In this document: positions 1 to 46,716 of the stretch, piece by piece
How positions within the stretch are numbered: the stretch's first letter is position 1
How the letters are laid out: each line of letters opens with the position of its first letter
Source: Syntrophomonadaceae bacterium
GTDB lineage: Bacteria > Bacillota > Dethiobacteria > DTU022 > UBA8154
Direction of reading: 5' to 3'
DNA: 46,716 nucleotides
Assembly: GCA_007131175.1 (NCBI GenBank)
Contig: SLRC01000002.1
Location: forward strand, 1 to 46,716
Made by a program: the position numbers and the translations under genes
The notes under the pieces: generated by a model
What the model was told of the DNA's origin: nothing
Databases searched by the model: none
Seen by the model: the letters and a program-made list of their open reading frames with translations, nothing else

Positions 1-1
1 C

Positions 2-514
2 GGTTGTGAAATTATCGGCATCGTGGACCCGGTGGCATCCCAGATTCGACCTGAGACTTTCCGGGAGTTTGTGACTCCGAATTGTCAGGAAGCGAAACAG
101 GTGATTCATGATGCGGGCCGTATTTCCAGTTTATTTATCTGCGGTGATTCCACCAAAGTAATGGAAGAGCTCTGCCAGGTGGGAACACATAGTTTCGCTG
201 TTGATGAACAGATGAATATGAACTACATCCGTGAGCTGGGAGTCAAGTATGGACAGGGCTTTGCTGGAAATCTCAAGTTGACACTGGCCCTCTCCCTGGG
301 GATCATTGACCCCCGTGAGGATACAATAGTTAGTATGGCTGCAGGAGGGAACACTGGCTATACGCTGGCACCTGGCTGAGACATGCCCTTCGATGTTCCC
401 GTGGAGAACATAGACAAAGTATTGGAAGCCAAAGCATGGTTTGAGAAGTTTTACACCAAGTATCCCACGCATGTTAAACCGGCTTACCTGACCCTTGACG
501 ATATGAAAAAGTAA
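2..514 (+). CDS. UroD/MtaA-family (uroporphyrinogen decarboxylase-like) methyltransferase, 5'-truncated by the window edge, with in-frame UGA at 377-379 (candidate selenocysteine)
   Basis: Frame 2: GCEIIGIVDPVASQIRPETFREFVTP...LFICGDSTKVMEEL...HSFAVDEQMN...GYTLAPG[TGA]DMPFDVPVENIDKVLEAKAWFEKFY...DDMKK, then TAA at 512-514. Sequence on both sides of the UGA continues family-like motifs in the same frame. Confidence 0.75.
393..411 (+). promoter_or_regulatory. Candidate bacterial SECIS-like hairpin
   Basis: ATGTTC (393-398) / GAACAT (406-411) perfect 6-bp stem, 7-nt loop CCGTGGA. Loop starts 19 nt after the UGA; two more pairs possible below a G.A mismatch. Confidence 0.45.
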
Positions 515-525
515 GGGGTGATGAA

Positions 526-852
526 ATGAGTGAAAAATTAGTTGTTGATGTTCTGACCCTTGATGCCGTGCAGTGTGCGGCCTGCCAGTATATGTTTGAG
601 GCTATTTCCGCCCTGCCGGAAGATGTCAGGCAACATGTGGAGTTCAAGGAATGGACAATTAAAAACGCAGAGGGAATTGGCAAGTTCATGGAGCTGAACG
701 GAAAGGTTCTGCCCACAATTGCCATTAAGGGAGAACTGGTCTTTGAAAGTCTCATTCCAACCTTTGAAGAGCTTCTTGATGCTCTCGAAGCGAAAGCAAC
801 ATCGGAAGAATTAAAAACGGCAATTGCCAAGGCCCGGGCGGAAGCCAGTTAA
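526..852 (+). CDS. Thioredoxin-like protein with CAAC motif
   Basis: MSEKLVVDVLTLDAVQCAACQYMFEAISALP...VLPTIAIKGELVFESLIP: CxxC plus a cis-Pro-like VLPTIAI segment; RBS aaggggtgatga. Confidence 0.65.
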   Translation: MSEKLVVDVLTLDAVQCAACQYMFEAISALPEDVRQHVEFKEWTIKNAEGIGKFMELNGKVLPTIAIKGELVFESLIPTFEELLDALEAKATSEELKTAIAKARAEAS

Positions 853-922
853 AGGAAAACGAAGAAATAAGAGGGGTAGAAGGATTAATCTTCTTTTATC
901 CCTCTTTCCCTTCCTGTTTAGG

Positions 923-1792
923 ATGGTGGTTATATTGCCCTATCCCCAGTGGCTGCTCAAAAAGATACCTAATTATGATGACTTTTATCAAACCGGATGG
1001 GCACTTACGGGATTAGATACTGTATGCGAACGTGCTGCCTGTCCAAATATATACGAATGCTTTGGGGCCAGGCACCTTACATTCCTTATATTAGGCAGTA
1101 TATGCACGCGTAACTGTGCCTATTGCGCTGTGACCCATGGCCTTCCAACGGATGTGTCCATTGAAGAAGCGGACCGGGTTGTTTCTGCAGTTCTTAAATT
1201 GGATTTGACATATGTGGTTATTACTTCCGTAACCCGCGATGATCTTGAGGACGGAGGTGCATTTCACTTTGCCCGGATTGTGGAATCATTGAAGAAGCAG
1301 ACGGAAGCTGGCATAGAGGTTTTGATTCCGGATTTTGGCGGCTGCCGACTTTCCCTTAAGCGGGTGGTCAGGACAAAACCTGATGTTATAGGGCATAACC
1401 TGGAGACGGTGAGACGGCTACAAAATAAGATCAGGCCCCAAGCTGCTTATGAACTCTCCCTTTCCGTATTGCGTACGATTAAAGAAATGGATGGAACAAT
1501 ATTGACAAAGAGTGGTCTGATGCTGGGCCTTGGGGAAGAAGATGATGAAATCCTGGAAACGATGCAGGATATCCGGGAAACGGGATGTGATGTGCTTACT
1601 CTTGGTCAATACAGGCAACCGGGAGAGGAGCAAATATCGGTTAACCGATTTATAATGGAGGAAGGTTTTGAATATTTGCGTGCATCAGGTCTGGCCATGG
1701 GATTTAAAAGGGTGATTTCCGGTTCCTATGTGCGAAGTTCCTATGGTGCGGGAGAGATAAAAGATCTGCTGGAGGAAAGGTATGCTGTCTGA
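923..1792 (+). CDS. lipA: Lipoyl synthase (radical SAM)
   Basis: CERAACPNIYECFGARHLTFLILGSICTRNCAYCAVTHG...VITSVTRDDLEDGGAFHFA...GLMLGLGEEDDEI...LTLGQYRQP; start chosen inside the longer track ORF (824). Confidence 0.92.
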   Translation: MVVILPYPQWLLKKIPNYDDFYQTGWALTGLDTVCERAACPNIYECFGARHLTFLILGSICTRNCAYCAVTHGLPTDVSIEEADRVVSAVLKLDLTYVVITSVTRDDLEDGGAFHFARIVESLKKQTEAGIEVLIPDFGGCRLSLKRVVRTKPDVIGHNLETVRRLQNKIRPQAAYELSLSVLRTIKEMDGTILTKSGLMLGLGEEDDEILETMQDIRETGCDVLTLGQYRQPGEEQISVNRFIMEEGFEYLRASGLAMGFKRVISGSYVRSSYGAGEIKDLLEERYAV

Positions 1793-2603
1793 ATGGCGGA
1801 TTCTGTATAGCGGTGCCGGCGGCGGGCCTTATAACATGGCAGTGGATGAGGTTCTTTTAAACGGGGTTATCACCGGAAGTTCTCTGCCAACACTGCGTTT
1901 TTATAACTGGAAGAACGACTGCCTCTCCTTTGGTTTTTTACAAAGAGTGGATGAGCAGATTCGAAAGAACTGTGGTAAGCTTAATGTGGAGATGGTGCGG
2001 CGGCCCACCGGGGGTTATGCAGTTTTGCATGGCCGGGACCTTTGCTATAGTATTGTTGCACCGTTGGATGGTTCGCTGGCTTTTCTCCCGGAAGATGCGT
2101 CACGCCGGGTTGGGGCTGCCCTTGCCACAGGGCTCTGCCACCTTGGAGTGCCGGTTGCACTTTCCTTGCATGAAGAACGGCAAGATTATACAGTGGAAGA
2201 AATATCCTGTGCGGCAGCCGTTTCCCAAAATGAGCTAATTGTAAAAGGGAAAAAAATTGCCGGCAGTGCATCTTTGCGCCGTAAAGGATGTTATTTGCAA
2301 CACGGGTCCATATTTATGGAATATTGTGGAGAGCGCATTTCTGAGCTGCTGGGAAACGCCGCTGGCGATGCTTCCCTTAGCAGCAGGTCTGAAGGGTTAA
2401 GACAGGTATGGGATGAAAAGTTTTCTCTCATGGAGCTCATAACAGCACTTAGGGATGGCTTCAAAAGGCAGCTAAATGTAAATATGGTTCCGGCAGGACT
2501 GGGCGCTTTAGAAAGAGCAGCAACTTATGAATTAATGTACAAAAAATACACAACCCTTGATTATAGGAAGCAGCGGGGGAGGCTTTCACAGCAACATGCT
2601 TGA
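1782..2603 (+). CDS. Lipoate-protein ligase / octanoyltransferase family (LipM-like)
   Basis: MAVDEVLL, RRPTGGYAVLHGRDLCYS, SCAAAVSQNELIVKGKKIAGSASLRRKGCYLQHGSI (Cys at the LipM catalytic position). Confidence 0.85.
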   Translation: MLSEWRILYSGAGGGPYNMAVDEVLLNGVITGSSLPTLRFYNWKNDCLSFGFLQRVDEQIRKNCGKLNVEMVRRPTGGYAVLHGRDLCYSIVAPLDGSLAFLPEDASRRVGAALATGLCHLGVPVALSLHEERQDYTVEEISCAAAVSQNELIVKGKKIAGSASLRRKGCYLQHGSIFMEYCGERISELLGNAAGDASLSSRSEGLRQVWDEKFSLMELITALRDGFKRQLNVNMVPAGLGALERAATYELMYKKYTTLDYRKQRGRLSQQHA

Positions 2604-3975
2604 CCTCATAGTGATTGGCGGCGGTGCAGCAGGCTATGCAGCTGCGCTGCGAACAGCTCAGTTGGGTGGAAAAGTAATACTGGTGGAGAAAGAAAAACTG
2701 GGAGGTACCTGTTTGCACAGGGGATGTATTCCCTCCAAGGTGCTTTTTCAGCAAGCTGCAATTGTTGAGAATTACCGGACTGCTTTAAAGAGCGGGCTGT
2801 TTGAAGATGGGGGGCACATCAACCTTGAGGCCGTGGCCTGCCGCCAGGATGAAGTGATAGGGCGGCTCTTTCTTGGATTAGAGGATCTATTCAGAAAAAG
2901 AAGTATTCCGGTTATCAATGGTAGTGCCATGGTTGAGGGGCCGGGCCGTGTTCGGGTGGCAGACGATCAAGAAGTATACGAAACCAGGAACATACTCATT
3001 GCCGGAGGCTCACGGGAAAGGACCTTTCCATTTTCCGGTATGGAAGGGATCCGGGGGGCAGAGGAAAGCTTGAAACTACCCCAACAGCCATGCCGCGTAG
3101 CTGTGATCGGTGGCGGTAATACAGGCCTGGAATTAGCTGCTGCCTATGCCACCTTTGGTTTTAGCGTGACTGTTGTGGAAAAGGAAAAGGTCCTTCTTCC
3201 GGCACTGCAGGATGAAGAGATAAGTAAGTGGCTGGGGTTTTTACTTAAAAAGCGCGGTTTGAATATCCTCACCGGCACAAATATTAACAACATTGAGAAG
3301 ATAGTAAAAGACGTTAAAAGTGAACTTAAAATAATATATTCCCGTTCGGGAAAAGAGCATGTATTTTGGGTGGACCTGATCATTAACGCATCAGGACGGG
3401 AACCCTGTTTAGATAACTTTGCCCTTGACTGCCTTGGGGTTAAGCACACAGCTAATGGTATTAACGTAAACAAGCATATGGAAACAAAGGTTAAGGGAAT
3501 ATACGCAGCAGGTGATATTACCGGACCTCCCATGCTTGCCCACCGTGCCTATTTTGAGGGAATAACTGCGGCGGAAAATGTTATGGGAATGGATCGGAAG
3601 CTGGATTTGAAAGCTGTGCCTGCATGTCTGGCCGCAAGGCCCGGTGTAGCCTGGGTTGGTCTTACTGAAAAACAGGCCAGGGATGGAGGGCTAAACCCGC
3701 AGGTGGGCCGGTTTCCTTTCAGTGCCAGCGGTGCTGCCGTATTAAAAGGGGAGGAAGAAGGCTTTGTTAAGCTAATCGCCGGTGAGGACGGTATTATTCT
3801 GGGGCTGCAAGTGCTGGGTAACGCTGCGGAAGAGTTGATTATGGAAGGGACACTGGCTGTGCGCCACGGCCTCAGTGTAGAGCAGTTAAGGGAGACAATA
3901 CACCCCCACCCCACACTCCATGAATCGATTTGGGAAGTATGTCTTTCCCTGGAGGGCTTTCCTATGCATGGCTAA
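2596..3975 (+). CDS. lpdA: Dihydrolipoyl dehydrogenase
   Basis: MLDLIVIGGGAAGYAAALRTAQLGGKVILVEKEKLGGTCLHRGCIPSK; GIYAAGDITGPPMLAHRAYFEG; C-terminal HPHPTLHE. Confidence 0.93.
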   Translation: MLDLIVIGGGAAGYAAALRTAQLGGKVILVEKEKLGGTCLHRGCIPSKVLFQQAAIVENYRTALKSGLFEDGGHINLEAVACRQDEVIGRLFLGLEDLFRKRSIPVINGSAMVEGPGRVRVADDQEVYETRNILIAGGSRERTFPFSGMEGIRGAEESLKLPQQPCRVAVIGGGNTGLELAAAYATFGFSVTVVEKEKVLLPALQDEEISKWLGFLLKKRGLNILTGTNINNIEKIVKDVKSELKIIYSRSGKEHVFWVDLIINASGREPCLDNFALDCLGVKHTANGINVNKHMETKVKGIYAAGDITGPPMLAHRAYFEGITAAENVMGMDRKLDLKAVPACLAARPGVAWVGLTEKQARDGGLNPQVGRFPFSASGAAVLKGEEEGFVKLIAGEDGIILGLQVLGNAAEELIMEGTLAVRHGLSVEQLRETIHPHPTLHESIWEVCLSLEGFPMHG

Positions 3976-3999
3976 CGCATTTCAAAAGGAGAGAAGCAT

Positions 4000-4527
4000 A
4001 TGATCAGAAACATTTCTTTTATGGGTGCAAATTTACAACTGGAGGACAGTTTGTTTTATCATACTTCCTTCGATTACTGGATTAGTATAAATCGGGACGA
4101 AGGTCTGGTTACTTTTGGCCTCACCCCTGCTTCTCATATTAAGGAAGGCGGTTACCATTCATTTGAATATTTTACTCAGGAGGGGGAGACTGTAGTGCAA
4201 GGCGAGCCCTTTGCCCTGGCGATCACGGGAAAACTAAAGTATCTGGACGTGGTGGCCAGTGGGGTTATTATTTCCCTGAACAGGGAATTGGAGCAAAGCA
4301 CAGCTCCTTGCCAAAATGCGGTAGGCGACAGTTGCTGGCTCGCTTCCATACGCACAGGCAAAGAGGTAGAAATGTTACCCGACCTCATTGAATTCAGCTA
4401 TTACGTTGAACTGCTCCGCATGTACGAAATGCATCGTACCCCTCCGGGGACAAAAGGAGCCGTATCACCCACCTGCCGGAGCGTGTACGAGTCTATCCGG
4501 AAGCAAAAAGGAGTAGAGGGAGGTTGA
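4000..4527 (+). CDS. Glycine cleavage H-like (lipoyl-carrier-like) protein
   Basis: H-protein-like architecture: EGLVTFGLTPASHIKEGGYHSFEYFTQEGETVVQGEPFALAITGKLKYLDVVASGVIISLNRELE; directly after lipoate genes. The usual ESVKA context is replaced by ITGKLKY. Confidence 0.65.
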   Translation: MIRNISFMGANLQLEDSLFYHTSFDYWISINRDEGLVTFGLTPASHIKEGGYHSFEYFTQEGETVVQGEPFALAITGKLKYLDVVASGVIISLNRELEQSTAPCQNAVGDSCWLASIRTGKEVEMLPDLIEFSYYVELLRMYEMHRTPPGTKGAVSPTCRSVYESIRKQKGVEGG

Positions 4528-4531
4528 AAGC

Positions 4532-5368
4532 TTGAAATATGCTCCCGCTTTTTTCGGAGAGCTAATAGGAACTTTTATTCTGGTTTTTTTAGGTTGCAGT
4601 ACTGTAGCCGTTACCGTCCTTTTTTCAGCTCATACCAGCCTATTCCATGTTGCTATGCTCTGGGGTATGGCTGTTACGCTGGCTATCTATGCTACGCGAC
4701 ACCTATCCTGTGCCCACCTCAACCCTGCTGTTACGTTGGCGATGGTGATAAGCAGACGTATGTCCATAGATAAGTTGCCTGTATACTTGTTAGCACAATT
4801 ATGTGGAGCTTTTCTGGCGGCTGTGGCAGTTTACATGCTTTTTTCACAACCCATTGCGGAATTCGAACTGATTAACGGTATTACGCGCGGTACGCCGCAA
4901 TCTGTAGCTACAGCAATGATATTCGGTCAATTTTATCCTAACCCGACTCTGGAAATACCATTAATTATCTCTACAGGGGGAGCCTTTGCTGCTGAGGCGG
5001 TCGGAACTTTTATCTTCATTTTCATGATCCTTGCATTGACTGAGGGGTGTAATGTTGGACGCCCTGATGATAATCTTGCCCCTTTGTTTGTAGGCGTAAC
5101 GCTGGCTGTCATAATCTCGATTATCGCCCCTTTAACTCAAGCGGGCCTGAATCCAGCCAGGGATTTATCACCCCGTGTTTTTGCCTACCTGGCCGGTTGG
5201 GATGGAGTGGCTTTCCCTGAGCATTGGCATGGGTTTTTTACTGTTTATGTTCTGGGACCGCTGGCCGGTGGTACGATTGCATCATTGTTGTTTTCCTGGT
5301 TAATCCATCCCCTGATGAGGGGCAAAGATACAGAACTTAACAGTTGTTGTCCTGTTACTGATGATTAA
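4532..5368 (+). CDS. MIP-family channel (aquaglyceroporin-like)
   Basis: Two NPA boxes: CAHLNPAVTLAM and AGLNPARDLSPRVFAYLAGW; multiple hydrophobic segments. Confidence 0.92.
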   Translation: MKYAPAFFGELIGTFILVFLGCSTVAVTVLFSAHTSLFHVAMLWGMAVTLAIYATRHLSCAHLNPAVTLAMVISRRMSIDKLPVYLLAQLCGAFLAAVAVYMLFSQPIAEFELINGITRGTPQSVATAMIFGQFYPNPTLEIPLIISTGGAFAAEAVGTFIFIFMILALTEGCNVGRPDDNLAPLFVGVTLAVIISIIAPLTQAGLNPARDLSPRVFAYLAGWDGVAFPEHWHGFFTVYVLGPLAGGTIASLLFSWLIHPLMRGKDTELNSCCPVTDD

Positions 5369-5478
5369 GTGGAAAAGCATCTTTAGACGGGTCAGGAACA
5401 AAGGAATTTTAACAGTATAAAACGAATATATTTTTTGCAAATCCCTTTTTCGTTTTACTAAAGGAGCCAGGTGGAAAA

Positions 5479-5820
5479 ATGACAGCCAGGGCAAAAGTAT
5501 TTGCGGGAGCTTGTGGTTTTACCAGCGTGGTAAAAGCTACCCGCATGGATAAAAAGCATGTAAGTGTTAAAATCATATCTGCATGCGAAATGCTGCGCAA
5601 AATGAATGATGATTTAAAAATATTGGATTGGCGGCGGGATCTTTTTTGTAATATCCGTAACTCGGTGGTTTATCGTTCTGCAGACAAGTACCTTATGCAC
5701 ACTGACTGCCCTGTTCCCAGTGCCATTGTCAAAGTAATCCAGATTGAGCTTGACGGCATGGTTCCAATGGATGTTAACATGAAATTTGAAAAGATAAACG
5801 AAGATAATGATGTTTTATGA
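5479..5820 (+). CDS. Small Cys-containing conserved-type protein of unknown function (possibly DUF6951-like)
   Basis: Intact 113-aa ORF with RBS aaaggagccagg; MTARAKVFAGACGFTSVVKATRMDKKHVSVKIISACEMLRKMNDDL...DCPVPSAIVKVIQIELDG. Confidence 0.55.
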   Translation: MTARAKVFAGACGFTSVVKATRMDKKHVSVKIISACEMLRKMNDDLKILDWRRDLFCNIRNSVVYRSADKYLMHTDCPVPSAIVKVIQIELDGMVPMDVNMKFEKINEDNDVL

Positions 5821-5844
5821 TTTTGAGGATATTTAAAAGGAGGC

Positions 5845-6555
5845 TTGTTGCTAATGGTATTTGAGGCTGCCTTTTTATCTTCTTCCCTGGATAACGTGAA
5901 ATTGAAAAAAAGAATTTTGGAGCTAGGTGCTCACGAGGTTGGGATTGGCGATGTGAGTGTGGGCATTGCACCGGAGCTGTCACATATGCCACTGGCTATA
6001 TCCCTTGCCATCCAACATCCTTCTCCTCACTCTCAAAATAAAGGTGCTTACCCCTATGCCCACTTTTCCATGACAATTGACCGCCGTTTACTGGAAATTC
6101 AGCGTATTATAACCAGGGGGATACGCCGTCAGGGTTGGCGGGTTTTGCCCATCCCGCCTGATTCCTGCCGTCATGAATCCACTTTTATTTCGAGAATATT
6201 TAACCTGTTTCCTCACAAAACAGCCGCCACCTGTGCAGGCCTGGGTTGGATTGGTAAAAGCGGACTATTAATCAGTTACCGCTTCGGTCCACGTCTCAAC
6301 TGGGCCACAATTCTTACCAATGCCCCCCTGAAAGCAAGCAACAAACCGGTTAAAAAAAGTTTCTGTGACCAGTGTACCTGTTGCGTTGAAGCCTGCCCTG
6401 CCAAAGCTATTAAAAACAATAATTGGGAGTACACCACAAGTTATCGTACAATGATTGATGTTGATAAATGTGCCTCAGAACTGCAAAAAAACAGGAAACG
6501 TTACGGACAGTATGCCTGTGGTATTTGTATGCTGGTTTGTCCAAAGGGCCATTAG
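5845..6555 (+). CDS. 4Fe-4S binding protein, epoxyqueuosine reductase (QueG)-like
   Basis: TTG start with aaaggagg RBS; CAGLGWIGKSGLLIS, CDQCTCCVEACPAKAI, CGICMLVCPKG ferredoxin motifs. Confidence 0.75.
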   Translation: MLLMVFEAAFLSSSLDNVKLKKRILELGAHEVGIGDVSVGIAPELSHMPLAISLAIQHPSPHSQNKGAYPYAHFSMTIDRRLLEIQRIITRGIRRQGWRVLPIPPDSCRHESTFISRIFNLFPHKTAATCAGLGWIGKSGLLISYRFGPRLNWATILTNAPLKASNKPVKKSFCDQCTCCVEACPAKAIKNNNWEYTTSYRTMIDVDKCASELQKNRKRYGQYACGICMLVCPKGH

Positions 6556-6888
6556 GGGAAACCATTAACTTTTTTACTTCTTCTCCCCCCACCGAACAAT
6601 AATCCCCCTGTTTAAATACCATTTACATGTCAATTATGCATATTTTTTCTTTTTTCAAAGAAAAAAAAGGAAAAGCATGTTTTAAGACGAATTAATTCCA
6701 TAAAACAATAACATAAAACAGAAATTTACCATATTCATTTTTTTGCTAAGACAGGTGCTGAACCGTGTTTTGTTACTTTGGAACAATAACTTCGGAAATA
6801 TTCGAAATAAATTTGTTGCCCTTAGGAGAGTAAACAAGGTATTTAACATGGATGCAAATAACTTAAAACGGGGAAAGGGGGAATTTTC

Positions 6889-7278
6889 TTGTCGTACCAG
6901 GATGCATCAACCTACAAAGAACTTATTGAACGTGCATTCCAGGCCAGGGAAGAAAAAAATTACGGACTTGCTGTGGAGCATTTGCGACAGTCACTGGCGG
7001 GATCAATTGATATCCATTTAAAAGGACTTATTTATACGGAGTTGGTATTTCTTTATAAAGAAATGGGGAAATATTTGGAAGCAGCAGGTATGTTACAGGG
7101 TTATGTTGCGGAAAACGGGTCAGTTTTGGCACCTTCTTTGATGCATCAGTTTACATCCATGATTAATTATTTGCAGACCATAGACCAACTTTTAAAAAAG
7201 GCGGATAAACCGGAAGTTCCCTATTCCCAGGTGCCCCGTCTCATTAAGCTTCGTGCGGAAAATATATTGAGGGAATAA
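6889..7278 (+). CDS. TPR-like hypothetical protein
   Basis: TTG start, RBS ggggaaaggggg; helical repeat-like YKELIERAFQAREEKNYGLAVEHLRQSL...LYKEMGKYLEAAGMLQGY. Confidence 0.55.
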   Translation: MSYQDASTYKELIERAFQAREEKNYGLAVEHLRQSLAGSIDIHLKGLIYTELVFLYKEMGKYLEAAGMLQGYVAENGSVLAPSLMHQFTSMINYLQTIDQLLKKADKPEVPYSQVPRLIKLRAENILRE

Positions 7279-7319
7279 ATAAAAATCGCCGAACCTAATT
7301 AACAAGGGAGGAAATTCCA

Positions 7320-8279
7320 ATGAAGAGGAGTAAGGAGATAATCGGGGTGCCTGTTATCAGCATTTCAGCCGGAATACAGGTTGGGGTTGTTAAGGGGCTG
7401 GTTATAAATCCCCAGCAAAAAACTGTTGAATTTCTGCTGCTCAACGAAGAGGAAAACAGTAAAGGGATGAAAGGTATCCCCTTTCGCTACGCTGAAGGGG
7501 TTGGGGAATATGCCGTTACAGTGGAAAATGAAAGTGTGATGATGGAAATATCACGTATTGGAATCTTACAAGAACTACAGGAAAAAAATATTAACATTAT
7601 CGGCACTAAAGTTATTACCAGAAAAGGGAAGTACCTGGGCGATGCGAGCGAATATTCAATTGACATTGAGACTGGGATCCTTAAGGAAATTTATTACCAG
7701 GCCGATGATGAAAACGAATACAAAATTCCTGTTGAAAAAGTCATAACTCTGGGCACTGAAGTACTTGTAGTGGAAGTGATGGGGGCTGGTGAAGCCACTA
7801 CTTGTACTGAATCAGATCAAATAAATTTTAAAGGGGGAGATGAGAGATCATCCGGGATTCAGTGTATGGAACAAGTAATTTCTGAGCAACCTGATCCACC
7901 AAGGCCAGTAACGGAGCAAATTGAAGTTGTAACGCCTTTAGCTGGAATGTTTCAGGATATTCCAAATGAAAAGCCTGCTGCCCATGCTGTTAACCCTGCG
8001 GCCGAACAGCCTGATAAGGACACATTAAACCTCGAAGCAGGCCTCACTGAAAAGGAAATGCTGAGTTCCTCCACTCCCGGTGACCTGGATCCCGCAGACG
8101 TATTTATTCAGAGACAACGGCAGTTTTTGATCGGCAAAACCCTGCTTAAGGATCTTCAGTCAAAAGAAGGGGAGGTCATTGCCTGGGAAAATGAGTTGGT
8201 GACAGAGCACCTTTTTGACAAAGTTTACAAAATAGGAGCACAAAAGATAATGGAGCTGGCCATGTCTGTGAGGGAATAA
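7320..8279 (+). CDS. PRC-barrel domain protein
   Basis: Two PRC-barrel-like segments: GVPVISISAGIQVGVVKGLVINPQQKTVEFLLL and GTKVITRKGKYLGDASEYSIDIETGILKEIYYQ; RBS caagggaggaaa. Confidence 0.75.
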   Translation: MKRSKEIIGVPVISISAGIQVGVVKGLVINPQQKTVEFLLLNEEENSKGMKGIPFRYAEGVGEYAVTVENESVMMEISRIGILQELQEKNINIIGTKVITRKGKYLGDASEYSIDIETGILKEIYYQADDENEYKIPVEKVITLGTEVLVVEVMGAGEATTCTESDQINFKGGDERSSGIQCMEQVISEQPDPPRPVTEQIEVVTPLAGMFQDIPNEKPAAHAVNPAAEQPDKDTLNLEAGLTEKEMLSSSTPGDLDPADVFIQRQRQFLIGKTLLKDLQSKEGEVIAWENELVTEHLFDKVYKIGAQKIMELAMSVRE

Positions 8280-8426
8280 GATAAAAAAACGGAAAGAGAC
8301 CATTATGTACCCCTTTGCAGGTTTATCCTGTTAGGCCGGACTTTACTGTTGCACAATTGACCGATTTCAGTCAAATGACTGCTTTCGCCCGGACCGTTCT
8401 GAAAGGTATCGGTCAGGCCATTACAT

Positions 8427-8555
8427 AATAATTTATTTGCCGCTGCGATGCTGAACGGACAATGTCTGGGACCGGATGAAATTCTTCCCGGTATTGGTGG
8501 TGGTGTCTGTAATACTTTAGGATTGGCAGTGGGGGGGGTGAGTGATTTTTGTTGA
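8427..8555 (+). pseudogene. Decayed VanW-family gene remnant
   Basis: Frame from 8427: NNLFAAAMLNGQCLGPDEILPGIGGGVCNTLGLAVGGVSDFC*. It resembles VanW LAAxxLNGxxLxPGEx...PGIGGGVCQxxxxLxNA with the middle missing and no start. Confidence 0.5.
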
Positions 8556-10339
8556 CAAACGAAAGGGATGGCCAGATTGGTGTTGTTGAAGGAAAGATAA
8601 AAATCATTGCCCCCAAAGGGGGGGGTAAGGGGGCCGCACTATACCCTCCTGAAGAAGGGGGTGTAATTTATGTAAACGGGGTGGAACTGGAAAAACAAAT
8701 TACATGTGATTCCCAGGATATTGTTACCTTAGAACCCACCACCTATATGGAGGATGCCCGTTTGGAAGTAAAAATTTCCCCTGATGGACTTAATGCCCTG
8801 GCCGCTGTTTTTCCACGCAGAGTTGTTACATATCAACTAAAGGATACTCCCCTTTGTGCAAGCTTAAAGCCTCAATTGGAAAAAAGTGAGAAAGTGGAAA
8901 AACTGCTTACCCTGGAACAGGCTGAGCAGGAGTTGAGAAAACAGAACGTACTGCACGGGCTTAGCATGGCCGCCCTCAACGAGCTTGTTAAAACCGCTAA
9001 CGGCGAATTTAATACGGTCGCCTGGGGACTGGATAAACAGGAAGGCAAAAACGGACGCCTTGAGTTTGTTGTGAACCATGAAGTGGAAGTTATTAATTAT
9101 GAAGAGGAAAACACGAGGGCAGATTTTCGGGAAAAATATCGCTACCCGTCAGTAAAAAAAGGGGATGTGATCGCCATTCTCCACCCACCGGAGGAGGGAA
9201 AGCCCGGGCAGCGGGTAACGGGTGAAGTGATTGTTCCCAAACCTGTAAAAGCTGCCAAGGTCCGGTGTGGAGAAGGAACGGAGTTTGCCGATAATAATAA
9301 AGATATTGTTGCACTGAAAGACGGCCGTATGATTGTTGCGGGTTATCATATTAAGGTTGTTAACCTGCTTGTTCATAAGGGCGATGTGAACATGGAAAGT
9401 GGCAACATCCGCTTTAACGGGGATGTTCGTATTTTTGGAAATGTGACGGAAGGGATGATCGTGGAAGCCAGCGGTTCATTGATTGTAGATAACAATTGTT
9501 ATGGTGCTACCCTTAATGCCGGCAGCGGTATACACGTTGGCAAAAATGTGGTTAAGTGTGACGTACAGGGAGGAACATTTTTTGCCCTGCTGCGGGAAGT
9601 GCTGATTCTTGTCAATCAGCTCACGGAAGAGCTGGACGGGTTTATTGAAAACCTGAAGCAGATATTTAAGGGCCTGGCTGAGAAGGGGCAAAAGGTTGAT
9701 AATGCTTATCTGAAGCGTATTATCAAGATGCTTTTTGAAAAAAGCAACGGTTTGCGTGATACATTAATGCTCCTTGAGCGCCGCCTGGAGCAAAATAGCT
9801 TTTCTTACCTGGACCACACTAAAGAGGCCATAGAATCGCTGCAGGCCTTTTTTTCATTGGACATGGAAAAATGTAACCCCGACGAACTGATAAAGTCTTT
9901 AAAAATATTCAGAACCCTTTCCGAGGGATACCATGAAGAACTGAAAGAATTGCCTTTACTTAGTATTTCATATACACAGAACAGCAATATCCGGCACAGC
10001 GGCCATATTGAAATCACCGGGGCTGGGAGCTATTTCTCCAGTATGCATGCCGGGGGCGAAGTGAGGGTGCAGGGTGTTTTTCGCGGGGGCACTATTAAGG
10101 CGGAAAGCAATGTAAAAGTCAACGAATTTGTCTATATTTCCACTGCAGCAGAGAGTGGTGAAAAAAAGGACGCGATCAGGATTAAAGTTCCGGCACAATC
10201 TGCTATCCATTTCAACCTGGTCCATGAAGATACGACCGTCCAGGTTGGGAAGATGGTTTACCGTTTTGACAGGGAGTATTCAAAAATAAAAGTCAGCTTC
10301 GATCCTCAGGAAGGGTTGTTAAAATTAACCAACCTATAA
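8549..10339 (+). CDS. FapA/DUF342 family polymer-forming-like protein
   Basis: GDVIAILHPPEEGKPGQRVTGEVI, GDVNMESGNIRFNGDVRIFGNVTEGMIVEASGSLIVDNNCYGATLNAGSGIHVGKNVVKC...IEITGAGSYFSSMHAGGEVRVQGVFRGGTIKA. Confidence 0.85.
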   Translation: MLTNERDGQIGVVEGKIKIIAPKGGGKGAALYPPEEGGVIYVNGVELEKQITCDSQDIVTLEPTTYMEDARLEVKISPDGLNALAAVFPRRVVTYQLKDTPLCASLKPQLEKSEKVEKLLTLEQAEQELRKQNVLHGLSMAALNELVKTANGEFNTVAWGLDKQEGKNGRLEFVVNHEVEVINYEEENTRADFREKYRYPSVKKGDVIAILHPPEEGKPGQRVTGEVIVPKPVKAAKVRCGEGTEFADNNKDIVALKDGRMIVAGYHIKVVNLLVHKGDVNMESGNIRFNGDVRIFGNVTEGMIVEASGSLIVDNNCYGATLNAGSGIHVGKNVVKCDVQGGTFFALLREVLILVNQLTEELDGFIENLKQIFKGLAEKGQKVDNAYLKRIIKMLFEKSNGLRDTLMLLERRLEQNSFSYLDHTKEAIESLQAFFSLDMEKCNPDELIKSLKIFRTLSEGYHEELKELPLLSISYTQNSNIRHSGHIEITGAGSYFSSMHAGGEVRVQGVFRGGTIKAESNVKVNEFVYISTAAESGEKKDAIRIKVPAQSAIHFNLVHEDTTVQVGKMVYRFDREYSKIKVSFDPQEGLLKLTNL

Positions 10340-10456
10340 TTCCCCACTATTGTTGACAATGCATTTCCTTGGTATAAAAGATCTTAACATTGACATGACA
10401 GGGAAGTTTCTGTACCATTAAACAGAAGATCTCTTTATTATGGGAGGCGATATGTA

Positions 10457-10624
10457 GTGGAAGAGGCAAAAAAAGCGATTAAAGAGCTGGCCCCCGAGGG
10501 AAAAATACCTTGCGTGATGGCATTTAAAGTAGCACGGGAGCACAACTGTTCACTGGAAGATGTGGGCAAACTCTGTAATGAACTTGATGTTAAGATTGTG
10601 AGCTGTCAGCTTGGCTGTTTCTAG
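10457..10624 (+). CDS. Small Cys-rich-tail protein (55 aa), upstream of moeA; absent from the supplied ORF track
   Basis: GTG start after tgggaggcgat RBS: VEEAKKAIKELAPEGKIPCVMAFKVAREHNCSLEDVGKLCNELDVKIVSCQLGCF*. Confidence 0.65.
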   Translation: MEEAKKAIKELAPEGKIPCVMAFKVAREHNCSLEDVGKLCNELDVKIVSCQLGCF

Positions 10625-10700
10625 TTTTGAGATCAACCAAGTGGTTTAATTTATTTGAACTTAAACTTCGCATTTTACTGTCTTTTGGAGTTGAGTTATT

Positions 10701-11954
10701 TTGCTTACAGTTTTGCCAGTTCACAGGGCTCAGCAAGTGATAGTTAAGTCCCTGGCATTAAAACCTGCCCGGGGTGAAACAGTGACGCTTCATCATGCTC
10801 CCGGGCGGATTACCGCCGGGGATATTTTTGCGCCGGAAGAACTTCCTTCTTTTCCCCGTTCTACGATGGACGGTTTTGCCGTGCGCAGCGCTGATACGTT
10901 CGGTGCCTCCGAAGGGCTTCCCGCTCTTCTTAACATTAAAGGAACCATTCTCATGGGAAAAGAACCTCCAGGATCTATTGCCCCCGGTGAAGCCATGTCC
11001 ATACCCACAGGTGGGGTGCTGCCCCAGGGAAGTGATAGCGTTGTAATGGTGGAATACTGCGAGCAACTTGGGGAAAGCGTGGCGGTGCTCCGCCCCGTTA
11101 CGCCACTGGAGAACACGATCCAGGCCGGGGATGATTACCAGTCCGGTGATTTGGTGCTGCCCGCGGGCCACTTGATCCGACCCCAGGATGGGGGTATTAT
11201 GGCAGCTCTGGGTCTTCTGAAAATAGAAGTTGTTGTTCGCCCCAGGGTGATCATATTTTCCACCGGGGATGAAATCATTCCTCCGGAAGAAACACCCCGG
11301 GCAGGCCAGGTTAGAGATGTAAACGGGTTTTTGCTGGGGTCACAGGTTCTTGAAAATGGCGGAGATGCTATTTTTGGCGGAATAATCTCAGATCGCAAAG
11401 AGGTGCTTCATAATGCTTTGCTGCAGGCCCTGCAAGAAGCGGATCTGGTGCTTGTTTCCGGGGGAAGCTCCGTGGGCACAAGAGATGTTGCCATCGAAGC
11501 CATTAATGCTCTCCCCGGTGAAGGGGTTTTGTTTCATGGGGTGTCTATGCGTCCAGGGAAACCCCTGCTCTACGGCATGAGTGAAGGAAAACCTGTGTTC
11601 GGCCTCTCCGGCAATCCAGTTTCAGCAATGTTTGGCTTTATCCTTTTTGTGAAGCCCGTGTTGCGTATGCTTTGTGGCATGCCTCCTTTTGCAGCTATTG
11701 TCCCCACTGTTGAAGCGGTTTTGGATACTAATATTGCTTCAAATGGAGGCAGGGAAGACTATATCAGGGTATCACTAAACACTGAGGGAAGTACAGGAAT
11801 CACTAACTGGGAAGGCAATGTGATACGTGCACGTCCTGTATTTGGTGGTCCGGGATTACTGCAAACGGTGGTTCAGGGAGATGGCTATTTTGTTATTCCC
11901 CGTGATGTGGAAGGGGTAGCTGCGGGAAGCATCGTCAAGGTATTGCTCTTCTAA
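10701..11954 (+). CDS. moeA: Molybdopterin molybdenumtransferase
   Basis: PSFPRSTMDGFAVRSADTFGA, PTGGVLPQGSDSVVMVE, STGDEIIPPEE, SGGSSVGTRD, MRPGKPLLYG, GLSGNPVSAMFGF. Confidence 0.93.
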   Translation: MLTVLPVHRAQQVIVKSLALKPARGETVTLHHAPGRITAGDIFAPEELPSFPRSTMDGFAVRSADTFGASEGLPALLNIKGTILMGKEPPGSIAPGEAMSIPTGGVLPQGSDSVVMVEYCEQLGESVAVLRPVTPLENTIQAGDDYQSGDLVLPAGHLIRPQDGGIMAALGLLKIEVVVRPRVIIFSTGDEIIPPEETPRAGQVRDVNGFLLGSQVLENGGDAIFGGIISDRKEVLHNALLQALQEADLVLVSGGSSVGTRDVAIEAINALPGEGVLFHGVSMRPGKPLLYGMSEGKPVFGLSGNPVSAMFGFILFVKPVLRMLCGMPPFAAIVPTVEAVLDTNIASNGGREDYIRVSLNTEGSTGITNWEGNVIRARPVFGGPGLLQTVVQGDGYFVIPRDVEGVAAGSIVKVLLF

Positions 11955-11998
11955 AGACATTAGAGGGTAATTATAATAACAGTCCAAAGTCATAATTA

Positions 11999-13957
11999 AT
12001 GATTAATAATTGTGCCCTGACTTATTTATCGGAGGCTGGTGTTTTGGAAAGAAAAATATATCTGAACAATCTTCCCCTGGAACGGGCCAGAGAAATATTT
12101 TGGGATACCGCCCTTAAGCGGGAAATGGCGATGGTGGAATTGGACACACGTCTTGCTGCCGGAAGAGTAACAGCAGAGCCAGTATTTGCCCGCATTTCCT
12201 CGCCCCATTATCATGCCTCAGCAATGGATGGGATAGCAGTTAAAGCTGCAGATACTTTTGGGGCCGTACCCACTGCACCACGAAGGTTAATGCTCTCGCA
12301 AAATGCCTTCCCCGTAGATACAGGTGGTGCATTGCCTCCCCAGTGCGATGCTGTAGTGATGATCGAAAATGTTACTTTTCCCGATAGTAATAACCCCCAG
12401 CTAATTGAGATAAGGGAGGCGGTTGCGCCCTGGCAGCATGTCCGGTCTATTGGCGAGGATGTGGTTGCAGCGGAGATGATCATCCCCTCATATCATTTAA
12501 TCCGGCCTTTTGATTTGGGTGCACTGCTAAGCGGTGGAATATTTCAGCTTAAAGTTTTAAAAAAACCACTGGTCAGTCTTATCCCCACCGGTTCGGAAAT
12601 CATTCCTCCGGGAAGGATTCCTAACAGCGGGGAAATCATTGAATCCAATACATACACATCTGCCGCTGCCATAGAGCAGTGGGGTGGAGATGTTACCCGC
12701 CAGGCGGTAGTTTGGGATGAGGTCCATCTGTTGGAGAAGGCCGTCTCACGGGCTGTGCGTTTTAGCGATTTGGTCCTGATCAGTGCCGGTTCTTCCGCCG
12801 GTCGTCGTGACCATACTTTCCATGTTCTTGATCGGCTGGGAGAGGTCCTTGCACATGGAGTGGCCATACGTCCTGGTAAGCCGGTTGTTTTGGCAGTGGT
12901 TGACGGAGTGCCTGTTGTGGGCTTGCCCGGTTACCCGGTTGCTGCATATACAGTGCTCGAACTGTTCATCCGGCCCCTGTTATATGCCTGGCAGAAGCAA
13001 CCTATTCCTCCCCGGGAGGTGTTGCATGCCAGGAGTTCGCGCCGCATTCTCTCTTCCTTAAAAGAAGAAGAATACTTGCGCCTGAAAGTGGGAAAAGTGA
13101 ACAACAACTTTATTGCCACACCGCTTGCCCGGGGCGCCGGAGTGAGTATGTCCCTGGTCCGTGCCGATGGGCTGGCTTCCATACTCCAGGATCAGGAAGG
13201 AGTGGAGGCAGGTGATAATTTAGTCGTTAGCCTCTGGCGCACCCTCAGGGAGATTGAAAATACCATTGTTTGCCTGGGAAGTCACGATTTAAGCTTAGAT
13301 ATTCTTTACGACTTTTTAAAAAGGAGCGATTCGCCATATACTCTATCCTCCGCCCATGTGGGCAGTATGGGAGGAATCATGGCCCTGCAACGGGAAGAAA
13401 CCCACATTGCCGGACTCCATCTCCTTGATCCGGAAAGTGGCAGTTACAATATTCCCTACCTGAAGCGTTACCTTCCACAAAAAGAAATTCGCCTTGTGCA
13501 TCTTGCCCGCCGCGAACTTGGTTTGATTGTCAAACCTGGAAATCCCCGCAATATTAATAGCATTGCGGACTTGACCAGGGAGGGAATAATCATTGTTAAT
13601 CGCCAGAAAGGGGCTGGCACCAGGGTTTTTCTCGATTACTCTCTTGCAGGCGAAAATATCGACCCGAATAGAATTCAAGGTTATGACCGTGAAGAATTCA
13701 ACCATCTTGCCGTGTCGGCAGCAGTAAAAGCGGGGAACGCAGATGCGGGCCTGGGTATCAGGGCTGCCGCTTCCACCCTGGGGATGGATTTTATTCCCCT
13801 TGCCTGGGAAGATTACGATCTTGCCATTGCTGCTGCGTTTTATGAAACTGAACAATATAATACCCTGATTGAAGTCATTTCCTCCCCGGCCTTTCGGGCG
13901 GCGGTGGAGAAGATGGGCGGCTATAATCTAAAGGAAAGCGGGAAGATAGTAAAATAG
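11999..13957 (+). CDS. MoeA-like protein fused to a C-terminal periplasmic-binding-protein-like (LysR-substrate/PBP) domain
   Basis: MoeA motifs (SAMDGIAVKAADTFGA, PTGSEIIPPG, SAGSSAGRRD, GLPGYPVAAY) followed by PBP-like NTIVCLGSHDLSLDILYDFL...GLIVKPGNPRNINSIADL...NRQKGAGTRVFLDY...AAVKAGNADAGLGIRAAA; start codon uncertain. Confidence 0.9.
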   Translation: MINNCALTYLSEAGVLERKIYLNNLPLERAREIFWDTALKREMAMVELDTRLAAGRVTAEPVFARISSPHYHASAMDGIAVKAADTFGAVPTAPRRLMLSQNAFPVDTGGALPPQCDAVVMIENVTFPDSNNPQLIEIREAVAPWQHVRSIGEDVVAAEMIIPSYHLIRPFDLGALLSGGIFQLKVLKKPLVSLIPTGSEIIPPGRIPNSGEIIESNTYTSAAAIEQWGGDVTRQAVVWDEVHLLEKAVSRAVRFSDLVLISAGSSAGRRDHTFHVLDRLGEVLAHGVAIRPGKPVVLAVVDGVPVVGLPGYPVAAYTVLELFIRPLLYAWQKQPIPPREVLHARSSRRILSSLKEEEYLRLKVGKVNNNFIATPLARGAGVSMSLVRADGLASILQDQEGVEAGDNLVVSLWRTLREIENTIVCLGSHDLSLDILYDFLKRSDSPYTLSSAHVGSMGGIMALQREETHIAGLHLLDPESGSYNIPYLKRYLPQKEIRLVHLARRELGLIVKPGNPRNINSIADLTREGIIIVNRQKGAGTRVFLDYSLAGENIDPNRIQGYDREEFNHLAVSAAVKAGNADAGLGIRAAASTLGMDFIPLAWEDYDLAIAAAFYETEQYNTLIEVISSPAFRAAVEKMGGYNLKESGKIVK

Positions 13958-13970
13958 GCATTATCTTTTT

Positions 13971-14504
13971 TTGCCAGGAGGTGTATTTATGGTACACGAG
14001 CATACCCAACCTGCAAACTTAAGGTTTGCGGTATTAACTGCCAGCGACCGCAGTTCATCGGGTGAGCGGGAAGATATTAGCGGTGTGGAAATAGGAAGAA
14101 TTTGCGGGGAAGCCGGTTGGGAACTGGTTTCTCATACAATTGTTGCCGATGACAAGGAAATGTTGAAAAAAGAAATGATCAGGCTGTGTGATATCTTGCA
14201 GGTAGGCCTGGTTATTACCACAGGGGGAACAGGCCTTGCTCCGCGTGACTTTACACCTGATGCCACTCTCGAAGTTATTGAAAAACTCGTTCCCGGCATG
14301 GCCGAAGCCATGCGCCTGGAAAGCCTTAAAAAAACACCCCACGCCATGCTTTCCCGCGCAATCTGCGGTATAAGGGGAAAAACACTTATTGTTAATCTTC
14401 CGGGCAGTCCAAAAGCCGTGCGTGAATGTCTTGAAGTGATTATTGCGGCTATTCCACATGCTGTTGCCCTGCTAGGTGGCGGTGTTTCCGATTGTGCAAG
14501 GTAA
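13971..14504 (+). CDS. Molybdenum cofactor biosynthesis protein MoaB/MogA family
   Basis: RFAVLTASDRSSSGEREDISG...LVITTGGTGLAPRDFTPDAT...GIRGKTLIVNLPGSPKAVRECLEVI. Confidence 0.9.
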   Translation: MPGGVFMVHEHTQPANLRFAVLTASDRSSSGEREDISGVEIGRICGEAGWELVSHTIVADDKEMLKKEMIRLCDILQVGLVITTGGTGLAPRDFTPDATLEVIEKLVPGMAEAMRLESLKKTPHAMLSRAICGIRGKTLIVNLPGSPKAVRECLEVIIAAIPHAVALLGGGVSDCAR

Positions 14505-14845
14505 GAATACCGGCACTTTCGCCACTGCAAGGGGCTGGTTTGCTGCCTGCTCAAAAAATACCACCCTGGTAAACAACTCCTTCTCTAACCTGGTATTTTA
14601 TTTTATACTGCTGGAAGGCTATTCCGAATACTGACCCTGTTTTAGATTGCTCTGTTTCCCAGTGTATATTTTTCTGTGCCATGGGAAAAATATGTTGTGC
14701 TCCAAACTTAGTAAAATTAAGTAATTTGGAGAAATAAAGGGAATTAATCTATTTAAACAGTGCTAACATCCAAATATGGTTTAAATTCACTTGTTGTTCG
14801 ATTTGCCTTTGCCTTGAGTGAGCGGTAATATTAACTACAGATTGA

Positions 14846-14872
14846 TTAGCACTCACTTGAAAAGAGTGCTAA
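14846..14872. promoter_or_regulatory. CIRCE operator (HrcA binding site)
   Basis: TTAGCACTC-ACTTGAAAA-GAGTGCTAA, perfect 9-9-9 inverted repeat upstream of groES. Confidence 0.97.
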
Positions 14873-14920
14873 CAAATAGGATGAATCTAAACAATAAACA
14901 TTAAAAGGAGGTTTTTGTTA

Positions 14921-15208
14921 ATGAAGCTAAAGCCCTTAGGTGACCGGTACATTGTAAAAGTATTGGAGAAAGAGGAAAAAACTGCAGGCGGCATCGTTAT
15001 TCCCGATAAGGCAAAGGAAAAGCCCCAGGAGGGGGAGGTTATGGCCGTAGGTACGGGAAAAACCCTCGATGACGGTACAAAGGTGCAAATGGAACTTAAG
15101 ACGGGAGACAAGGTTGTTTTCTCCAAGTATGCTGGCTCAGAAGTGAAAATTGACAGTGTGGAGTACCTGATCCTGCGTCAGGATGATATTCTGGCTGTTT
15201 ATAGTTAA
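14921..15208 (+). CDS. groES: Co-chaperonin GroES
   Basis: [47 protein letters not shown] aaaaggaggttt. Confidence 0.98.
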
Positions 15209-15297
15209 TGGCAAATAAGCTTTTGGCACGTGATTGTTAAATTTTAAATCTGCCTTGAGGCAGAAACTAACCTGAGAAATAAGGAGGTTTTACTTAA

Positions 15298-16950
<1,653 letters not shown>

Positions 16951-16964
16951 GCAAAACAGATAAT

Positions 16965-16997
16965 AAAAAAACCGGGAGAAAACCTCCCGGTTTTTTT
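16965..16997 (+). terminator. Rho-independent terminator after groEL
   Basis: aaaaaaCCGGGAG-aaaac-CTCCCGGttttttt. Confidence 0.92.
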
Positions 16998-17081
16998 GTG
17001 AGATAAAAAGGAAATAGGCTGAGCCTTGACGAATTGTAAATACTCAGGTATTCGACAGATGGAAGGGAGCATAAGCAAGGG

Positions 17082-18620
17082 ATGAAAGCAGCAGAAAAAG
17101 TCGTTGTCCTTGACTTTGGCGGGCAGTACACCCAGCTGATTGCGCGACGGGTGCGGGAACTTAAGGTTTACTGTGAAATTTTGCCTTATAACATATCCTA
17201 TGAGGATTTGTGTGCAACTGAACCGTCCGCGCTAATATTTTCGGGAGGTTCAGCCAGCGTATATGAACCGGGGACGCCGCGCTGCGATCCCCGTTTTTAT
17301 GAACTTAATGTCCCTATCATGGGAATATGCTATGGCATGCAGCTCATGGCTGCAGATTTGGGTGGGGAAGTGAAAATTGGGAAGCATCAGGAATATGGGA
17401 AAACAAACCTCTTTGTTGCCGATGATCAGGATTTATTGGCCGGGGTTTCCAAAGAGTTTGTTGGCTGGATGAGCCATGGTGACCAGGTTGTGGCTGTGCC
17501 TCCCCAATTTAATGTAATTGCACGCAGTAATAATACGGCTGTTGCCGCAATGGCTGACCGGGCTCGTAAATATTTCGGCCTTCAATTTCATCCGGAAGTA
17601 ATACACACGCCACAGGGAAAGTTAATCCTGACCAACTTTTTACAGAACATTTGCGCTTTCAGCGGTGACTGGACGATGGAGAATTTTGTGGAAAGCAGTA
17701 CAGCAGAAATTAAAAGAATGCTTGACTCCCGGGAGCGTGTTGTTTGCGGCCTCAGCGGGGGAGTGGATTCAGCTGTGGCGGCGGCCTTGGTACACCGGGC
17801 TATCGGGGACCGGCTGGTATGTATTTTCGTGGACCACGGGCTTATGCGTAAGGGTGAGAAGGAAGCAGTTATGTCCACTTTTGGACGGGAGTTTAACATG
17901 AATCTTGTTGCCGTGGATGCGGGCCATGAATTCCTAACTTTGCTGCGTGGTGTTACGGATCCGGAAGCAAAAAGGAAGATTATCGGCAACCATTTTATCC
18001 GGGTTTTTGAAAGGGAAGCAGATAAGCTGGGGGATATTTCATATCTGGTACAGGGGACCCTTTACCCCGATGTAATTGAAAGTGGTACGGCCACTGCAGC
18101 AGTAATAAAATCGCATCACAATGTGGGAGGGCTTCCCGATGACATGCGCCTTGGCCTCATTGAGCCGTTAAAATTTCTTTTTAAAGATGAGGTGCGACAG
18201 GTGGGTTTGGAACTGGGCCTTCCGGAAGAGATAGTCTGGCGCCACCCCTTTCCCGGACCGGGGCTTGGTGTTAGGATCCTTGGCGAAGTTACCGCGGAAA
18301 AGGTTGCTGTCCTGCAGGAAGCTGACGCCATTGTCATTGAAGAGATTAAGGCTGCCGGCCTTTACCGGGAGATCTGGCAGGTATTTGCTGTTCTCCCCAA
18401 TATTCTCAGTGTGGGCGTAAAAGGTGACCGGCGTACTTATGCCCACACCATCGTGCTTCGTGCAGTTACCAGCCACGATGGGATGACGGCGGACTGGTAT
18501 CCCCTTCCCTACGAACTGTTGGGACGCATCTCCAGTCGCTTGGTTAATGAAATTCCCGAGATTAACCGTTTTGTTTACGATGTGACCTCCAAACCCCCGG
18601 GTACTATTGAATGGGAATAA
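17082..18620 (+). CDS. guaA: GMP synthase (glutamine-hydrolysing)
   Basis: [60 protein letters not shown]. Confidence 0.98.
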
Positions 18621-18641
18621 TCTGAAGAGGATACTCTACAA

Positions 18642-19820
18642 ATGCTGAACCTGATTTCTCTATTACCACCTTACCGTGTCGCCATTGTTGGTGGAGGACA
18701 ATTGGGCAAAATGATGACCGTCCCTGCAAAGCAGTTTGGCTTCTATGTGACTGTCCTCGACCCCACTCCAAGATCTCCCGCTTCACAGATCGCCGATCAC
18801 CAGATTGTTGCGGATTTTAACGACGGTGAAGCCATCTGTTCGCTGGCAACGGCGGCTGACGTAATTATTTACGAGTTTGAACACATTGATGTAAAGGCCC
18901 TATTGGCGCTGGAAGAACAGGGTTGCCTTCTGTTTCCCTCAGCGAAAATCCTGGCCGTGATTCAGGATAAACTCCAACAAAAACGAGCCATGGCCGAAGC
19001 GGGGATTCCCTTGCCCCCTTTTCAGGAAGTTTTCCGTATTGACCAGGTCAGGAAGGCGGCGCAAGTCTTTGGCTACCCGTTAATGCTGAAAGCCCGCAGC
19101 GGTGGCTATGATGGGAAGGGTAACTTCCTGGCTGCTAATGAACATGCCTGTGCTGAGGGTTTAAATGAGCTGGGAGGCACGGGTATCATGGCAGAACAGT
19201 TTATTTCATTTAGCTGTGAGGTTTCGATGGTTGTTGCTCGTGGCCGCTACGGTGAGATCAAGACCTTTCCCCTCAGTGAAAACGAACATGAGGATAGCAT
19301 TCTCCGCCGCAGCATTGTCCCCGCCAGGGTTCCCCATGAAGTTTCCAGACGGGCACAGGAAGTGGCTGAAGCGGTAATCTCCCTTTTCTCCGGTGTAGGA
19401 GTTTTCTGTGTAGAGATGTTTGTGACAAAAAGCGGAGATGTCTTGGTTAATGAAGTAGCACCCCGTCCCCATAACTCAGGTCATTATACAATAGAGGCCT
19501 GTGTTACGTCCCAGTTTGAACAACACATCAGGGCCACCTGCGGGCTGCCTTTGGGCGACACGACACAGCACAGCCCTGCTGTGATGGTTAATCTTTTGGG
19601 CGAAAAAGGGTACGAAGGCCCGGCCGTCCTTGAAGGGTGTGCCAAAGGGTTGGCCCTGCCAGGGGTACACCTGCACTTTTATGGAAAGCATAAAACAGTC
19701 CCAAAACGGAAAATGGGGCATTTTACTGTAACGGCAGACTCACTGGATGATGCTCTTGCCATTGCAACGGAAGCTGAGCAATATCTTAAGGTAATATCCC
19801 AAAAAGAGGGGGAAAGATAA
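18642..19820 (+). CDS. purK: 5-(carboxyamino)imidazole ribonucleotide synthase
   Basis: [50 protein letters not shown]. Confidence 0.95.
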
Positions 19821-19822
19821 AG

Positions 19823-20353
19823 ATGGGCGATTTAAAACCCCTGGTTGGTATTATTATGGGCAGTGATTCAGACTTGCCCGTAATGGGTCAGGCAGCTGCC
19901 GCCCTGGATGACTTTGGTGTTGCCTACGAACTGACCATTGTATCTGCTCACCGCACACCGGAGCGTCTCTTCCGCTATGCCAGGGAAGCTTCCGGGCGGG
20001 GGTTGAAAGTTATCATTGCCGGAGCAGGGGGTGCTGCCCACTTGCCGGGTATGGTGGCGTCCCTGGCTGAACTGCCCGTTATCGGTGTCCCGGTAAAAAC
20101 AGCGGCCCTCGGCGGCGTGGACTCCTTATATTCCACCGTGCAAATGCCTCCCGGCGTACCTGTGGCGACGGTAGCAATTAACGGTGCCAAAAATGCCGGA
20201 CTGCTGGCTGTGCAAATTTTAGGTTTAAGCGACAACACCTTACAACAAAAATATGTTTCTTTCAAGGAAAAGCAACGAGATAAAGTGGAAGAAAAAGCGT
20301 CCAGACTCGAAGAAAGGGGGTATCTTGCCTATCTTAAAGAAACAGGTGTATAA
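19823..20353 (+). CDS. purE: N5-carboxyaminoimidazole ribonucleotide mutase
   Basis: [38 protein letters not shown]. Confidence 0.97.
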
Positions 20354-20394
20354 TAAATTTATTATTAGGTGCATTTCCTGAGGAGGTTTACTTT

Positions 20395-21696
20395 TTGATT
20401 GAAAGATATACCAGGACTGAAATGGGCCGTATCTGGACTCTTCAAAACCGCTATCATAAATTTTTGGATATTGAGAAAGCAGTATGTTTTGCACTGGCTG
20501 AAAAAGGGATAATCCCCCGGGAAGCGGCGGATGCCATTGCGCAGAAGGCCGTTTTTTCTGTGGAACGCATCGCAAAGATCGAAGCGGTTACTCGCCATGA
20601 TGTGGTGGCATTTACCCGTTGCGTGGCGGAAAGCTTAGGCGCGGAATCGCGCTTTTTCCATTATGGCCTTACTTCATACGATGTGGTGGATACGGCTATG
20701 TCTCTTTTGCTAAAGGAGGCCTGTGGTCTGCTGCAGGAAGGACTGGACAAATTTTCTGCCACACTCCGTTCCCAGGCGCTGCGTTACCGCGATACGGTCA
20801 TGATCGGTCGAACACATGGAATCCACGCCGAGCCCATCACCCTTGGACTAAAATTTGCACTTTGGTGGGATGAGGCAGAAAGACACCGCAAACGTCTTGC
20901 CGGAGCAAAAGAAGCCATATCTTATGGCAAAATATCAGGTGCTGTTGGAACTTACGCTTTTCTCGATCCATGGATTGAGGAGGATGTCTGTCAGCGTCTC
21001 GGCCTCAAACCGGCCCTGGTATCCACTCAAATTCTGCAACGGGACGGCCATGCTGAACTGCTTACTGTTCTGGCCATTATCGCCTCTTACCTGGATAAAA
21101 TTGCCGTGGAGATCCGCAGCCTGCAGAAAACAGAAGTGCGGGAAGTGGAGGAGCCCTTTTATCAGGGACAGAAAGGTTCATCCGCAATGCCGCACAAACG
21201 TAATCCCGTTTCCTGCGAGCAAATAAGCGGCTTGGCGCGATTGGTGCGGTCCCATGGGCAGGTTGCCCTGGAAAATATCCCCCTTTGGCATGAGCGGGAT
21301 ATCTCCCATTCTTCGGCTGAAAGGGTTATATTTCCAGATTCTACCATCCTTGTGGATTACATGCTTCACCAGGCAACCAGCATTATAACAGGGTTGCATG
21401 TATACCCGGAAAACATGCAGAAGAACCTTGAGTTTACCGGTGGGTTGGTTTATTCCCAGGGAGTTCTTCTCTCCCTTGTGGAAAAAGGGATTACCAGGGA
21501 AGAGGCATATGATCTGGTACAACGGTGTGCCATGCTTTCCTGGGAGCAGGGAGTGCCTCTGAAGGAATTGTTGTCCAGGGAAGAGCAGGTAAATGCTTTG
21601 TTGACACCTGAGGAACTTGCTACCGCTTTTGAGCCCCATCATTGTTTGCGCTTTATTCCCTTTATCTATAAGCGCCTTGGAATTGAGGAAGAATAG
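20395..21696 (+). CDS. purB: Adenylosuccinate lyase
   Basis: FHYGLTSYDVVDTAMS, GRTHGIHAEP, signature GSSAMPHKRNPV. Confidence 0.96.
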   Translation: MIERYTRTEMGRIWTLQNRYHKFLDIEKAVCFALAEKGIIPREAADAIAQKAVFSVERIAKIEAVTRHDVVAFTRCVAESLGAESRFFHYGLTSYDVVDTAMSLLLKEACGLLQEGLDKFSATLRSQALRYRDTVMIGRTHGIHAEPITLGLKFALWWDEAERHRKRLAGAKEAISYGKISGAVGTYAFLDPWIEEDVCQRLGLKPALVSTQILQRDGHAELLTVLAIIASYLDKIAVEIRSLQKTEVREVEEPFYQGQKGSSAMPHKRNPVSCEQISGLARLVRSHGQVALENIPLWHERDISHSSAERVIFPDSTILVDYMLHQATSIITGLHVYPENMQKNLEFTGGLVYSQGVLLSLVEKGITREEAYDLVQRCAMLSWEQGVPLKELLSREEQVNALLTPEELATAFEPHHCLRFIPFIYKRLGIEEE

Positions 21697-21717
21697 GGAA
21701 GCTAGGGAGAGGTAAAA

Positions 21718-23112
21718 ATGTTAATAAATGACAAGTATTATCTTCGTTCCGGAGGTACGGCGAAGATGGAGGAGTGCTGCGGCATTTTTGGTATCTTTGC
21801 TCCAGGCTGTGATGTGTCCAAGTTGACTACCTATGCCCTTTATGCATTGCAACATCGGGGGCAGGAGAGTGCGGGCATTGCCCTTAGCAATGGACAAAAT
21901 ATCTGTTTGCGCAAGGGGCCGGGATTGGTTTCAGAACTCCTGCCAAAATTTAAAGAATTGGAGGCCATTCCTGCTGTAAGTGCCATTGGTCATGTTCGTT
22001 ATTCCACCACGGGGGATGCGAGACCTGAAAATGCCCAGCCGTTGCTTATCAGTTACCGCCATGGCAGTATGGCGGTGGCGCATAACGGTAACCTGGTTAA
22101 CGGTGAAGAGCTAAGGGAACGCCTGGAAAAAGAAGGATCCATATTTCAAACGACCACAGACAGTGAGCTTATTGCCCACCTGGTAGCCCGTTATGGCTAT
22201 AGCGATCTGGAATCATCACTTAAAGGTGTCATGCCTTATCTGCATGGTGCCTATTCTTTTCTCTTTCTTACGGAGGACAAACTGATTTGCATGCGCGATC
22301 CGTACGGAATCAGGCCCCTTTCTCTGGGCCAGTGGCAGGGCCACCATGTCCTGGCTTCGGAAAGCTGTGCTTTTGATACAATTGGAGCTGAGTTTATGCG
22401 GGATGTGGACCCCGGTGAGATGATTGTCATCGGAGAGGAAGGGCTGAAAAGCATACAAGTTCTCCCTACACACCGGAAGGCCCTTTGTATTTTTGAATTT
22501 ATTTATTTTGCTCGACCCGACAGCAACATTGGTGGGGCAAACGTTCACCTGGTGCGTAAAGAGTTGGGGCGCCGCCTCGCCCGGGAATGTCCTGCTGATG
22601 CAGATGTGGTTACAGGCGTACCCGATTCCAGCATGGCTGCTGCCTCCGGTTTTGCAGAAGAGTCGGGCCTGCCCTATGAAACGGGATTGATTAAAAATCG
22701 TTATATTGGGCGCACTTTTATTCAACCAAGCCAGCAGGTGCGGGATATCGGTGTGCAATTGAAATTAAACCCGGTGCAAAAAGTGGTGGAAGGAAAAAGA
22801 GTGGTGGTTGTGGATGATTCCATTGTGCGGGGGACTACCAGCAAGCGCCTCGTTGATATGTTTTTCAGGGCAGGAGCACGGGAAGTTCATCTTCGCATCA
22901 GCTCCCCACCCGTAGTTTCTTCCTGTTTTTACGGCATTGATACCCCCACCTACGAGGAACTGATTGGTTACCAACGGCAGGTGGAAGAGATCCGGGCCAA
23001 AATAGGGGCCACAACCCTCGGCTACCTGAGTCAGGACGGGATGCTTGGTGCCATAGGACTGCCGGAGGATAATTTTTGTGTAGCCTGCTTCAGTGGAGAT
23101 TATCCCATATAG
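21718..23112 (+). CDS. purF: Amidophosphoribosyltransferase
   Basis: MEECCGIFGIFAPG, YALQHRGQESAGIA, GHVRYSTTGD, VVVVDDSIVRGTTSKRLV. Confidence 0.96.
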   Translation: MLINDKYYLRSGGTAKMEECCGIFGIFAPGCDVSKLTTYALYALQHRGQESAGIALSNGQNICLRKGPGLVSELLPKFKELEAIPAVSAIGHVRYSTTGDARPENAQPLLISYRHGSMAVAHNGNLVNGEELRERLEKEGSIFQTTTDSELIAHLVARYGYSDLESSLKGVMPYLHGAYSFLFLTEDKLICMRDPYGIRPLSLGQWQGHHVLASESCAFDTIGAEFMRDVDPGEMIVIGEEGLKSIQVLPTHRKALCIFEFIYFARPDSNIGGANVHLVRKELGRRLARECPADADVVTGVPDSSMAAASGFAEESGLPYETGLIKNRYIGRTFIQPSQQVRDIGVQLKLNPVQKVVEGKRVVVVDDSIVRGTTSKRLVDMFFRAGAREVHLRISSPPVVSSCFYGIDTPTYEELIGYQRQVEEIRAKIGATTLGYLSQDGMLGAIGLPEDNFCVACFSGDYPI

Positions 23113-23239
23113 ACAAGGAGTCAGAATTCAGGAGTCAGCAGTCAGAATAAAACCCTCAGACATTTGAAACCGTTTGTCCGGCTCACCGGCTACTGACTTT
23201 AAGAATCACACTGATATCTGACTTCCAGAATCAACGGGA
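23113..23239. repeat. Degenerate inverted/direct-repeat intergenic element (GAGTCAG/CTGACTT family)
   Basis: GGAGTCAGAATTCAGGAGTCAGCAGTCAGAAT on the left; CTACTGACTTTAAGAATCACACTGATATCTGACTTCC on the right, roughly inverse. Confidence 0.5.
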
Positions 23240-23249
23240 GGAAGGTTAT

Positions 23250-24296
23250 ATGCAGGGTGAAGGTTTTGATTATGGCAAAGCAGGGGTGAATATTGAGGCC
23301 GGTGATATGTTAGTCCAGCGGATCAAAAAAATGGTGGGGCCCAATTTCCGTTCCGGTGTTCAAACTGAGATCGGGGGCTTTGCCGGTTTTTTTAAGCCGC
23401 AGTGGCAACGTTACCGGGAACCGGTTCTGGCAGCAGCTACAGATGGAGTGGGCACAAAGCTGAAAATAGCAATGCTCATGGATAAACACGACACGGTAGG
23501 CATTGATCTTGTCGCCATGTGTGTCAATGACCTTGTGGTTCAGGGAGCTGACCCCCTTTTTTTCCTTGATTACCTGGCAGTGGGAAAACTGGACGTTGAC
23601 CAGGCCGCGGTAATAATAAGCGGTGTGGTGGAAGGGTGCCGTCAGGCTGGTTGTGCTCTCCTGGGTGGTGAAACAGCAGAAATGCCCGGTTTTTACCCTC
23701 CTGGCGAGTATGACCTGGCAGGTTTTGCCGTGGGAATGGGAGAGCGGGATGGTATTCTCACAGGGGAGGATGTTGTCCCCGGCGATGTTGTAATTGGTCT
23801 TCCATCAAGCGGGCTGCACAGTAACGGATATTCTTTGGTTCGCAAAGTCCTGTTCGAGCATGCAGGACTGACTGTAAATTCATCCTTCCCATCCCTGCAA
23901 GGCACCCTGGGGGATGAGCTTTTAAAGCCTACCACCATCTACGTGCCCATAGTTTTACCCCTGCTGCAGGCATATCCTGTCAAAGGGCTTGCCCATATTA
24001 CGGGCGGAGGTCTGGAGTTAAACCTGATGCGTATCCTACCGCAGGGGACCCGGGCTCATTTAGAAAAGAAATGCTGGAATATACCGTCTATATTTCATTT
24101 AATACAGGAAAAGGGCAATGTCAATGAAGGGGAGATGTTCCGTACATTTAATATGGGAATTGGCATGACAATGGTTGTCCCTTCCGTGAAGGCTGATGAG
24201 ATCCTCAAATACATCCGGAAAAAGAACAGCGAGGCTTCAGTCATAGGCCAAATTGAAGTCAGCGGGAGACAGGAACCTGAGGTTATGATAGTTTAG
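23250..24296 (+). CDS. purM: Phosphoribosylformylglycinamidine cyclo-ligase
   Basis: YGKAGVNIEAGD, ATDGVGTKLKIA, GLPSSGLHSNGYSLVR, HITGGGLELNL. Confidence 0.96.
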   Translation: MQGEGFDYGKAGVNIEAGDMLVQRIKKMVGPNFRSGVQTEIGGFAGFFKPQWQRYREPVLAAATDGVGTKLKIAMLMDKHDTVGIDLVAMCVNDLVVQGADPLFFLDYLAVGKLDVDQAAVIISGVVEGCRQAGCALLGGETAEMPGFYPPGEYDLAGFAVGMGERDGILTGEDVVPGDVVIGLPSSGLHSNGYSLVRKVLFEHAGLTVNSSFPSLQGTLGDELLKPTTIYVPIVLPLLQAYPVKGLAHITGGGLELNLMRILPQGTRAHLEKKCWNIPSIFHLIQEKGNVNEGEMFRTFNMGIGMTMVVPSVKADEILKYIRKKNSEASVIGQIEVSGRQEPEVMIV

Positions 24297-24349
24297 CTAT
24301 GGGGTTGGAAGTCAGTTACTTTTTAAACGTTTCTGAAGGGGTTGAAACG

Positions 24350-24955
24350 ATGCGTCTAGCTGTGCTTGCTTCAGGATACGGCAGTAACCTTCAAGCTATA
24401 ATAAACGGGGTAAAAAGCGGTGCAATTGACGGGCAGGTGGTGGTTGTAATCAGCGATCAGGAAAATGCCTTTGCTCTAAAGCGCGCAAGGGAAGAAGGTA
24501 TTGAGGCCCTTTTCCTTGATCCTGGCGTATTTGCCGGTCGGGAAGCTTATGAACGGGAAATTGTTGCTAAGCTGCAAAAACAGCAGGTGGAACTGGTAGT
24601 CCTGGCTGGATTTATGCGACTTCTCAGCCCTTACTTTATCAAAGCTTTTTCCGGCCGGATCATGAATATCCATCCATCACTCCTTCCCGCTTTTCCGGGA
24701 TTGGATGGAGTGAAGCAAGCACTTGCTTACGGGGTAAAGGTAAGCGGTTGTACGGTCCATTTCGTGGATGCAGGCCTGGATACGGGAGCGGTAATATTGC
24801 AAGAAGCAGTAAATGTATATGACAGTGACACGGAAGAAACCTTGCAGCAGCGTATTCATAAGGTTGAGCATCGACTCTATCCCCGGGCTGTCCAGCTATT
24901 TATTAAGGGGAAATTACATTTGGAGGGAAGAAGGTGTCTAGTGAATGAAAGTTAA
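24350..24955 (+). CDS. purN: Phosphoribosylglycinamide formyltransferase
   Basis: MRLAVLASGYGSNLQAII, LAGFMRLLSPYF, NIHPSLLPAFPG, GCTVHFVDAGLDTGAVI. Confidence 0.95.
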   Translation: MRLAVLASGYGSNLQAIINGVKSGAIDGQVVVVISDQENAFALKRAREEGIEALFLDPGVFAGREAYEREIVAKLQKQQVELVVLAGFMRLLSPYFIKAFSGRIMNIHPSLLPAFPGLDGVKQALAYGVKVSGCTVHFVDAGLDTGAVILQEAVNVYDSDTEETLQQRIHKVEHRLYPRAVQLFIKGKLHLEGRRCLVNES

Positions 24956-26495
24956 AAGGGCGCTCATCAGTGTTTCCAATAAAGAAGGAGTAGTGCTCTT
25001 CGCCCAGGAATTAAAAAAATTGGGTTGGGAAATTGTTTCCACCGGCGGTACGGCTCGCTCTTTGAGGGAAGGGGGATGCAGTGTTAAGGATGTGAGTGAA
25101 CTGACCGGTTTTCCGGAAATTCTGGAGGGAAGGCTAAAAACCTTACATCCCCTGGTCCATGGTGGAATCCTGGGACGCAGGAGCGAGGAACTGCACCGTC
25201 AACAAATGGCCGAGCATGGGATCAGTGACATTGACCTGGTGGCAGTTAACCTCTATCCATTTATTGATGTGGTCAGTAAAGAGGGAGTTTCCCTTGAAGA
25301 TGCCATTGAGAATATTGATATTGGCGGACCCACCATGGTCAGGGCGGCTGCAAAGAATTACCAGGATGTTATTGTGGTGGTTAACCCGGCCAAGTACAGT
25401 GCGGTAATTGAAGGACTGCAAAGCGACGGGGACATTTCCCTTAAATCCCGTTTTAAACTTGCCGTGGAAGCTTTTGCCCATACAGCCTTTTATGACAGTG
25501 TAATCAGTAACTACCTCCAAAACACTTATATTGAAAATAAAGAAGGGTTTTTCCCCCAAGAAGTGACTTTTCCCTTTGTCAAGGTAATGAACCTGCGTTA
25601 CGGGGAAAACCCACATCAACATGCAGCTTTTTTTAAAGAGCCCCTGGCACCACGCGGCAGCCTTGCGCAAGCAACACAACTGCAGGGGAAAGAACTTTCG
25701 TTTAATAATATAAATGACCTACAGGCTGCTTGGGAGATGGTGGGGGAGTTTGATGAACCGGCAGCAGTGGCTGTAAAACATACCAACCCCTGCGGGGTGG
25801 GTGTTGGCGAAACATTGCTGGAAGCATACATAAAGGCTTTTGAAGCGGATAAAATTTCTATATTCGGCGGAATTGTGGCCCTTAACCGGGAAGTGGATGA
25901 ATCAACTGCCCGGAAGATGCAGGATATATTCCTGGAAGTTGTGGCAGCTCCTTCATTTTCACAGCAAGCCCAGGATGTATTCGCTCAGAAAAAGGATGTC
26001 CGCCTTTTGGAGATTCCTGCGGGAATGGGAAAAGATAAAGGTACAGACTATAAAAAAGTCAGCGGTGGATTGCTATTGCAAGATAATCTGAAAGAATCTT
26101 ACACCACTGATCAGTGGAAAGTTGCTACAAACCGCAAACCGACGGAACACGAGTTAAACGACCTCCTGTTTGCCCTGAAGGTTGTGAAGCATGTTAAATC
26201 AAATGCAATCGTAATCGCCAAGCGGGGCCAGACCATTGGAATTGGAGCCGGTCAGATGAACCGCGTTGGTGCGGTGAAAATAGCAGCAACCCAGGCTTTG
26301 GAAAATATCCGGGGCAGCGTGATGGCATCCGATGCTTTTTTCCCCTTTAAGGATGGGGTGGAAATTGCTGCCGCTGAAGGGGTTACGGCCATCGTACAGC
26401 CCGGAGGCTCGCAGCGTGACGCTGAATCCATTGAAACCTGTAACAAGTATAATATTGCCATGGTATTTACTGGCAAACGATATTTTAAACATTAG
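24945..26495 (+). CDS. purH: Bifunctional AICAR formyltransferase / IMP cyclohydrolase
   Basis: RALISVSNKEGVV, EILEGRLKTLHPLVHGGIL, NLRYGENPHQ, VKHTNPCGVG. Confidence 0.97.
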   Translation: MKVKRALISVSNKEGVVLFAQELKKLGWEIVSTGGTARSLREGGCSVKDVSELTGFPEILEGRLKTLHPLVHGGILGRRSEELHRQQMAEHGISDIDLVAVNLYPFIDVVSKEGVSLEDAIENIDIGGPTMVRAAAKNYQDVIVVVNPAKYSAVIEGLQSDGDISLKSRFKLAVEAFAHTAFYDSVISNYLQNTYIENKEGFFPQEVTFPFVKVMNLRYGENPHQHAAFFKEPLAPRGSLAQATQLQGKELSFNNINDLQAAWEMVGEFDEPAAVAVKHTNPCGVGVGETLLEAYIKAFEADKISIFGGIVALNREVDESTARKMQDIFLEVVAAPSFSQQAQDVFAQKKDVRLLEIPAGMGKDKGTDYKKVSGGLLLQDNLKESYTTDQWKVATNRKPTEHELNDLLFALKVVKHVKSNAIVIAKRGQTIGIGAGQMNRVGAVKIAATQALENIRGSVMASDAFFPFKDGVEIAAAEGVTAIVQPGGSQRDAESIETCNKYNIAMVFTGKRYFKH

Positions 26496-26507
26496 GAGGT
26501 GCTGCCA

Positions 26508-27782
26508 GTGCGCATTCTCGTTGTAGGTGGTGGCGGACGGGAGCATGCCCTGATCTGGCAATTGGCCAGGAGCCCGGGCGTGGAAAAAATATTCTGCGCT
26601 CCCGGGAACGGGGGTATTGCCTCCCTTGCCGAATGTGTTCCCATTGGCGCTGCAGATGTTAATGCACTATTGAATTTTGCCAGGAAACAGCAGGTGGATC
26701 TGACAGTGGTGGGGCCGGAAGCACCCCTGGTGGATGGCATCGGGGATCGTTTTCGAGAAGCAAATATGCTTATCTTTGGCCCTGATAGCAGCGGTGCGCG
26801 AATTGAAGGGAGCAAAATCTGGGCAAAGCGGTTTATGGAGAAATACAACATTCCCAGTGCCGCTTATAAAGAATTTAGGGATCCCCGCATCGCACTTGAT
26901 TACCTGGAACAAGCAAATTACCCTACGGTGGTTAAAGCGGACGGGCTTGCGTCGGGAAAAGGAGTTGTGGTAGCAGAGAGCCAGACAGATGCAAAAAGAG
27001 CGGTACAGGAAATAATGATGGATAAGGTATTTGGCCGTGCCGGTGATTCCATAGTGATTGAAGATTGCCTGCAGGGAGAGGAACTTTCCCTTTTTGCCAT
27101 AACTGACGGGGATACTTTTATTATGCTTCCTTCAGCACAGGATCACAAAGCAGCATACGAAGGTGACTGGGGCCCGAATACGGGAGGCATGGGTGCCTAT
27201 TCTCCTGCAGGGATATTTACGCCAGAATTGGTTAAAGAGGCAGAAGATATTATATTCATGCCTGTCCTGAACGGGCTGCTGCAGGAAGGAATAAGGTTTC
27301 AGGGTGTGCTCTTTGCCGGTTGTATGCTTACCACAGCAGGATTGAAAGTGCTGGAATTCAATGTTCGTTTTGGTGATCCGGAGGCACAGGTTATTCTGCC
27401 ACGCCTCGCTTCTCCATTATTACCCCTGTTGCTTCACGCGGCCCGGGGCGAACTGAGGGATCTGGAAACGCCTCGCTGGTCCCCTGAAGCAGCCATATGC
27501 GTGGTTATGGCATCAGGAGGCTATCCCGGAAACTTTGAAACGGGAAAGTTAATTCTCGGCCTGGATTCCGCAGAAACGGAAAAAAAGGCCGTTGTTTTTC
27601 ATGCCGGCACAGCCCAAAAAGACAACCAAATCGTAACCAGCGGCGGCAGGGTCCTGGGGGTTACGGCCTGGGATGCGGACCTGAAAACAGCACAAAAACG
27701 TGCTTATCTCCTGGCGGAAACAATTAAATATGAAGGGGCGTATTTCCGCCGAGATATTGGGCACCGGGCCCTTTCGCGTTAG
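26508..27782 (+). CDS. purD: Phosphoribosylamine-glycine ligase
   Basis: RILVVGGGGREHALIWQLARSP, KADGLASGKGVVVA, NTGGMGAYSP, EFNVRFGDPEAQVILPRL. Confidence 0.96.
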   Translation: MRILVVGGGGREHALIWQLARSPGVEKIFCAPGNGGIASLAECVPIGAADVNALLNFARKQQVDLTVVGPEAPLVDGIGDRFREANMLIFGPDSSGARIEGSKIWAKRFMEKYNIPSAAYKEFRDPRIALDYLEQANYPTVVKADGLASGKGVVVAESQTDAKRAVQEIMMDKVFGRAGDSIVIEDCLQGEELSLFAITDGDTFIMLPSAQDHKAAYEGDWGPNTGGMGAYSPAGIFTPELVKEAEDIIFMPVLNGLLQEGIRFQGVLFAGCMLTTAGLKVLEFNVRFGDPEAQVILPRLASPLLPLLLHAARGELRDLETPRWSPEAAICVVMASGGYPGNFETGKLILGLDSAETEKKAVVFHAGTAQKDNQIVTSGGRVLGVTAWDADLKTAQKRAYLLAETIKYEGAYFRRDIGHRALSR

Positions 27783-27826
27783 ATTTGTTATGTTTTGGAG
27801 CATAATATGTGGGGAAGGAGGCGTAA

Positions 27827-29827
<2,001 letters not shown>

Positions 29828-29886
29828 ATAACCCTCATTTACACGGGTACTTTAAGCCCTGGCAAACAAAGCTGTCCTTTAGGAAG

Positions 29887-30150
29887 TTAATGTCGCGGAT
29901 GTTCTTTTACCAGTTTTATCGCTTTGGTGATAGCGCCTACTACGTCTATATATTTTTGCATATCAAGCATATCTGCTTTGGCGTAGGACGCTCCCTTGGC
30001 TGTGACGACATAACGGGGAGGCAGGTTATTAAGGGCAAGTGCGGCAACATCGAGTCTACACTGTTCACAGTTACAAATACCTTCTTTTTTCAGAAACTCA
30101 GCCACATTATCTACAACTATTTCTTCAATAAGATTGCGCATCACAGGCAT
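29887..30150 (-). CDS. ComFB-family protein
   Basis: MRNLIEEIVVDNVAEFLKKEGICNCEQCRLDVAALALNNLPPRYVVTAKG: Cys cluster plus LNNLPPRYV motif. Confidence 0.85.
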   Translation of the reverse strand: MPVMRNLIEEIVVDNVAEFLKKEGICNCEQCRLDVAALALNNLPPRYVVTAKGASYAKADMLDMQKYIDVVGAITKAIKLVKEHPRH

Positions 30151-30242
30151 TTTAATCTCCTCCTTGGTTTGACCCGTATTTATCAGCTTGTATTCTACAT
30201 AGAAACGTCCATTCCTGCTAGATTTTACTGGGAGGTGAAAAA

Positions 30243-30536
30243 ATGAAGGTTAACAAAAAGGAAGTAGAACATGTGGCAGCACTGGCCCGCCTTACTTTTT
30301 CCCCAGAAGAATTGGAACTTTACACTGAACAATTCAATGATATACTGGAGTATATCAACAGGCTAAATGAGGTGGATTTGGAAAATGTTGAACCGACAAG
30401 CCACGTTCAGCCCTTGAAAAATGTGCTACGGGAAGATTGTGTCGTGACCAGTGATGAGGAGCTCCGCCAGTCTGTCTTACAGGAAGCGCCTGAAGTGGAA
30501 CATGGGTTTTTCAAGGTTCCAACAATAATTGACTGA
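30243..30536 (+). CDS. gatC: Asp-tRNA(Asn)/Glu-tRNA(Gln) amidotransferase subunit C (canonical set)
   Basis: VNKKEVEHVAALARLTFSPEELELYTEQFNDILEYINRLNEVD...FFKVPTIID. Confidence 0.95.
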   Translation: MKVNKKEVEHVAALARLTFSPEELELYTEQFNDILEYINRLNEVDLENVEPTSHVQPLKNVLREDCVVTSDEELRQSVLQEAPEVEHGFFKVPTIID

Positions 30537-30601
30537 AGTATTAAGAAATGCTGATTTTAGAATCTGCGATTGTGAATGAAGGGAAGATCGGGGGAATATA
30601 T

Positions 30602-32080
30602 TTGAAACTTTACGAGATGACAGCTTATGAAGCGGCACAGTGCCTTAAGCGCGGCGAAATTAGCTCACAACAGCTTGTTAAGGCTGTTTATGAGAGGATT
30701 AACAGTGTGGAGCCCGTAATTGGCGGATATATTACGGTACTGGACCAGGAGAGGGTCCTTGCTGAGGCCCACCGAGCAGATGAACTTTTGCAAAAAGGGC
30801 AGGCCCATTCACCCCTTGCGGGCATCCCCATGGCTTTAAAAGATAATATTTGCACCAATGGTATCCCCACCACCTGTGCATCCCGTATCCTTTCAGGTTA
30901 CTGTCCTCCGTACGATGCGTTTGTAACGGCAAGGCTGAAAGATGCTGGGGCAATCCTCATGGGGAAAACTAATATGGATGAATTTGCCATGGGTTCCTCC
31001 ACAGAAAATTCCGCCTTTCACACCACGGTAAACCCATGGGACAGGGATAGGGTTCCGGGGGGATCAAGCGGAGGTTCGGCTGCAGTGGTTGCAGCGGGAG
31101 AAGCATTTTTTGCCCTGGGCTCGGATACAGGCGGTTCGATTCGCCAGCCCGCTTCCCTTTGTGGTGTGGTTGGCCTTAAACCAACTTACGGAAATGTTTC
31201 CCGCTATGGGCTAATAGCTTTTGCTTCATCGCTGGACCAAATTGGTCCCTTAACCAGGGATGTACGGGATGCTGCATTCGTCCTCGATATTATTGCCGGT
31301 CATGATAAGCAGGATTCCACCTCTGTCCCCGGGAAAAAGGAGCACTACGTCAGTTTTCTGGGCAAAGAAGTGAGAGGGATGAAAGTTGCATTACCCATGG
31401 AATGTTTCGGGGAAGGGCTTAAAAATGAAATTAAGGATGTGGTTATGCAGGCCGTGGAAAAGTGTGCTACAGTGGGAGTTCATTTTTCCGAGGCATCTGC
31501 GCCCAGTACCAAGTATGCTTTACCTGCATACTACCTGGTGGCTCCCGCTGAGGCATCTTCAAATCTGGCCCGTTATGACGGGGTCCAGTATGGATTAAGC
31601 GTCCGCGATGCAGAGAACCTCCTTGCTCTGTACTGGTCAACGCGAAAACAGGGTTTTGGCCCTGAGGTAAAAAGGAGGATCATGCTGGGAACTTACGCCC
31701 TTAGCTCCGGTTATTATGACGCTTATTATTTGAAAGCACTGAAAATGCGCACACTGATCCGGGAAGAATTCGCTAAAATATTCAAGGACCATGATTTTAT
31801 CGTTACTCCCACTTCGCCAACGGTGGCTTTTAAAATAGGGGAACAGAAGGATGATCCCCTCACCATGTATTTAAACGACATCTATACCATAACCGCTAAC
31901 CTTTCCGGGCTTCCGGCCATCTCCATTCCTTGCGGCTTTGTTGAAGGAATGCCGGTGGGATTGCAGGTAATTGGCCGGCCATTTGACGAAGGGCGGATGC
32001 TCCAGTTTTGTTATTGCCTGGAGGGTCTCCTTGGAATCAAAGGATGCATGGCGACTATTAATGTAAAGGAGGGAAAATAG
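30602..32080 (+). CDS. gatA: Asp-tRNA(Asn)/Glu-tRNA(Gln) amidotransferase subunit A (canonical set, catalytic residues present)
   Basis: GIPMALKDNI, VPGGSSGGSAAVVAAGEAFFALGSDTGGSIRQPAS, DIYTITANLSGLPAIS. Confidence 0.97.
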   Translation: MKLYEMTAYEAAQCLKRGEISSQQLVKAVYERINSVEPVIGGYITVLDQERVLAEAHRADELLQKGQAHSPLAGIPMALKDNICTNGIPTTCASRILSGYCPPYDAFVTARLKDAGAILMGKTNMDEFAMGSSTENSAFHTTVNPWDRDRVPGGSSGGSAAVVAAGEAFFALGSDTGGSIRQPASLCGVVGLKPTYGNVSRYGLIAFASSLDQIGPLTRDVRDAAFVLDIIAGHDKQDSTSVPGKKEHYVSFLGKEVRGMKVALPMECFGEGLKNEIKDVVMQAVEKCATVGVHFSEASAPSTKYALPAYYLVAPAEASSNLARYDGVQYGLSVRDAENLLALYWSTRKQGFGPEVKRRIMLGTYALSSGYYDAYYLKALKMRTLIREEFAKIFKDHDFIVTPTSPTVAFKIGEQKDDPLTMYLNDIYTITANLSGLPAISIPCGFVEGMPVGLQVIGRPFDEGRMLQFCYCLEGLLGIKGCMATINVKEGK

Positions 32081-33519
32081 TGCCAGGTGCATATGAAGTC
32101 GTAATTGGTTTGGAAGTACACGTGGAATTACATACGGCCAGCAAAATATTCTGCTCCTGTCCCAACAGGTTCGGCAGTGTGCCCAATACGAACATTTGCC
32201 CCGTTTGCCTCGGGCTGCCCGGCACCCTGCCCGTATTTAACAAAAAAGCACTGGAATTGTCGCTGCGGGCTGCCCTTGCCCTAAATTGCAAAGTCAATTC
32301 TTTTAGTCGTTTTGCCCGTAAGAATTATTTCTACCCCGATCTGCCCAAAGCTTACCAGATTTCCCAGTATGAATATCCCCTAGGGGGGATTGGATCCCTT
32401 GATATTTTCAAAGACGGTGAACTGGTGCGCACGGTTACGATTGAGCGTTTACATCTGGAAGAGGATGCGGGCAAGTTACTCCATGATGAAGAGCATGCAT
32501 CATCTTACGTGGATTATAATCGCTGTGGTGTTCCCCTGATTGAAATAGTTACCGCCCCGGATCTCCGGTCTTCAGAAGAAGCACGCCTTTTCCTGGAAAC
32601 CTTGCGACGAACTTTACTCTATACGGAAATATCAGACTGCAAAATGGAAGAAGGAAGCATGCGCTGCGATGCTAATATCTCCCTCAGGCCCAAGGGATCG
32701 GAAGTTTTAGGACAAAAAGTAGAAATAAAAAACATGAATTCTTTCAAAGCCGTACAACGGGGACTGGAACATGAAGTAATGCGGCAAACAAAAATCCTGG
32801 ATAAAGGTGGACGTATTTCCCAGGAGACACGGCGCTGGCACGAGGATAAAGGTGTGACCAGCGAGATGCGCAGCAAGGAAAAAGAGCAGGACTACCGCTA
32901 CTTCCCCGAGCCCGATCTTCCACCCATAGTTGTGGATGATACAATGCTAAAAAAAATCAGGGCTGCTCTACCTGAATTGCCCGTAACTCGCTATCGGCGA
33001 TTAATGAACAATTATGGCCTTTCGGCTTACCAGGCGGAAATAATCACGTCCGAGCAAAGCCTTGCTGATTTTTTTGAAGAGACATTACAAAACTACACTC
33101 AACCCCAAAAAGTGGCCAACTGGTTACTTGGAGATGTATTAAAAATAATCAATGTGGTGGCAAAAGAGATCAATAAAACCCTTTTTACCCCCGCCCACTT
33201 GGCGGAGCTCCTTGATCTGGTTGACGAAGGTCAGATTAGCGGACCCACAGCCAAAGAGATCCTTGAAGATTGTTTTAAAAATGGCAAAATGCCTGCAGTT
33301 ATTATGGTGGAAAAAGGGTTGGGACAAATCAGCGATACTGAAGAACTGGAGCGGGTCGTGGCTAAGGTCCTGGAAGAAAACAAGGCGGCTGTACAGGATT
33401 ATGAGGGAGGAAACAAAAAAGTTATCGCTTTTTTGATGGGTAACGTAATGAAGATTACTGGCGGTAAGGCCAACCCCCAAATGGTCACTGCCCTGCTAAA
33501 GAAAAAATTGGACAAATAA
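32080..33519 (+). CDS. gatB: Asp-tRNA(Asn)/Glu-tRNA(Gln) amidotransferase subunit B (canonical set)
   Basis: YEVVIGLEVHVELHTASKIFCSC...CPVCLGLPGTLP, KNYFYPDLPKAYQISQ, LHLEEDAGKL, NRCGVPLIEIV. Confidence 0.97.
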   Translation: MPGAYEVVIGLEVHVELHTASKIFCSCPNRFGSVPNTNICPVCLGLPGTLPVFNKKALELSLRAALALNCKVNSFSRFARKNYFYPDLPKAYQISQYEYPLGGIGSLDIFKDGELVRTVTIERLHLEEDAGKLLHDEEHASSYVDYNRCGVPLIEIVTAPDLRSSEEARLFLETLRRTLLYTEISDCKMEEGSMRCDANISLRPKGSEVLGQKVEIKNMNSFKAVQRGLEHEVMRQTKILDKGGRISQETRRWHEDKGVTSEMRSKEKEQDYRYFPEPDLPPIVVDDTMLKKIRAALPELPVTRYRRLMNNYGLSAYQAEIITSEQSLADFFEETLQNYTQPQKVANWLLGDVLKIINVVAKEINKTLFTPAHLAELLDLVDEGQISGPTAKEILEDCFKNGKMPAVIMVEKGLGQISDTEELERVVAKVLEENKAAVQDYEGGNKKVIAFLMGNVMKITGGKANPQMVTALLKKKLDK

Positions 33520-33738
33520 ACTGGCAAGTTGCTTACTGTTGTAAAATGGGCAGCGTCAGCATCTGTTAAGTCAATTCCCGGCCCGCCCCTAATATATTTA
33601 TATCACTGCCGAACGGCCTAAGACACGCAGTGGAAAGATTATGCTACGCCTGGCTGCGCGCTATCTCTGAAGGTCGTACCCTCGGGGATACAAGTACACT
33701 ACTGGATGCAGACGTGATAGACCATATTAAACGGTATT

Positions 33739-34491
33739 ATGAAAGGGAAGGATAGAAGAAAGCTAAAAAAGGGAAATGTGGGGATGATAAGCCTGAAAAA
33801 AAATGGCATTCAAGAACAGACAAAGCCGGACATTAAGGAAATACTGCATCTCCTTGAAGAGAGCTATCCTCAGGTGCAAACGTCGCTTCACTTCCATACC
33901 ACATTCGAACTGCTGCTAGCGGTAATCCTTTCTGCCCAGACCACGGATCTCCAGGTGAATAGGATCACGGCCGAACTGTTCCCACTCATAAAAAATGGCC
34001 CCGGGAGTGTTTTGGAGATGGGTCGGGAACGCCTTGAAACAGTGATTCAGAGTTGTGGTCTTTACCGTCAGAAAAGCCGTCAGATTATGGATACTTGCCA
34101 CATGCTGCTGGAGCAATACAAAGGAGAAGTACCCCGGACCCGTGAAGAGCTCATGCGTCTGCCCGGGGTAGGGCGGAAGACAGCTAATATAATTTTAAGT
34201 ACCGCTTTTAACATACCTGCTTTTGGTGTAGATACACATGTAAAGCGTGTCAGTGGCAGACTGGGACTGACAGAGGGGAAAAATCCCAGGGCCATTGAAG
34301 ATGAACTGTGCAAAATTATTCCCCCTGCTGCATGGGCGGATACACACCATCGCCTCATTGCCCACGGCAGAAGTATTTGCCGGGCCCATAATCCCATATG
34401 CGTAGAATGCCCGCTTACAGCTAACTGCTTTTTTTATAAAAGTAAAAAGGAAGAAAAGAGGAATATTAAAACGCAAACAGAATATTCATAG
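33739..34491 (+). CDS. nth: Endonuclease III
   Basis: LLLAVILSAQTTDLQVNRIT, LPGVGRKTANIILSTAFNIPAFGVDTHVKRVSGRLGL, CRAHNPICVECPLTANC Fe-S loop. Confidence 0.96.
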   Translation: MKGKDRRKLKKGNVGMISLKKNGIQEQTKPDIKEILHLLEESYPQVQTSLHFHTTFELLLAVILSAQTTDLQVNRITAELFPLIKNGPGSVLEMGRERLETVIQSCGLYRQKSRQIMDTCHMLLEQYKGEVPRTREELMRLPGVGRKTANIILSTAFNIPAFGVDTHVKRVSGRLGLTEGKNPRAIEDELCKIIPPAAWADTHHRLIAHGRSICRAHNPICVECPLTANCFFYKSKKEEKRNIKTQTEYS

Positions 34492-34536
34492 GGTCATTAT
34501 TTGCATGGTTCATAGAAATTTATTAGGAGGCATAAC

Positions 34537-36987
34537 ATGGAAGCGTATCGGCTTGAAGTGGATAAACTCTATAAGAAGTGCGATCCTGAAATTTTTGAAT
34601 TTGAAACTACTGAGGAAGTCCCCCCATTGGAAGGCATCCTCGGGCAGGAACGGGCTGTCCGGGCAACGGATTTCGGTTTGCGTATCAAGAGATTTGGTTA
34701 TAACATTTTTTTTACCGGCCATACGGGCACGGGTAAAATCAGCTATGCCCGCGAGGTCGTAGATGCAATGGCAGAAAATGAACCTGTGCCCGACGACTGG
34801 TGCTACCTTTATAACTTCAAAAATCCGGGTGAACCGCTGGCCCTTAACCTGCCAGCAGGGATGGGAAGCGATTTTTCCCGTGATATTGATAAATTGCTGG
34901 AGGAATTAAACGAGGTAATTCCAAAGGCGTTTAATACAGAAGAATACGAGCGGCAGAAGGCCTCTCTCTTTAAAAAATTTCAGGATAAACGCTCAGCACT
35001 CATGGAAGAGCTGAACAAGGTGGCTCAGGAAAATAACTTTATGCTCAAGCGGACCGGAACAGGGTATTTAACTCCCGTTCCCTTAAAAGAAGAAAAGGAG
35101 TTAAGCGAGGAGGAGTACAGCCAGCTCTCCCAGGAAGAACGGGAAGCGCTGGAGAAGAAGTCTACAGAGGTCCAACTCAAGTCCATGGAGATTGTGCGCA
35201 AGGTGCAAAATGAAGAGAAACGCCTCAAAGAAGAGTTCCGTGAACTTGAGCATAAAACGGGCTTAGATGCTCTAGGGCATATTATTGATGAGCTGAAAGA
35301 GAAATATAATAAATACCCCAAGGTGGAACACTACCTTGAATTGCTCAAGGAAGATGTGCTGGAACACCTCTCCGATTTCCGGGAGGATGAAGAGGAAAAA
35401 CAAATGCCTTTCCCCTGGATGAAACGGGAAACTACCGCCACCAAGTATGTGGTTAACCTGGTAATCGATAACAAGGACATGAAAGGCGCACCGGTAGTGA
35501 TAGAATCAAATCCCACTTATTATAATCTTGTGGGGCGTGTAGAATATGAAAATAAACTGGGGATGGTCTCTACTGACTTTACCATGATTAAAGGAGGTGC
35601 CTTCCACCGCGCCAACGGCGGCTATCTAATCCTGCAGGCCAAAGATCTGCTGCTTAACTTTCAGTCATGGGAAGCATTTAAGCGTATTTTGAAAACACAG
35701 GAACTGCGCATTGAAACCATCGCAGAGCAATATTCAATAATCCCCATGGCCACATTAAAGCCCGAACCCATACCCCTTAATATCAAAGTAATCATTATCG
35801 GTAATCCATACCTTTATCAAATTCTTTATCGCTATGACGATGACTTTCGCAAACTTTTTAAGATTAAAGCAGACTTCGATATTGTGATGGGCCGCTCCCT
35901 TGAGAATATGACGAAAATGGCGAATTTTATTTCCACCCACAGCAAGCGGGAAGGAGTGCGGCATTTTGACCGCAGCGGTGTGGCCCGCATGGTGGAATAC
36001 AGCTCACGCCTCGCCGAACATCAGGAAAAACTGTGTACCTGTTTTAACGATATTGTGGAACTCCTTTGTGAAGCAGATGCGTGGGCGGAGATTGAGAATG
36101 AGGAAATTGTAGGTGCTAAACAGGTGGACCGGGCAATAAAGGAAAAGGTTTTCCGCTCAGACAAGTATGAAAAGAAACTGCTGGAGTTAGTGGAAGAAGG
36201 GCAGTTGCTCTTTGATTTCAGTGGAAAAAAGGTGGGACAGGTCAATGGGCTGGCCATCCTGGATATAGGTGACTTTGTTTTCGGCAGGCCATCCCGCATT
36301 ACTGCATCCACTTATTTAGGGCGGCGTGGTATTGTTAATATTGAAAGGGAAAGCAAGATGAGCGGTCGCATTCATGACAAGGGTGTGCTGATCATCAGTG
36401 GTTATCTCGGTCATAAATACGCCCAGGAAATCCCCCTGACAATTTCTGCCAGCCTTTGTTTTGAACAGTCTTATAATGGGGTGGAGGGGGACAGCGCCTC
36501 CAGTGCTGAATTGTATGCCCTTCTTTCCAGCATATCCGAAATCCCCCTGAAGCAGGGTATCGCCGTAACCGGCTCTGTCAACCAAAAAGGAGAGATTCAG
36601 CCTGTGGGGGGGATAACCCGCAAAATTGAAGGTTTTTTTGCTGCTTGCAAAATTGACGGACTCACAGGTGACCAGGGTGTGCTCATCCCCCATCAAAATC
36701 AGGCAAATCTCATGCTTGAGGAAGAAGTCCTGGAGGCGGTGCGGGAAGGAAAGTTCCATATCTATGCAGTGAAGTCCGTTGAAGAAGGGATGGAAATTCT
36801 TACCGGGGTTCCGGCAGGACAGCGGGGGGAAGACGGCAGCTACCCGGAAGGAACAATCAATTACCTGGTGAAAGATAAGCTCAAAGAATATAGCGATTTA
36901 CTGGAAAAACAAGACCGGGAAACGGATAAAGATACGAACAGGGAGCCACCGGAGAAAAATACGGACAAGGAGCCGGAAAAGGAATAA
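34537..36987 (+). CDS. Lon-family AAA+ protease (AAA_32/LonB-like)
   Basis: LGQERAVRATDFGLRIKRFGYNIFFTGHTGTGKISYARE; protease dyad GVEGDSASSAELYALLSSISEIPLKQGIAVTGSVNQKGEIQPVGGITRKIEGFF. Confidence 0.92.
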   Translation: MEAYRLEVDKLYKKCDPEIFEFETTEEVPPLEGILGQERAVRATDFGLRIKRFGYNIFFTGHTGTGKISYAREVVDAMAENEPVPDDWCYLYNFKNPGEPLALNLPAGMGSDFSRDIDKLLEELNEVIPKAFNTEEYERQKASLFKKFQDKRSALMEELNKVAQENNFMLKRTGTGYLTPVPLKEEKELSEEEYSQLSQEEREALEKKSTEVQLKSMEIVRKVQNEEKRLKEEFRELEHKTGLDALGHIIDELKEKYNKYPKVEHYLELLKEDVLEHLSDFREDEEEKQMPFPWMKRETTATKYVVNLVIDNKDMKGAPVVIESNPTYYNLVGRVEYENKLGMVSTDFTMIKGGAFHRANGGYLILQAKDLLLNFQSWEAFKRILKTQELRIETIAEQYSIIPMATLKPEPIPLNIKVIIIGNPYLYQILYRYDDDFRKLFKIKADFDIVMGRSLENMTKMANFISTHSKREGVRHFDRSGVARMVEYSSRLAEHQEKLCTCFNDIVELLCEADAWAEIENEEIVGAKQVDRAIKEKVFRSDKYEKKLLELVEEGQLLFDFSGKKVGQVNGLAILDIGDFVFGRPSRITASTYLGRRGIVNIERESKMSGRIHDKGVLIISGYLGHKYAQEIPLTISASLCFEQSYNGVEGDSASSAELYALLSSISEIPLKQGIAVTGSVNQKGEIQPVGGITRKIEGFFAACKIDGLTGDQGVLIPHQNQANLMLEEEVLEAVREGKFHIYAVKSVEEGMEILTGVPAGQRGEDGSYPEGTINYLVKDKLKEYSDLLEKQDRETDKDTNREPPEKNTDKEPEKE

Positions 36988-37743
36988 ATGGAAGCGTACA
37001 GCGGACTGGCCCGGGTCTATGATTACCTTTTGTCAGGCGTGGATTACGATGAATGGGCCGATTACCTGGAAGAATTGTTTATACACTTTAATGTATACCC
37101 ACGGCAGTGTATTATGGACCTTGCCTGTGGAACAGGTAACTCCACCTTGCCTTGGTCCCGGCGTGGCTATAGGGTATGTGGAGTGGATATTTCAGAAGAG
37201 ATGCTTGCAGTGGCCCGGGATAAAACCCGGGCCAGCAACCTGCAGGCCCGCTTTTTTAAGCAGGATCTGCGCTGCATAAATCTTCCGGGACAAGCTGATG
37301 TGGCTGTTCTCTACCAGGACGGACTCAATTACCTCTTAAGCGCAAACGAATTGCGCCAGGCTTTCACCAGCATCCGTACGTGCCTTCGCCCGGGAGGGTT
37401 TTTTATTTTTAACCTCAACATGGTGGAATTTCTTCCAACGGGGCCAACCCCCCAGGTATCCTACCTCGATGAACAGCAAATGACCCTAATCTGGGAGAGC
37501 AGCTATACAAATGAGGAAAGGGTCTGGCAGATCAATTTAATAGCATTTTTGCAAGAAACCGGAAATAAATACATCAAAGTCGAGGAAGTGCACCGGGAAC
37601 GCTCCCATTCCCGGGAGGAACTGGAGCCCTTGTTTAAGCAAACTGGTTGGCACATGCGGGCCTGCCTCAAAGCTTTTGCCATGGAAGAACCTGCACCAGG
37701 TGAAAGGAACATATTTTATGTCATTCAACGGGATGACATTTAG
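36988..37743 (+). CDS. Class I SAM-dependent methyltransferase
   Basis: IMDLACGTGNSTLPWSRRGYRVCGVDISEEMLAVARDK. Confidence 0.88.
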   Translation: MEAYSGLARVYDYLLSGVDYDEWADYLEELFIHFNVYPRQCIMDLACGTGNSTLPWSRRGYRVCGVDISEEMLAVARDKTRASNLQARFFKQDLRCINLPGQADVAVLYQDGLNYLLSANELRQAFTSIRTCLRPGGFFIFNLNMVEFLPTGPTPQVSYLDEQQMTLIWESSYTNEERVWQINLIAFLQETGNKYIKVEEVHRERSHSREELEPLFKQTGWHMRACLKAFAMEEPAPGERNIFYVIQRDDI

Positions 37744-37757
37744 CAGGAGGGTACTAT

Positions 37758-38222
37758 ATGAATATTGTCCTCATTGAACCGGAAATTCCCCAAAACACAG
37801 GCAATATTGCGCGAACCTGCGTGATGACAGGCTCCACGCTCTACCTGGTGGGCAAACTTGGCTTCTCCCTGGAAGATCCTTATGTGCGGCGGGCCGGGTT
37901 GGATTACTGGCCATATCTTCAATATCACTGCTGTGAAGACTTTAACGCACTGTATACCACATTTAGCAGCCATAAATTTTACTTTTTTAGTACCAGGGCA
38001 AAAGGCCGTTGGTATACAGATGTTGCTTACACTTATGATGACTTTCTTGTATTTGGCAAAGAGACCTCCGGTTTGCCTGAAGCATTGTTACAAAACAAAC
38101 AGCCCTTTGCGCTGCGCATTCCCATGATTGAGGAAGTTCCCCGTTCTTTAAATCTATCCAATTCCGTTGCCATAGTTGTGTATGAGGCACTGCGTCAGCA
38201 AGGTTTTCCTGAAATGCATTGA
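37758..38222 (+). CDS. trmL: tRNA (cytidine(34)-2'-O)-methyltransferase, SPOUT family
   Basis: MNIVLIEPEIPQNTGNIARTC, VRRAGLDYW, FGKETSGLPE, RSLNLSNSVAIVVYEALRQ. Confidence 0.93.
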   Translation: MNIVLIEPEIPQNTGNIARTCVMTGSTLYLVGKLGFSLEDPYVRRAGLDYWPYLQYHCCEDFNALYTTFSSHKFYFFSTRAKGRWYTDVAYTYDDFLVFGKETSGLPEALLQNKQPFALRIPMIEEVPRSLNLSNSVAIVVYEALRQQGFPEMH

Positions 38223-38284
38223 AAGGGGCAAATGCAAATTTAGCCGCAAAAACTGAGCCACATTATATAAAAAGCGGGCAAAAT

Positions 38285-38315
38285 AATACAAGGTGGCAGT
38301 AAGCCCCCTTGTATT
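38285..38315. terminator. Putative terminator hairpin between convergent genes
   Basis: AATACAAGG...CCTTGTATT 9-bp stem, 13-nt loop. Confidence 0.5.
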
Positions 38316-38384
38316 AAAAACTTTAAATTATAACTCCTTTGTTCATATGCACCATCACCAGCATCCAACCGTCTTCTTTTTAAG

Positions 38385-38567
38385 TTAAGATTGCTGGACA
38401 TCAACATTCCTGCGGGCGAAAAGATAATATGCATTGTAGAGAGCAACGATAATGCCGAGGATAATGTTGTTTGCAGCCAGGCTGGTCGGAGCCATGATTG
38501 GCGTAAAGTTTACAATTGCCAACCAGATTCCCACGATCAGGTGGATGATGTGAAATGTAGTCATCAT
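38385..38567 (-). CDS. Small membrane protein, SPW-repeat-like
   Basis: MMTTFHIIHLIVGIWLAIVNFTPIMAPTSLAANNIILGIIVALYNAYYLFARRN; RBS gaaaggagggaa on minus strand. Confidence 0.6.
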   Translation of the reverse strand: MMTTFHIIHLIVGIWLAIVNFTPIMAPTSLAANNIILGIIVALYNAYYLFARRNVDVQQS

Positions 38568-38720
38568 ATTATTTCCCTCCTTTCGAAAAATAGCATAACC
38601 AGCTTTTTGGGAAATTATGCAGGCAACTAATAATATTAGCAGCAAAAGCACTTTTATAAGCTGTATACTATCCCTTAGGGAGGAGCTTTTTTTCCACTTC
38701 TAAATAGGCAGGTGAAATAG

Positions 38721-39512
38721 TTGACGGCAGAAAATAAAGGTGACTTTATCAAGTTTATCGGGACAGCAGGTGCCCGATTTGTGGTTTCAAGGCAACTGAG
38801 AGCTTCGGGGGGGCTTTGGTTCGAACTGGGAGGGGAGAAGATACTTGTTGATCCTGGCCCCGGGTCGCTGGTAAGATGCCTCAACTCCCGCCCTAAAATG
38901 GATCCGGCTGTCCTGGATGGCATAATACTTACACACCGGCATCTTGACCATTCAAATGATGTTAATGTCATGATCGAGGCCATGAGTGACGGTGGTAACA
39001 AAAGGGAAGGTTTTCTATACGGTCCCAGTGATGTTTTTGCAGAGCCTGAACCTGTAGTTCAGGTGTATGTCCGCTCCTTTTTGGAAAAAATGGATATCTT
39101 AAAGGAGGGTAAAGAGATTAAGCGGCCATTCTTTACTCTGAAAACACCTGTGTTGCACCATCACCCCGTGGAAACATACGGCCTGCAATTTTATTTGCCT
39201 TACGGGAATATATCCCTCATTGCGGATACGGCTTACTTTCCTGAATTAATTGAACACTACCGGGAAGCGGATATCCTCATTATTAACGTTGTCATATACA
39301 AGGATGATATGCCCAAAAGAATTTACCATTTGAATTTGAAACAGGCTAAAGAACTAATTCGGGGCATCAAACCAGAACTGGCTATCCTTACCCATTTTGG
39401 GTTGTCAATGCTGAAAGAAAAGCCATATTTACTTGCCCGGAGGCTGCAGGAAGAATTGAAAATAAGGGTCATCGCAGCAAATGATGGTCTTAAGATACCT
39501 TTAAATGCATAA
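38721..39512 (+). CDS. MBL-fold metallo-hydrolase
   Basis: ILVDPGPGSLVRC, ILTHRHLDHSNDVNVMIEAM, LIADTAYFPELIEHYREADILIINV, ILTHFGLSML. Confidence 0.9.
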   Translation: MTAENKGDFIKFIGTAGARFVVSRQLRASGGLWFELGGEKILVDPGPGSLVRCLNSRPKMDPAVLDGIILTHRHLDHSNDVNVMIEAMSDGGNKREGFLYGPSDVFAEPEPVVQVYVRSFLEKMDILKEGKEIKRPFFTLKTPVLHHHPVETYGLQFYLPYGNISLIADTAYFPELIEHYREADILIINVVIYKDDMPKRIYHLNLKQAKELIRGIKPELAILTHFGLSMLKEKPYLLARRLQEELKIRVIAANDGLKIPLNA

Positions 39513-39554
39513 GCAGTAAATGTCTAAGATAAGTATTGACTGGAGGGTCTAAAA

Positions 39555-39848
39555 ATGTTTGTCGCTATTTGCCAACTTGGGTTAATTCTCCCTGAAGGGA
39601 GTTCTTTGAAAGATAAACGAAGTGTGATCAAGAGCCTCCGGGAAAGGCTGCGGCACCGTTTTAATATATCTGTTGCGGAGGTGGGGCGCCTCGATGCCTT
39701 ACGGCGCGGGGAAATAGGCTTTGCTGCCGTCAGCAATGAAACAGCCTATCTCGAAAGCTTAATGGATAAGATCATAAACTATATAGAAAAGGATGGACGG
39801 GTAGAGATTGAAACAATTGAACGGGAAATTATTAAAAACGGATGTTAA
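39555..39848 (+). CDS. DUF503 family protein
   Basis: MFVAICQLGLILPEGSSLKDKRSVIKSLRERLRHRFNISVAEVGRLD; RBS actggagg. Confidence 0.88.
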   Translation: MFVAICQLGLILPEGSSLKDKRSVIKSLRERLRHRFNISVAEVGRLDALRRGEIGFAAVSNETAYLESLMDKIINYIEKDGRVEIETIEREIIKNGC

Positions 39849-40113
39849 AATGGGTGAACTCTTCTGTATCCGTGCAGTTTTCCACTTCCACACAATCAAC
39901 CCGTCCGCGCGGGGCAGCCTTTAAGGAACCTACAAATAACTCAAGCCTTGACTTTTCCCCCCGGACCACGCACTTAACTCTCCCATTCGAAGTGTTTTGA
40001 ACATAACCCTGCAAACCCATTTTATTAGCCAGATCACGCACATAGTAACGCATGCCCACACCCTGAACCACACCCTCTAAATAGATGCATAATTGTTCAT
40101 CCGTTTTCGCCAT
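39832..40113 (-). CDS. acyP: Acylphosphatase
   Basis: MAKTDEQLCIYLEGVVQGVGMRYYVRDLANKMGLQGYVQNTSNGRVKCVVRG; catalytic Arg and Asn contexts present. Confidence 0.92.
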   Translation of the reverse strand: MAKTDEQLCIYLEGVVQGVGMRYYVRDLANKMGLQGYVQNTSNGRVKCVVRGEKSRLELFVGSLKAAPRGRVDCVEVENCTDTEEFTHFNIRF

Positions 40114-40186
40114 AACTACCCTCCGAATGTCCTGTTTTGACCAAATTCTAAATGATCCCATTTATGCTGTCAAGCCCGTTAGTTTA

Positions 40187-40215
40187 TTGACAGCGTAATC
40201 GGAACATAATATAAT
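40187..40215 (+). promoter_or_regulatory. Sigma-A-type promoter
   Basis: TTGACA (40187-40192), 17-nt spacer, TATAAT (40210-40215), upstream of the triple-HTH gene. Confidence 0.85.
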
Positions 40216-40246
40216 AAACCGACCATTTAGCCAGGGAGAAAAGATT

Positions 40247-41011
40247 ATGTTTAACGGAAAAGTGGTGCGTAAAGTGCGGGAAGAGAAAGGCTATTCGCTG
40301 GCCGAACTGGCAGAGAGGGCGGGTATTTCTGTCTCCTACTTGAGCGAAATTGAGCGGGGCAGTAAAAAGCCTTCTCTCAAAACTATGAACAAACTTTCCT
40401 CTTCCCTCAATATGGCGGGGCGGGAATTTTTACAAGACTCCGCTGACGAAAGTTTCGCTTTGGGGGCGCGTATCCGCCTTTTAAGGGAAGAACGGGGTAT
40501 GAGCCTTCAGGATTTGGCTACTGCCACCGGTTTTTCTTACTCCTATATCTGTGAAATTGAGCGGGGATTGGTGGAACCTTCATTAAGAGCACTGCGTAAA
40601 GCGTCTGAGGCCCTTAATGTCCCCATCAATCGCATCAAGACGCCCGACAGTTCGCTGGGCGGCAAAATTGCCCGGGTAAGGGAAGAGTTAGGTTTAAAAC
40701 AGGCCCAGTTGGCCAAAAAGGCCGGCGTGTCCCCGGGGATGATCGGCCAGCTGGAACAGGGAAAGGTACAACCCTCCCTGCAGACAGTGGAAAAGATTGC
40801 CTCTGCCTTCGGCATTTCTACCTGTTATTTTATTGCCGGGGAGGATGGGATGGAGGATTTTCTCCACCTCCTGACCCCTGAACTGCGCAATTTACTCCTG
40901 GAGCCCAAGGTGCAGGGAGTTCTGCGTGCACTTTGTCATTGCAATGAGAAAGAATTTCGCTTTATCCTGGAATTTATCAGGATGTTTAAAGAAGCACGCC
41001 TCAGTGAATAA
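40247..41011 (+). CDS. Transcriptional regulator with three tandem XRE-type HTH domains
   Basis: Three repeats: VVRKVREEKGYSLAELAERAGISVSYLSEIERGSKKPSL; RIRLLREERGMSLQDLATATGFSYSYICEIERGLVEPSL; KIARVREELGLKQAQLAKKAGVSPGMIGQLEQGKVQPSL. Confidence 0.93.
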   Translation: MFNGKVVRKVREEKGYSLAELAERAGISVSYLSEIERGSKKPSLKTMNKLSSSLNMAGREFLQDSADESFALGARIRLLREERGMSLQDLATATGFSYSYICEIERGLVEPSLRALRKASEALNVPINRIKTPDSSLGGKIARVREELGLKQAQLAKKAGVSPGMIGQLEQGKVQPSLQTVEKIASAFGISTCYFIAGEDGMEDFLHLLTPELRNLLLEPKVQGVLRALCHCNEKEFRFILEFIRMFKEARLSE

Positions 41012-41085
41012 CTGCTCAATTCTGAGCCCTGAATGCTATTAATATTTCTACACCCGGGGAAGATATTATATGGGGTGTTTTTTTT

Positions 41086-41790
41086 ATGGTTTTTAATATT
41101 ATTTACCGCACTTTTATTATATATTTGGCCGTCCTTTTGGTCATGCGCCTTATGGGTAAACGGGAAGTGGGGCAGCTATCAACGTTTGACCTGGTGGTGG
41201 CGATTATGATTGCTGAAGTTGCCGTTTTTTCCCTGGAAGACCTGAGTGTCCCCTTATATATAGGCCTTATTCCTGTTTTTATTCTTGTTGGAATGGAGAT
41301 ACTTATTTCGTACCTTTGCTTACACAGCCGGTTCATCAGGGGTATTATCGAAGGGAGTCCCAGCGTGCTCATTGCAGGTGGGAAAATAATGGAACGGGAA
41401 ATGCGTCGCCAGCGTTACAACATGAATGACCTGCTGGGACAGCTCCGTGAGCAAAATGTCTTTAATATTGCCGATGTAGAATATGCTATCCTGGAAACAA
41501 CGGGAGCACTCAGTGTTATTACCAAAACATCAAAACGTGCGGTTAACCCGGGGGATCTGGGACTGACTCCCCCGGCGGAAACGATTCCCACCCCCATTAT
41601 AATTGATGGGGAACTGATTGAAAAAAACTTACAACTCCAGGGGCTTACCGCTGACTGGTTACAAGAAAAATTACAGCAGTTCAACCTGCAGCCCGGCGAT
41701 ATTTTATATGCCAGTCTGGACAGCAGCGGGAAACTATACATAAGTGAAAAGGAAAAAAAGACACCGGGGAAAACAAGCCCTCAACTGTGA
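41086..41790 (+). CDS. DUF421/YetF-family membrane protein
   Basis: RTFIIYLAVLLVMRLMGKREVGQLSTFDLVVAIMIAEVA...VLIAGGKIMEREMRRQRYNMNDLLGQLREQNVFNIADVEYAILETTGALSVI. Confidence 0.93.
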   Translation: MVFNIIYRTFIIYLAVLLVMRLMGKREVGQLSTFDLVVAIMIAEVAVFSLEDLSVPLYIGLIPVFILVGMEILISYLCLHSRFIRGIIEGSPSVLIAGGKIMEREMRRQRYNMNDLLGQLREQNVFNIADVEYAILETTGALSVITKTSKRAVNPGDLGLTPPAETIPTPIIIDGELIEKNLQLQGLTADWLQEKLQQFNLQPGDILYASLDSSGKLYISEKEKKTPGKTSPQL

Positions 41791-41961
41791 TAGTAATAAT
41801 CATAAGTTCGTTTTCTATCTGTTATGGCACCTGTTCCGAAGAATGGGATACTTTACATTCAATGTCAGAAAAACTATAATGAGCGAAGATAATCTATTTT
41901 GAAGGGCATCTGGCACACAATATGAATATTTAATATGAATATTTAATGGAGGTGGGGCAGT

Positions 41962-42531
41962 TTGCCTGTCATATGCCGCCCCCTTGAGATGGCCAGAACC
42001 ATGGTAATGAATTGCCTCGCTTCGGGAGACAAAGCCGTGGATGCCACAGCAGGGAACGGGCGGGATACGGTCTTTTTAGCCCGCCTGGTTGGAGCATCGG
42101 GAAAAGTATGGGCCTTCGATATCCAAAAGTGTGCCCTCATTAATACAGCAAGGTTGCTCGAATCGGAAAATCTTAGCAACCAGGTTACATTGGTGGAGAG
42201 TGGACATGAGCATCTTTCCCATCATGTTGAGGACAACCTTGGTGTCGTAATGTTTAATTTAGGCTACCTGCCAGGGGGCGACCACAGTGTTTTCACCAGG
42301 CCGTCCACCACCCTTATTGCCCTCGAAGCTGCATTGAAAAGTTTGCGTCAAGGAGGTATTGTGACGCTTGTTATTTACAGTGGCCATCCCGGAGGAAAGG
42401 AAGAGGAGGTTGCCCTTTTACAATATGCGGCAAGCCTGAATCAGGCAAAGTTTACGGTACTTCATTACCGTATGCTCAACCAGGTAAATAATCCGCCATC
42501 ACTCCTGGCTATTGAGAAACTTGCTCTGTAA
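41962..42531 (+). CDS. Class I SAM-dependent RNA methyltransferase, YtqB/MnmM-like
   Basis: GDKAVDATAGNGRDTVFLARLVGASGKVWAFDIQ...VMFNLGYLPGGDHSVFTRPSTTL...VTLVIYSGHPGGKEE. Confidence 0.88.
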   Translation: MPVICRPLEMARTMVMNCLASGDKAVDATAGNGRDTVFLARLVGASGKVWAFDIQKCALINTARLLESENLSNQVTLVESGHEHLSHHVEDNLGVVMFNLGYLPGGDHSVFTRPSTTLIALEAALKSLRQGGIVTLVIYSGHPGGKEEEVALLQYAASLNQAKFTVLHYRMLNQVNNPPSLLAIEKLAL

Positions 42532-42592
42532 GTTATCTGCGATGCCGTAATCCAACGTTTAGCATTACAACACATATGGAAGGAGGTTAAAG

Positions 42593-43114
42593 ATGCAAAC
42601 CTATTTTTCCGTTGTTGGATACGGAAGAAGTGGTAAAACAACACTGATCCGTAAACTGGTGAAAGAGCTACGTTCCCGAAGTTATAAGATCGCCGTAGTC
42701 AAACACGATCCTAAAGAACATGGTGTGGTAGACAAGGAAGGGAGCGACACAGCTCTTTTCTGGGAAGCGGGGAGCGAAGCGGTAATCCTTGCCTCACCCT
42801 CTCGCTTCACTCTGTTTAAAAGAACAGAAGAGGACCTGCAGCTTGAAAAAATTCTTTCCCTCTGTGGCGATGTGGATTTTGTCATCCTGGAAGGATATAA
42901 AAATAGGCCATATCCGAGGGTGATCCTATGGTCAGAGCAGGGAGGGCCTGAGCTTCCCGGATCTAACGTTCTTGCCATTGTCTATAAAAAAAAAGACAAA
43001 CAAAAAGTGCTTATGGAAACGGAGGGCAAACAAGCCCCCCTAATTTGCCGCGATGACATAAAAAGGCTGGCAGACCTCTTGGTAACCAGCCTGCTCCGAG
43101 ATTCTGCAGTATGA
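42593..43114 (+). CDS. mobB: Molybdopterin-guanine dinucleotide biosynthesis protein B
   Basis: FSVVGYGRSGKTTLIRKLVKELRSRSYKIAVVKHDPKEH...DTALFWEAGSEAVILAS...FVILEGYKNRPYPRVIL. Confidence 0.93.
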   Translation: MQTYFSVVGYGRSGKTTLIRKLVKELRSRSYKIAVVKHDPKEHGVVDKEGSDTALFWEAGSEAVILASPSRFTLFKRTEEDLQLEKILSLCGDVDFVILEGYKNRPYPRVILWSEQGGPELPGSNVLAIVYKKKDKQKVLMETEGKQAPLICRDDIKRLADLLVTSLLRDSAV

Positions 43115-43127
43115 TATGGCCTCTACT

Positions 43128-43155
43128 TTGTGAAAATGGATAAATATGATATAAT
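43128..43155 (+). promoter_or_regulatory. Putative sigma-A promoter for the second gatCAB-like operon
   Basis: TTGTGA (43128-43133), 16-nt spacer, TATAAT (43150-43155). Confidence 0.5.
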
Positions 43156-43211
43156 CTGCCCATGGCAAAACGCTGATAACCAATTAAAAATGCTGTAAAT
43201 TCGGGAAGGAT

Positions 43212-43508
43212 GTGATCAAGCTGGAAAGCATTAAAGAAGACATTAAAAAGGCTGCCTTGGATGCCCGTATAAACCTGGCGCCTGTAGAAGAAACCTCACT
43301 GGAAAATCAACTGAAAGACCTCCTTAAGCAGGCTGCATTTCTCAGGGAACAGGAACTGGATATGGTCGAACCAACATTTTTCCCCCACAATCAGCAAAAC
43401 ACCCTGCGGGAAGACAATGTTTTACCTTCCATGCCCCTGGATAATGCGCTGGAAAATGCTCCTGAAGCTGATGACACTTTTTTCCTTGTTCCTAAAATCG
43501 TTGAATAA
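43212..43508 (+). CDS. GatC paralog (second set)
   Basis: LKDLLKQAAFLREQELDMVEPTFFPHNQQNTLREDNVLPSMPLDNALENAPEADDTFFLVPKIVE: GatC-like C-terminal half. Confidence 0.85.
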   Translation: MIKLESIKEDIKKAALDARINLAPVEETSLENQLKDLLKQAAFLREQELDMVEPTFFPHNQQNTLREDNVLPSMPLDNALENAPEADDTFFLVPKIVE

Positions 43509-43534
43509 ACAGTCACCAAAAAGGAGGTCTGGCT

Positions 43535-44824
43535 TTGGATATAAATAAAATGAAATCGTTAAATGCATTTATCTCCTTTAATCCAGCTGTAACAAGCGGC
43601 AAGCAGATAGGGCAGGCATCTGTTAAAACAGCAGCATTAGACGGGACTTCTTTTGCCCTTGCCGACAATATCTGCACTACCACATTGAAAACCACCTGTG
43701 CTTCCCGCACACTCGAAGCTTACCAACCCGCCTTCGGCAGCATTGCCGGTCAAAAGCTGGAGGACAAAGGAGCACTGCTGGTGGGCAAAACAAATATGGA
43801 CGAGTTTGGCATGGGTACGTGGGGGCAGAGCTCATACTTCGGAGCTGTAAAAAACCCTTGGAATGAAAAGCACACAGCCGGCAGCGGTGCGGCTGCAGCT
43901 GTGGCCTGTGGTGCGGTTACCCTGGCCCTGGCCGCGGATCGTCTAGGCGAAGTGAGACAGGCTGCCGCTTATTGCGGCGTGATCGGTCTCAAACCAACTT
44001 ATGGGCGGGTGTCCCGCAGCGGTCTTATCGACTGTGCTCCTTCCCTGGAGCAGCTGGGTATTATTGCCAAAGACAGCGCGAGCCTTGCTGCCGCACTTGA
44101 AACAATCAGTGGCCACGACCCTAAGGATACCACATCCTTTAAAACTGAAGTCCCCCCATACGTCAATCTTTCACAGGAAAAGCTTAACAGTGTCAAGGTG
44201 GCCGTCCCTGAAGAATGGAAGGCTTTTGCAGATGTGGCAGGGCTCAATAAAACAATCTTCCAGGTGAAAACAGTTTCCCTGCAATTCTTTAAGCATGCCC
44301 TCGTTACAGCTTATATTATCGCCGCCGTAGAGGCATTTTCCAGCATGTCCAACTTTGACGGCGTTCGTTTTGGCCTCAGGGGGGAAGGGAAACATCTTCA
44401 GGAGATGTACAGGCTCACACGCACAAAAGGTTTCAGCAGTCTCGTTAAAGAGTTTCTCACTTTTGGTGCCCTCATTTCCTACGGAAAATATTACAAAGAT
44501 TATTTTCTCAGGGCGCAAAAAATGCGTTCCATAATTAAAAAAGAACTGGAGGACTGCCTGCAACAATATGACCTGCTGCTGGTCCCCGCCGTGCCCTTCA
44601 ATGCACCGTCCTTGGAGAACGGCGTGACGGGGAGCAAACTGCCCGATAACGCCGCTTATTATTCAGCAGCAGCAAACCTTTCCGGTTTGCCTGCGATTAC
44701 CTGTCCCTTACCGGGATACGGCGCAGCAGAAGGCTTACCTGCTGCAGGATTGCAGCTCATGGCCAAAGCCTGGAACGAAACACTGCTCCTGCAGACAGTC
44801 CGCTTCCTTGAAAAGGAACAATAA
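43535..44824 (+). CDS. GatA paralog with degenerate amidase active site
   Basis: TTG start, RBS aaggagg. Homologous to GatA throughout (DNICTTTLKTTCASRTLEAY, GKTNMDEFGMG, CGVIGLKPTYGRVSRSGLIDCAPSLEQLG, AANLSGLPAIT) but FALADNI, HTAGSGAAAAVA and AADRLGEVRQAAA replace the catalytic motifs. Confidence 0.92.
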   Translation: MDINKMKSLNAFISFNPAVTSGKQIGQASVKTAALDGTSFALADNICTTTLKTTCASRTLEAYQPAFGSIAGQKLEDKGALLVGKTNMDEFGMGTWGQSSYFGAVKNPWNEKHTAGSGAAAAVACGAVTLALAADRLGEVRQAAAYCGVIGLKPTYGRVSRSGLIDCAPSLEQLGIIAKDSASLAAALETISGHDPKDTTSFKTEVPPYVNLSQEKLNSVKVAVPEEWKAFADVAGLNKTIFQVKTVSLQFFKHALVTAYIIAAVEAFSSMSNFDGVRFGLRGEGKHLQEMYRLTRTKGFSSLVKEFLTFGALISYGKYYKDYFLRAQKMRSIIKKELEDCLQQYDLLLVPAVPFNAPSLENGVTGSKLPDNAAYYSAAANLSGLPAITCPLPGYGAAEGLPAAGLQLMAKAWNETLLLQTVRFLEKEQ

Positions 44825-44912
44825 TTGGCTAAGCCATGGGAGTCGGTTGTAGCAGCCCCTTTAAAGATTCCCAAACTCACCAGCAACGCAGTTGCAATAG
44901 GAGGGATAATAT

Positions 44913-46358
44913 TTGCCCGAGTTTGAAACAGTCATTGGCCTGGAAGTCCATGTTGAACTTTTAACAGATACAAAACTTTTCTGTGGTTGCAGCACCGCCT
45001 TCGGCGCTGAACCCAACACCCAGGTTTGCCCCGTATGTTTGGGCCAGCCTGGCGGAACCCTGCCCCTGCTCAATAAAAGGGCTGCAGAGTATACAATCAA
45101 AGCCGCACTCGGTCTGAACTGCAATATCGTTCCAATAATTTCTTTTGACCGTAAAAATTACTTTTACGCAGACTTGCCAAAGGGATTTCAAATCTCCCAG
45201 TACTTTTACCCTATGGGTAAGGAAGGCTTTCTCAATATCCGCCTCAACGGCGAAACCAAAAAAATTGGTATACACCAGCTCCACCTGGAAGAAGATACGG
45301 GCAAGCTTTCACATATTGGAGACATCATTTCCTCACCTTATAGCCGCGTCGACTTTAACCGGGCAGGGGTGCCCCTGATGGAGATCGTGTCAGAGCCCGA
45401 CTTGCGCTCGGCAGAGGAGGCAAGGCTTTACCTGCAAAAACTCCGTTCCATCATTTGCTACCTGGGTATCTCCGACTGCAAAATGGAGGAAGGCTCCATG
45501 CGCTGCGACGCCAATATCAGTATTAGGCCTGTGGGCAGTACCAAACTGGAAAACAAAACAGAACTGAAAAACATGAACTCGTTCCGTTCCGTATACCGGG
45601 GCATCGAATACGAAGCGGAAAGGCAGCGTACAATTGTTCTATCCGGAGATACCGTTATCCCCGAAACAAGACACTGGGACGAAGCCAAAGGCATTACCAG
45701 GGCCATGCGCAGCAAGTTTGTCTCCGCAGACTACCGCTGCTTCCCCGACCCTAACATCCCACCTTACCCTACAAAAAACACATGGGTAAACGAGATAAAA
45801 GAAACAATCCCCGAGTTGCCAGATGCCCGTTTCAATCGCTTCGTGGAAACATATGGCTTGCCGCCCTATGATGCTGAAGTGCTTACTGCATCCAAAGAGC
45901 TTGCTGATTTCTATGACGGCGTGATTGGCTACTGTCATGAGCCCAAAATGGCCAGTAACTGGATCATGAGCGAGCTCATGGGACTGCTCAATTCCTCTGG
46001 TATTGAGATCACAGCATCTAAAATAACACCTCAGAGTTTGGGCAAGCTGCTTGAGTTCATCAGCAAAGGGGAAATCAGCGGCAAGATGGCCAAAGCGGTG
46101 TTCGAAGAAATGTTTAACACGGGTGAGGATCCGGCTCGCATTGTTGAGAAAAAGGGCCTATCCCAGATATCAGATGCAGATACACTGCATCAAATTGTGA
46201 GCAAGGTGCTGGCAGAAAACCCGAAATCTGTGGAAGATTTTCATGGTGGTAAGAAAAAGGCACTTGGCTTCCTGGTGGGACAGATCATGAAAGAAACCAA
46301 AGGGCAGGCTAATCCCCAACTGGTAAACGAACTGCTTACAGAAAAACTCAAAGCTTAG
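44913..46358 (+). CDS. GatB paralog (second set), motifs intact
   Basis: FETVIGLEVHVELLTDTKLFCGC...CPVCLGQPGGTLP, DRKNYFYADLPKGFQISQ, LHLEEDTGKL, NRAGVPLMEIVSEPD, MEEGSMRCDANIS. Confidence 0.95.
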   Translation: MPEFETVIGLEVHVELLTDTKLFCGCSTAFGAEPNTQVCPVCLGQPGGTLPLLNKRAAEYTIKAALGLNCNIVPIISFDRKNYFYADLPKGFQISQYFYPMGKEGFLNIRLNGETKKIGIHQLHLEEDTGKLSHIGDIISSPYSRVDFNRAGVPLMEIVSEPDLRSAEEARLYLQKLRSIICYLGISDCKMEEGSMRCDANISIRPVGSTKLENKTELKNMNSFRSVYRGIEYEAERQRTIVLSGDTVIPETRHWDEAKGITRAMRSKFVSADYRCFPDPNIPPYPTKNTWVNEIKETIPELPDARFNRFVETYGLPPYDAEVLTASKELADFYDGVIGYCHEPKMASNWIMSELMGLLNSSGIEITASKITPQSLGKLLEFISKGEISGKMAKAVFEEMFNTGEDPARIVEKKGLSQISDADTLHQIVSKVLAENPKSVEDFHGGKKKALGFLVGQIMKETKGQANPQLVNELLTEKLKA

Positions 46359-46368
46359 GGACCCCTGT

Positions 46369-46386
46369 AGCTAACCGTGGTTAGCT
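46369..46386. repeat. Perfect inverted repeat downstream of second gatB
   Basis: AGCTAACC-GT-GGTTAGCT. Confidence 0.6.
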
Positions 46387-46431
46387 CTGCGTAAACAGAT
46401 AAAAAACATACAATCTCTTTAGCCTGAGCGG

Positions 46432-46460
46432 TTGACTTTTACAGGTTTCTTGTGTATACT
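46432..46460 (+). promoter_or_regulatory. Sigma-A promoter of tRNA cluster
   Basis: TTGACT (46432-46437), 17-nt spacer, TATACT (46455-46460), just upstream of tRNA-Asp. Confidence 0.75.
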
Positions 46461-46475
46461 AAGTCTTACAAATGC

Positions 46476-46553
46476 GGAGCCGTGGTGTAGTCAGGTTAAC
46501 ATGCCGGCCTGTCAAGCCGGAGATCGCGGGTTCAACTCCCGTCGGCTCCGCCA
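46476..46553 (+). tRNA. tRNA-Asp (anticodon GTC), CCA encoded
   Basis: GGAGCCG acceptor pairs with CGGCTCC; anticodon loop CTGTCAA; GGTTCAACT T-arm; CCA. Confidence 0.95.
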
Positions 46554-46559
46554 TATTAT

Positions 46560-46635
<76 letters not shown>

Positions 46636-46641
46636 ACACTT

Positions 46642-46716
46642 GCGGAAGTAGCTCAGCGGTAGAGCATCGCCTTGCCAAGGCGAGGGTCGCGGGTTCAATT
46701 CCCGTCTTCCGCTCCA
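46642..46716 (+). tRNA. tRNA-Gly (anticodon GCC), CCA encoded at window end
   Basis: GCGGAAG/CTTCCGC acceptor; anticodon loop TTGCCAA; GGTTCAATTCC T-arm; TCCA. Confidence 0.95.

Follow-up and report, generated by a model that had tools for sequence, protein, structure and literature searches.

A second GatA that lacks the glutaminase triad, conserved in a GatCAB-like operon and probably fed by free ammonia

GatCAB is a textbook pair of coupled active sites that are linked by an ammonia channel. The residues of the glutaminase site have been named for yeast GatA (S154, cis-S130, K52, D418 and R334; PMC4027206), and the roles that we give to residues of GatA2 below were assigned from these. Yeast GatFAB also accepts NH4Cl for transamidation; when the GatF N-terminal domain is truncated, its glutaminase activity falls and the NH4Cl-driven activity rises (PMC4027206). 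An alternative between glutamine and ammonia is known from NAD synthetase, which exists in glutamine- and ammonia-dependent forms and whose glutaminase-less form uses NH3 in vivo (PMC3376133). Here we compare with these systems a second gatCAB operon in a stretch of 46,716 nucleotides from a Syntrophomonadaceae bacterium (contig SLRC01000002.1; hereafter the window). A search of the literature, limited to open-licence papers, revealed no prior report of a glutaminase-dead GatCAB.

The window carries two sets of gat genes, all on the forward strand. The canonical set, which served for comparison, occupies 30243-33519 and consists of gatC1 (30243..30536), gatA1 (30602..32080, with K80, S156 and S179 intact) and gatB1 (32080..33519). 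In the second, separate set, gatA2 (43535..44824, 429 aa, TTG start) is flanked by gatC2 (43212..43508, 98 aa), which encodes the GatC subunit of the second complex, and by gatB2 (44913..46358, 481 aa), which encodes the kinase/transamidase subunit. The products of gatC2 (TIGR00135, 60.1 bits, cut-off 47.1) and gatB2 (TIGR00133, 588 bits, above 314.8) passed their family cut-offs. GatA2 matched Pfam Amidase with 271 bits but failed the cut-off of the GatA equivalog TIGR00132 (362 bits against the required 481.1), which GatA1 passed with 632.5 bits. A preliminary description of this DNA had noted that the gatA2 reading frame is intact and has a good ribosome binding site; indeed AAAGGAGG was read directly at 43520..43527, and a comparable AAGGAGG lies 5' of gatA2 in relatives. 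The arrangement of gatC, gatA and gatB in one operon was met both in the window and in the neighbourhoods of orthologs, with gatC2 next to gatA2 in all orthologs checked, while the genes that flank gatC2-gatA2-gatB2 varied from genus to genus in the neighbourhoods read.

Several other features of these neighbourhoods were observed. Immediately 3' of gatB2 the window contains a cluster of tRNA-Asp, tRNA-Phe and tRNA-Gly (46476-46716), and at 40247-41011 it encodes a protein of 254 aa, kept across the genus, in which three HTH_3 (Cro/C1-type) domains follow one another in tandem. In genome G093 (L162:609-14310), and also in L163 and L164, gatC2A2B2 lies within an arginine operon; the order in G093 is argJ-argB-argD-carB-gatC2A2B2-argF-argG-argH, and carA, the gene of a glutaminase subunit, is not present between argD and carB. 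This layout rests on full annotation for G093 only and on gene sizes for L163 and L164. Finally, codY is found near gatCAB2 in two genomes, G010 (L154:10218-11030) and G016 (L157:6654-7436), in both of which no other GatCAB was detected (see below), and this proximity is a possible link to nutrient regulation.

We then compared the active site of GatA2 with that of GatA1 (39% identity in the alignment) and with the other members of clade P, which comprises 24 GatA2 proteins, each from a different genome of the window's class (SH-aLRT 100). The catalytic Lys (K80 of GatA1) is replaced by Ala43 (43661..43663), and Lys was present in none of the 24 orthologs. The nucleophile Ser (S179 of GatA1) aligns with Glu139 (43949..43951). 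Of the glutamine-binding residues, Arg359 of GatA1 became Phe307, with Arg kept in 0/24 orthologs, and Asp426 is absent, with N372 nearby and the Asp426 column kept in 17% of orthologs. The first two of these changes had been read in the same way in the preliminary description, in which the glutamine-binding Arg and Asp also looked changed and the cis-Ser had been taken for a Gly. The cis-Ser is indeed lost, but by a 3-residue deletion and not by a simple substitution: the G-S-S of PGGSSGGSAA is gone and AG-SGAAAA is left (T-A-G-S-G at the deletion site, 43874..43888). The cis-Ser loop is deleted in this way in 24/24 orthologs as well as in a second clade, and the Ser that is left varies among orthologs (S, N, K or C). 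Thus all three triad residues (Lys, cis-Ser and nucleophile Ser) are missing in every member of clade P. By comparison, the Lys, both loop Ser, the nucleophile Ser, the Arg and the Asp were present in 81/81 canonical GatAs (80 from many phyla and GatA1 of the window), the triad was retained in the 27 canonical GatA matches that were checked in a sample of 398 genomes of the phylum, and the triad and glutamine-binding columns were at least 98% invariant over 117 canonical GatAs. As the same positions are nearly invariant in canonical GatAs and absent in 24/24 GatA2 proteins, the changes are not due to chance. A scan of genome contigs gave only canonical GatAs, from other groups, and no GatA2 ortholog.

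Orthologs with intact triads, or triad residues elsewhere in the protein, would have refuted a lost glutaminase site; no such ortholog was met, and no relocated triad was found in the GatA2 fold by pairwise, multiple or fold alignment. The residues that took the place of the triad were less uniform than its absence. Glu139 was found in 17/17 orthologs of the window's order, but in seven orthologs of other families Gly, Asn or Ala stood at the nucleophile position. Conservation therefore holds for the absence of the triad and only within the order for Glu, so that the triad loss is more widely shared than the Glu, and Glu139 as a clade-wide new catalytic residue was ruled out. Two other residues became invariant: Asn273 (44351..44353; Asn in 24/24 GatA2 proteins) at the position of canonical Arg324 (Arg in 116/117) and Ser315 (44477..44479; Ser in 24/24) at that of canonical Leu367 (Leu in 117/117). 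Moreover, Phe replaces canonical Ser319 and Tyr376 in 23/24 GatA2 proteins each. A pocket that is remodelled in this way and not randomised could mean that GatA2 has a different catalytic site, in which new residues hydrolyse glutamine or another amide. We regard this as improbable, because the GatA2 orthologs showed no newly conserved Cys and no other evident candidate for a nucleophile, the Glu is not conserved beyond the order and the glutamine-binding Arg and Asp are lost. As far as sequence comparison can tell, GatCAB2 is a GatCAB-like complex whose GatA2 fails the features that define a GatA, namely the triad, the glutamine-binding residues and the equivalog cut-off.

Is gatA2 a decaying gene? 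The preliminary description had counted about 50 missing N-terminal residues and had nevertheless proposed a selected loss of glutaminase function. The N-terminal deletion is true for the window, where no trace of the missing part was found in the DNA upstream of gatA2, but it is not general: it is shared only by one close relative, G003, and nearly all other orthologs have the full N-terminus. This deletion is what could be held in favour of a pseudogene. The dN/dS of GatA2 was 0.12-0.22 in three pairs of clade P and so not near 1 (the less saturated of the pairs, G007/G015, had a dS of 0.63-0.74), and that of GatB2 was 0.04-0.07. With the open frames of the 24 orthologs, the conserved operon and the new invariant residues, these values, a sign of purifying selection, support a glutaminase loss that was selected and did not come about by decay; the pseudogene, to which we give almost no credence, was rejected on the 24 conserved orthologs and the dN/dS. 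An AlphaFold model of GatA2 (39 sequences) reached a pLDDT of 89 and a pTM of 0.91, and the solved structure closest to it was A. aeolicus GatA (3h0l_A, TM 0.93). As modelled, GatA2 is thus an intact protein of the GatA/amidase-signature fold.

Next, we asked how far this form of GatA extends. A search of relatives gave 16 GatA2 orthologs at 46-71% identity; the further members of clade P came from profile searches of the order and the class, and one (G075) from among second GatAs. Clade P covers several families, its members are 43-71% identical, and the open frame and the C2-A2-B2 operon are kept in all of them. No member was found outside the class at E 1e-140 in the 398-genome phylum sample. 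A second clade, Q, consists of 17 second GatAs in families f3 and f5 (SH-aLRT 100). Clade Q has the same 3-residue loop deletion, but its members mostly retain the Lys and the Arg, and at the nucleophile position they have Ala (12/17), Ser (4) or Gly (1). In the phylum sample the Q profile scored far above the canonical range only in members of the class, and with neither the P nor the Q profile did a non-class member rise above that range, although this search could overlook a form that is rarer or has diverged further. In an unrooted GatA tree P and Q stand together on the side away from canonical GatAs (support 95); the GatB tree left their relation unresolved. A stepwise loss of the glutaminase, with the loop lost first, is suggested by these data but not proven. 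One clade Q GatA, in G027 (L168:1476-2909), is a possible intermediate: of the triad it retains the Lys and the nucleophile Ser, whereas its cis-Ser loop is missing. No other GatCAB-type GatA was found in that genome, in which GlnRS and AsnRS were undetected.

Can cells rely on the second complex alone? In eight genomes (G007, G010, G011, G015, G016, G023, G025 and G097, from six genera and four families) the pseudo-GatA was the only GatA and was accompanied by a single GatB. These genomes are draft MAGs with a completeness of 82-97%. No canonical GatCAB, GlnRS or AsnRS was detected in any of the eight, and in six of them (G007, G010, G011, G015, G016 and G025) the GatA profile matched GatA2 only at E <= 1e-15. 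More broadly, AsnRS was not found in families f1, f2 and f4 or in G095-G097; the same was true of GlnRS with the exception of G013, and in G013 GatA2 was not found. GluRS was single copy wherever it was detected in the class. The ancestral locus ligA-comFB-gatCAB-nth-lon was assembled without gatCAB in five of the eight genomes: G007 and G015 have ligA-comFB-nth, G011 has ligA-comFB followed by fumarase-type genes and nth-lon, and G010 and G016 have ligA-comFB followed by other genes, in each case on assembled contigs. As controls, the window, G001, G009 and G017 carry gatCAB1 after ligA-comFB. Incomplete assembly is therefore an unlikely cause of the missing gatCAB1. In G023 gatCAB1 is also absent beside ligA, but the contig ends soon after, and G025 and G097, where a contig ends at ligA, gave no information on the locus. 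In G011 the gatC2-gatA2-gatB2 operon is split by a contig break, one contig starting with the tail of gatA2, and the single GatB is of the GatB2 type (72.7% versus 48.0%). It appears that the pseudo-GatCAB is the only GatCAB left in about eight relatives.

Within one genus (g8), G020 has the canonical complex only, G017 has both and G011 has only the pseudo form, which suggests that the two complexes are interchangeable. We also observed that gatB1 of G017 (L227:2254-3129) stops near residue 297 of 479, without the C-terminal tRNA-binding part; gatC1 and gatA1 look intact in this genome and GatCAB2 is complete. Many genomes keep both complexes, among them the only single-contig carrier, G093, in which AsnRS is present and GlnRS is absent. 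Carriers with synthetases are G086 and G075 (both GlnRS and AsnRS) and G093 and G094 (AsnRS only). A role of GatCAB2 in serving one tRNA beside GlnRS or AsnRS was considered and is not general, as both synthetases were undetected in most carriers.

The retention of both complexes in many genomes would also be compatible with a GatCAB2 that has no tRNA-amidating activity and instead regulates GatCAB1 or chaperones mischarged tRNA, and catalytically dead paralogs can be allosteric partners, as in deoxyhypusine synthase (PMC3663545). Such a function is very improbable, since the eight genomes without detected GatCAB1, GlnRS and AsnRS would then be left without any known way to make Gln-tRNA(Gln) or Asn-tRNA(Asn), and since the active site of GatB2 is fully conserved. 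The residues that the structural study of GatFAB (PMC4027206) assigns to ATP and Mg are kept in 22/22 GatB2 proteins (E34, H36, E156, E186, N230 and S232; T189 as Ser or Thr), and 50 of the 55 columns that are invariant in canonical GatBs are kept in all GatB2 proteins, so that the active site is, from its predicted residues, intact. GatB2 departs from canonical invariants (numbering of the window's GatB1) by P86A, by Phe, Leu or Tyr at E267 and by mostly Asn at D279; the effect of these changes is unknown. Glu267 and Asp279 are invariant in 61 canonical GatBs, and E267 is replaced by a hydrophobic residue in both the P and the Q clades.

From the genome content of the eight sole carriers we infer strongly that transamidation is needed of GatCAB2. 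If these cells make Gln-tRNA(Gln) and Asn-tRNA(Asn), GatCAB2 must do it, and the ammonia for GatB2 does not come from glutamine hydrolysis by GatA2. Where, then, would it come from? Because yeast GatFAB works with NH4Cl and NAD synthetase offers the precedent of a glutamine/ammonia alternative, free ammonium may be the simplest nitrogen source for GatB2, an inference that is untested. Another possibility is that GatCAB2 transamidates with ammonia from a separate glutaminase or asparaginase docked on or near GatA2, so that glutamine remains the true donor. A glutaminase partner is usual for amidotransferases, and a docking or pocket site could be built from surface or pocket residues of GatA2 that are newly invariant (N273, S315, F268 and F324). 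On the other hand, no glutaminase-type gene stood beside gatCAB2 among the flanking genes tested, which vary by genus; aside from carB of the G093 arginine operon, amidotransferase genes, whether class-I or of another type, were absent from them too, and no other close amidase-signature protein was evident in G007, G010, G011, G015, G016 and G025. We consider a glutaminase in trans unlikely but cannot exclude it, as the sole-carrier genomes were read only in part.

Our preferred reading, which we hold to be probable, is that GatCAB2 functions as a transamidase on Glu-tRNA(Gln) and Asp-tRNA(Asn) and takes its nitrogen from free ammonia; both activity and donor are inferred, without biochemistry. 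GatA2 would have given up glutamine hydrolysis and would remain as a scaffold that also forms one side of the ammonia path. At the expense of ATP, GatB2 would phosphorylate Glu-tRNA(Gln) and Asp-tRNA(Asn); free cytoplasmic NH3, and not NH3 that GatA releases from glutamine, would then attack the acyl phosphate. Where a genome has both complexes, ammonia would feed GatCAB2 and glutamine GatCAB1; where GatCAB1 has been lost, cells would obtain Gln-tRNA(Gln) and Asn-tRNA(Asn) from GatCAB2 alone. More tentatively, and with less conviction than for the transamidase itself, we propose that Gln- and Asn-tRNA synthesis is uncoupled from glutamine in this lineage of anaerobes, with GatA2 as an ammonia port or sensor that has the N273/S315 pocket and, in several species, as part of the only route. 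If the ammonia-fed reading is true, the coupling through glutaminase and channel is dispensable in vivo, translation is tied directly to the ammonium supply, two tRNAs being charged in direct dependence on the ammonium inside the cell, and a natural system is at hand for the study of the ammonia channel. The automatic label "glutamine-hydrolysing" GatA is wrong for such genes.

How does GatCAB2 compare with known systems? In subunits, gene order, fold and GatB site it is like bacterial GatCAB (S. aureus, A. aeolicus and T. maritima; PDB 2df4, 3h0l and 3al0), from which it differs in a GatA2 that has neither the Lys, cis-Ser and Ser nor the glutamine-binding Arg and Asp and falls below the NCBI GatA equivalog cut-off. 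With the amidase-signature enzymes FAAH, malonamidase E2 and allophanate hydrolase GatA2 shares the fold and scaffold motifs, but these are active hydrolases with a K-S-S triad. NAD synthetase (PMC3376133) resembles the proposed system in its ATP-dependent amidation with and without a glutaminase; there, however, the glutaminase domain is absent, whereas the inactive GatA2 persists as a scaffold and the amidation would take place on an aminoacyl-tRNA. Yeast GatFAB with a truncated GatF N-terminal domain likewise retains or raises NH4Cl-driven transamidation while its glutaminase is reduced (PMC4027206), but that enzyme is a laboratory mutant and GatCAB2 belongs to a natural lineage.
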